A stretch of DNA of 64,000 nt, taken from contig CM060853.1 in assembly GCA_030737835.1 (NCBI GenBank), forward strand, positions 14,358,000 through 14,421,999, written 5' to 3'. Source of the DNA: Acorus gramineus. Taxonomy: Eukaryota; Streptophyta; Magnoliopsida; Acorales; Acoraceae. A program made the position numbers and the translations under genes. Below, in pieces: positions 1-64,000 of the stretch. Every line of letters starts with the position of its first letter. Position 1 is the first letter of the stretch. Below the pieces are notes generated by a model that made no database searches, was not told where the DNA came from, and saw nothing but the letters and a program-made list of their open reading frames with translations.

Positions 1-538
1 TTGTGTCTTTGCTTCGATTTGTTTGTTTATTTTTTTTATTGATTGCATCCCAAGATCCGAAATCGTAACAGTTTATGGCAAAACATGAACGGAAAAGTAT
101 GTTTAACAACATATGAGAATAATTTTGTTGTTGTTGATCCCGTATGTGCATATCCATTTGCTATTATTCATGTCTAAAATCTCGTTCCACTACGCTCTAT
201 AGAGTCTTTCTTCTTGTACACCCACTTGCACCAGATAATCAAATTGCTCGCTTCCCCTAAGGTAACTCTATAGATACCCAAGTATGGTTCTTGTGAAAAG
301 ACTGTTTCTCCTCCTCAATGGCTATCCATCTTCCATTCCTGACAAAAAAAAATCTTTTTTTTTGCTTGGTAATTTATTTTTTATTTTTATTGTTCTTAGT
401 CAAATCTTCTTCTATAAATATGATAAGACTTGGATCTAAGACCCTTCAGTGATAAGGGAAAACCTCTACCAACATATTTAAAAGTGGTTCAATAATAATA
501 ATAATAATAAAATCTTTTATTGTTCACACCATGCCTTA
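1..538. other. AT-rich intergenic DNA with TAA microsatellite
   Basis: No coding signal is visible. A (TAA)n run of about seven units lies near 491-512. Confidence 0.6.
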
Positions 539-1670
539 AAACTAGGAGTGGAGCCAAAGGGGGCGGGCTGGGGCGGCTCCCCCAAGGCCCGATCAAATAT
601 GCATGGGTAATCCGGTAATGCATGGGTGGGTGAGAATTAATAATGGAAATGCTTGTTTTACATATGGAACCCTAAAAAAAAGTTATATTGTTAATATGCC
701 CGAAATTCTATTTCCTACAACAAAAATGAATGTTTAAATTTTGCATGAATGCCCTTTTAATGGGTATTTTACACAATATAAATTTTGTAAGTTTTACATG
801 AATAAAATTCAAAAGGGCATGCATCCACAATTTAAACCCTTTTGAGGGTTATATATGCAAAAATCCTAATTGAATGAGTGAGTTTAATTAAAATTCAATA
901 ATATTACGTGCAGTCCCATTAATACATTTGATTATTTTTTAAGTATATGCCTATATAATAAAGTGTATTCATATTTTATAGAAATGAAGTACATGCTCAT
1001 ATGAAATAAATGCATATATATTATTTACATTTTCTGTAATAATGTAATATAGATTGCGTTAATCGATTTTATATATTGTGTTAGACATGACAAATGTAAA
1101 TAGGTTTACAAAAAAGATCGAGTGCATAGTACCCATTGGGATCTGGAGTTGTGAGCTTTTTCTTAAAAAATTGTAAAAATGTTTGTTTTCATAGGAATAT
1201 TGGTATATGGTTTGGAGGGGTTAAAAAGTCAGTGATTTAGATGTTTTAGTGATTTCTTTTATTTATTTTAATTTTTAATCATTGCTATACTGAGTCTCTC
1301 AGATTTTTTGAAGTGAGATTTTAAATTCTAATTTTCAAAATATAAGTTTAAAAGATATCATTGTAAGTTTTTGTGATCAATTATTTTTTTTATATTCATT
1401 TTTTTTTTTGAAGCTTTATTTTTTCTATTCGTTGTGATAGGAATAATGATATTTCAATATTTTTTTCTAGATCTTTTATAAATTATTTCATATCCCTAAA
1501 TATAGGAAAAGCAATACAAAAATAACTTTCGATCTAAATTGTCATTACCTAAAAAAAAAAGTCGGTCATTATTCAATTGTATTAATGTTGCCTTATAATT
1601 ATTCTTTTTATTTTCCTCTTGACTCTTGATCCTCCGGCCCCCTTGCTTTAATTTCTAGACCTATAACCAA
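539..1670. repeat. Possible degenerate repeat with G-rich end
   Basis: A G/C-rich block at about 545-592 (AGTGGAGCCA followed by GGGGGCGGGC) resembles the GTGGCGGAGCC-type ends of plant hAT-like elements, including the one at 11.1 kb. A C-rich stretch near 1632-1645 could be a partner end. The interior is AT-rich with no readable protein. The boundaries are a guess. Confidence 0.2.
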
Positions 1671-1705
1671 CCAATACTATGTGTCTTTTTTGGACTGCCT
1701 TCCAA

Positions 1706-1845
1706 TAAGGACTACTTGTGAGGTCTTGGCGTTGGTTATACTGTGGTTTTGACGAAAATAGTTGGCATTATTATATCTTTTTATGTAGTTGTCCTTATGC
1801 AATAAGACTCCTTTGCGAGGTCTTGGCGTTGGTTATACTGTTGGT
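1706..1845. repeat. Short tandem duplication, 97-nt spacing
   Basis: The motif GAGGTCTTGGCGTTGGTTAT occurs at 1720 and again at 1817 with similar bases around both copies, so a segment of about 97 nt has been duplicated in tandem. Confidence 0.7.
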
Positions 1846-1949
1846 CATGCTATGTTTTATTTTAAATAAAAGAATATTATTTATGTAATTTACTCATCTG
1901 TTTAATTAATAAATGGTAAATGAATTAATGTCTTAAATTGAATGTGGTT

Positions 1950-2745
1950 TTTGTAGAGTCCAAAAATAAGGTCCACCAACTATGCTCTATATACCGGCAA
2001 TCCATGACTCGATTGACAAGGGCCACCGACCCAGATCACCCATCATAAGTGGGTCCAACCCGTCAACCATTCAATACCCAATGACCGAACATCATTTCAA
2101 GTCAGTAAATCCAGAACTTAATTTTTAAATCAAGGATCATCAATTGTTGATTCTTTAAATCCATATAAATATATTAAATCTAAAGCTATCATGTAACTGA
2201 TCCTCTAAGATCACTATAATATATCCTAGATGTAGAATTAATCATCAATTGACCCACAAAATCCCAATAAATTATGTGTATTTATAAAGGGATAATGACT
2301 ACAGATCCTACGAATCCCATTAATAACACATAATTGATCCCTTAGAATATGGGATCCCAGTCCGTCTGTCCGATGGGAGAAGGATTCACATATGATTCTA
2401 GGGTTTGACCGAAAACACTATAAATAGGGAACCAGTTTTTGCTACTGAGGTATGTGAAATTCCCTTTTTTACAATAACCCTAATTGTACATTCTTCTGCA
2501 GGTCACTCCCAACCCTATTTTTGACGATGTTTGAGGAGGAGGAGCGCCGACGACATCAGGAAAGCCGTTGGGAGGAGCGGAGCGGAGATATCCTGGTGAC
2601 CCGAACCCAGTTCGTCACTTTTACCCCTTTAGTTTTCTATCGTTACGACGAACATAAAATTTTACACCTAAAAAGAGTCATAGATTTCATGGGGTGTCAC
2701 AATTTTTCCATTAAGGAAAAACCGTAAGCTTAAGGTGCTACATAT
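1950..2745 (+). repeat. LTR-like sequence with TATA box (possible solo LTR)
   Basis: A well-formed TATA box (TATAAATA, 2419-2426) is followed by a leader-like stretch and a GC-richer segment at 2500-2620. This is an arrangement often seen in plant LTRs. A 68-aa reading frame at 2521-2727 has no recognisable domain. No primer-binding site or second LTR was found, so the assignment is tentative. Confidence 0.3.
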
Positions 2746-3244
2746 AAAGGGAAGAATATGTCTAACAAGGAAATTTAATATATAGTTACATGTGAAAATA
2801 TATTTAAATGTAAAAACTAAAAACATATTTTAGGTGGTTGAACTATATGGATAAAGAAGATGAGATTTGTACATGAGCCTGAGATAGTACATATGGTATA
2901 AGATATTGTCTACTATATAGTGGATTGATAACCTCAGCTCACACATGTATGTATGACCGTTAGAGGTGTGATGACTAGTGATGTCCTTTGAGATGATGAT
3001 TGATTGGCTCATATAGGATAAATTTAAGGTGAGAACTCACGCTATGGTTAATTTAGTCTAACAGAAGAAAATTTTGCTTATCTATGACATTAAGACATGT
3101 TTCACAAGAGCATGAGAACTTGAGAAGTAAAATTGATATTTTATGTATAAACATAGGTTATTAATTATTAGCAAGATATATAGTATGCAAATTTGTGCTA
3201 GAATGAAATAGAAGTATACTGATTTGTCATAATAGAAACTTTTG
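2746..3244. other. Intergenic, nothing recognised
   Basis: AT-rich sequence without coding potential or obvious repeat structure. Confidence 0.5.
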
Positions 3245-3800
3245 AAGAAGATGATTAAGGCTAGAGTTTGACTCTATGTCCTTAAGACAATTTTGTTCTG
3301 CTCTGGTGCTCACGGTCCACGGTGACTGTCTTCAAGGATACAATGATCACTCTCTATGGTAGCAACACTTCACACCACAAAGACAATGAACGACTTGTGT
3401 TTTTCAAACTCTCTCTTACTGGAATGCTTTGGAGACTCGAATGCCAACTCTAAGAGACTGTATGCCTGCGCAGTGAATGATTGGATGATATAAAATGCAG
3501 ATAATGGATGGTATTTATAGAGGTAAAAATTAGTTGAAGAGGCTCTTGGAGGAGTCCATTCCTCTGTTTAGTTTTCACTGAAACATAGTCTAAGACACCC
3601 TCTCATTTAAACATCCAACGGTCTGATTGTTACCGTTGATCCTACAGCCCATATTGCTTTTGAGATTGCATCCGATGGACGGTCCAAATTGTATCTGATC
3701 AAAATGATCTCTACAATCCGATTTGACAAAAAGTCCAAAAAGAAAAAGCTCCAGCTCCTAGTGACGATGCGTACGTTCCAAGTGCACCACCCTACATAGA
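3245..3800 (-). repeat. Possible solo LTR or promoter-like fragment
   Basis: Read on the minus strand it contains CTCTATAAATACC (TATA box, plus positions about 3510-3522) in a sequence of more balanced composition than its surroundings. No gene follows on that strand. An LTR fragment is the simplest reading, but no partner LTR is present. Confidence 0.25.
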
Positions 3801-6560
3801 AGGTCCACTATAAGGTATCCACCAAAAGGAATTCACTTGAGCACAAAGAGCTCATCTTATAAATCCTCAATGTTTTTTCCCGACAACCAATATGGGACTA
3901 TAGTTTTTTCTTCCCCAAACACCAATCACTTTAATCATGTATTGGGAGAACTTTGGATCCAATTTTCTCATTCATCCGAGAATGATTTTGAGAATGTAAA
4001 TATACTACGTTCATCTCCTCGATGAGAGAAACACAATCTAATGTGGTTCCACTATAAAAAAATTAGTAGAACTCAAACTTATTTTGACGAACAGATGATC
4101 AAACCCATGTTTTTTTCAACATTAATTGCATTAGATATAAGAGCTAGCTAAACTGCTTCTCAATAGTGAAGGTAGACTTGGGCTTGTTGGCTCAGATGGT
4201 TTTGTACAAGTACAACATTACCTACTGGAAGAAAATAATTCGTGCTATTGTGAGGGACTGCTCATGTGTGAGGATAAATTTTATAAATGCGTTTTAAAAA
4301 CAAAAAATGAGACCATTGATAGATAAATGAGTATTACACATTGTGAGCGCCTATCCATTTGGTTCATTGAGGCCAAGAGTGTGTGCTTAATTACACCAAG
4401 TTCCATATAAATATTGGGGAAAGATAAACTTAAGCCTAACACAAATCTTTCATGTTACAATGTATGTTAATTAATGCTATAAATGAACTGAGGGGTAAAA
4501 CCGAATTTGTTTTTTTTTTATTCGAAAATTACATCAGTCTTTTCACAATGCGGTGGGTTAGGTACAACCATGCACAGGGAAATGGGTGCACGTGTATACT
4601 TGTTAACTTCTGATCAACTTCATGATGATCATGGACAACTAATCTTCTTAATTGATTGGGGACAACAAGGATGATCCCTTCTACCTACCACCAGAGGTTT
4701 TGATTCTCCACCTTTTAGAGGAACGATGACACAAGGGAAGATCACATTAATGGCTGTGGGTGGGAAGGTTGTTATTGTGAATGAGCTAGTCCAACAATCT
4801 TGTATTGAAAGATCCAAATAGCAATCACTAAACGACATTTGTATATAAAAAAAAAAATATGTATCAGAAGAGAGTAAAACCTCAATGTGATGCTCATCAA
4901 CCTTTCGAAACCTTATATCTTCTTACGCATTGGCTCTTGTTTTTTTGAAAACATAAAATAAAAGTTTGTCAAGTTTTTAAAAAGAATACATCTATGTGTG
5001 GACCCCTTTCGAATTGCTTGGCATCATATTGTTGGGCAAATTGTAATGCATTTGAGAATTAATAGTCCTCTAATGACACTCATTGAGTTAGTTGTGTCTT
5101 GAAAAAGACAAAAGGAAGAGAGTGATCTCTTCAATATCCGCGTCTTCTTTGATACATACTCCTTTAATTAGTTTATGTTAAACAAGTATTGTTAAAGTGC
5201 TAATTATGAATTCATACATTTAATTGAACAACTTAACTAAACAAAAATTTAAAAAAATATTCAGCCATTTTAATTTATATGCAAGGAAGAAAATCAAGAA
5301 ATGATGTGGAACTTTCTCCATGTGATGCTTAGGCTCTGTTTAGGAGACGTATGTGGTGACAGGACATGGGAGGACCTACCTATCAATCGTTGTTTCCACG
5401 GAGTCAGAAAATGTGGAAAAAAATGGTCGAAAACAAATACAACTACGTGATTGTGGGTTATTGACGCATTATCAAAAAACGTCATTTGTTTTCACGTTCG
5501 CGTCCTTGGGCATCCGCCGACTCGACCGCGCTTACAACGCGCTCCCAATGGGAGCCTTAGATTTGAGAGGGTGAGCCACCAACCAGACCAGACTCCTTCC
5601 TATCCCCGTGTCTTTCTTTTTTTTTTATTTTTATTTGAAATTTTCACTATCCTCATTTTCTTTTCTTCTTTTTTTCATATTTATTGTGGATTTCTAACAT
5701 ATAATTAAACAAATGAAAATTTGTGGTACGTAACGTAATGAAAACACCTGTGTGACAAAAGATCAATAACATTAATGTAAAAAGTGTAAGAAGTTTAATT
5801 TAGATATTACATTTTCCAATTGAACTTAAAAATGGAATAATGGATTATTCTTTTGGAATAAAGAAAATTTTAATCTTTTTTTATGGTCAGTAACAATTAC
5901 ACTGACAAGTAGTGGTTGATATGGTTTTGGGTCTAGCTCATGATAGTAGAATGTTTAATCAAATCAGAAAAAAAAAAAAAAAAGTTGGTTATGCATAAAA
6001 AAAATGAACAATTAAGTCCTGATTTTATGTATTTGTCAAAATTGAACAAGATTAGAGCAATGCAATTCTTGCACCTCCATCAATTAAATTTTTTTGGTTT
6101 GAAAAATTATGGGCATATCTATTCCACTCATAAAATAAAACAGATGATGTCTGAATATAATAGTGGAGAAGAGGAAATGAGAAAACAACTAAAAAACAAA
6201 GGAAAACAACAAAGAAAAAACAGGGGGATGAAAAAAGCTGAATTGATAAGGTGTCAACCCGATCGAGCCTAACACAAAATCATACTTCTATGTGATGCAC
6301 AAAGCATAGTCACTCACATAAATGTGAGCGACACCTGCGATCCCCACACCCCAGTCACGAATAGACAATCTCACCATTTCCCAAATGTATTCAAAATAAA
6401 ACGCAGAGCCCCGTTCATTCATGTCTCATCCAGCTGAAAAGTGAATAATTATCCTCATATGGAGAATATATATATAACTCTTGGTCTCATCTTTCCAATA
6501 TTGAAACAAAAAATAAAAGTGTTTCTTCTTCATTATCGTCATGAAAGTACTACCATGTCT
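3801..6560. other. Intergenic, no gene recognised
   Basis: Short open frames at 3837-4025, 5353-5708 and 5940-6272 show no domain or plausible codon use. The stretch starting near 5333 (GGCTCTGTTTAGG) looks like the end of a PIF-type MITE, but I could not find its partner end. Confidence 0.4.
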
Positions 6561-6562
6561 GT

Positions 6563-6589
6563 AGAGAGAGAGAGAGAGAGAGAGAGAGT
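6563..6589. repeat. (AG)n microsatellite
   Basis: About 13 uninterrupted AG dinucleotides. Confidence 0.95.
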
Positions 6590-8094
6590 TGTTTCAGAAA
6601 ACCTGGCTCCTTTAAAAGAGATGGGGGAGAGGCCCGTGACATGTTCCCCTAAATCACTTCCATGACAATATAGGGGAAACCGTTTTGACTGAGCCGGTGT
6701 ACATGTTTCTTGTGTGTCCCGACACTGTATCCTTCAATGCATAAACCGTACACACACAAACACACATGACAATCCTATCTGTAGAGCTCTTTGGATTGCA
6801 GCAACCAATAATCAGAACTCCATCTATATATAACAGCTTCACCAGTACTGTCCCGAAGTTCAAGATAACATGTGTTTTCTAGAATGCATGCGTAGATTTC
6901 TTTTCTTTCTTTTTTTTTTTTTTTTCATTTTTTTGCCACACAAATTAAGGTCTATATAAATATTCTTTATTTTGCAGGAAAAATTTTATTGATTTATATA
7001 TTTTACTTGTTTTATGTATTTTATTAGGCAAACATAAAATTTAAGAAAAATAAAAATGGTTGGGGGTCGTGGATCAACGCACTTGAGGCTGGTTGTATCA
7101 TTTATTTATTTGGATCAGATACACTAATATCCATACTTTAGATATTTGAATATCAAATATTTTTGATTTTTTGAAAACAGATTGAAACAGATTTAAATTT
7201 TTTTTTAATAATTGAGAGGTTTAAAATGTACCCAGGCATACAAAGACACCCATGCATGCATGTGCTTTTTTTTTTTTTTTATATTCTGAAAAAACAAAGT
7301 AAACCTAATATATTTAGGTTATCTTCTTGAATTTAAAGTGAAATCCATTTTTACTGACAATATCACATATATAGAGAGTACTATATATGTATTCTACAGC
7401 GTCTGAATAATACATTTTTTTGTCTTTCAATGTAAATAAAGGCATGATGAACTAAACAACGATTCAGCCTTTTTTTCTTCTTTTTTCGTCATCTATACAG
7501 TGTACATGAATTTCCATTATATTGATTCTGCTTTTACTTACAAATAAGAATAAAGTATTCACTGTATAGCAGCTTCTCATAGCACGCTTGGACATGCTTA
7601 TAAAATTCAGATCCTCCAGAGACCATAATCACTCAAGGACAGAGTACTTGGGTGGTTTTCTGAGTTTTTTTGAAGCAAGCATTATAATTCAAGGTTGTAT
7701 TTCTGCAGTATACCAGGAGGACAGCAATGATGGATTATAAATTTATGTATTCTGTTAAGAATTTAGTCTAATATTTGAATTAATTGCAGGTGCAATGTGT
7801 GCAGTGTGTTGAAATAATGTCTATGCTGCAGGCCTAAAAAAAAACACAGAGTTCTTATCAAATAAAGCCTAAGAAATTGCCTTTTAGTGGTAGTTACACA
7901 GTGGAACATGAAAAACACCACAATAAAGAGTGTGACTTGTCATATTTTAGTCGCTCCACGTAGTTCCGAAGAAGAGGAAGAAGACACTAGAAGACTGCAT
8001 GAACTAGGACACCAACGTCAAATAGTCTCTGATGCTCGAGTTAGAGAACACTCCTGTTATATTCTAGAAAAAAATCTAAATAACCCACTGTAAA
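6590..8094. other. Intergenic, AT-rich
   Basis: Homopolymer T runs (6908-6925, 7267-7280) and no gene. The segment near 7947-8060 is related to a minus-strand segment at about 18160-18290. Confidence 0.4.
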
Positions 8095-8540
8095 TTGATT
8101 GAAATTCATAAAATCCCCTAACTTTTCTTGAAATTCATATAACTATTTGAAAACATCTAGTAAATCCAAATAACCTCCTGAATGAAATTTTCGTTGACAG
8201 ATGATGAATATTTTGTAAATATTCTGTTTGGTTAACCTTGACCAGAAACACAATATGCTAAAAACCTCCTATAATGTGTTAAAAATGTAAAAAATCCTAT
8301 GAAAATAACTATTTTACCCCTCTAAATAGATTATAAAACCCTATCGGGATGGGTCAAATCGTCATTTATAAAAGATTTTCAATGTTTTTAACACATTGTA
8401 GGATTTTTTTAATATATTGTGTTTTCATCCAGGGTTAACCAAACAAAATATTCATCATCTGTCAACAGAAATTTTATTCAGGAGTTATATGGATTTTAAT
8501 TAGTTTAGAAGGGGGTTGTATGGATTTTATCCTATATTCT
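8095..8540. mobile_element. Palindromic MITE, about 445 bp
   Basis: The two halves are imperfect inverted copies. ACAGATGATGAATATTTTGT (from 8199) is matched inverted by sequence around 8445-8462. TTTGGTTAACC near 8228 is matched by GGTTAACCAAA near 8433, and ACACAATAT near 8248 by ATATTGTGT near 8415. The outer ends carry AAATCC / GGATTTTA motifs also seen in the smaller MITE at 22.4 kb. There is no coding capacity, so it is a non-autonomous element. Confidence 0.7.
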
Positions 8541-9000
8541 AATAGTAATAAAAATGGATTAGAATATTCCTCTCATTTTGCCATGAGAATGTGTTCTATT
8601 GATAAAGTATAAGGATCAATGGTAGGGCACCGTGTGGCATATTCTACACTTTCTTATGTTCACTTAAGATTATATGAGATTCTCTTATTCAGCCACGTGC
8701 TCCTGATGATAGGTGGGGAGGGTCAAGACCTGAGCCGTTCCCTGGCCTGGTGGAACTTATCTACCAGGGCAGCCAATCTTAACTGGATCCACTCCAATCT
8801 GTAAACGATGGTACAACCTGCATGGCCCCTTGAAACACTAGAAATCTTCAGCGTGTAAGACCCATTAAAATTCCAGAACAATGCTTAGTACCTTGCAGCA
8901 TTTTGTTGATCTCCATGTTTTATTTTGTGTTTAATGTTTTTTTTTTTTTTTGGTGGGGGGGCGAATAACTTGCAAATTAATTACCTGATGTTGTTTACCA
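8541..9000. other. Intergenic, nothing recognised
   Basis: A 61-aa frame at 8619-8804 has no recognisable domain. Confidence 0.4.
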
Positions 9001-9237
9001 ATGGCAGTCAAATTAAAGGACAGCCAATTGTCTCAAAGGCTCAAACAAATTATAGAAAAGTATGCACTCAGATGTAACCAATTGAAAAACAGTTTTTACT
9101 TGGGAGGATCAAATCAGCAGGCCTTCTTCACCACTAGAAAGGGTTTCAGGCAGGGAATTCTTCCTGTCATATACCTAAGCTTAACTTTATTTTCCTCAAG
9201 GCTTACTGTAGATATGTGCTTAATTAATTACCTTTGA
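9001..9237 (+). pseudogene. Degenerate LINE reverse-transcriptase fragment (tentative)
   Basis: The 78-aa frame contains FFTTRKGFRQGILPVIYLSL. This loosely matches the reverse transcriptase block of plant L1-type LINEs (phenylalanine, basic residue, G-x-RQG, then P...YL). The catalytic YxDD motif and the rest of the ORF are absent. It is at best a short decayed fragment; a chance resemblance is possible. Confidence 0.3.
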
Positions 9238-9459
9238 TGAATAGTCTCACAACAAGAATCTCAGGTTGCAAAATAAACAATATTGAGTCATGCATGCTAG
9301 TAGAATAGAGCTGATCATCCTACTCACTAAAGGTAACAATTTACTCTTCGATTCTCTTTGTAATGAGATATATATGTTAAAAATTTCTTAACATATTTTA
9401 TAATTTAATCAATACAATTTATTGGAGTATATATCTTATTCTTATAAAAATATAAAGAA

Positions 9460-9900
9460 AAATTAATTAGGGGTCCCTAGAGATACCCATCTATTAACCA
9501 TTAATCCCTAGACTGTTTTAAATTTTTTTTAGATCCCTTAATACCTAAATCTATTATGTTTGGGTCCCTCTCACTAATAGACCCACTAACAGATGTTAGA
9601 AATTCCAATTTTACCCTTCCATTTAAACACCCATCTCTACACCTCTCTCTCCCTTTGAACCCCAGGCATTGTGTTTGGGCTTCATCAAAAGAGAAAAAAC
9701 ACCGACGACGAGATCCACCAACGCAGGCCCCCGCCTCGAAGAGTTCCACCAACGTCAACGGCCCCCACCTCAATGAGATCCACCGACGCCTCCCCTGTTG
9801 TTGGTCCACCCGATCTGCGACGCGAAGGAGGTGACGGACCGCCTGGTCCACGTCAACCAAACCGTCGGCCACATCCCTCCTAAGGTACAGAAGAACATTG
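9460..9900. repeat. GC-rich insert of unknown origin
   Basis: The segment at about 9600-9880 is much richer in G+C than its flanks and is open in several frames on both strands (minus 9501-10022, plus 9556-9883). On the plus strand one frame reads CDAKEVTDRLVHVNQTVGH and ends at a possible donor (AAG|GTACAG, near 9884), but a stop lies just upstream. It may be a captured exon fragment or a repeat. No protein family was recognised. Confidence 0.3.
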
Positions 9901-10555
9901 ATTTTTTTTTTTATTGATTTATGATCAACAAAACCATATTTTGTTAAAAAAGTAGTAGAAGAAGAAGAGGTGGGTGGGTTGAAAAGGATGTGAATGAGGT
10001 CTTTTAAAGATGGATGATGCATTTGAATGATTTGGTTAATAAATGTTGTAATTTTTTCAAGTTTTGAAGGATGTTATGTACTTTTGCAGTTACACATGGT
10101 GGGGATCTTCTAATGGAAGAGGAGTGATGGCTCTTAAGATAAGAATTGATTCAAAGGGGGAGAGAATCCCACCTTTTGGAAGAGTTTCTTATAAAATCTC
10201 ATGAAGGGGGGTTGTTTGATTGGTTTTGGATAGATTAAAAATGGGTTTGTTTTGGTTGATCTTTGATGGCTTTTTTGGTTGATGTTTTGTTTACTTGTCC
10301 AACAAAAAAAAATCAGTTAATTTCATAGTTGCACCACAAGATTCTATAGTTATCAGCAAAGGCCATTTAAGAAAAATAAAAAGATATCAACATGTGGAAA
10401 CATATAGAAACTAAGGTTCTACACTGACTTTGGTTATCTTAATTGATTAACTTATATTACATACTATAATATGATCAAATAGCATATGAAAAGATTTGGA
10501 CAAGGAGGTTGTGGAGGTTTGATTTCCAATGGAAAGTCTTGGTTTGATATTTACA
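9901..10555. other. Intergenic, nothing recognised
   Basis: AT-rich sequence with no gene. Confidence 0.4.
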
Positions 10556-10559
10556 TTAT

Positions 10560-10740
10560 AATTGGTACACTCTGATGCATCAACATCCTATAGGCTCTTG
10601 TACATTGTCATTAGTACACTCTTCTCTAAACCTATAGGCTCTTGTACACTTTGATGTTTCTTTTGTACACTGTTATGCTCCTCCTGTACACTTTTATATT
10701 TTCTCTATTATACTCCTCTTATATAAATTGGTGCGTATAT
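10560..10740. repeat. Degenerate TGTACACT-type repeat cluster
   Basis: The motif TTGTACACT (or GTACACTCT) recurs at least six times, and one phrase (CTATAGGCTCTTGTACA) occurs twice. Related phrases reappear beyond the hAT insertion at 14638-14680 and 15275-15365, so the cluster appears to be one older unit split by the insertion. Confidence 0.6.
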
Positions 10741-11491
10741 TTTATATTTAATATGCAAAATCCTAATATGATATAGAATTTAGTTTAACATTGAACCTTT
10801 TTTTTTTTTTTTGGCATCCCCTATAATACAATTTGGGCCCCATGCCTACCATTTCCATCAAAAAAAAAAAAAAAAAATTGGTCCTTTTTTTTGCATTGTT
10901 TTTGTTGACCTTGATGCTCAAGGAGTTACTTAGGCTGTTAGACACATGTTCATAGTTGGAGCTGTGATCTCCAAGACTTGTGATTTTTTTCATAGTATCC
11001 AACTATGAGAAAGAGGTTATTTAGGCTGTTAGGCACATACAAGAATCACATATAAGAATTGCCTGCTTAACTACCTTGTTAGTTTTGCTTGTACTCTTTG
11101 TAGTGGCGGAGCCAGGAATTCATTCTAGGGGGGGCGAATTTTAATTATAATCTTTAAAAAAATTTCTAAAAACTTGAAGCTAAGGGATGTACCCAAAAAA
11201 AAAAAAAAACTCTTTACAATAATTTAAGTACAAAAAGTAAAGTCATTGAAACTCATTTATAGTTTCAACAAATCTATATGATATAAAGATTCATGAAGTA
11301 CAAAAGAGGACCAAACCAAATATTGTAAGGTGTATACCAAAAAAGAGACTAATTACACATTTTACAATAATTAAACTGAAACTATAAGGTGTGTATAAAA
11401 AATTGACTAGTTACACCCTTTACATTAATTCAAGATTACAAAAAGTATAGTATGTGATCTACATTTCCAAAAACATTTCTATTTGGCATCT

Positions 11492-13829
11492 TTATAATTG
11501 ACCCCGACGAGTTTTCATGCTTTGGAAGCGTTGAATGATAGCCTCGTTGTCAATATCCTCAAAAATATCTCTCTCTATATATGCAATCAAGCCATCATTC
11601 ATCCATTGATCACCCATGCGGTTGCGTAATCGGTTCTTTACAATCTTCATAGCTGAAAATGCTCTCTCAACACTAGCAGTTGCAACTGGTAGAATCAATG
11701 CCAAAGTCACAAGCAAGTAAACTAATGGATATATTATGTCTCTCCTAGTTTTGACCATTGTTTGAGCTAGATCACCAATACCCTTTAATCTTGAAAACTC
11801 ATCGGTAGAGCGCACATCAACAATATAATTATCAAGTTGATCATACAATGTCATAAGCTCCAACGAAGAAAATTCATTAGGATAAAATTGGGCGAGGCGG
11901 ATCAATTTGTGCTTATCAAAGGAAGAGAATGAATTAAATGGATTCAAACATGCCACACAAAGAAGCAATTCTGTATTTGACTCTGTGAAACGACTATTTA
12001 GCTCTTGAAGTTGCATATCTATGACAACATAGAATAACTCAACACGATAATGGTGTAAGTTTGTCGTCTCTTGTGCTTTACGCCTTGGTCGTCCTCGAGC
12101 TAAAAATGTGTCATCCATATTAGGAACACTAATATCATGTTTTTCAGAAAATGAAGATACATCATCAAGTAGAGAACTCCATCCACTCTTCCTCATCATT
12201 TGGAGTCGCCGCTTTGATACTTGAACTAAAGTCATGGCATTCACAATATCTTGATCTTTCTTTTGTAATGTTTGTGATAATTCATTTGTGATTCCCAAAA
12301 TAGATCTCATCAAATGAAGGTTAAATATGAATTCAAAAGAATGCATGGAGTCCAATAACATATCTGCTTCCCCTCTTTGTTCTGAATTTGAACCATCTTC
12401 AGAGATAATTTCAAGCACTTCAATGACAGATGAGAACATATTAATCAAGCTTATCAAAGTACCATAGTGTGAGCCCCAACGCGTATCACTTGACCGTTTG
12501 AGAATAATTTCTTGATTAAGGCCTTGCCCACTTGAAAGCTCTCCTTTATTAAGTGCTTCAACAACTCTTGTAGCACGTTTTTCTCTAAGAATATCTCGAC
12601 GTTTACATGATGCTCTAACAACATTCACCACATTAGTAACCAAACTGAAGAGCATAGAAATTTGATTATGATTCTTTGCCACGGCCACGAGAGCTAATTG
12701 TAATTGATGAGCAAAACAATGAATGTAATATGCACATGGATTCTCATTCATTACAAGCGTCTTAAGGCCATTGAATTCACCTTGCATATTACTAGCCCCG
12801 TCGTAACCTTGCCCATGCAACCTACACATGCTTAATCCATGTCTAGAAAACAAATCTTCGATTGTCGCCTTGAGTGAGAGAGCACTAGTATTACTAACGT
12901 GCTCAATACCAAGAAAACGCTCAACCACGTACCCCTTCTTGTCAACATATCGCAATGCAACAGCCATTTGCTCCTTGGTTGATATGTCACGAGATTCATC
13001 GACAAGAATAGAAAAAAGTGCATCACCAATATCTCTAAGAATAGAATTGATGGTTTCAACAGCAATGGCATTTACAATGTCCTTCTGGATATCAGGTGCG
13101 GTCAACTTAAGATTTTCAGGAGCATTTTTCAAGGTGACGGCTTGCACATTCTCATTATGATTTGCAAGAAATCCCAAAAGCTCAAGAAAATTTCCATTCA
13201 TCATGACCACGAAATGCAAGCCCTTGTTGTAGAAGAAATCGAATACAATCAATTGATGCATTTAAGCGGATTCGGTATTCACTTCGAGCTTGGTCCGACT
13301 GCTTGGAAAAAACTGTTTGAATACTTTGCTTTTGATTTAGTAAATCTTGACATTTACTCCAAGCTTGATTATGAGAACTATTGGGACCTCCTACATGAAT
13401 TTGTAATCTTTCCTTCTTCTTCCAATTTGAAAAACCTTCACCAACAAAAGACTCACCACCTCCTTGTTCTCCAATATCTTCTTTAAAAAGATAACAACAT
13501 AGGCAAAATGCAGCATCTTTTGTTATGCTATACTCTAACCAGTTGCCAAATTCTTTAAACCAAGCCTGATTAAATCGCCGTGATGATTGTCCAAACTTTC
13601 TTTGTGGAAAATTATGACCACAAGGTTGACAAGGACCCCTTTGCAAATATGCTCTACGAATTGGGTCTCTATCATTAGGATTGTAATCCGTAATTCGTGA
13701 TCGTAACCCTGGATCTGCAGGAAGATCTGTCAAATTGATTTCTACACGACTTTGTTTTGATGAATTATCATCTCTTTCTGAAGGAGGTGACGATTCAAAT
13801 TTTGACTTTCTTTTCAAGTATTTATCCAT
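11492..13829 (-). pseudogene. hAT transposase, ZMYM1-like, one frameshift
   Basis: Two minus-strand frames form one protein of about 780 aa. The N-terminal frame (13829-13182, 215 aa) has a basic start and a TTF-type zinc finger region (FNQAWFKEFGNWLEY, then CLCCYLF). The second frame (open over 13261-11492) carries the DUF4371 core with DESRDISTKEQM, then YDGASNMQGEFNGL, and ends with the hAT dimerisation region (SVERAFSAMKIVKNRLRNRM). The reading frame changes near 13190-13205, just after GHDE, where family members continue into NGNFLELL. A small indel is therefore the only visible lesion; no other internal stop was seen. As it stands, the transposase is unlikely to be functional. Confidence 0.85.
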
Positions 13830-14210
13830 AACTGTTTCAAAAAGACATAAATCTCTATAATATTCAGATTTTAATCAAACAATAAAAAAGGGCATAATGA
13901 GATTGTGATAATAAAAATATAAAAGAAGAAAGAGAAGCTCATATCATCTTCTTTTTTGGAAACCAAACATGATAGATACAAATCTTGTCCCAATTCCTAT
14001 TCTTATTTGAGGTTTATGAGTTTATCCCCCTCAAAAGAACCCATTATTTTAAACATTCATTGCTCATTGTATATAAAGGCTTAATATTTCAAATCTATCA
14101 ACACATCAAATCTATCAACACATATTCTACCCAATGAACCAACAAAAAAAAAATTAAACACATCAAATCATACTAAACCCTAAATCAAATCATACTAAAC
14201 CCTAAATCAA

Positions 14211-14236
14211 GAGAGAGAGAGAGAGAGAGAGAGAGG
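14211..14236. repeat. (GA)n microsatellite
   Basis: About 13 GA units in the presumed 5' leader region of the hAT transposase. Confidence 0.95.
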
Positions 14237-14750
14237 GATATTTGGAGACTTACCGTCACCGAGTTACTAGCATGGGGAGACCGGAGGGGCGGCGGTGCGG
14301 GGAGACCGGAGGGGCTAAGGACAGTGGGATGAATGAAAATTGAAGAAAAAAAGGTTTTAGTTCATTTTTTCACAAAAAAATTTGGTGGGGTCGGGTGTTT
14401 GTGAGTGGGAACGAAGAGAAGTTGGGTGCATCGGATCGGACGGTTGTGGATGATTTTCAAAATATATTTGGTGGACCGTGGTATGGAAGAGTTAAAGTGA
14501 GGATATTCTGGATAATGTTAAAGGTCATGGAGGGTGATTAAGTCTTTTGAGTATATATATAAATTAAAAAAAAAAATGAGCTCTTTGTAGTTATAAGGAT
14601 ATCCACATGACAAAAGAACTCCAAAATTTATTGTTATGCTCCTCTTGTACATTGTTATAAGTATATATGCACTCTTAATCATGTATGAGAACATTGTTAT
14701 TTTGTTTCTGATGATGTATACATCCTATATTGATAGTGTGAGATTGCAAT

Positions 14751-15125
14751 GTGCAAGTTCAATGGCTCAAAATGTATTTCAATTTGTACCATTTCATGCA
14801 CAATGTTGTTAACTGGCCAATCACAAGGATGACTAATGCCCACAACAATCCAATGGGTAAGTGTTATTATTATATTATCATGGCTCGATATCCCTATGTA
14901 CATGATACGATATTCATTTATTACATTTTTAGGGTTGATTGTGGTATGTTTGTGATCAAATACGGTGAACACCTGATAAAGGGAATCAACATGGAATTTA
15001 GACGACAATATATTCCAAGGTTTCGAGGGGAGTATATAGCCAAAATCATTCCAAAAGCAGAAGAAAGTGAGACTCGGATAAAGGAAATCCAAGAAGAGTG
15101 TGAATTGTATAAACAACAAATGTAA
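14751..15125 (+). pseudogene. Ulp1-like (C48) protease C-terminal fragment
   Basis: The C-terminal part of the frame reads VDCGMFVIKYGEHLIKG, the catalytic-cysteine block (DCG-hydrophobic-F) of the Ulp1/SENP C48 peptidase family. A splice-acceptor-like TTTTTAG lies directly before it (about 14927-14933), so the real exon probably starts near 14934 and the upstream 60 residues are intronic. The catalytic His and Asp blocks are missing. Ulp1 domains are common in plant Mutator- and CACTA-type elements as well as host genes. The surrounding repeats favour a transposon remnant. A tail rich in E and K follows to the stop. Confidence 0.6.
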
Positions 15126-15775
15126 ATATTACTATGTGGTTATTTTGTAACTCGGTGGTGGTGATTTAAACAACAAAGCATGCACTGTTATCAATTTAAA
15201 TGTTTGATATCAGTTTCAAATGATGTTTGAAATGTTTGTTCACGATTACAAGTTAAATAGATTTATATTGACTATTCTATGTACATCGTTATGCATAGTG
15301 TGTACACTGTTACACACATATAAAAAGACAAAGTACATTGTTATATCATATGCGTACACCGTTATAAATCAGATAGGTGATGGGGTTAAAAAGGGAAGAA
15401 AAAAGGATATGGTTAACTGTAGATAGATGGAGGGACATAAACAAAATGAATGAATGGATGGAGGGAGTTAAAGAAAAGTAACAAAAAATCAATGAAGCTA
15501 TTGTTATTATAGTAGTATCTTCAGAGACCTTTAATTAATTTTTTTAATATATAAACCTCATACTATTTTTTAAAAAAACAAATATAAAAAAAGTGCAGAT
15601 TGCATATGACTAACAACGGGGCTCAGTCTAATATCTCCCTTTGAGTGCTGATACACTTGGTTTGGTCCGTTGTGAAATATGCTTGCAATCTAAAGTAGAA
15701 TACAATTGTGCATCTAACCCCCTGTATGGCATGGAACATAAGACAAAAATAATAAAGAATAGATGAGAATAGCTA
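15126..15775. other. Intergenic, remnant repeats
   Basis: TGTACACTGTTA-like phrases at 15275-15365 link this stretch to the 10.6-kb repeat cluster. No gene. Confidence 0.4.
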
Positions 15776-16223
15776 AAAAAAAGTTGTTTGTTTTGATAAA
15801 ATAAACCCTGATATTTATGTCTGGATAAGCTAGGATAAGGCGTGATAACTATTCTAAGGAAATGGTGGAATTGCTTATCAAGGCTTATCTATGCCAATAG
15901 ATAAAAATATCCTTCTCTGTCATTTTAAAAAAATTATCTCACTTAACAGACTCACACAGATTCCAAAAACTGTCACATCTATCAAATCAATCATATATCT
16001 CTCACACTATTCCCAGGGGGTATAATTTACATTTAAGAAATCATAAACTCTTATTCATCACTTATCAATAATTTATTATCACCTTATCCAAAGTGAATCA
16101 AATAACAAAAAAGTCATTTTTACATCTCCCAATAAGAATAACAAAAAAAAACAACCAAATAAAAAATTATTTATTCAGTCTGAATTGTTATCTATCCCAA
16201 TATAACTATCAGGAGCGAATAAC
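15776..16223 (+). mobile_element. MITE-like repeat, family A copy 1
   Basis: This segment of about 450 bp is matched along its whole length, in the opposite orientation, by 56282-56730. Shared blocks include TTTTGATAAAATAAA, ATAAGCTAG, TGATTTGATAGATGTGACAG (inverse) and GTTATTCGCTCC at the far end. There is no coding capacity. TAA sits at both edges, as expected for a PIF/Harbinger-type TTA/TAA target duplication. Confidence 0.65.
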
Positions 16224-16858
16224 TAATGTTACAAGGAATAAATGTATGATTCATTTTAATGCAGATAATTTTATATTTTTTGAAAAAAAAATTGTGGGTG
16301 TTTTGGGTAACGTAAAATTCTAGACAAATCATTATTCTTATTCTTCGTTGACTGCGACATGTCAGATATGTACGTATTGTTTGAATGTCAAACTCGAAAG
16401 AAGAAGAAAAAAATTATTGTTGAATGAGATGAGTAATTAAAACGTGTGATGTCCATTTCCATACGCAAGCGTTACTTGTTTTTTTTCTGATACGCGCATG
16501 AAAACGACGCATCTGCAACATCATCACGTGTGTCTGATACGCTGATACGCTGACGGAAGCGAGGACTGTCACTAATTCCCGAAAACATTTGAAATTGATT
16601 GACATTTTCTTTTCCCCTCAGTCATCCAACATCTCATTTATAGAAAAAACAATGGTTAATTAAAAGTATTGGAGATTGAGCCATGCATTGAGATTCGTGT
16701 AGATCCGAACAATTAATGGGATTGACTTTTTTTTTTTTGTATGGCTTGGTAAATAATGGGATTGACTTTGCCACTCTCTTTATTGTGAAAGTCTAATCGA
16801 GGGATGCATGATGTTTGGCGAGGAATACGAAGAAGGATGATTCATTAAGAATATGTTT
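16224..16858. other. Intergenic, nothing recognised
   Basis: A short direct echo of ATGGGATTGACTTT occurs at about 16716 and 16757. No gene. Confidence 0.4.
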
Positions 16859-17340
16859 GACTCGGGGGGGGGGGGGGTAAGAATAAGAGGGAATAAATAA
16901 ATCCAGGTTGCTGTTTCAGCAGAGAAATAAAACAGAAGATTACCGGAGAATAAAGAAAGAATAAGCCTATAAAGCTCTTTAGATGAAATGAATAAATAGA
17001 TATGGATATAGCTATATCCGAATATGTAAAATTAAACTGATATTTGTATTTCAGGTTTTCAAAAATTGCGTTATTTTGTTCAATCCATTTCACTGATACA
17101 AGGGAGACTCATGTGTCAAATTAATTATCATCACTTTTTATAAATTAAAGGGTTTACAAATCAAATCATTTTTTCATGTTTTATAAATTATAATTCATGT
17201 CTTATTTACATTTTATCTACAATTTAGTTGTAGTTCATTAAATAGGCAAACAATAAAAACAGATAAATATTTAAGCACCAAAGAAGGGATAAGATATGTA
17301 CTCATGCATAATCAATTCTTTGGGAGGTTTAATGTAAATA
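16859..17340. repeat. MITE-related repeat with G homopolymer
   Basis: After a G run of about 13 (16864-16877) the sequence has motifs shared with the other MITE-like segments: GGAATAAATAAATCC, TTTATAAATTA and TCAAATTAATTATCATCACT (compare the inverse near 55325-55345 and 55985-56005). The exact ends are not clear. Confidence 0.4.
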
Positions 17341-18714
17341 TTCGTGACAGATTATCTCCTTGTGCTTGTGTCTGATGATGGGTTAGGGATTTTTTTTTCC
17401 AGGAAATGTCAATTTCTCATAAATATATGCTTGACATTTCACAAATAAATTTTATAACATGTAATTCAATTTTCAATTTTATTTTAGTCCACAACGGCTT
17501 ATCCATTCGTATGGATGCAGATACATGGATACCAATTTACATTTATCATTCGTATATGTATACATAGTTTGAATTATAATGGAGATTAAAAATAAGACTA
17601 TCTTCTTTCTTCCTTGATCTCATATCATTGGATAATTTATGATCCAAACATGGCCCACTACGCGCGGCCCAATATTTCATCCCGGTATTCAACAAGAAAT
17701 AAATTGTTGTCACAGCATTTTTTTTCTTCCCCTAAGTACAATCCTCATGATTTATTTAAAATTGTATAACTCAGCTAATATGACATATGTTATTATAAAA
17801 AATAAAATATATATTTCAATAATATGTATGAATTCATTCTGAGGATATATATATAAAAAAAATTAACAAAATATATTCCTTGTTAGAGTGAGTGTAGGTG
17901 AATAACGAAATATATGAGGTTGTAAATAAGGTTATAAAATGACTGGATGTAACAATGCTCATTTAACATACATTGTTGAGGTTGACAACTACTCTAGAAT
18001 GGTAAGGCTGGTAGAATAAATTCATTTATAAAAAATTTCATCAAGTACACTACCAAATTTATACATATAGTTGGTTTGTATATATAAATGGAAAAATTAG
18101 GTTCATCTCATGGAAAGTAGGAAATATTATTTTATGCTTTTTGTTTGTTATGGTAGTACTTTTTAGTGTATCCTCTAATTTGAGTTTCAAAGACTCTTTG
18201 ACAAGCATTACAACGGTGTCTCAGTTCATGCAATCCTCCAGCATTATTGTCTTCTTCTCCAGAGCCGCATGGAGCAACAGGGAGAAGATACATTATCATC
18301 CTTATTTTGGAGATTTTCAAGCTCCACAAGTTCCAAACAATTTTTTTTTATATAAACTTTAGTTTTATGGTTTTAGATTTCAGATGTATTTTTTGAAAAA
18401 CTCAACAAAAACAACTTTAATGAAAACAGTAGTTGAAAGTAGCTTTTATGAGAGCATCTTCCTTGGGGGTTTTCATTTTAAAGACTCTCACGGAAGATTT
18501 TGAATATTTGAAAACCCATCAACTCTAATAGGTAGATCTTTAAATTTTATTTTTTGAAACTTTAAATTACTATTTAAAATTTTAAAATACTCATCATTCT
18601 ACTATTTGTCTCTTTCATCCTTATTGTCTATTGACATTTATGTATCAAATATCCAATTTATCAATAAATCTATATTCATGTATAACAAAAATTTATAATG
18701 TATAGATGTTGTTG
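17341..18714. other. Intergenic, nothing firm
   Basis: AT-rich DNA. A minus-strand frame at 18132-18329 (CNACQRVFE, two CxxC-like cysteines) is related to 7947-8060. It is too short and isolated to call a gene. Confidence 0.4.
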
Positions 18715-18975
18715 AAATAAGACCTCTCTATCCAGTCATATCTCATAGCATCAGATGTTTTTATCCATCCTTCATATAATAGAATCCAATGTTGGTAGAT
18801 AAAACCTCTATATCGAGTCATGTTTAATAACAATAGATTTTTTTTATTTTTTCATGTAAAAGAATGCAATGATTGGGACAATGACTATCTATCAAGTCAT
18901 GTTTAATTATAATGAATTTTTAATGAAGTATATAGGACTGTGTTTTAAACTATAAAAGAATCCAATGATTGGAAC
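18715..18975. repeat. Imperfect tandem repeat, period about 80 nt
   Basis: The phrase AGTCATGTTTAAT (or AGTCATATCTCAT) recurs at about 18734, 18816 and 18895. AGAATCCAATG (or AGAATGCAATG) recurs at 18781, 18861 and 18957. Confidence 0.6.
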
Positions 18976-20629
18976 AATAACTGTCACTTGCTCACTGCTC
19001 GTCGCTCCCCTCGAGGTCAAACATTCCTTCAATCTCAGCAACTCAAGGTTGAGTTCAGAATAGCTATTAAGGAGGATAAGCTTATGTGAGGTTATGAATG
19101 CATTAGTTGACCACTGCAATGTTTAAAATTGGATATGGCGAGGCCAAATAGGGGAGGAGCGTCCTGCAACTCTTTCCTTTCTATGGACCTGTTTTGTGGA
19201 CAAGGGGAGATGGGTGATTATGCACTGTCTGTCATGGATTTTGTGAAATGGGCAATACTTGACAAAGAGGGTAGTTGATAGCCTGCTATCTTTATTCCCA
19301 TTTTGAAGCTCCTTTTATCTTTCTTTGTTTTTTGTAAAAGGGCTGTGAATATGGATAAAGTTTCAAGGTATAGTAATACAAAATCTTGATTACCAATAAA
19401 AAAACAAAAAAACTGGATCAAACAACCAGCCTTACCATATAAGAAAACAATAGCCGGTTATTCTTTCTTTTATTCTTCACCTTGAAAACTCAAAAGGGGT
19501 TGCATAACTTGCATCAGATGTGATGTCAAAGATATATCATTGCCAGATTTGCATGAAACCATATATATAGAGAAGGATGAAATCAATCAAGAACATTGAA
19601 GGGATAAGTTTGATGTTTCAGGATGCAGGTCAGATGAATTTTTATGACGGACTAAAAATCAAGCACAACATCAAGTAGCAGACAGATTGGAAATTAAAAC
19701 TTTAATAATGGGTATACAAGAGTTATGACTTTGTCTCAACAGTTCAGAAGGAGCGTGATTTGGTTTGTTACAACAGTAGCAACCTACAGTTAAACATTAT
19801 TGAGTGCAGTTGTAAGCAATGGTGTTCTCAAAGAAACCAAGAGCCCAGTGGAAGGACATAAATTTACATATACTAATAAGTCAAGGATGAAATACCACAA
19901 ATGAAAGCTGCTTTCAGTTAATTAGCTAGAAAACTGAATTCACTCTTTTCTTAGATAGCTTTCGAAGTTGAGCCGCTGATGTTGCTGTTAAACAGTAGCA
20001 CAGGTGCAACTCAAGTTCACTTAAGATACCATAGTGAGGATTAGTTGAGGATTAGCTACAACTACTGTGTTTAGCCTTCATAAGTTGAATCTGGTCGCGA
20101 GCACTGATCTCGATATGTGTATACAAATACAATGTTATAATTCAGTGTTATGCTGCCAAAAAGAATACAGCACTACAATAGTACTTAAGAAGCATCTCCA
20201 TAACAGAGATAGCTGCAGTTATAGATAAGACAATGCCTACTTTCCTCAAAAAAAAAACATGGACAGTGTGCTAAAATGGGTTATAATATGAACAGAATAC
20301 AGATAGTAAGCATATACCATGGGCCAATATAAAGTTCCATAGTTCTCCCATTAATATTTTGCATGAGATGTCAAAATCATCAAAAATCACATCCTTTACA
20401 ATGTTTTATCTTCGTTGTACCAAGATATAAAATGAACTTAACAATTGCTAAAGAAAATTAATCTGTAAAAAAAAAGGCTATACTAATAATGTGTTTCTAA
20501 TGGTAAGCACAAGCTATCACCCAAAATCTGACAGCAAGGCACTATCAAAGTATCATATGTGCACCTAAGAAGCTTCATCTTTTCAAAATTGACCACCACA
20601 TAAACATATTTCAGTAGATTTCTCTGGCC
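18976..20629. other. Intergenic, downstream of the FLZ gene
   Basis: No coding signal. The part nearest 20629 probably contains the 3' untranslated region of the FLZ gene. I did not identify a clear polyadenylation site. Confidence 0.4.
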
Positions 20630-22148
20630 TCAAGAAGCTTGCCTTTCTTTTCCATCCAATACATGTTGCCTATCCCGACATGCCTCAGAACAAAATGCAC
20701 GGAACTCACTGCATAATGAGTACAAGTATAGTGTATATGAACATAGAATTTGGCATAATGAAATAAGCAATAAACAACCAGTGACAACTCAATAGTAAAA
20801 TAAAAAAAATGCTTCAAAGGATTTTAGTAGAATTTGTTCAAATAAGAAAATCCTTGATCAGGTTGAAATGAACATAAAAGAAATAAATATGTCACTATAA
20901 AAAATTTTTTTTTTTTAATGCAATGGTAGGCATGGCCACAATTTGATTAATTAAGGGGGCATGCCCAAGTGTTACTAGAAATTTGATGGGATAACAGACA
21001 TTGAATTCAGATTGTACATATAAGAGGATCTGACCAACAAGTTTCTCAGTTAAATAAAATATGAATATCCACTTAGCAAATTATTCACATTGTAAATCCT
21101 TCAAACAGGGACAAAATAAATGAATTTCTAATCAATGACGGAAAGCAAAAAAAAAAGTTTCATATATGGAAAATGTAAAAGAGAAATAATGTACGAGCTA
21201 AATCACGATTGGTACATCACAAACCTAAGGAACTCTATCAAACAACACAAACTAAACATATTTTCCAATTTTTTGGACTCCATCAGATGATTTAATCAAA
21301 GCTGCTACAGAAACTAATTGTCTGATATAATCAATAACTGATATTTATGATCCAGTTTGAGAGTTACACTGCTTAAATTAGAACAGCTTAAGGTGGAGAT
21401 GGAAATGAATTGAAAGCTAATATAAGCACTTTGGGAAGAGAAAAATAATCACTATGTCATGGGATAATTTATCAACATAACATAAGCACATTGCAAACAT
21501 CATGCAAAAAATCATCACAACACCCCCCCCCCCCCCCCCCCATCATCCCATATAATGGTGCCATCAGAAGTATAACTATGAAATTATTATAAAACTGAAT
21601 CAAAGACAAAACAAAATCTCAAAAAGACAGCTACAAAGAATACATGAATAAATAAATCCACTCATACTGTATTTGTGCAAGAACAGAACAAAGGAATAAA
21701 ATGTCAAATCCGATGAATTTCTAAATTAAAAAAACATACCAGAAACTATTAAAAAGAAAACCAAAAAAAAAAAAAAAATCAAAATTTGACAAAATTGAAA
21801 TCAAGATATAAACCCTCACCCCGACATGAACACGCTGACGTTCTCGCCGATCTTCTTGTGACACGAGAAGCACTTCTCAAAGAACGAGCCGAACCCCTCC
21901 CGCCTCCTCCTGTACCCCGCCTCCTCCTCCTCCTCCTCCTCCCGGCGCGGATCCCAAGGCGGCAGGGGAGAGCCGAGCGTCCAGATGCCGGTGGCGCACG
22001 GTCCCCGAGGCGCTCCGGCAACGTCCAGAGCGGGATTTTTGGCCGCCGGGGGAGACTCCGGTACGGCGATCTTGGCCTCCCAGGCGCGCCTGTCGAGGAA
22101 GGACATGTCGCCGACGCTGGATGACCTCACTCTGGTCCGTCTCACCAT
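20630..22148 (-). CDS. FCS-like zinc finger (FLZ, DUF581) protein, 135 aa
   Basis: Two exons on the minus strand: 22148-21820 and 20708-20630, joined after GG at a phase-2 GTGAGG donor and an ATGCAG acceptor. The 135-aa protein has a low-complexity N-terminal half (acidic EEEEEEE run) and a C-terminal FLZ domain: FFEKCFSCHKKIGENVSVFM, then SGEFRAFCSEACRDRQHV. This gives the paired C-x2-C / C-x3-C set with the family's FCS signature in FCSEAC. FLZ proteins are plant adaptors known to bind SnRK1 kinase subunits and are often induced by stress, ABA or sugar status. Exon 1 is GC-rich and the 1.1-kb intron is AT-rich. The intron splits the zinc finger, a position I recall as usual for the family. 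The domain makes the join secure; subgroup and partners are not readable from sequence. Confidence 0.88.
21522..21540. repeat. Poly-C tract in the FLZ intron
   Basis: About 19 consecutive C on the plus strand (G on the transcribed strand). The length is likely to vary between individuals or assemblies. Confidence 0.9.
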
Positions 22149-22246
22149 CTGTGACCGCTGCGAGAGGAAACCCTAAAATTACGGTTTTGTTAGGGTTCAG
22201 GGAGGAATTTAGGTCTCGGAGGGGAAGAAGAGAGGGTTTTGTACGA

Positions 22247-22254
22247 TATTTATA
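22247..22254 (-). promoter_or_regulatory. TATA box of the FLZ gene
   Basis: TATAAATA on the minus strand, about 100 nt upstream of the start codon. A second TTATAAAT lies about 22 nt further upstream. Confidence 0.6.
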
Positions 22255-22421
22255 AGGGTTTTGTAGGACATTTATAAGGAACGGTTGTGGGCCCCCACAT
22301 CGGAGGATGGTGACCCAAACATGCAACACCAATTGAACATCTTGCCATGTATGAATCAGGGAGTTCGTATCCTCTCATAGTTATTCATTAACAATAGGAC
22401 ACTTAAGCAATATAATAAAGG

Positions 22422-22602
22422 AAAAAATCCATATAACCCCTCTAATCTGGCCTAAATGTATATAACCCCATGTAATTTTCATAAATCTATATAACCTATA
22501 TCTGTAAAACCCCCTCTGTTTGCATTCCGTCCGTCTAGTTAATAGGGTAGGGGGTTATATGGATTTATGACAGATTACAGGAGGTTATATGGATCTTTCT
22601 CC
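22422..22602. mobile_element. Short MITE, about 180 bp
   Basis: The inverted ends ATCCATATAACCCCTCTAAT and (inverted) ATCCATATAACCTCCTGTAA face each other. Internal copies of the same phrase (TATATAACCCC, GGGGGTTATATGG) make it nearly palindromic. It shares end motifs with the MITE at 8.1-8.5 kb. Confidence 0.6.
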
Positions 22603-22872
22603 TCTTTTTTTTTTTTCTTTGCATGTGGTTTAAAAATTGAGCTGTTTAACATTTACTTCTGAATTTTTTTTTCAAGATACCATGCACTTTTAATTTTAAT
22701 AAAAGAAAAATGGTTATTCAAATCATAAACACATACAAGATCACCCACCAAAGAGATAGAAGTAAAAGAGATATATACTTACATGTAAGGTGAGAGTCTA
22801 TTCAAATTATATTTATTTTTTAAAAAATAATTTTAAATGAGAAAAGAGAAACAGTGGCGGCTCCAAAAATAA

Positions 22873-22976
22873 ACAACCAATAAAAGACTGTTACATATAA
22901 GGTGAGATTCTATTCAAATTATGTTTATTTTTTTAATGGACTCTCACCTTATATGTAACAGTCTTTTATTGGTTGT
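22873..22976. repeat. Perfect 35-bp inverted repeat (hairpin)
   Basis: The arms 22873-22907 and 22942-22976 are exact reverse complements; arm 1 starts ACAACCAATAAAAGACTGTT. The 34-nt loop is AT-rich. A diverged relative of the arm end (AAGGTGAGAGTCTATTCAAA) lies at about 22789. The sequence just upstream (CAGTGGCGGCTCC, about 22852) resembles a hAT element end. Confidence 0.9.
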
Positions 22977-25900
22977 CACATAGATTTTCTGTGCTTTTAA
23001 CATAAGAAATCCCAACTCTGAATCAGACGTGTCTATGTGTTTTAAGTATGATTTGTACGGTCTGTAGTTGCGTAGCCTATGGCGAGAACACGGATGATTA
23101 GGAGGGAACCGGATCATTTGTGGCATGGTATGCAAGGGTACTAGTCAAGATTTTAAAATGGTTTGAATATAATGCATAAGGAAAATGTTAGTACACTCTC
23201 AAATGCAATTTTTAGGACATTTGCATGTGTTTTTAATTTTTTAAAATAATGTATGATTTGATCAAAAGTTTATATAATTCAATTTTAAATTAATTTTTTT
23301 AATGAGGTATATAAATCACTTAAGGAGATATATACCTTGTTGGATGGTTAACGAGGTAAATGAAACTGTTTTTGGAAGAAGAAAAAAAGCATTAAAAGAC
23401 ACCCAATTTTTAATGTAATCATGATCATTATTTGTTTATCTTATTTAACACTATTATTATTTTTATTTCAATGTAATCGGAACGTGAAAACAAAAATCTC
23501 AAGATCTTAATATGATGATTATAAAATAGGAAAAATACCCAAAAAAAAGTCTTCTAAAAAAAGAAATACCCAAAACAATTTCTTTTAAGAATTCTACTAA
23601 AAAAGTCTCATTTAATAATCTCATAATCAAGAATAAATGACCTTATCTCTTCAAATTTTTAAAATGTCTCACCTTATTTAAAACTTTTTACATCATCATC
23701 TAATTGAAAATTAATATCAAAATAAGAAATAATTTTTATTTGAGAGTAATTTTATATGTTTTAAAATTTGCTAAGTATGCTTAAAAATGTTAATTAATAA
23801 TGTCAAAAATTATCATTCTTAAATTTACAAGAATATGGATTTTTTAATATTATTAAACGCATATAAGTGCTCCCAAAAGATTTTATAAAGTTTAGAAATA
23901 CCTAAAATGTAATAATAGAAATCAATATTTTAAAAAAATTGTGAAAATAAAAACAATATTTAAACCCTAATGTAGAGAAGAAAAAAAATATAATGTTGTA
24001 ATATGTAGTTGTATTGTCAGAACAACAAGAGTGGCACATTTTCTTGATTCGGTTGATGAAATATTTTAATATTAAAGTTAAAATTTTTTATTTCTTGTTT
24101 TTTCTAAAATACAATTAAGAGTCAAGATACAAAAGAGAACGAGAAAATAAATATGTGATTCTCAGTGGGACTCCAATTGAAATTAGGGGTAATTATGGAG
24201 TTTATCTTCCCCAAGGAGGTTTAAATGGAGGTGTATGGTGGGGGTTGTCCACTGAGAATTAGGGCTTTTTCTGATGGTCAAATTTGTCGTTAAACATTCG
24301 CCAAGCCATCGCTAATACCTTTAATAACTACCTATATATGTCCATTGGAAGTCGTCGCTATAGTCAATGAAAGTTACACCAACGATCTACGGCGGTCGTT
24401 AAAGATGTTGATGTTTTGTTTTTTTTGGGGACTTGCATATTTTTTAAAAATTTTCTTTCACCTGTATAATAAAAAATAAAACATATGAATATTTCTTTCA
24501 CAAATATATATGCTTCAACTACAACTTCTGAATTTACTACAAAATTTAAATTAAACATCCTCATAATTTCATATCAATTTGATATTGTAATTAGTACTTC
24601 CCACAACTCCTTCGGATTGGACATGATGAATATGGATATGCTTTCGTAGAATGCTTCTTTGTCTCGATGAATCCTTTTGTCTAATAAACCTCCACCTCCT
24701 CGTAGTTTCAACAATATATAAAAGCATTAAATAGATGAAAATATAATCAAGTTAATGGATAGTGTTTCCACCTTTAAAACATGTGAAAAACTTGATGAAT
24801 GGCATGTTTCTCCGGCCAATGAAGTAACAACCATTTTCAAACACTTATTCAAACTCAATTTTTTTTTTTTTTTTTTTAACAAGGCTCTGTTGAAATCAAC
24901 AAAGCATAAGACACTATCTCATCAGCCGACTCTGGAGAAAAACACTAGTGATACAAACTACAAATCCCGGAGGGAGATTACAAACGATGTGAGCCAGAGC
25001 GTTCTTGGGATCGGAGCTCACACACACAACATGGGCCCATGGCCCATTAGACCCAAGCCTATCACCTGGCTTGTTCTCCCACAATTGAGCGCTGATACAC
25101 GCAATCTTTTTTCCAGCATGTTTTGTAGCCCCACACGCTATGATAACGTAGTATATATTGTATTATCATAGTGTATGGGTCCTATCATAGTATATGATCC
25201 AATTGTTTTTTTCATTTTTTCACCATGAAAAAAAAATACACTAATGTATCTCAGTATATATTTTATTTCACATAACAGCATTCACTTCAAATAGTAAGTG
25301 TATGATTTAAAAAAAAAAAAAATGAGATAAACTATAATTGAGACTGCAATGATGGCTGAGTGTATCTTTTTCCCCCACAATTCAATCCCGCACCCTTTCA
25401 AGGGGTGTGGGGTGTCCAACCACTGCCCCAAAGAAGTCAGGACATGAACAAAAAATTTATAAAATTTCTCACTAGTGAAGAAAATCAATCTATTATTTAT
25501 GCAAGACATGGAGAAAAAACTCTCTACTTCAGTCCTTTCTCTTTTTATGATTTTGAAACAATTTTTATTGTCAAGAAGCATTAGCATTCCAATTCAACTC
25601 TATAAATTTTTTGTCTTGAGTCGGTTTGTTTAGCTTGGCACATTAAGAGTGTGTTTGTGTTTGTACACAATCTTGTATGAAAAATGAAGGAATTTGATGT
25701 ATTTAAGTCATAGGAAAAATGATGAAAATTTTTTTCTTCTTTTGATCAATTTTTATGTTTTTCTTGTATGTGATAGAAAGTGAAAAAAAATAAAAACTGT
25801 AGTTTGTGTATATGATGAAAAATGGCAGAACAAAATCTGTTATTTGTGTCATTATGGAGAGCGTTAGAAAATATAATTATCGCTTATTTGATCTACTAAT

Positions 25901-27167
25901 AGTTCATATGCTAATTTAATTATGACATATATAAAATTATATAAAAGCGTTATGTAAATCATATATCTAGAAAAGTCAGGTGACAATATCATTTTCTCAA
26001 AACAAAAAAGTATAAATAAAACCTATAGTATATAATATCATATCGAAGAAACTCTAAACATTAGGGCAGAGAGAGTGTAGAATAAAAAACTACGAGAATA
26101 AATTATGTGAAGAGTTCTTGTGTATGATTCAATTGCAAAAGAATGATTTTTGGATTGGGAAGGAATGGTGAAATTCCATCATTTTTCCACACTTTCCTTC
26201 CCATTGAGTGAGGAAATTTTTTTCACTTTTCTTAATAAAACTAAAAAAAAAGGATTTTTTTTCCATATTTAAACAAACATCTTGCTCTTAATTGATCAAA
26301 TGAAAAAAAATTCACTTTTCCTCTATCGCTTTCCGTGTGGCACACACGCCTAAAAACATTGGACAACCCATATTAAAAGCTTTAGCACAAATTTTGAGTG
26401 GGGACAATTTAAGCTTTAAGTGGTTTCGTCCCACGATAGAGGATGAAGTAGTGATGATAAATGTTAATTTCAAGAAGAGTTTATTACATTTTTTTTAATC
26501 ATAATTCCATTTTCATTTATCTCAATAGTATTGTGCACTCACGTTAACAAGATATATACATCTATATATATTTATAAATAGATCTATACAATTTATTAAA
26601 AAACATATTTTATTTAAAAAAAATTAAAACATTCGAGGATTCAAAAGACATTTCCCTGTCAATTCTTTAAAGACAGAGGCGAGGTGGCTACTTGTCCGGG
26701 TGCTTCCGGAACCATCCGCATGCGGGCTCGAGTTTTGTGAAGCATCGATACAAACTGAACGTACGTCGTCGTCTCAAGCATGCTTGAGGGTCCGGACAAA
26801 AGGGGCTCTCTGATCTGCTTTAAGCCACAAATGTCATTCTGCATGGGCCCTATATATGTGTCACGACAAAACGAAGGTAGCACGTCGAATACATTCGAGG
26901 CCTGTCATATATATCTCTTTGTTTTCTCGGGGGGCAGGAGGGGAACTGTTACACTCAGTCTATTCTATATTTTTTTCATCATGTTAGTCACCTAAGTTTA
27001 CTGTAACGTAATATGTATTTTATTTTAAAAAAATTGTACATTTTATAAATGTGATACAATAATATATATTTCGTTAGTAATTTGAGATATTGTTGTTAAA
27101 AAAAAGGAGATAGTGAAAATTATATTGGAGATTGAAAATAAGATTGAGTCTAACATTTTTTATTTAG
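22977..27167. other. AT-rich intergenic DNA, no gene recognised
   Basis: More than 4 kb without a supportable gene. Long A/T homopolymers occur at 24861-24878 and 25309-25322. The segment 24890-25140 is less AT-rich and may be a repeat fragment. 26640-26990 is GC-richer, with open frames on both strands (26659-26883 minus, 26780-26995 plus) but no recognised domain. Confidence 0.5.
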
Positions 27168-27486
27168 ATTTTTTATTTTTAAGTCCTTATAAATTATAGG
27201 ATTTATTGATCGATCCATCACTTCTTCATATTTTGGTTTTAACCCCCAAATTTAAAGGATATGTTCTTTTTTAGTCTCTGGGAGGACCTATCCCTAAATT
27301 ATTTTGTTTTATTTTTAGTCTTTGGGAGGAACGACCTATCCTTAAATTATTTTGTTTTCTTTTTAGTCCTTGGGAGAGACTAAAAATGAACATATCCTTT
27401 AAATCTGAGGAGTAAAATCAAAATATGAAGAAGTGAGAAATCGATCACTAAATCATATAGTTTACGGGGACTTAAAAATAAAAAAC
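27168..27486. mobile_element. MITE with long inverted arms
   Basis: About 115 nt at the left (TTTTTTATTTTTAAGTCC... to TTTTTTAGTCTCTGGGAG) is repeated inverted at the right (ending in GGACTTAAAAATAAAAAA). Both arms share CACTTCTTCATATTTTG and TTTAAAGGATATGTTC. The centre holds a tandem duplication of TTTTTAGTCTTTGGGAGGA followed by CCTATCC(C/T)TAAATTAT. Confidence 0.75.
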
Positions 27487-28305
27487 CCTTTTTATTTTTA
27501 AAAGACCATTATTATACTATTTTTTTACAATTTCAAATGCAATGTCTTTTACATCATTAATTCTTCTCACTCACTGTAACAAATTATATATTTTATTTAA
27601 CAATTTTCACATATTATTGATATTTACAATTTAAAAAAAATAAAAATATAGAAGGATTATGTTTGAGAGGATTGGGTGTATTATTTTTCTTTTTGGAAAG
27701 GGCCTTTTTACATTCAATTGTGTTTTAAAATTTAAAATACAGTCTCATATATCATTAGAAATCTATTAAAGCATATACATCGTTCATTCGACCAGTTATA
27801 TACCTCATTAATTTTTTTTCTATATTTTACTAAACTAAAAATGAAATGTATTATTTATCAAAACATATATCGCGTTAGATGATATTTAATATTTTTAAAA
27901 AATAAAAATTATATGACATCTCTATGTTTGGAATGATAAAATATACCAAGTCTACCATTTTACTTTTGGAAATGTCCTGTTAGCCAAATCTAAGAGTCTG
28001 GATCCAACAAGTCTAATATCATTAATATCGAACTACACAGTCTATGAATCGAACTATACAGTTTATAAATTGAATAGAAAATGACACTCTACTTAACAAT
28101 TGACTCAATTGACTGTACAGTTGGACTCATAATTCATAAGTTGTATAGTTTGATTGATAAGTTATGTAATTTAACTAGATCTAGGAGACTCTAAACCTAA
28201 TAACTCCAACCTCCCAAAAAAACAAAAAAAAATTGTTTGCATGCGTCTTGTTTTCTCGGCGTCAGTTTTTTTTTTATTTCCTACCTGGCTTGTGAGGAGG
28301 GGGAT
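27487..28305. other. Intergenic, AT-rich
   Basis: No gene. Some short words recur (for example ACTATACAGT near 28030-28060), but no clear repeat unit could be defined. Confidence 0.4.
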
Positions 28306-28309
28306 GTTT

Positions 28310-28740
28310 AGGCTCGGCTCATTTAGTATCAAGCTAAACTCAGGCTCGACTCGGCTCAAGATTGAGTATAATTTCGTGTTCAAGCTCGGCTCGTTCGGCT
28401 CGTGAAAAATTCAGTTAAAGCTTGACTTGGCTGGTTTGTTAAATGAGCTAAGCTGAAGCTCGAACCAAGGCTCGGTTCAGACTCGTTTAGTTAAAAAAAA
28501 ATTTATGTAGTATTTGAGAAGTCATTTTTCATAAATCACATCTTACACATATAAAAATGACATAAACTCAGGCTCGGACTTAACTCGGGTTTTTTGTTTC
28601 TCCCTTTTTATGTTAAGTAACGAGCTCTTATAGACTCGGACTAAGCTGGACTCAACTCGTTTATAAACTAAACTTTAAAAAATGTTTAAATTCAACTTAT
28701 TTGTAAAATCAAGCAAACCCAACTCGTTTACCACCCCTAG
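28310..28740. mobile_element. Non-autonomous hAT-like repeat (GGCTCG-rich)
   Basis: The right end, read inverted, is CTAGGGGTGGTAAACGAGTT, a common terminal sequence of non-autonomous plant hAT elements. The left part has many GCTCGGCTCG/GACTCGG words and the right part the complementary class. There is no coding capacity. It ends about 375 nt upstream of the vicilin start codon. Confidence 0.55.
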
Positions 28741-28750
28741 TTTTGCCTTG

Positions 28751-29066
28751 AGTAAACACGTGTAGTTATGCATGGAAAAAAAAAAAAAAGGGGGTTCAAA
28801 CTTATCCCAACCTTTCTAAATGACCGAAGTGTCATTACAAGTCTGAGCCCCATCCATCCGTTAAGCCTCCATCGAACGGTTCAAACAAGTATAAAAAGAA
28901 AAGGCACTTTTACACTTGTACCCTCCACCAACACACCTTCACTTCCTTGTCCGCTAGCGTTCAATCTGCATGACCAGACGCGGCGACGCGTCCGCGTTTC
29001 GCGACAGATGTCTTCGTGCATGGAAAACCAACAGATAATAGCCCTTTCACTTCCTTGCCTATAAAT
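28751..29066 (+). promoter_or_regulatory. Seed-type promoter of the vicilin gene
   Basis: The TATA box (TATAAAT, 29060-29066) lies about 50 nt before the start codon. Upstream are three RY-type TGCATG cores (28769-28774, 28967-28972, 29017-29022), the first in TTATGCATGG next to an ACACGTGT G-box/ABRE (about 28756-28763), and a TGAGTAA GCN4-like word. RY plus ABRE/G-box is the known B3 (ABI3/FUS3) plus bZIP code of seed storage genes. The match fits strong seed-specific expression, which is inferred rather than shown. Confidence 0.7.
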
Positions 29067-29114
29067 CACGAACTGATCACCTTGTCTCTTCACCTCACCA
29101 ACCAAAACAAAACC

Positions 29115-32100
29115 ATGGGAACCAAGGCAGCAAAGCCTCTCCTGATCCTTCTAGTCCTCGCCCTAGCTTCCTTAGCCTTCTGTTACCAAGGAGAAGACCC
29201 CCAACGCCAGCTACAGCAGTGCGAGCAACAGTGCCGGCAAAGCGAGCGCGGACAGCGTGAGCAGAGCCGGTGCCTGCGTGAGTGCCGGGAGCAGTACGAG
29301 CAGCAGCAGCAACAGGAGGAAGAGAGGGAGCAGCGGCCACACGGTGGCGAGAGGGACAAGACTTGGGACCCGCGCGAGGAGTTCCAGGAGTGCCAGCAAC
29401 AATGCCAACAACAGCACAGGCACGACCAGCGTCAGAAAGGCGAGTGCCAGCGGAGATGCGAGGAGCGATACAGGGAGCAGCGACGCGGAAGCCGAGGCGG
29501 CGAGAGGGTCGACGACGACAATGAAACTCGGGATCCGCGCGAGGAGTTCCAGCAGTGCCAACAACAATGCCAACAACAGCACAGGTGAGAAAAGAATTTG
29601 AGGAAGAAAAAACAGTTTTGAGATGCGAATAAACCCTTTATGTAGAGGTTGTGTTCGTGTTAAATAAAAATTTCTATTACTTTTTTTTTCCTTCTAGAGG
29701 TAAGAATTGAATAAACAATGATATAGAGTTTTAATTTAGGACGCATATGTGTGTGTGGATCATATTATCTTTTGTCTTTTTAAGATACTAAGATTAGCTA
29801 ATGTATAAAATGAAAAAAAAAAAAAAAAAATTCACTAAGACCCATATACACATTACAATTTATTCAACAACAGGCACGACCAACGACAGATGGGCGAGTG
29901 CCAGAGGAGGTGTGAGGAGCGGTATCATGAGCAACAACAGCGAGAACGACAGGAGAAGAGGGGCGGGGAACGCGGCAGAGGCGAGAGGAATAGTGAGGAG
30001 ACTGAGGACCCGCGCGAGGAGTTCCAGCAGTGCCAACAACAATGCCAACACCAGCACAGGTGAAAAAAGAATTTATTTAGGGAAGAAGTGAAGAACTCCG
30101 AAAATCTACATACCGCAATTTTGAAGTTGAATCTGATCAGACTATTTTTAAATGATAGAGCTTGAACGGTTACCTTTCCAACCTTTCTGCCCCTAATAAC
30201 GCACTAGAATACATCTTATGCGCCCATATCATGCATGCATGCCCATATATAAAATGAATTTTTATTTTTCACTTCTAATATGGACTATTTTCAAGACCCT
30301 AGACATATTACAAATCTATTCAACAACAGGCACGACCAGCGACAAATGGGTGAGTGTCAGAGGCGGTGTGAGGAGCGGTACCGTGAGCAACAACGGAGAG
30401 AACAACATGAGGAGAGGCGCGGCGAACGCGGCAGAGGCGAGAGAGATAGTGAGGAGACTGAGGACCCGCGCGAGGAGTTCCAGCAGTGCCAGCAACAGTG
30501 CCAACAACAGCACCAGCACGACCAACGTCGGATGGGCGAGTGCCAAAGGAGGTGCAAGGAGCGGTACCAGAAACAACAAGAACAAGAAGAAAGGGAGACG
30601 CGCCGACGTGAAGGCAGAGAGAGGGACGACGACAGTGAGGACACTCGGGACCCGCGCGAGGAGTACCTGCAGTGCCAGCAGCAATGCCAACAACAGCACG
30701 GCCGCGACCGACGTAGGTTGAGCGAGTGCCAGCGGAGATGCGAGGAGCGTTACAGGGGGGAGCATCAGCAGGGGAACCGGAGAGGAGAAGAGGAGCAAGA
30801 AGAGCGAGAAGAACAAGAGGGAAGGGAAGGAGAGGGAGAGAGGGACAACCCATTCTTCTACGGTCGTGAGAGCTTCGTGCACCGCATCCGGACCCAGCAT
30901 GGCAGCGTGAGAGTCCTTCAGAGGTTCTCTAAGCGATCTGAGCTCCTCCGCGGGATCGATAATTACCGCCTCGCAATCCTCAAAGCCAACCCCAACACGT
31001 TCATAATACCCAATCACTGGGACGCCGAGGCTGTGTTCTTTGTTGTCCAAGGTATTTCTTCTTGTTTTTCTTGTTTTTTTTCAGAGGTAGCTCTTTTGAT
31101 TTCTAATCTATGCAGGGAGAGGAACTATTACTATGCTGCGAGAGGAGAATAGAGAGTCCCACAACCTCCGTGTTGGAGACATCATGCATGTTCCGGCTGG
31201 TACGACCACTTACTTGATCAACAACGACAACAACCAGAAACTTTACATTGCCAAGATCCTCCAACCCATTTCGACTCCTGGCCAATTTGAGGTAAAAGAC
31301 GACATTTATTTATTTAATTTTTATGCTTACTGTGATCCTTTGAAGTAACTTATGTAACCTATGATTGTACAAAGACATTCTTCGGCGTTGGAGGTGAAAA
31401 TCCCGAATCTTTTTACAAGAGCTTCAGCACAGAAGTACTAGAGGCTGCCTTCAATGTATGTATATATATAGTCTCTTCCTATGTGTGTGATATTTTGTTA
31501 ATATATATTGTGGAACTTAATGGAGGTGGTATTTGTGAAACGTCAGACTCGGAGGGACAAGTTGGATAGGCTATTCGGGCAACAAAGAAAGGGTGCCATC
31601 ATAAGAGCATCAGAGGAACAGATCAGGTCGATGAGCCACTCAACAGGCGGACGTGGCTGGCCGTTCCATGGGGAGTCGTCAAAGGGACCATACAACCTGT
31701 TTGACAAGCGCCCCTCGCAGTCGAACGAGCACGGTCAGCTCTTCGAGGCCTGCTCTGAGGACTACCAGCAGCTCCGAGACCTCAATATGGACGTGTCCTT
31801 CATCAACATCAGCAGTGTAATATATCTTGCACATCCACACCAAATGAATTCTTGAACATTATTAGATGCTCTGTGTGACTGTCATAGAAGATTCTGTTGT
31901 CTAATCAGATCATGTCATGTAAATAGAACAATTTTTTTTTTTTTCAGTTACTTGATGTTTTGTCATTCATGGGTGCCACAGGGATCCATGCTTGCACTCA
32001 ATTACAACTCCCAAGCGACGAAGATGGCGATGGTGGTGGGCGGGAACGGGCACATTGAGATGGTCTGCCCACATGTCTCGGGTGATGGTGGAAGGTCACA

Positions 32101-32572
32101 GCAGAGTCAGAGGGAGAAGGAGCAAGAACAACAACATGAAGAACAAGAGCAAAAACAACAGGAAGAAGAAGAAGAAGAAGAAGAAGAACAGGAAGGGAGG
32201 AAAGCTCAGCGAGGACAAAGAAGCGTGCACTATCAGAGAGTCTCTGCTCGTCTCTCCCCAGGCACTGCCTTCGTTGTCCCCGCAGGTCACCCGATCGCTA
32301 TCGTGTCGAGCGGCAATGAGAACCTGAGGATCGTGAGCTTCGGCGCCAATGCTAACAACAACAAGAGGTTCTTCCTCGCCGGGAGGAACAGCATATGGAA
32401 CCAGATGGAGAGAGAGGCGAAGGAGCTCTCGTTTGGGATGGCGTCGAGGGAGGTGGAAGAGATCATCGGTGCGCAGAGGGGGACCGGGTTCGTGCAGGGT
32501 CCGAAGGAGCGCCAGCGAAGGGAGAAAGGCCAGAAGGCTTTGGAGTCTATCCTGGATTTTGTTGGACTTTGA
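29115..32572 (+). CDS. Vicilin (7S globulin) with six N-terminal Cys hairpins
   Basis: Seven exons: 29115-29584, 29874-30059, 30330-31051, 31116-31291, 31375-31455, 31547-31816, 31982-32572. Phases agree throughout and give 831 aa. ATG 29115 is chosen over an in-frame one at 29016 because it follows the TATA box and opens a signal peptide (residues 1 to about 23). Residues 35-390 are six helical hairpins with CxxxC...CxxxC, such as CQQQC and CQRRCEERY. This is the type processed to antimicrobial peptides in macadamia MiAMP2. Two cupin domains follow (about 391-525 and 632-815), with a Glu/Gln-rich insert in the second. It is a vacuolar seed storage protein. Exon 2 and its introns repeat parts of exons 1 and 3. 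The neighbouring gene at 34.1 kb is a truncated paralogue. Confidence 0.92.
29585..30329 (+). repeat. Intron-containing duplication in the vicilin hairpin region
   Basis: Introns 1 (29585-29873) and 2 (30060-30329) split hairpins 3 and 4 at the same place, between CAGCACAG and GCACGACC. Both start with similar bases (GTGAGAAAAGAATTT and GTGAAAAAAGAATTT) and end alike (TATTCAACAACAG). The intron and adjoining hairpin exon therefore appear to have been duplicated as one unit. Confidence 0.8.
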
Positions 32573-32691
32573 GAGAGGGAGAGAGAGAGAGCGGGGTTTT
32601 GGTGTGTGTCAAGTGTGTTGTGTAGGAAAGTGAGGAAGAGAGAGAGAGAGGGATGTAGATAGGAAGAATAAGAGCAAGCTTGGCTACTTAC

Positions 32692-32697
32692 AATAAA
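32692..32697 (+). terminator. Polyadenylation signal of the vicilin gene
   Basis: AATAAA, 120 nt after the stop codon, followed by a T/G-rich stretch. Confidence 0.65.
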
Positions 32698-32699
32698 AC

Positions 32700-33665
32700 G
32701 TTGTTGCCCCCTTTTGTGTGTATAACTGTGTTTCTGTTTTGTTCCAGTATCTGTGGTTGTGTCTTTTGATATTTTTAGAATTTCTGGTCACATGTCAAAT
32801 GATGGGATCTACGTTAATTTTTGGGGATGAATGATTTTGTCACGTTAGCCTTCTCTTTTGAGAGGACTGAATCCGAGTGGGACAACGAGCAATGACCCAT
32901 TCATCTGCTAAATCTGTGCAACAGTGGTCACTAATTTGATTTTTTTTAAAAAAATAGTCTGCATCTGTGCATGTGTTGGACGCTGACATATTCACACATA
33001 TATGTTTAGATGTCCGGATTATGATATATTGTATGAGTAGTTTAAATAATTTTTTACTTAGAAATTTTTTTAGCATTCGTCTCGTTTATGATTTCTATTT
33101 TTATCCTTCATTCACACATAATTTTACCATTTATATCTATAAATATAGACTTTAGATACTCTGAATATCTTCTTGACCTTTACTGAATTCACCCATTGTC
33201 TTCTGTTTTTTCATCAATTCTAAAAAGAAAGAGATGTTTCTCCCATGTCTTCAATGACCGAAAAAGAAATATAGAAATATTTTTTTATGAAGAATTTATT
33301 TTTATATAATTTTGTAGAATCAAATAAGAAGTTTATTTTGCAATACGGAATGAAATGAACAACATACAACGTGAAACATGTAATTAAATTATTCCCCTCT
33401 CAACACCTTCGTCTAGGTTTTCTGTTGAAAGCTATATACATATATAACATGAGCATGCTTTGAATTGAGTTTACATATTCCAAGCTTTCGATTTAACCTA
33501 ATGTGGGCACATTGATAGTGAGGGGTATGATTTTTATTATTTTATCTAGATATTAATAGGGTGATTTTCTTAAAATTAATAGTGGTAAGTTATCAAATCT
33601 CGTACATCTGTTCCGGACGAGGTCTATATGAGATCCCAACCACAAGATGGTGATATATACATCAT
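32700..33665. other. Intergenic between the two vicilin genes
   Basis: AT-rich DNA. No gene or clear repeat. Confidence 0.5.
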
Positions 33666-33667
33666 CT

Positions 33668-33808
33668 AGTATCAAAGTTCAAACATCTATTTCGGGCGTA
33701 AGAAATTTTTTATTATGATACAAAAGACATAAGAAAAATATTAGTATCAAAGTTCAAACATCTGTTTCGGGCTTATTCTGATACAAAAGACATAAGCAAA
33801 ATTTGACC
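33668..33808. repeat. Tandem duplication, 75-nt period
   Basis: AGTATCAAAGTTCAAACATC begins at 33668 and again at 33743. Both copies run to GATACAAAAGACATAAG. Confidence 0.85.
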
Positions 33809-34147
33809 TTCAAAGACACCTTTGGGCTTCCAAATTTTATTATGATGTCAAGAGGAGAAATATGTGAATTCGGAAGACTTTGTTATAAAAATATTCGAGT
33901 TGATGATACTGGACAAATACTCTGGAATACGATCACGTATAGTCTCACCCACCAAAACCAAAACCTTTTTTGGTCTACTATTCTTAGGCTCCCCGTACCA
34001 CGTGTGCGCGCATAAACCACATATAACACACGTCGCCCTGCATCCAATAGAGCCTTCACGAGGATATTTTCCACCACCTTTTATTCCTCGATCCATTACA
34101 ACCCTCCAGTCCCTGGCTTTTACCCTTCAGTCTTCACTGCTTTCGAA

Positions 34148-35223
34148 ATGGCGACCAAACCACAGAGTGTCCTCAATCTATCCTTCCTGCTCTTACTCAT
34201 CATCCTCTCCGTCTCTTCAGCTCTCTCTTATTATGAAGAAAAAGAACAAAATCATCATCAAGAGAGAGACAACCCTTATTTCTATAGCAGAGAGAGATTC
34301 AGGTACACGACAAGGACCCAACATGGCAATATGAAGGTCCTTAAAAGGTTCTCGAAGCGCTCGGAGCTCCTTCGCGGGATCGACAACTACCGTCTAGCGG
34401 TCCTTGAAGCCAACCCCAACGCGTTCGTCATGCCGAGCCACTGGGATGCTGATTTCGTTCTCTTCGTCATCAGAGGTATGAATATAGGATGCCAAATTGC
34501 CAATACACTCGATTTATTTTAAAACCCCACGTGCAACCTTATTCTCTCCTAGTGCATTATATACCCCCATTGTCCTAGTGCATTATTATATACTCTATTG
34601 AATAATGTTAGGGATAATCTCATATATAATTTTGACACATATCTTGATTTTATTAAAAGTAGTAAATCTTATATATATAATGAGATATATACTTTGATGA
34701 AAATAATTATAGTATATGTCAATTTTTTTAGTAAATTATAGTAATTTTTTATTAAAAAAAAAAAGAGTTGAAATAAAACATAGCCGAATGAGGGATGAGA
34801 GAGTAATAGAAGAAGCAACAACTAAGGCAAAATAAGAAAACACACGTAGTAAGAAACAGATAGAAAATATTTTTACCCAAATCTCTTATCTAGATATAAG
34901 CTTTATTCCTCATGATGCTAGTATCTACTTGATTAAGTGAGTATATATGTTAGTAAAAATCAAAAAAAAAATTGAGGGGTTGCACATGTACATGTGACTA
35001 GAATTGCATGTATATATAGGGGCTAATTGATGTTATTATTCTTTGAGGGAGGGGAACGATGACCATATTGCACGAGGAGGCTCGGGAGGCTCACAATATC
35101 CGTCGAGGAGACATCGTCTCTGTTCCATCAGGGGTGATTGTGCACTTGACGAATACGGACAACCATGAGAAGCTCTACATAGCCACCATCATCCGACAAA
35201 TCTCAACTCCCGGAAGTTACAAG
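34148..35223 (+). pseudogene. Second vicilin gene, 5' two exons only
   Basis: Exon 1 (34148-34475) encodes a signal peptide and then the first cupin start (RDNPYFYSRERF, RFSKRSELLRGIDNYRLA). Exon 2 (35048-35223, 176 nt) encodes RGTMTILHEEAREAHNI to STPGSYK. It has exactly the length and phase of exon 4 of the neighbouring gene. There is no cysteine-hairpin region; only EEKEQNHHQERD links signal peptide and cupin. After the GTATAG donor at 35224 comes a LINE fragment, and none of the exons for the remainder of the cupin domains is found before 41.9 kb. The coding part present is undamaged, so loss of the 3' half is the main lesion. A CACGTG at 33999-34004 suggests a former seed promoter. Confidence 0.85.
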
Positions 35224-35349
35224 GTATAGCTAGCTGGATGTACATTTTACTGTTATACTTAGGGCCCATATGAAACGGAGTTAAAAAAAAAAGTAAAATG
35301 TAAACTTAAATCCAAACACGTTTTTCGTGTTTACGTCAACATTGCTTCA

Positions 35350-36000
35350 CACAGCCTATTAACACTTTATCCTTGAAGCGCTGGTCTAGGGATCAGTATG
35401 GCCCTATGCAGAACTGCCTTTCGTACCAACGAAGAATCATTGAGGAGGCACAGAAGCTGCTCCAATCGGACCCTCTTAATAGTGATCTTATTTGCCATGA
35501 ATCCCAGGAGAGAATTGCCTATAAGGAATTGCTATCCACCGAAGAATCCATGATAAGGCAGAAAGCGCACCAAAATTGGCTTCAACTTGGAGACAAAAAC
35601 ACGGCATTCTTCTATGCTTCATTTGCTAGCCGCAAAGCTCAAAACACCCTGCGCCGAGTTACTTTGCCTAGTGGAGAGGAATCAGATGTTCCAACAATGG
35701 TAAAAGAATATGTGGTTCAATACTACAGATCCCTCTTAAACAAAGCCTTCTGCAAGTCATGGCCTCCCCTGCCCTTCAACTCCAAACTTTCTGAATTGGA
35801 AGGCCAATCACTGATAAAGGAGATAACTGATGATGAGGTATTTCAAACCATCAAAGGCATGAAACCAAATAGCAGTCCGAGCCCGGATGGCTTCAATGCT
35901 TTCTTCTTTCAGACCTACTAGGGAGTGGTTGGGCCAACTGTGATAAAGGCAGTTAAGGAGTTCTTCTACAAAGTCATCACCAAGATACTTGCGACTCGAA
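35350..36000 (+). mobile_element. LINE (L1-type) fragment
   Basis: The open frame at 35373-35921 matches the linker between endonuclease and reverse transcriptase of plant L1-type LINEs: NWLQLGDKNTAFF, FASRKAQNTLRRV, then IKGMKPNSSPSPDGFNAFFF. An in-frame TAG replaces the usual Trp after FQTY. Just after it VKEFF is joined directly to YKVITKILATR, which in full elements lies some dozens of residues further on, so an internal deletion is likely. It is truncated at both ends and lies in the intron after exon 2 of the broken vicilin gene. Confidence 0.8.
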
Positions 36001-39000
36001 CGTATATATATAATAGAAATAATAACCAATTTTTTATTTTTAGAATTTCAAAATACATATAGATAAAAGTAGATCTTAAAAAACAAAAAAATGGTCTTTA
36101 TTATTTTTTAATTTAAAATAATTAATTTTCTCAATTCAAAATTATCTGATTGAGAGTAATTTGGTTTTCTATGTTTTCATACAAAATATAGATAAAAATG
36201 AATCATAAGAGATAAAACAAATCAAGTTATATATATAAATCAAATGAACCATTTCAAAAAAAAAAAAATGTTTATTATATATATATATATATATATATAA
36301 ACCCAACCTCTCATATTCAATTCATTTTTTTTAGTTTCTTGGGTCTTTATGTGTTTGGAAGATGATTTTATATATTTTTATTTTTTTATGTTTGATTATG
36401 TTTCAATAATATTTAAATTCAAATATTTGGAGTTTTTGTTTGTTTTCTAATAATTACTTGTAAGGATGATGAATGTTTTTTATATTTAATATTTTTGAAC
36501 AATTTATTTTGATATTCTAATCATTGATTTGATGAATGTTTTTTTTTTATTTCAAGAGAATTGAATTATACATATAAGAGTTCTCTTTCAGAGGTTGATC
36601 GAAAGAGTAAGATGATCTTTTTAAATATTTTTATTATATTTTAATTTTAATATCTAAGTATTGATTTTCACATGTGTTTATTCTTTGTAATATTGTATTT
36701 ATAACAAAATATATATATAACATTCTACATACGGGTTAAAAGTACATAGGAATGTACATCTACTATTTTATGTAATAATTATTATTATTTATGTCTTTGA
36801 ATATGATTTTTTTATTTTTCATGTTTTATTTTGTTTTAATAATATTTAGATTTCAAATATTATATGTTTTTTTTGTTTTTATTAATTTTGTTTTGTGTTT
36901 TATTAAATGAAAAAATACTAGGCAAACTACAATTTCACAAATATTTTGATATATAAAAACTAATAAATTTTCATAAATAAGATATTATAAGGTAACTAAT
37001 TAAAATTAATATTATAAGATATCTATTTTACTATAAAAAGTATTAGAGGGGAAACATTTTATCTGATTTTACCTCTTAGAATTAATTAAAAGTACAGTTA
37101 TATCCATCAATTAATCTTATTCACATATCTTATATTTTCTCCATATCATCATTTAAAATTAATTAAAAATACAACTATACTCATCAATAAATTTTGTTCA
37201 CCGATCTTAAATTTTCTCTAACAAGGTATCAATTTCAAAGAAAAAATATATGAGATCTATTATTTACAATCTCTACATAAGTATCCTAAATTTTCTCTAA
37301 AAGATATCAATTTGAAAGAAAAAAATTATTAATTTAACATTAGGATAAAACTCCCTAACTAATCCTTCCGTAAAAAAATAAACATCTAACATAATAAATA
37401 CCACGAAAATAGACTAATTAACTATTAAAAAAAAACAATGCTAAATTAAAAGTGATTTTAGGATAAATATTCGAACCCTGTCCAACGATTTTAGGATAAA
37501 ATCCATTTAAAAATTATTATATAGATGCACGTCTACCTAATCACATCATTTTTCTAGCTCTTCCTCTTTTTAGCAAACAGCTTTATTTTTTATAATTTAT
37601 GGTTTATGTTTGGTTATGTTTAAATAATAATTAGGTTAAAAAACTAATTTTAACATTTATTTTAGATGATTGTTTTTACGGGTGGTGAATGTGCTTAGTT
37701 TTTAATATTTTTAAATATTTTTATTATGAATTTATTAACAATAAAAAATTCTAATCCTTTGATTAAATATTTTTATATATCAGGAGACTTGACTAATGCA
37801 TACACGAGTTTGACAAATATAAAAAGTAAGTAGTTGTTTTCAATTTTTAAATTTTATTTTTATTAAATTTTATTCATTTGGCTTAGACTGAATAATTTCT
37901 CTTTTGTGCCATCCAAACATTATATTCATGATCACTAGCATATCGTCAAGACTTGTTCCATTGTAGCGGTTCACCTGCTTAGAAGTATATAACATGAAAA
38001 CATTGAATTCCTAATAGGGATTTTTCTTTAGAATTTAAAGGTTTTGATAGTGATTCCCATGGGTGAAATTGTTCCTAATTTTTTTTGCTTAAGACATTTG
38101 AAATTCCAGAGAAAGAGTCCACTTTCAATGTAATTTATAATCACTTTTATAGAAAATAAAAATACCCCAAAAATATCTTATTCATATAATTTATAATCAC
38201 TTTTATAAAAAAAATAAAAATCACACCCATTCACTTCATTTCCTTTTTCTAAGCTTTGTCTTTTTAGAAAATGATTTTAGTTTTTATATTTTTTTTATAA
38301 TTTTTGGTTTATGTTTGGTTATATTTCAATAATAATTAAATTAAAAAATTAATTTTTTTCATTTTCTTTTAGATGATTGTCTTTATGAATGACGTGTGTG
38401 TTTTGTTTTTAATATTTTTGAGTATTTTTAGTAGAGATTGCTTAACAATAAAAAAATTTAATAGTTTGTTTGATTGAATATTTTTAAATATTAAAATAAT
38501 TGATTAGTGCATACATGAATTCAACACACAGGAAGAGTAAGTAGTTCTTTTCAAAATTTATTTAAAAAATGTAACTTAAAATCAATACGACATAGATTTA
38601 AAATTTGATACAAAAAATGATAAGTTTGGATCAATAACATATTATAAGATAATTAAGTAAAACTGATATTATAAGATATTTTATCAAATGTGTAACTTAA
38701 AACTCATATAACTACATATTTAAAATTAGAAACTTATGGATGAATAGTATGTTATAAGATTGATTTAAATTAAAAAATTTACATATGGATTAATAAAATA
38801 ATATTAAGATAAATTTTATATTAACATATGGATAAATGAGATATGGATAAATATTATTTAAATAAATAAAATTTTGAATATTAAGAAATGGAGACGATAT
38901 ATGATTAGTAAGATATGGATTAATTAATAAAAATAATAATACAAAAAATTAATTTAATACTGATAATATAAAATAATATATTATAAGATAATATCCATAT

Positions 39001-39021
39001 ATATAATTAAAATAGATAAGA
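36001..39021. repeat. Very AT-rich region with diverged repeat units
   Basis: Three related units of about 250 nt start near 36350, 37555 and 38265. Each runs from an AAGATGATTTTAT or TTTAGCAAACAG-type start through a GTTTATGTTTGGTTATGTTT-like word and a GATGATTGT-type word to an AGAGTAAG or AAGTAAGTAG ending. No protein-coding signal. (TA)n lies at about 36278-36299. Confidence 0.55.
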
Positions 39022-40249
39022 CTAGTTTTCTCCCACGCACGATGTGCGTGTAAATAAAAAAATATTTTTAAAAAAATGCACACAGCCAACACCTTCAATT
39101 TTTTTAATTCATTTATATGTGATATAATATATCATGTTATGTATAATAAATGATATAATGAAAATTTTAATAATAGTTAAATAAATCATATGTAAAATTT
39201 AAAATGAAATATAAAAGAGATATGTTACAACTAAAAATAAAAATTTAACATATATACCCTTCCACCAATCCTGTATTGTAAAAATACTCAATTTGAAACT
39301 CTAAAAACAATAATATATGTATAATTTAAATTTTTTAGGATTAAGAGTGCAACTTGAACGGGTTGAACCTGACCCAACCAAAAAAATTTTGGGCAGGTTT
39401 GAATTGAGGTGTTAGCGTTCGTGTTCAATTCGGGTCCGACCTCGAGTAACCCAAACCTAATTTGAATTGGGTTTAGATTAAGGGTTCAGGTAATCCAAAT
39501 CAACTCAAACCAGAAATTTTCATATCCAAGTAAAATTATAATTTTTTTAATATGCATGACAAAATTTCAATTGTACAATTTATTTTTGTGTAGAATCTTT
39601 TATGTAATTTCTATAGTTTTCATATATCTATTTTTATATAGAATCTTTTACTTATGCGTGTATGATAAAATGTTCTTCATCTTCATCTCTTTTTTTGTCA
39701 TGCAAATAATTAAATTTTAAAAAAATTAATTGTTTAAAATAATACATTTAAATTCAAACCCGAATCCAACCCAACCTGAATCAAACCAAACACAAAAAAA
39801 ACCAAGAATTAAATTATATCGGATACTCTTTAAAAATTCATAACTCTTCAAATATAACTCAGATTGCGGTGATCAATAACTCGTTGAAAAGATATTTTCA
39901 ATATATACTTATGACTATGAAACAAATTTTTCCTGAAATTGATTATTTAAAGATGAAAAGTGAGATCTAACGTTGAAACTCATATTTAATCCGAAATTAT
40001 CTCTTTATTATCTATATTCCATGATTATCTCAATCTAAATATAATAAAAAATAATAATTACAAAAAATATGATGACATGGCACAATGAACACCATTCATT
40101 CAATATATCTTTAAAAACCTATGATAAGATTATGAGACTAAATATTAGTTTTGGATAATAAGAGACTTTAAAAAATTTATTAGGGGTAAATATGTAAAAT
40201 TATGTTATACAATTCAAAACACTTTTGGTTAATAATACAAATAGATAGA
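39022..40249 (-). mobile_element. Helitron, non-autonomous, about 1.23 kb
   Basis: On the minus strand the 3' end has a perfect 7-bp hairpin (CACGCAC-ATC-GTGCGTG, plus 39034-39050) followed by GGAGAAAACTAG and then T. This is the hairpin-plus-CTRR end of Helitrons, with T as the host base. The opposite end reads A then TCTATCTATTTGTATTATTA, the expected A/TC start. The implied target is AT. It encodes no Rep/helicase. It contains a segment (39345-39800) rich in AACCC/GGGTT words. Confidence 0.7.
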
Positions 40250-41690
40250 TGAGAATCAATTATGATTTCTAAAATCAAGGATTACATATATATTTGTTTT
40301 TGTTGTGTGCTTTAAAAAAATTGATATATCATATATTCTTAATATTTTGATTACCCTATAGTTAATTATAAATAAAAATATATTTTAAGATATAATGTAA
40401 AATCATTAAAAAATATTCTGAAAATATAATAAGAATATATTATAGAATGATAATAAGTAAGTTTCAATTAAAAAATAATCAATTATATTATCAAAATTGA
40501 ATGCAATTTGACGGATATGATGTTATGCTATTTAAAATTTATGATTATTTTATAGTTATCTCAATTAAATCGGAAAAAATAATAATAAAAAATGATGATA
40601 TAGCATGATCACACTATTCATTAGATTTGATGAAAATCTCACATTATCTTTTTTTTTTTTCATTCTTACCCTTTATTGAAACGATAATGATCATAAAAAT
40701 TTAAGGGTAAATTCGAAAATGAAAGTATTACGAAGTTGAAAACACTTTCTATTAGTAACACAGATAGATAGACGGATTAGCTGTTAGGATAGATAATTTA
40801 ATTATTTAGATAATTTTAATATTATTTGTATTGAATAAGTTTAAATTAAACTTAAAGAGAAAATTATGATTCAAAATAAAAATATATTTTTAGATTTTCA
40901 TATGGATAAATTAAAATAGGTGAAAATTTTTAATTTTAAATTATTAAATTATGGAGAAATTAATTAATTTTTTTAAATGATAATTGATATTATTTAAATT
41001 TTTTTAGATGTAGATATTTCTAAATATACAACCATTCGTTAAAATTGATTTAAATAATTATACAAAAAAATATTTGTATCTTATATATCTAATCTAACTT
41101 CCAAATACAAAATTATTTCTGATTAAAATTATATTATTAATTTTATTTTATATTTGAGAAAATTGAAATTATATGTGAAATTTAGGAATTCAAATTTAAT
41201 TAATTTTTTATTAAATTAATATACAATATGATGAATTTAAATTTATCAATTGTTTCAAGATCTATTTTTGAATTGCTCATAATGAATTTAAATTTGTGTT
41301 ATTAGTATTATAATATTTATATTTATGTATTTATTCATGATATGATTTTAACACATATTCTAATAATCAAAACAAATTAATGTAACAAATAATATTAAGA
41401 TTTATGTTTATATATATTCATTTATTAATATTGTTATGCGCATAAAAATAGAAATATCTTGATATTCTTTATTATTTTAATTGTATGAGACAAATTTACA
41501 TTAATATTTTATTTTTATATCACGATTATTAATATTATGTATCTATTGAATTCTTTTATTTATTCAAGTAATTTTTGGGGATATATATTTGTCAATTTAT
41601 ATATGAGATGTATATATTAACAATATAATAATAACTTCAATCTCAATTAAAAAGTAATAATTTCAAATAATGTTGATAATAATTTAGCCC
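40250..41690. repeat. AT-rich DNA with a second Helitron-like 5' end
   Basis: The 250 nt before 40772 repeat the last 250 nt before 40249 (AAAACACTTT, AGTAACACAGATAGATAGA versus AATACAAATAGATAGA). The 5' part of the Helitron is therefore present twice in direct orientation. No gene. Confidence 0.5.
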
Positions 41691-41921
41691 ATTGCGCGTG
41701 TGTGCATTGATTAGGAATTAACAAAATGGACGACGAAGAGCGTACTACGTCAGCGAGTGGTTTTGGTCGCGATAGTAAATCGATAGACCTGCGGAAAAAA
41801 ACACACACAGTGGACGGTGCGAGTCAATCGATCAGTCGAAGCACAACAATCATAACCGTCAAATCAAACAAAAACTTTTAACATGGAAAGCAGAGACCCT
41901 ATTTTTCACCCCAAGAAACCA

Positions 41922-41934
41922 TATATATATATAG
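41922..41934 (+). promoter_or_regulatory. TATA box of the lipid-transfer gene
   Basis: TATATATATATAG, 64-76 nt upstream of the start codon. Confidence 0.65.
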
Positions 41935-41997
41935 CACGCGCCCCCAAATCAAGAAACGACGATTCAATCGATCACAATACAACCCTTCCGATCAACC

Positions 41998-43000
41998 ATG
42001 GCCTCCGTCTTCGCGATCCTGTTCATCATCACCGCAGCAATGGCGGCGGCGGCGGATCCACCACCACTGGAGGCGGTGCCGAACAGAGGATGCGGAGACG
42101 AGATACTCTCAATCTCTCCGTGCCTAAGCTTCGTCGCATCGGAGCCCGAAATCAACGTCTCCTCCTCACCGACGCAGGAGTGCTGCGAGAGCTTCTCCTC
42201 CGCCTTCACCGGAGGCCTCCCCTCCTGCCTCTGCCACCTGATCCGCGACCCCTCCCTCCTCGGCTTCCCCCTCAACATCACCCGCTTCTCTCAACTCTCC
42301 TTCGCCCCCTGCGGATCTGGTCTCTCGACCCCCCCAAGTGCCTCCGCTTCTCCTCTTCAGATCCTCTGCGAAGGTCCATTGAATCTCTCTCTCTGCGTTC
42401 TTGAAAAAATAGATAATAATTTTTAGATCTTGCTCTTTGGATTGATGGATTCATCGTTGTCATGGATCACAATTTTTTTTAAAAAAAAATCATTTTAATT
42501 TTTTTTTTTTTTTTTGAATTTTTTAGTTCTGACGGTATTCATCGAAATTTTCCCGCTCTTTTTTATTATATGAGATTACTAAAATGCCCTTGCACATTGT
42601 ATAAATTTTCAGGTTTGGGGAACTTGCCGCCTCTTCGCAGCCCATCCGGTGACGATGTTATCGTGCCTTCTGAACCAGTCAAAGCCAATCCAGACATGCC
42701 ACGTAAGCGTTTACAATCCCCAATGATCCGGTGTTGTCCAGTGTAACTCCGGTTCTTTCAGCGAGTCTTATATTGCAGTACTCTGTGGCTAAAGAAGCTC
42801 TCCCTTGTTTTGATTTCACAGCCGTTGATCATGTGGAGCCTCCAACGGTTCATCCCCCCAGTTCACAGGGACCGCACGATAAAAGTGCCCCAGGCAATCA
42901 AGGCGGCCAGGTTTATCCCATGCCCTTCGCGACTCTGCTTTTCGTGGTAATCTTTCTGTCCTTCGACACGGGTGAGTCTGATGATTCCGAACAACATTGA
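41998..43000 (+). CDS. GPI-anchored-type nonspecific lipid-transfer protein
   Basis: Three exons, 41998-42373, 42613-42702 and 42822-43000, with consistent phase 1 joins, giving 214 aa. A signal peptide (MASVFAILFIITAAMAAAA) is followed by the eight-cysteine motif of plant LTPs: C...C...ECC...CLC...C...C (CGDEI, SPCLS, ECCESF, SCLCHL, APCGS, QILC). This is the fold that holds a lipid in a hydrophobic tunnel. Exons 2 and 3 encode a Pro/Ser/Gly-rich linker and a hydrophobic stretch (PFATLLFVVIFLSF), as in LTPG proteins that are GPI-anchored at the plasma membrane or wall. The final 12 residues after the hydrophobic stretch are hydrophilic, unusual for a GPI signal. An alternative donor (GGGTGAGT, near 42970) could add another exon. 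Exon 1 is GC-rich. Confidence 0.85.
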
Positions 43001-43289
43001 TAGATCGTGATGTGAAAAGAATTAAAAAAAACAATGACTAAACATTTCAAAGTACATGTCTTGTAAAAGCATGGATTGCTATCAAAATGTCAAAAATGGC
43101 AAGCCAAGTAGTTTCATGAATTTCAGCCCCTTCCGCTCTGAAGCTCACATTCATTTTCATGTATAGATCAATGAGAGAGTTTCAAAAGCTGGAAGTTTTA
43201 AATGCATGTTGAGCTTACGTGGGTCATTGTCCCATCCATCGCACCTATACGAGTTATTTATATCCGTGTTGGGTGACACACCCTATCTG

Positions 43290-43935
43290 AAAGTGCGCCA
43301 TAAGGGTCCCCAAAAGGCCCAAGCCTCCAAAGCCAGCCGGCCCGGGCCGTACCCGTTCAAGGGCAGGGCAGGCCCAGCTTGTTTTCGGGGCGGACCGGGT
43401 CCAGGTCTGATTTTGGGGGTCCGGCCTCCTTGAACTGGGCCGCTTGGGCTGGCTTGTAGGCCCGCCCACCAGCTCGGTTCATAAGCCTGTAGAGGGTAAT
43501 ATAATAAATGAATCACATGTAATTTTGTGTAATTTTTATTTGAATTGTAGTTGAATTATTCAAATTATTAATATTTATATAGGTGTCAACCTAATTAGAT
43601 ACATGTAATTATTTTATTTTTTAAATAATTAATTTATTTAATATTTTTATTTTTAAAAAATTTAATAAATTTTAATATTTTTTTTCAACATTATACTTTC
43701 AATTTTATGTTATTTTAACATTTATATACAAATAAACAACTTGAAATAAAAAAAATTAAAAGAAATAAGATGTTTAAAATCTAAGTCCTCTTGTGGACCC
43801 GAAGCCCGGGCTCATGTGCATGGCCCTTTTTTTGCCACGGGCCAGCTCGGTCAGGGCCCGCTGGCCAATCAAGCCTGGGCTCTGTTTCAATGGGCTGGAC
43901 GGGCAGGCCCGACCCGTTGTCAATGCCTATTAGTG
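43290..43935. repeat. GGGCC/GGCCC-rich non-autonomous repeat
   Basis: GC-rich arms at about 43300-43480 and 43790-43925 (GCCCGGG, GGCAGGCCC) flank an AT-rich centre. The right end inverted reads GGCATTGACAACGGGTCGGG, typical of non-autonomous plant hAT elements. Open frames here are by-products of the repeat. Confidence 0.5.
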
Positions 43936-44170
43936 CGGTGGGGAGGGCGAGATTTTAAAAATTTATTGGTTTTTCAAAAGTAATGTTTGGGCATTTTCTC
44001 TTAGATTCAGGAGAAATAACACTTTAATTAGAAAATGGCAAACCGTGGCTTTGGAAAAAAAATGTTTGGAGGTGCGTTTGATTATCCACATTTTGACTGC
44101 ATAGATTAGTGGTGATAATTAGGATGGTTAGATTTCTCATTTTTAAACAACCCCCCCCCCCCCCCCCCTC

Positions 44171-45470
44171 GGGTTCGGAGTCTCTGTGGAGACTCCACAG
44201 ACTTTCTCTGTGGAGCGGCCGCGGATGGGCGACGCGTGGAGAGGGCCGCGGATGGGCGACGCGTGGATGGGGGATCACGTGATCTCACGTGGACGACTTG
44301 CCAAGCCCCGATCGCCGATCTCCCTCACCGAAGCCCCGATCGCCGATCTCTCTCACCGAAGCCCCGGCGTCAACGAAGCATCGCCGATCTCCCTCACCGA
44401 AGCCCCGCCGCACCCTCGCCGATCTCCGGTGGTCCTACAGCCACCTCGTGTCTCCCTCACCGAAGCCCCGCCGCACCCTCGCCGATCTCCCGTGGTCCTA
44501 CAGCCACCTCGTGAGTTTCTCATTTTTTTTTTTTTTTGTAATTTGAATGTAGTTTGTCTTGATTGTTTAGGTTCTGATATGGATTTCTGTGGTTTTCATT
44601 TGATTATTTGAATGTGTTTGTTTCATATATGGATTTGAGTAGATTTGATTTGTTATTTGAATGGATTTGTTTCAGATATGGGGTTTGAGTGGATTTGATT
44701 ATGTTATCTGAATTGGTTAGTTTCAGATATGGGTTTGAGTGGATTTCATTTCCAACACTTCAAAATCCTACTGTTTTTTTTTTCTATCTACAGTAGGATC
44801 ATCTTCTGTTATTTTTTTCAGATAAACAGAAGTGTTTAATGGTTTTTAGTTGAGTGGTTCTCATTTGGACATATTTTTCATTTTTATGATCTTTATTCAA
44901 CTCACACTGTCTGAAATTGGATGTGCGAATGGCAGATATTTTTCAGCAATATATTTGTGAAATATTGGCTGAACACTCTGATATCATGTCTCTAGAAGTC
45001 AGAGTACCAAACTACTAGTATTTCCTGATGTGCACATGATTATGTTAGTTGCATTCATCATTACCATTACAGATGATGTTGATCATGGTTGAAAGACTTC
45101 AAATATTTTGGATAAATTTGTCTGCTTGCTTTAGTAAATGATTTCTGATTTTTCTTTTACTATGAATTCTGTTGGCTCTCATGTCATTCTTTATCCCTAT
45201 AAATTGATCAGATTGCAAAGCACGACGATGAGAGGGCTTAAATATTGCACATTGATATTGTATTGTAGTATTCTTCAAGTGCGTACCCACAGGCTATATG
45301 GATCTGCATAATACTATTGATTGATATGCTGGGTATAGATCATGTAGCATGGGAGTTTTAGTGGACTCTATTTGAATGTCAAGAAATTTTTAAAACCATG
45401 ATAAGTTGCTTGTGATCCATACATATTTAGTCATCTTGTGTTGTTGTCTTGTGAATCCTTTCCTTCCAGT
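44171..45470 (+). repeat. Left terminal inverted repeat of the Mutator-like element
   Basis: The outer 340 nt are GC-rich and built of short repeats (CTCCCTCACCGAAGCCCC and a unit of about 64 nt ending in CAGCCACCTCGTG, twice). The inner part is AT-rich. The match to the right TIR is close over almost all the length, apart from a left-only stretch of about 220 nt (45190-45410) and a missing block near 44305. A donor-like CTC|GTGAGT at 44510 could end a 5' leader exon for the GRF gene. Confidence 0.85.
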
Positions 45471-45622
45471 ATTTCCAATCTTCATCACATAGGTTTTTTT
45501 TTTTTCTAACAGCACCATCTTCTGCTTCATGTTATAATCCTACTGTTCCAAGCTAAAAGCATTGTGCTCTATCACTTGCAATCAAAGACTTCCATTTTCT
45601 CTTTTGAGGCTTCCAAGCAACT

Positions 45623-46153
45623 ATGTCAGAAAGTGTAAGTGTTTACCTTTTGTATACCAAGTTTTGATGGAATGTATGAATGAATGAATTTTCTTAGCTA
45701 ATTTTTTACAACAGGTCAATAGCCTACGTAATTCAAATGTTAGGCCACTTCCCGCGCATATTCGGCCACGTGAATGTCGTTGTAAGAAAGGCGAATGTCC
45801 GATTTATACTTCTCGTCAAGAACATAGTAAAGGTCGGAGATTTTATTGTTGTCCTTTTAACAGGGTGAGTTAATTGATTTCAATTATTTTCAAGTTTTTC
45901 ATTACTAATGAGTGAGATCTAATACACATTCTTTTTTTGTTTGTCATTTTTTCCTATGTAGACTTCTCAAGACTGTCGATTTTTTGAATGGATCGATGAC
46001 ACGGATGATCCAATTGTTGAATTGAAGTTTCAACTAGAAAACCATGAAGAGACCATGAAAAAATATTTGAAGATGATGAACAATAGGCTGATAGTGATTA
46101 TGTGGTGCTTAATTGGTCTCTTGGTTATTCAATGTATCAAAGCAATAAGTTAG
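45623..46153 (+). CDS. GRF-type zinc finger protein with membrane segment, 117 aa
   Basis: Three exons, 45623-45634, 45715-45864 and 45962-46153, with GTAAGT and GTGAGT donors, CAG and TAG acceptors, and all joins in phase 0. Residues about 27-70 form a GRF zinc finger: ECRCKKGECPIYTS, then GRRFYCCPF, then DCRFFEWID. These are the ordered cysteines plus the G-R-F and FFEW signature. A charged helix follows (ELKFQLENHEETMKKYLKMM), then a hydrophobic segment near the C-terminus (LIVIMWCLIGLLVI). GRF fingers in NEIL3, APE2 and TOP3A bind single-stranded DNA. GRF plus coiled coil plus C-terminal membrane helix is a common, uncharacterised plant protein type. Here it is the second gene of a transposon, transcribed inward from the left TIR. 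Any role in transposition is inferred. Confidence 0.85.
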
Positions 46154-48717
46154 AGACGAATGCATTTTCAATGATGTTTATGTTGTTGTTGGATGTTCAA
46201 ATAGCTATGTTCAATCCATGAAAATTATCGTTATTTGGTGAATTGTTGTTATTTGGTGAAAAATTTTGTTGGATGTTCAATTAGCTATGTTTGTGGCTTT
46301 GAATCCCAAAGATGTTATGGCCTATGATCAAGTTTGGAATCAGTTGTAGGTGGACCTTTGTACTGAATAAGAAGAAGAACAATTTGAAGAATTTGCATGA
46401 AAGTAATGAGAAGATATGACAAAGTAGGTATTTTATATCAGTGTGTTGTCTAAAACTTGTGAGGGCATGGCTGGATTACTAGCATCTATTCACACAATTC
46501 TGTATGGAGAAAGTTTATCTTATCTTCTTTAAATTCTTGTGAATACAGAATGACTCAGAAATGCTTATTGTCTAAATATCTTATGGGCCACGTGCGTAAG
46601 TTTGGAATCATTGTACTGTAAGTGGCCTTCTGTATCGAATAAAAGCCAATTTAAAGAATTTGCCTGGAAGTAATGAGAAAAAGGATGTGAAGGATTAAGT
46701 TCATATCAGTATATGGTTTAAAATAATTTATTAGGAAGTGACTGGATTACTGGCAGGGTGGAGAAAGTTTTTTCTCATACTCTTTTAGTCCTGATGGTTG
46801 GAGAATCACACAAAATGCTTTTTGTCAAGTACTTCGGTAATAAAACCTCTTTAGAGGCATATTTATTCAACTCTAAATTGCCTCTTCAGCTTGAAGAAGT
46901 TTTTAGAGTGTATTGTTATGGCTTCCAATATAACACTGATTTAAGAAAATGCAAAGATATTGTTTTGCAACTAATATAACCTCTACTCCATGTGGATTTA
47001 TTGTACATTTGAAGCAACTAGACTTTTGTGCTCTCTTTTGAATTTTCCTCTCTTAATATTATGCTGCTCTGAAGATGCTTAAAACCCTTATAATGAGCCA
47101 GATATCATCTCCGAGAAGCTTAGAACCTTACGCATAGCATCTTTTCCTGGGATACCTGTTGATGTTTTGATTTATAAAATGTGTTCTCATCCTAGATATT
47201 TATTTCCTTTGTCCTTCCGTCAATTATATTTTGTAATCTCTTTGTCCTATAAAACCTTCTTCATGAAGAAATACTAAAGATACAAAGTCTTGAAGTGCTA
47301 AGCATAAAATATTGGGATTGCTGACCAAATACAAAGTTTGTTAAAAATTTCAAAAAAATCTGGAGCACTTGCTGTTTTTTAAAAGATTTATATCTCAGGT
47401 GCTCTCAGACATGGGCATAAACTGGGGAATAGTTTGTGTAGATCATTTATTTATACCTTTCATCCCATGCTCCCAACTTCAAAATGCAGGGCTGCTGCTC
47501 CTACCACTATCCATCAAAAACCAAGTCTCATATACCTCATCACATATGGCAGTGTTATAAAATCGGATCCTTGGCCAATGCTGTGTGTCAGATGCTCTTA
47601 CAAAACAACCACCATGTTCAGCTGCTGCGAGCAACTGTTGCTGGATGGACTAGCACATGAACTAATCTTTTTCTTTTTTTAATACTTTAATCATAAAAAA
47701 CAGCCAACAAGTTCTTCAATTTTCATCATGGTTCCATGCCACAGATCACATGGGAATACAAAAAGGAGAAACACAACACAAGAATAATAGATGCTCACAA
47801 TGACTACTCCAAGAAAAACCAGAGGAGATCATCAATCCATACTACATAAAATAAGTACACATGACTAATGTCTCAATAATATTACTTATATAAGGTAACC
47901 AAAGATTTTAAAACGGGCAAATAAGATGGGGAGAAAAAAGAAAAGAAACGAAATCCCACACAAGAAACAACAAACAAAACACAGTTCCTCAAACCAGATA
48001 ATCAATCCCCTACTCAACCAGCAAATATAGAGAGAACAATACAAGAGAACCGTAGAAGCACTTTCTGTGAACAATGGATGGTCCGGACTCATCATACTCT
48101 CCCTTCGATATCCACATCTGCAAAAGCACACTCAGTGAGACTCCACATTTTCTTCGCTAGTGTTTACTAAAAACTAAGGAAAAAGTGCAATGAATTGAAA
48201 TGAAGATGGGTCTAAAAAAGCACCTGAGATTTGTTCAAGCATTGTGAAAAGATGGGTCTAAAAAATAAATTCACCAGGTAAGAATCACCTTCAAAAACAT
48301 ACAATTCATTGGATTATACACCTTCAAAAAAAAAAATCTAAGCAAATGAAGTATACACCTTAAAAAAAAATCTAATTGTGTATCTATTGAACACTGCTTT
48401 ATAAAATGAGTGGTCATACAAGGTCAAGTCTTGGTCCAGGTGATCCCTAATGCAATCAAAACTGAAGATTTCATTCAAAATGTGAATCTGAGAGAAAAAA
48501 TGTAAGCCAATCCTTTATATTCACGAAGAGATATCCAAAGCTAACATCATTAGAAATGCACATTTCAAATACCAAACAATATAATAGAAATGCATTTTTT
48601 CAAACATAACACAACAAGTGCATCATTTAGTTTTGAACACTTAAATATCAAGTAGAACTTCAAAGTATTCAACACTTACATTTGCTTGAGTTTTTACTAC
48701 CCTGAGTGCCAGTAATA
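46154..48717. other. Interior of the Mutator-like element between its genes
   Basis: No convincing third gene. A 160-nt direct repeat (46331-46490 and 46599-46756, sharing AGTTTGGAATCA, AGTAATGAGAA and GGCTGGATTACT-like words) lies just after the GRF gene. Frames at 46758-46979, 47369-47682 and minus 47886-48131 have no recognisable domain. The 3' ends of the two convergent transcripts must lie here. Confidence 0.5.
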
Positions 48718-51142
48718 TTAATCTGTGCTCCTCCATTCTTCAGAAAAATTTGACGCTTGACTCATTTGAGTAGGATAAAAAAGGGATTCTTGCGCCTACA
48801 TATATGAATGTACATATTAATGACCATTTGGAAAAGTAAAAAAATATTTAAAATGTATTTTACATACGAATATACCTGAAGCAATTGAGTCATTGAAGTC
48901 ATTCCTTGACTACTATTGTAGTTCCCAACCGTTGGCGCAAAGGGTTGAGGGCTCTCAATGGCATTGTGGGACGCATGTTGAGTTTGAGAGCTTTGACCTC
49001 GTGATCTCTTCTCCAACACACCGATCCATCTTTTTTGAGGCTTCCCTCCCACAGTCTTCTTTCCTCTTCTTTTGAAGCCTTTAGCAGCCTCGACATTCGA
49101 AATGCTATCCACCTCATCTTGCACATTATCATCTTGACAATTTTGAGATGATTTTCTCAAATCTTCCTCAACCTCCTTCATTAAATCATTTGTGCGGCGT
49201 TTAAGTAGGTCTGTTGAATGGTGTGTTTCAGCTCCCTTGGATGCCACTTGAATGAGACCATGACTTAATTCTTGAAAACGCCTTCCCAATTCAGAAATAG
49301 GGTCAACCTGTAATGAAGAAGAATACATAACTTTACAATAAAATCATACAATCAACTCATAACATTTTTCAATCAATATAATAAACACATATCAACCTGT
49401 ATTGAAGAAGAACAAATATCATGCACCACACCAGATTTTGCATCTCTTGTCCACCTCTTCAAGATATATTGTGGTGGAAGAAATTTGATGTTTCTGTGAT
49501 CAAGAACTTTTAGAACATGGCAACATTGGATACCCATAAATTCAAATTTTTTGCAGCTACAGGTAACCATTTCAGTAGCTGAATCAAACAAAATGGTTCT
49601 TTCATTGCCACGGTCTCGGTGAACTTTGTACTCTATCACAGTCCCCATCTCCCCATGAAAGTAGATAGAACAATTAAGAGATTTTCCATATTCTGCTTGA
49701 AACAATTCAAGGATCTCTGGTGTATAAACATTTGCAACACATGACACCATCAAAGTGTGATATGGAATTACCGGTACAGTATTCGTCATCTTGAAATCAG
49801 CACTCAATTCACTTTCACGCCGGTCATCCATAACCCTATCAAAATGCTGAAAGAAACGTAGCGGATCATGCTTTGAGTTCAAGTAGCGTCTCAGAAGAGC
49901 ATTGAAGCTTTCACTACGTTGTGTACTCTTCATGTCCGCGCAAAATGTGTCTCTCCCATACACTAGAGCCCATTTCTCCTTTTCAGCAAAAGTTTGTTGT
50001 AGCCATTTATTGTCCTGAAGATTGTAATTTTCAAGCATGTTATTCCAAGCAGCTAGGAACTCCTCCTCCGTCTCGTACCCAAATATACAAGCATAGAAGG
50101 AACTTCTGAAACCTTCAATGGCATAAAGATGTCCAATATGCTTTGTTGCATTTTGGGTCAAGTGCCACACACATAGCCGATGACGAGTCTCTGGTAGAAC
50201 AACTGAAATTGCTTTGGCCATCGCCGCTGACTGATCTGTTAGAATAGTCTTAGGATGTCTCCCAGACATTGCTTGAAGAAAAGTTTCAAACAACCAAATA
50301 AATGAGTCAGCTGTCTCATCATAAAGTAATGCACCACCAAAAATAATTGTTTGCCGATGATTATTCACCCCAACGAATGGTGCAAATGGTCTTCCATGAT
50401 TATTTGTACGATAGGTCGTGTCGAAGCAAATTACATCACCATAATGTGCATAATCGACGATAGACCTAGCATCGGCCCAAAACACATTTGTTATTTGTTC
50501 ATCGGCATCAAGTTGCATTGAGTGAAAGAAAGACGGATTTTGCTTTTGCTTATTCTTGAAATACTGAATAAGAGCACCCGCAATTCCATTCTCCATTCTT
50601 GTTTCCCTTTTGGTGCGCAGGTAAGACTTCACATCATTCAAAATAAAACCAAGATTTCTTCTTCCTCCAACTTGTCCACTCATCAAATCCATAACTGCTT
50701 TTGGTGCTAATCCTGAACCATCTATGATATCAACCTGAGCAGCTTGAGCTTTTCCAATTTTTCTATGTGACCTCAAATTATGGCGCAAGGGGGTTGATAC
50801 AAGATCATGATTATGATTTTGTTCAAATTTAGTGACATGATAAGCACCAGAAGACTGATAAGAGATAATCATATGTGCCTCACATCCTGTTCTTGTATCG
50901 GGTTGTGGGTGCAAGACTTTTCGCTTATCAACCCCTTTCCTCCCTTCTTTAGAACAACAAAATTTTCTCTTTCTCACTATGCCATTGGACTTGAATGCAT
51001 CACTTTTTCGGATACTAAATCCAATTGACCTTGCATATGTGTTGTAGAATTGATGGGCACTATCTTCAGAATCAAATGCCATACCAACTTCAGGTATACC
51101 ATTATAGCTACATTCACCCACAATCTCATTGTCTCCTTCCAT
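48718..51142 (-). CDS. FAR1/FHY3-type Mutator transposase, 751 aa
   Basis: Three exons on the minus strand, 51142-49397, 49307-48876 and 48795-48718, all in phase 0. FAR1 DNA-binding domain at residues about 30-113, with zinc ligands in FCCS (62-63), GCEA (87) and NHNHDL (110, 112). MULE transposase domain about 235-415, with the DDE residues D241 (CFDTTYRTN), D303 (LTDQSAAM) and E411 (STQRSESFN), plus CVWH (324-327). SWIM zinc finger CSC...CCH at 528-542. The C-terminal exons encode a charged helix and a basic patch (KRRGKKTVGGKPQKRW). The length is close to that of FAR1/FRS proteins. It starts about 70 nt inside the right TIR, with an acceptor (TTATAG) in the 5' leader. The TIRs mark it as the element's transposase and not a domesticated FRS regulator. 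No stop, frameshift or missing catalytic residue was seen. Confidence 0.9.
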
Positions 51143-51208
51143 AACAACTCAGTGTTCACCTATAAGAAGAAAACATAATTTAGAACATTTAACAAGACAA
51201 CTGGAAGG

Positions 51209-52452
51209 AAAGGATTCACAAGACAACAACACAAGATGACTAAATATGTATGGATCATAAATATGTATGGATCATAAATATGTATGGAATGACATGAGAG
51301 CCAACAGAATTCATAGTAAAAGAAAAATCAGAAATCATTTACTAAAGCAAGCAGACAAATTTATCCAAAATATTTGAAGTCTTTCAACCATGATCAACAT
51401 CATCTGTAATGGTAATGATGAATGCAACTAACATAATCATGTGCACATCAGGAAATACTAGTAGTTTGGTACTCTGACTTCTAGAGACATGATATCAGAG
51501 TGTTCAGCCAATATTTCACAAATATATTGCTGAAAAATATCTGCCATTCGCACATCCAATTTCAGACAGTGTGAGTTGAATAAAGATCATAAAAATGAAA
51601 AATATGTCCAAATGAGAACCACTCAACTAAAAACCATTAAACACTTCTGTTTATCTGAAAAAATAACAGAAGATGATCCTACTGTAGATAGAAAAAAAAA
51701 CAGTAGGATTTTGAAGTGTTGGAAATGAAATCCACTCAAACCCATATCTGAAACTAACCAATTCAGATAACATAATCAAATCCACTCAAACCCCATATCT
51801 GAAACAAACCATTCAAATAACAAATCAAATCTACTCAAATCCATATATGAAACAAACACATTCAAATAATCAAATGAAAACCAGAGAAATCCATATCAGA
51901 ACCTAAACAATCAAGACAGAACTACATTCAAATTACAAAAAAAAAAAAAAATGAGAAACTCACGAGGTGGCTGTAGGACCACGGGAGATCGGCGAGGGTG
52001 CGGCGGGGCTTCGGTGAGGGAGACACGAGGTGGCTGTAGGACCACCGGAGATCGGCGAGGGTGCGGCGGGGCTTCGGTGAGGGAGATCGGCGAGGCTTCG
52101 TTGACGTCGGGGCTTCGGTGAGGGAGATCGGCAATCGGGGGTTCGGTGAGGGAGATCGGCGATCGGGGCTTCGGTGAGGGAGATCGGCGAGGCTTCGTTG
52201 ACGCCGGGGCTTCGGTGAGGGAGATCGATCGGCGATCGGCTTCGGAGGTTGGCGAGGGTTTCCACGTTTGATGGGAGAGGAGACTCCACAGAGAGAGTTC
52301 GAAGTCGTCAACGAGGCTTGGCAAGTCGTCCACGTGAGATCACGTGATCCCCCATCCACGCGTCGCCCATCCGCGGCCCTCTCCACGCGTCGCCCATCCG
52401 CGGCCGCTCCACAGAGAAAGTCTGTGGAGTCTCCACAGAGACTCCGAACCCC
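51209..52452 (-). repeat. Right terminal inverted repeat of the Mutator-like element
   Basis: Inverted counterpart of 44171-45470. Read on the minus strand it has the same GGGTTCGGAGTC start, twin GGATGGGCGACGCGTGGA units, CTCACCGAAGCC repeats and a CCTC|GTGAGT donor. It has an extra block of about 95 nt (52215-52310) absent on the left, more CTCACCGAAG units, and a triple ATATGTATGGATCATAA repeat at 51244-51292. It probably acts as the transposase promoter and 5' leader. Confidence 0.85.
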
Positions 52453-52529
52453 CCCCCCCTCTCCCCTTTTGATATTATTATGTCAATATAAATAAGTATA
52501 AGAGAGTATAACAATTCTAAATAATCTCT

Positions 52530-52840
52530 GGAATAAACTTATATCCGTCTTATCTATTCTCATGAAAGGTGGGGTTTACTATTACATAAAAAAAAATCAT
52601 ATCCCATCACATCAAATCATCTATTATCATCTCTTATATACCAATAGAGTTCATATGTCAAATCAACTTTTTACACCTCATGCACATTTTATTCTTCATC
52701 AAACAAACAACTCAATCTTTATTATTACGTTTTCCAATGAAAATAAAAAAACACAACCAAATGAAAAATCACTTATTCCATTGATAAAGTTATCTGTTCT
52801 TGAAATAAGTATAAACCCTTAAAATTATTTATTCCTTGAT
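52530..52840 (-). repeat. MITE-related repeat fragment
   Basis: Shares motifs with the other family A/B copies (ATCAAATCATCTATTATCATC, AACACAACCAAATGAAAAAT, TTTATTCCTTGATCCAAACC). It begins about 75 nt beyond the Mutator-like element. Ends not defined. Confidence 0.4.
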
Positions 52841-55090
52841 CCAAACCAGGGAGGTGGTACTCATAAGATAATCACGTAGATTAGTGGTGATGGTCAAGAT
52901 GTTCTAATCTAATCGGTAGAGGATTGACTTTCTCAGTTCTCATCTTGGTGATTTGCGTCGCAATTTCACATATTAGTGACGATGGTGGATGTTCTAGGCT
53001 GCAAGATAGATGGTCCGTGATGGATGATCATTGTCGTGATTTCTAATTTTTTCTAATTTTCTTACGTATAATTTTCTCCTCTAAAATTGTGATACCTTGA
53101 AAAATTAACAAATAATAAATATGTAATTACTAATATGTTGCTAGATCATTCTATCAAACATCATAGAAATATTGATATATATAGATATAAATCAAAGCAT
53201 TGATCCTTATTGAAAAAAATAAATCAAAGCTTTGATAATAAAGATCATAATTCAAATCATGATCACAAGGTAAGGTCATGTTGGATGCCGTCTTCAACAA
53301 AAGGTAAAATGATACATACATCGAATAACAATAAAACTGACAACCCAATATGTTTTGTCAAAGCAATACATAATGTAATGCAACATGAAAGAAAGAAATG
53401 ATTCAACCAACATTGAGATTCTTAAACACAATTCTCATCTCACAAATCTTAAAAGAGGAAACTAGAAAATATTATTGCAAATGCAAATGATGCTGCTACT
53501 CTTGTAATATAGCCTCGTGTTAGAACTACAATGTGTTCGTGTTGGCAATCTCTATAATAAAACTAATTATAGTCAACAAATGTAATTGAGTCAATTGTGT
53601 TATTTAATTTGAATGTGGATCATGAACCAATTAAAGACTTCCACTCCAGTCACTGCTTATCTCACACTTGATAAACGATTTCAAACCTGATCTTTTGATT
53701 TATTTCAAATTGTTTTTTTATCAAGCTTTTCTTGTGATAGTTTTGAAAGATAGTTCCTAAAATACTTTGAATGACAAATAGATTTGAATATATTTTAAAT
53801 AAGTCTCTCAAGAAAAGTTTTCGAAAGAACTTAATCTTTTAGTTTAAAAATAAACTGTTTTTTTTTTTTTTTTTTTTGATATTCCAAACCATATGAACAT
53901 GTACTAGCCATGTTCTAGATTTTATTTATTTTTTGCAAATTTAATAACCCTGGGACGATTTGATTTTTAGTCCATATCAAAAATTTTACAAAGATGATTT
54001 GCATCTATCTTTGTGATGTCCGATCTTGTCACAAATAGTTTAATATCTCTAAACGATGATCTATTATCCTAACAGTTCTAACCAATGACAAATGTTATAA
54101 AAACGCTAGACACTAGGTAGAAGGTTGAGGAGGGACTAAAGATTAATAGATTAGACTGAGATTAATCAATTACTTTTAAAACAATGAATATAATAAACAC
54201 ACACACACATATATATATATAATAATTTTAGGCTATAAATAATAACAAAATAATATCTAAACAACATTAATAATATAAGCTTAATAAAGATAACATAAAA
54301 AATTTATTTAATATATGATATGTAATTTAATAGTTTATTAATTAACTAAAAATTAATTAAAAAAATGACTAGGCCCTAGCTGTGAGCTGGCCCTGCCTAT
54401 ACCTAAGGATTAATCGGGACTTAAAAAAGATTTTAAAAACATTGGTTCTACCATCTCAAACGAAAAGTGAAAGGGGTAGGGAAAATATTTATCTGTGACG
54501 GTACGTCGTTTGCATTTATATATATAATGGGACAAAAATATTAATTTATAAATTCGGTCTGGTTTGTTTTGGCATGGATTGACTATATTTATTCAGTTCG
54601 GGGTTTACAAGTTTACCAATTCAGAATCAAAATCCGTTTGATTCAAGTTCGGGTTGGGTATGAATGTATGATAATATTTCGATTCAATTAATTTGGTTGG
54701 CACAAAATGGAATTAAATCGATCCAACTACACCAGTCTTTGGCGCACTTTAATGCCTCTGAGAATTGATACAACAGTCTGTTTTATAACCCTAATTACAG
54801 TTTCATAAACTATGATATCGTAATATATATTATATAGTGTATGTGGTTTTATCATAATAAATGATGTATTTAAAAATTTTATTTTTTTAAGGTAAAAAAA
54901 TATTATTATATCTAAATATGCATTTCATTTCATATAGTTGTATGTATTTCAATGAAAGAGTGTATAATTTATATATATATATAAACAGTGTAAACTGTTG
55001 TCGAGGTTGCACAAAGGGTTAAACATATCTTTTCCCTAAGCCAGCAAAAACCTTTTATGGTCCAAGAAGAGAGGGTAGCCCCCATCATTC
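52841..55090. other. AT-rich intergenic DNA
   Basis: No gene. A (CA)n(TA)n microsatellite lies at about 54199-54221 and a T run at 53861-53878. Confidence 0.5.
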
Positions 55091-55094
55091 TTTT

Positions 55095-55510
55095 GGATAA
55101 AGACATATGTTATTTTGGGGTCTACGACTATTCTATGAATAATTAACTATACCAATGTGATAAGTGATTTTTTATTTAGTTGTATTTTTAATTATTCTCA
55201 TGGAAAAGTTAGTAGTGAAGTTTTTGTTATTTAGTAAGTTGTGGATAAAATGTGAATAACATGTGAATAAATATTTATAAAATAAGAAAAATGATTTAAC
55301 ATGTAATTCTCATGATTTATAAAAAGTGATGATAGTTGATTTGACATGTGGCCAATAAAACATATGAGATGGAATAACACAAATTCCATGGAAAACTTGA
55401 AATACAAATACCAGCTTATTCTCACATATTTTGGTATAGCTATACCTATCTATTCATTCAAAATAAATAACATTTTTAGCTTATTTCCCCATATTCCCTC
55501 ATATTCTCTT
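55095..55510. repeat. MITE-like repeat, family B copy
   Basis: The stretch GTGAATAAATATTTATAAAA followed by AGTGATGATAGTTGATTTGACA closely resembles 55910-56010 in the next element in the same orientation. The ends are too decayed to define. Confidence 0.5.
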
Positions 55511-55755
55511 ATTCATTGATATGTCTCAGCCTTTTGTGTAGTCCCAATTGTATTGCATACCATTTTTCTCTTTTATAAAAATCATGTACTCTCTTAATTA
55601 AGTATATGTTGTTATACGAAATGAAATATATAATGAGATATAATAGTATATTTTTTACTTACGCTATATACTATAGTAGAACTTTATACAATATGTAGGA
55701 AATATATATTATGTTATTATAATGCGGTTATAGTCTAAACTGCAAAACAGATTTA

Positions 55756-56209
55756 GCCCCCGTTTGGAACGAGAATATGACTTATTCTTGGATATACATT
55801 GATTCCGGCATAAATGAGTATAAATAAGAATAAATTGATTTTGTGTTTGGTTGTGTTTTGAATTATTCTCATCGGTAAACGTAAGAATAAATTTTGTGTT
55901 GTTTGAATAAAATGTGAATAAAGTATGAATAAAGATTTATAAAATGTGAAAAAATCATGATAATTGATTTGACAGATGATTTATAAGAGGTGATGACAGT
56001 TGATTTGACAGTGGGCCTACATATTCTTTGTGGGGAATAACCTAGAATAGCTTTAATTCCAGGGGTTTGTTGAAATCCATATACCACTTTATTCCATTTT
56101 ATTCTAACATACTTTATCCCTAGCTATTATGTGTTTCTAAACATCCAAAATCCCTTATTTCTCTTTATTCCATATTATCTGACCTCCTATTCCTATTTCA
56201 AATGAGGGC
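55756..56209. mobile_element. PIF/Harbinger (Tourist-like) MITE, 454 bp
   Basis: Imperfect TIRs GCCCCCGTTTGGAACGAGAA and (inverted right end) GCCCTCATTTGAAATAGGAA are flanked by TTA at 55753-55755 and 56210-56212, the usual TTA duplication of this superfamily. No coding capacity. Confidence 0.8.
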
Positions 56210-56281
56210 TTAGTGTATTCATCGCTCTTCTCTAAATAGCCCATTTGTAGAGACAAACCCCCCGTATAGGGTGTGACATTA

Positions 56282-56730
56282 GGTTATTCGCTCCCGATAA
56301 CCATACTGGGATAGATAACAATCCAGGCTGAATAAGCAACTTTTTGTTTGGTTGTCTTTTTTGTTTTTCTCATTGGGAAATGTAAAAATGATTTTTTTGT
56401 TGTTTGGTTCACCTTGGATAAAGTGATGATAAATGATTGATAAGGGATGAATAAGAGTTTATGGTTTTTTAAATGACAATTATACCTCCTAAGAATAGTG
56501 TGAGAGATATATAATTGATTTGATAGATGTGACAGTTTTTGGAATATGTGAGTCTGTTAGGTGAGATAAATTTTTAAAAATGAGAGAGAATGATATTTTT
56601 ATCCATTGACATAGATAAGCTTTGATAAACAATTCCACTATTTCCTTAGAATACTTATCATGTCTTATTCTAGCTTATTTAGACATAACTATTAAGATTT
56701 ATTTTATCAAAATAAACAATTTTTTAAAAC
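56282..56730 (-). mobile_element. MITE-like repeat, family A copy 2
   Basis: Inverted, diverged copy of 15776-16223. GGTTATTCGCTCCCGATAAC at the start and AGCTTATTTAGACATAACTA plus TTTTATCAAAATAAACAA at the end match that copy. Confidence 0.65.
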
Positions 56731-59269
56731 TATTTTTATTTATTTTTTATTATTTTTATCTTATGCATCACGCTATACGTAAAAAAGAGACCACCGTATC
56801 ACCTGACACAGAAGAAATGAAAAATTCATTGTAACATCTTATTAAAATTCATTGTACCATCTTATTCAACGATTGATAAAAAACATCATGTACTGGGGTG
56901 GGCCAACCCATGTGAATAAGTGGCCAAGTTGCGCAAACAGTACTGCCATTGATTTATTCAGTTGTCCCTTTCCTGCCTTCTCAAATTTAATGTTGATATC
57001 AATTTATTCAAACACCCTCATTTTTTTCAATGTGAAATGACTGACGTCTTATAAAACTGTTCATAATGTTTTAGACACGTTCAACACAAAAAATGTGTTT
57101 CTATTGACAAACAATTTTATGAATAAATATCATTACAGCAATGTTTAAGATCATTTTTAATTGAAAAATGATGTCCAATGCTCAGTGTAATCGTCTCATA
57201 TGTAGTTTAGACTGTTTTTTTTTTTTTTAAATTATATGCTATTTTATTAAAGCACGTACTGTTAAATAAAATAAAATATTTAATAAGATATAATAATTTT
57301 TTTTTAAAAAAAAAAATTATTTTATACACTATAATAGAACCATATACGTTATCATAACATAATTTATACTACTTAATGATCGTGTATAAGACTACAGAAG
57401 GGTTGCAAATGAATCGAGTGTATCAATGCTCTTTTAATTACCATGTATAAAGATGGTAATAAGGGTCATGCCATATGTGTTTGTGTGAAATTGAGTTATG
57501 TGGTCCAACGAATTTACCGAATAATGTTACACACAATCTTTGTTCATCTCCATTTTCAATCTTTCTCCATTTTGATTCTTTTAAAAGCAATATATCTCAA
57601 TTATTTTTATAGGGTACTTTAACTTTATTAATAAAAATATATATTCTAATAAATTATATATCTTAATTAATAAAAATGTAATTTTTTTTAATTAGGTACA
57701 CCGTACACACATGAGTATAGGAACAAATAATAAAAAGACTGAAACAAAAAAAATACTCGTGCATAGTCATGTCGGTTTCACCTAACATGAGGAAAAACCA
57801 GTACGACATTCAATACAAATACATCATGCCAGATATTTTTTAAGAAAAAATTATTCAATTACCCTTTGACCAATGACTAAGGGTCAAAATTCTTTTGGTT
57901 CATGAACTTTTTTATTTTTATTTTTTTATTTATTTCTAAAATCTGATCTTATTTTTTTTTTATCTCTGAATTTTTAGAATATCTGAATTATTTTTTATAG
58001 ATAGAGTTACAAAAATACATAAATATAATGTGATACATACAGAAGTTATACATATAGTTATAGATATTTAATAGTTATCTACAAAACTATTAAAGTACAC
58101 AAAGACGTTTATACACAAAATGGTTATATATATACATTCTCAATATCATTACATTATCATCTATAAATGCATTCAGTGTACACAAAATTGTTATATATAC
58201 AATCTCAAAGTTTAGTTAAAATAGATACATTAATTGTTTGAATTACTACATTTTCTTTAAATCTTAATGATTAATTGTTATCTTCCTCTTAATCATTTTC
58301 ATGTCCGCTTGAGTAAAATAAAACAAGATTATCGAACTAGACATTCAATTTGCTTCATAACGAAGAACAAGTTTTTCAATCTATATAAAAAATACAACAA
58401 TCAAACATTTAAATAAATTTTTATTTAGCAATATGAACAAAATTAGTAATAGTATGAATCTGAACTGAAAATTTATGAACAATTGTAATATTTTAATAAA
58501 ATTACTTCTTGATCCATATACTTAACAATTATTGAAATTAATATTTACATAACAACCACAACAAAAATTATCAATGCGATGCTCAATGACATAACTACTA
58601 AACTATTTACATAATAGAAATGTAATATCTTCTATTATTCTTATAACAATTACAACAGAAATTACAAAAACTATAATTTACAAAACAAATATGTAATATC
58701 ATACATAGAACTAAATTAAGGACATGTAAATTATAGAAATGTAATAACTGATTATAGAAATGTAACGATCAATTACAAAAATGTAATACTAATTTATAGA
58801 TGAAGATGGTTTATGTATAAAAAATGAGGTGATACAGGTCTAGGGGCAAAAAAAAAAAAAAAGACCCTAGTATTTGAACAATTTTTTAGGGGTAAATAAA
58901 AATAAAATTTTTTTTTGGGGTGGAAAATAAATTAAACCCTAGTATTTGAACCATTTTACCTTTTGTAATCTGGTTTGCTTGGCTGCCATTGTCCCACACC
59001 AACCCATTCAGATCAAATCCATCAGAATAAAGAAAGCGGCATGGAGGCTGTTGGATTCATACTCTGACCCTTCCTTTTCAACAATATTTTGTTTTTATTT
59101 GTTGGTCAACTCTTGGATTTTTTTTTGTATGTTTTAATATTGCTGAAGACGACCAAGGTTGATGACAAAATGATTATTTTATTAATGCTTCTTATGGTCT
59201 TCTTGGTTTGGTTTTGTGGATTTCTCTGTCCTTCCTCACTGCCCACTTTTTTTTGTTTCTGCTTTGGGG
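56731..59269. other. AT-rich intergenic DNA upstream of HIPL1
   Basis: No gene before the HIPL1 start. 58010-58800 has many ATTACA/TGTAAT words. The HIPL1 promoter and 5' leader should lie in the last few hundred bases, but no clear TATA box was chosen. Confidence 0.45.

Positions 59270-64000
<4,731 letters not shown>

Follow-up and report, generated by a model that had tools for sequence, protein, structure and literature searches.

Our results point, with moderate confidence, to a recently mobile and probably autonomous Mutator-like element (MULE) of the FAR1 type in Acorus gramineus, whose second gene would occupy a slot for exchangeable helpers, tail-anchored and binding nucleic acids, a function that we deduce from sequence. 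The element spans positions 44171-52451 of the window, i.e. the whole stretch of 64,000 nucleotides under analysis, and combines terminal inverted repeats (TIRs), a target site duplication (TSD), a FAR1-MULE-SWIM transposase gene and a convergent GRF gene. The first-pass annotation of this DNA had proposed a FAR1-type Mutator element with two convergent genes, each with a long TIR pointing at it. The inverted arms, the gene models and the Pfam searches agree with that description, and both start codons lie just inside the TIRs. The features are as follows, in order of position.

44161-44170, no strand: left TSD, CCCCCCCCTC, from the sequence and the TSD survey; its exact ends are uncertain because it sits in a C run
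44171-45189, + strand: bulk of the left TIR, which has a further inner match at 45410-45470, from inverted-repeat alignment
44171-44213, + strand: terminal 43 nt, candidate transposase binding site, alignable with the ends of two sister families
44319-44520, + strand: stretch of short GC-rich repeats in the left TIR, with four copies of CACCGAAGCCC
45623-45634, + strand: GRF exon 1 (MSES), gene model, present in 12 of 12 whole GRF copies
45715-45864, + strand: GRF exon 2, bulk of the GRF zinc ribbon, from the model, Pfam and the copies
45962-46153, + strand: GRF exon 3, with the end of the zinc ribbon, the C-terminal hydrophobic segment and the stop, from the model and the copies
46091-46147, + strand: coding sequence for residues 98-116, the predicted tail anchor, from hydropathy
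48718-48795, - strand: transposase exon 3 and stop, gene model
48876-49307, - strand: transposase exon 2, gene model
49308-49396, - strand: transposase intron 1, 89 nt, from comparison with the sister families
49397-51142, - strand: transposase exon 1, with the FAR1 DNA-binding domain, the MULE catalytic domain and SWIM, from the gene model and Pfam
51200-52451, - strand: right TIR, with its bulk at 51287-52451 and an inner match at 51200-51260, from inverted-repeat alignment
52452-52461, no strand: right TSD, CCCCCCCCTC, from the sequence and the TSD survey

The inverted arms pair 44171-44310 with 52312-52451 (99% identical), 44303-44554 with 51920-52171 (98%), 44555-44667 with 51806-51918 (98%), 44666-44782 with 51692-51808 (100%) and 44813-45189 with 51287-51663 (100%), to which an inner pair of 61 nt is added (45410-45470 with 51200-51260, 98%). 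The two TIRs had earlier been called almost identical by eye, and the alignment bears this out over a length of ~1.0-1.3 kb, except for indels: a shift of ~148 nt within the GC-rich repeat and a left inner side that is ~190 nt longer. The TIR ends read GGGTTCGG... and are bordered by a perfect 10-bp TSD. The terminal 43 nt align with the element ends in both sister families, an alignment that 0-1 of 2000 shuffles equalled. The short repeat CACCGAAGCCC is found four times in the left TIR, five times in the right one and not at all in the middle of the element.

Gene models were based on the sequence and on splice sites conserved among copies; the splice sites checked in the window are GT/AG, and the first GRF donor reads GTAAGT. 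The transposase gene has three exons and encodes 751 aa matching FAR1 (PF03101, 4.2e-23), MULE (PF10551, 6.3e-30) and SWIM (PF04434, 5.7e-7), with no match to DBD_Tnp_Mut in the Pfam search. Its DDE residues, as read by eye, are putative. No relative of exon 1 was found by sequence in the PDB. Intron 1 is missing in two loci of the sister families (L041 and L044), and a near-duplicate of ~21 nt lies at its borders. The GRF gene encodes 117 aa after splicing, and its sole Pfam match is Zn_ribbon_GRF (PF06839, 7.6e-9). Both genes are intact, as the first-pass annotation had claimed. The domains, the long TIRs, a TSD within 8-11 bp and dispersed copies with the same ends place the element among the FAR1-type MULEs.

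The TIR end has 96 matches at many dispersed places across the genome, 19 of which, copies or pieces of copies, were examined in detail. TSDs differ from insertion site to insertion site: among 13 two-ended places, six have a perfect TSD of 9-10 bp, one has a TSD with one mismatch, three have imperfect or shifted ones and three have none. Because the TIR end recurs across the genome with TSDs at different sites, the repeat structure of the element is beyond chance. The TIRs of five other copies differ by 4/1156, 2/1226, 1/1173, 4/1223 and 2/1225 mismatches, and those of the window by 6/888 plus 0/137. The recent mobility suspected at first sight is supported by the former (1-4 mismatches per ~1200 nt) together with the TSDs, and autonomy is plausible. 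The transposase frame is intact in five of ten genes and broken in the other five. As for the GRF gene, it had been asked whether other copies always carry it, full-length copies without it being the stated ground for rejection. It is present and convergent in all ten places, among the 19, that have a near-complete transposase gene; it is therefore a constant part of the family, and a chance capture by a single copy is ruled out. All 12 whole copies keep its frame intact, and copies differ from the window GRF by 0-2 synonymous and 1-3 nonsynonymous sites. These differences give no indication that purifying selection acts on GRF within the family, where it could be a passenger preserved solely through recent copying, and dN/dS between the GRF genes of L029 and L030 is 0.70.

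Two sister families have transposases that are 87.3% and 87.5% identical to that of the window over 582 residues, with dN/dS of 0.22-0.26, and a different second gene. This gene is a GRF of another lineage in the first (L041 and L042), while the second has a gene for an RNase H1 N-terminal domain, or HBD (L044; PF01693, 2.9e-18). Inverted repeats surround both genes in L041, L042, L044 and L045. In blastn comparisons between families, the transposase gene alone matches. We considered that it had been transferred between families as a DNA module with sharp borders. Yet intron 2 and most transposase flanks cannot be aligned above shuffles across the sister families, the stretch upstream of the L044 gene being the exception. 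The pattern is therefore accounted for by simple divergence of the non-coding sequence, which rules out the module, and a clean swap is not apparent at the DNA level. A more distant locus, L043, has a transposase 54% identical to that of the window and a tandem GRF piece 7.5 kb away (E 0.006), and no TIR pair enclosing the two was seen there.

The heads of these second genes resemble known binders of nucleic acids. C25, C27, C50, C59, F62 and W64 are invariant across seven GRF proteins, and the window head matches by sequence the zinc ribbons of NEIL3 GRF structures (PDB 7jl5, 8.9e-9; 7omk, 5.1e-8), although the window protein is transposon-borne and has a single ribbon followed by a C-terminal hydrophobic segment. 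As a family, GRF zinc fingers bind single-stranded DNA, and we predict that the window head binds nucleic acid, either single-stranded DNA or RNA. Homologue searches limited to shared 5-residue words returned GRF proteins from Acorus in eight of eight matches, and then in 11 of 12, the other being P0012. Both matches of the HBD search came from A. calamus.

The other end of these proteins is predicted to be a membrane tail. In the window GRF, the segment of residues 98-116 has a mean hydropathy of 2.46 and is followed by one residue. Hydropathy shows a similar C-terminal tail in all seven GRF proteins tested, a set that excludes L034 (no frame) and L035 (an 81-aa frame stopping before the tail), with 0-10 residues beyond it; likewise in L058, and in five of six HBD frames. 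In alignment A2, six of ten GRF gene models taken from the database show no such tail (P0001-P0004, P0006 and P0008); these are automatic models of split genes. From the AlphaFold model of P0005 (pTM 0.33), the C-terminal helix alone was used. When the tail of the L041 GRF was compared with those of HBD proteins, shuffles did equally well in 0/1000 cases for L055, 18/1000 for L053 and 89/1000 for L056, which suggests common ancestry of GRF and HBD tails for some pairs only. Slot proteins are thereby predicted to be tail-anchored in a membrane, hydropathy alone being no proof of an anchor.

Both types of second gene are associated with transposases across the genome. Among the matches listed, 19 of 78 GRF matches and 24 of 136 HBD matches have a FAR1 match no more than 12 kb away (0.7 and 1.2 expected, respectively), 39 of 43 GRF/HBD pairs are convergent with the FAR1 gene, three of the 19 GRF neighbors, L043 included, are in tandem instead, and none of 150 FAR1 matches has both a GRF and an HBD. 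For 52 of the 78 listed GRF matches there was no listed FAR1 match near, with flanks covered to 1.5 kb only. Eight 3-kb loci around GRF matches (L029-L036) have no match to the window transposase, and three of them have a transposase farther out. There is no transposase within 4 kb beside the GRF gene of L052, and neither slot gene within 4.2 kb in L059. Among the loci where the gene neighborhood alone was examined (L046-L051), the GRF genes of L046, L048 and L049 have a MuDR-type transposase facing them. The window GRF scores higher against GRFs from MuDR-type elements (82 and 65 bits) than against its sister-family counterpart (27 bits). In one tree of eight proteins, on which the incongruence of gene histories rests, it groups with two GRFs facing MuDR-type transposases; a branch with 100/100 support separates it from the sister-family GRF, and a tree constrained to join the two is rejected (p-AU 2.2e-5). 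Slot genes thus appear to have passed from one MULE lineage to another, across the divide between FAR1- and MuDR-type elements as well, which suggests that plant MULEs trade helper genes.

Under the model that we favor, the transposase would recognize the ~43 bp conserved at the tips of the TIRs, and would cut and join the element with a target duplication of 9-10 bp. Since each long TIR stops shortly before a start codon, it probably supplies the promoter of one convergent gene. The proteins encoded in the slot would, in this genome, be small and combine an exchangeable nucleic-acid-binding head, either a GRF zinc ribbon or an RNase H1 N-terminal domain, with a C-terminal membrane anchor that is predicted in most of the frames read. 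Slot genes would pass between MULE lineages, FAR1- and MuDR-type included. The most likely role of the slot protein is that of an element-encoded helper that binds the element's single-stranded DNA or RNA on the nuclear envelope or the ER membrane, where it could assist a late transposition step, like mudrB, or shield transcripts from silencing.

Other roles and origins can be envisaged. One possible, though not probable, role is counter-silencing: working like VANC of the Arabidopsis VANDAL elements or a viral silencing suppressor, the slot protein would bind RNA or DNA of the element and keep the small-RNA or methylation machinery off it. An arms race predicts fast replacement of slot genes beside a conserved transposase, the short repeats are confined to the TIRs, and, according to the accessible literature, VANDALs encode sequence-specific anti-silencing proteins. 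The HBD head carries the Pfam name Cauli_VI, and we take the caulimovirus protein with this domain to suppress silencing. Yet a membrane tail is unusual in a chromatin factor, and sequence specificity is not obvious, because GRF and HBD heads are general nucleic-acid binders. It is more doubtful that the slot protein is an excision or insertion helper like maize MURB, serving reintegration and perhaps holding single-stranded intermediates, even if the GRF head resembles NEIL3 fingers, MuDR shares the convergent plan and mudrB is apparently required for integration (PMC6446971; PMC9168764). This is because unrelated heads occur beside close transposases in families that both seem recently mobile, and because Jittery and Os3378 are reported as single-gene elements and rice Abermu lacking ORFR as polymorphic, in the accessible text of PMC9168764.

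Improbably, slot genes could be captured host genes in the style of Pack-MULEs, i.e. functionless hitchhikers. GRF and HBD domains are also found in host repair and RNase H proteins, and selection on GRF left no sign within the family. MULEs are indeed described as capturing host genes (PMC6446971), but the fixed convergent position, the ten of ten near-complete copies with GRF, the 12 of 12 intact frames, the recurrence of the same pair of domain types and a dN/dS of ~0.31 between the GRF genes of two MuDR-type elements (L031 and L036) argue against mere passengers. Finally, fast divergence in place of all slot GRFs from one ancestor is very unlikely, in spite of the already unalignable non-coding DNA of the sister families and of barley ORFR values of Ka and Ks reported well above those of the transposase (PMC9168764), since the window GRF is closer to MuDR-type GRFs, the tree test rejects its clade with the sister-family GRF, and HBD and GRF are different Pfam families.

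Exchangeable helpers go beyond the first-pass view of the second gene: in this genome it would be one among several slot genes that can replace each other next to FAR1- or MuDR-type transposases. Among known systems, Jittery is a FAR1-type relative, and MuDR shares the long TIRs of the window element and a TSD of the 9-bp class. Jittery and Os3378 are also MULEs with TIRs and TSD, of which one gene only is reported (PMC9168764). MuDR, like the window element, has two genes in opposite orientation, a transposase and a helper, mudrA and mudrB (PMC6446971; PMC9168764), whereas the window element has a transposase of the FAR1 type and, as its second product, a GRF protein predicted to be tail-anchored. 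Abermu, from barley and other plants, has an opposite second gene, ORFR beside ORF1, that is unrelated between otherwise similar elements; its authors left its origin and function open, and asked whether barley ORFR evolved fast from one ancestor or was independently acquired (PMC9168764). The Abermu transposase is MuDR-like, whereas that of the window has a FAR1 domain and no DBD_Tnp_Mut match; the accessible text gives no domain for ORFR (PMC9168764), whereas the window slot gene has a domain design and its apparent exchange between lineages takes place inside one genome, with support from the tree. The VANDAL/Hiun MULEs of Arabidopsis have divergent accessory genes, vanB and the anti-silencing vanC; compared by description, they differ from the window element in that a GRF or HBD tail-anchored protein is not mentioned in the accessible text (PMC6446971). 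Among the papers listed in our literature searches, mostly from outside the subscription literature, no title or opening of an abstract mentions a GRF or tail-anchored protein in a MULE.

The job and the origin of the second MULE gene are a standing question, and here unrelated heads replace one another beside a conserved transposase. Speculatively, MULEs of at least two transposase classes may share an exchangeable slot whose products are all tail-anchored nucleic-acid binders, forming a membrane-based system for counter-silencing or the protection of intermediates, to which second ORFs of other plants, such as Abermu ORFR, would belong. A common design, a nucleic-acid-binding head and a membrane tail, recurs despite the apparent exchange across transposase classes, and the question becomes testable: what use does a DNA transposon have for a nucleic-acid binder that is anchored in a membrane?

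The element spans 44171-52451. Its two inverted repeats can be matched over about 1.0-1.3 kb if indels are allowed, and a perfect 10-bp repeat, CCCCCCCCTC, flanks the element; where exactly this 10-bp repeat begins and ends is uncertain, since it is situated in a run of C. Two convergent genes lie between these terminal inverted repeats (TIRs):

Left side, + strand: GRF gene, 3 exons, 117 aa, GRF zinc ribbon (Pfam)
Right side, - strand: transposase gene, 3 exons, 751 aa, FAR1-MULE-SWIM (Pfam)

The first-pass annotation of a two-gene FAR1-type element with long TIRs is thereby confirmed, as is the likeness it saw to MuDR, whose convergent gene plan the element has. Measured from where the matching TIR pieces stop on the inner side, the start codon of each gene is about 60-150 nt further in, from which it is fair to infer that the TIRs act as promoters of both. 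The TIRs also contain GC-rich short repeats (44319-44520 and 52000-52230), where the two arms are unequal in length; CACCGAAGCCC occurs four times in the left TIR, five times in the right one and never between them. A binding protein encoded by the element might target these repeats.

Searched with 230 nt of the TIR, the 398.6-Mb assembly gave 96 matches, and we examined 19 places, the window and 18 fetched loci (two of the latter in two halves). In ten of these the transposase gene is near-complete (window, L009, L010, L011, L013, L014, L016, L018, L022 and L026), and all ten have a convergent GRF gene, which answers for such copies the early question of whether this gene always accompanies the family. 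Twelve of the 19 places have the whole GRF gene, each with an intact frame; L017, L021 and L023 have it in partial or broken form, and L012, L015, L025 and L028 lack it. About 47 kb separate the partial transposase of L028 from the L027 GRF gene, and the two may belong to a single copy that has been interrupted, one at each end. The transposase frame is intact in only five of ten places (window, L010, L011, L013 and L022), a contrast with the GRF gene that is no evidence of selection, because the latter is 6-fold shorter.

Both element ends were located in 13 of the 19 places. Target site duplications (TSDs) are perfect at six of them (9 bp in L011, L012, L017 and L019; 10 bp in L023 and the window), have one mismatch in L013, and are imperfect or shifted in L009, L010 and L025; none was found in L014, L015 and L021. 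Left and right TIRs were compared in 12 places. Between them there are 1-4 substitutions per ~1200 nt in each of L010-L014 and, in the window, 6 in 888 plus 0 in 137, so that the arms first matched by eye do align. These near-identical pairs and the TSDs suggest that part of the family moved recently. The recent mobility proposed at first reading is thus supported for that part, the TIR pairs of L009, L015, L017, L019, L023 and L025 being more diverged or rearranged. Three copies of 1.1-3.1 kb (L012, L015 and L025) have the family TIRs and neither gene; these are non-autonomous derivatives, which the two-gene copies probably moved.

Sister families combine a conserved transposase with a different gene in the second position, hereafter the slot. 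The transposase of L041/L042 is about 87% identical to that of the window (L041, 87.3%), and its slot gene is a GRF of another type in one open frame. That of L044 is 87.5% identical, and the convergent frame encodes a protein with the RNase H1 N-terminal domain (HBD; PF01693, 2.9e-18), with no GRF in the frames read across its 8.5 kb. In a more distant locus, L045, the transposase is only 36% identical and the GRF frame has 130 aa. Inverted repeats enclose both genes in L041 and L042 (53-74 nt), L044 (944 nt, 97%) and L045 (757 nt, 93%). Among the three close families, transposase dN/dS is 0.22-0.26 (dS 0.32-0.40), which indicates that all three lineages had a working transposase through most of their history. 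Blastn between families gave no match beyond the transposase gene. The outer ~43 nt of the ends, trimmed by eye, do align: whichever two of the families are compared, 0-1 of 2000 shuffles score as well. They are likely the recognition site, which was retained as the remainder diverged. Transposase intron 1 (89 nt, 49308-49396) is missing in L041 and L044, where the reading frame is continuous. Its borders both have TTCTTCTTCA[A/T]TACAG|GTTGA, a near-duplicate of ~21 nt, as if the intron originated in an insertion or repair event, which left behind a short direct repeat that includes AG|GT.

The slot proteins have a common design. In all seven GRF proteins tested, the C-terminus is a hydrophobic segment (19-residue mean 1.99-3.57, 0-10 residues after), and the GRF frame of L058 has one too (3.03, 4 residues after). 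Not counted among the seven are three loci that nearly duplicate L029 and L031 and have a tail of that kind (L030, L032 and L033), L035, in which an 81-aa frame ends before the tail, and L034, which yielded no frame. Six of ten aligned database GRF proteins, from automatic models, have no such tail. In the window the tail sits in a separate exon. Five of six HBD frames have a strongly hydrophobic end (judged by score in L053, L055 and L056 and by eye in L054 and L057), and that of L044 ends differently (best 1.75); L053 and L054 lie near a FAR1 match, and L055-L057 have none among the matches listed. The tail of L041 GRF resembles those of the HBD frames L055 (0/1000 shuffles) and L053 (18/1000); other tails were not alike beyond shuffles. 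By sequence, the GRF head matches the GRF fingers of NEIL3. The slot proteins are thus predicted to bind nucleic acids and to be tail-anchored. The linkers of L041 GRF and of L053-L057 contain a PLL motif (EEPLL, TPLL, TPLL, TPLL, KPLL and QPLL), which may serve in sorting or be a remnant of shared descent.

Domain searches of the genome gave at least 78 GRF matches (150 of 304 candidates scored), 150 FAR1 (150 of 760), 150 MULE (150 of 1162) and 136 HBD (150 of 152); these lists are incomplete, and the intron-split window GRF is absent from that for GRF. Among the matches listed, 19 of 78 GRF and 24 of 136 HBD have a FAR1 match no more than 12 kb away, against 0.70 and 1.23 expected under even spacing, a lenient control because mobile elements cluster. 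Such clustering does not explain the orientation bias: among these listed matches, 16 GRF are convergent with their nearest FAR1 neighbour and three tandem (one of the 19 also has a second, divergent one), and 23 HBD are convergent and one tandem. The 150 FAR1 matches listed include 24 with an HBD neighbour, 20 with a GRF neighbour and none with both. Of two FAR1 loci without a listed slot-gene neighbour that we checked, one (L058) proved to have a convergent GRF gene and the other (L059) showed no GRF or HBD gene within 4.2 kb. Among the matches listed are about two dozen HBD frames of ~192-197 aa and similar score, which may belong to another mobile family; the one read, L056, has a predicted tail anchor, and no FAR1 or MULE match is listed near it. 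Close GRF relatives are also encoded by A. calamus.

GRF genes also face other transposases. We fetched the downstream flank of seven further GRF loci without a listed FAR1 or MULE neighbour (L046-L052), picked by score and type rather than randomly; they are evidence on neighbourhood. A MULE transposase faces the GRF in six of them: MuDR-type in L046 and L048 (PF03108 and PF10551, Pfam) and L049 (similarity to L046), FAR1 in L047 (Pfam), a broken FAR1 one related to the window family in L050, and a 67-residue FAR1-type fragment only in L051. No transposase was found in the 4 kb beside the GRF of L052. Behind the transposase of L046 lies a MATH-like frame (3309-3746, - strand; PF22486, 4.9e-4, under the family cut-off), which may be a host gene or a captured piece. 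A tree of eight GRF proteins places the window, the database protein P0005, L031 and L036 (the last two facing MuDR-type transposases) on one side of a branch with 100/100 support, and L029, L041, L045 and L058, which face FAR1 transposases, on the other. A tree in which the window and L041 are constrained to group is worse by 40 log-likelihood units (p-AU 2.2e-5). This pair was of interest before the tree from bit scores, the window GRF scoring 82 and 65 against GRFs of MuDR-type elements versus 27 against L041. By this one tree, transposase and slot gene have different histories.

Among published systems, the closest parallel that we found is Abermu: it has an ORFR on the opposite strand that is not the same from plant to plant, and the authors leave open where this ORFR comes from and what it does (PMC9168764). 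Extra MULE genes in the available part of PMC6446971 are mudrB, mutB, vanB and vanC; the term GRF does not occur there, nor in the available main text of PMC8599713.

The structure, the copies and their TSDs, the constancy of GRF in near-complete copies, the different second gene of sister families and the incongruence in one tree are shown. As a whole, we think them best explained, with some confidence, by a mobile FAR1-type MULE with an exchangeable, tail-anchored, nucleic-acid-binding helper in its slot. The transposase would act on the ends to move the element; at a membrane, the slot protein would bind single-stranded DNA or RNA from the element. This protein may have a fixed mechanical role or a part in an arms race, in which it would counter silencing; the quick replacement of the slot gene beside a conserved transposase fits the latter somewhat better.
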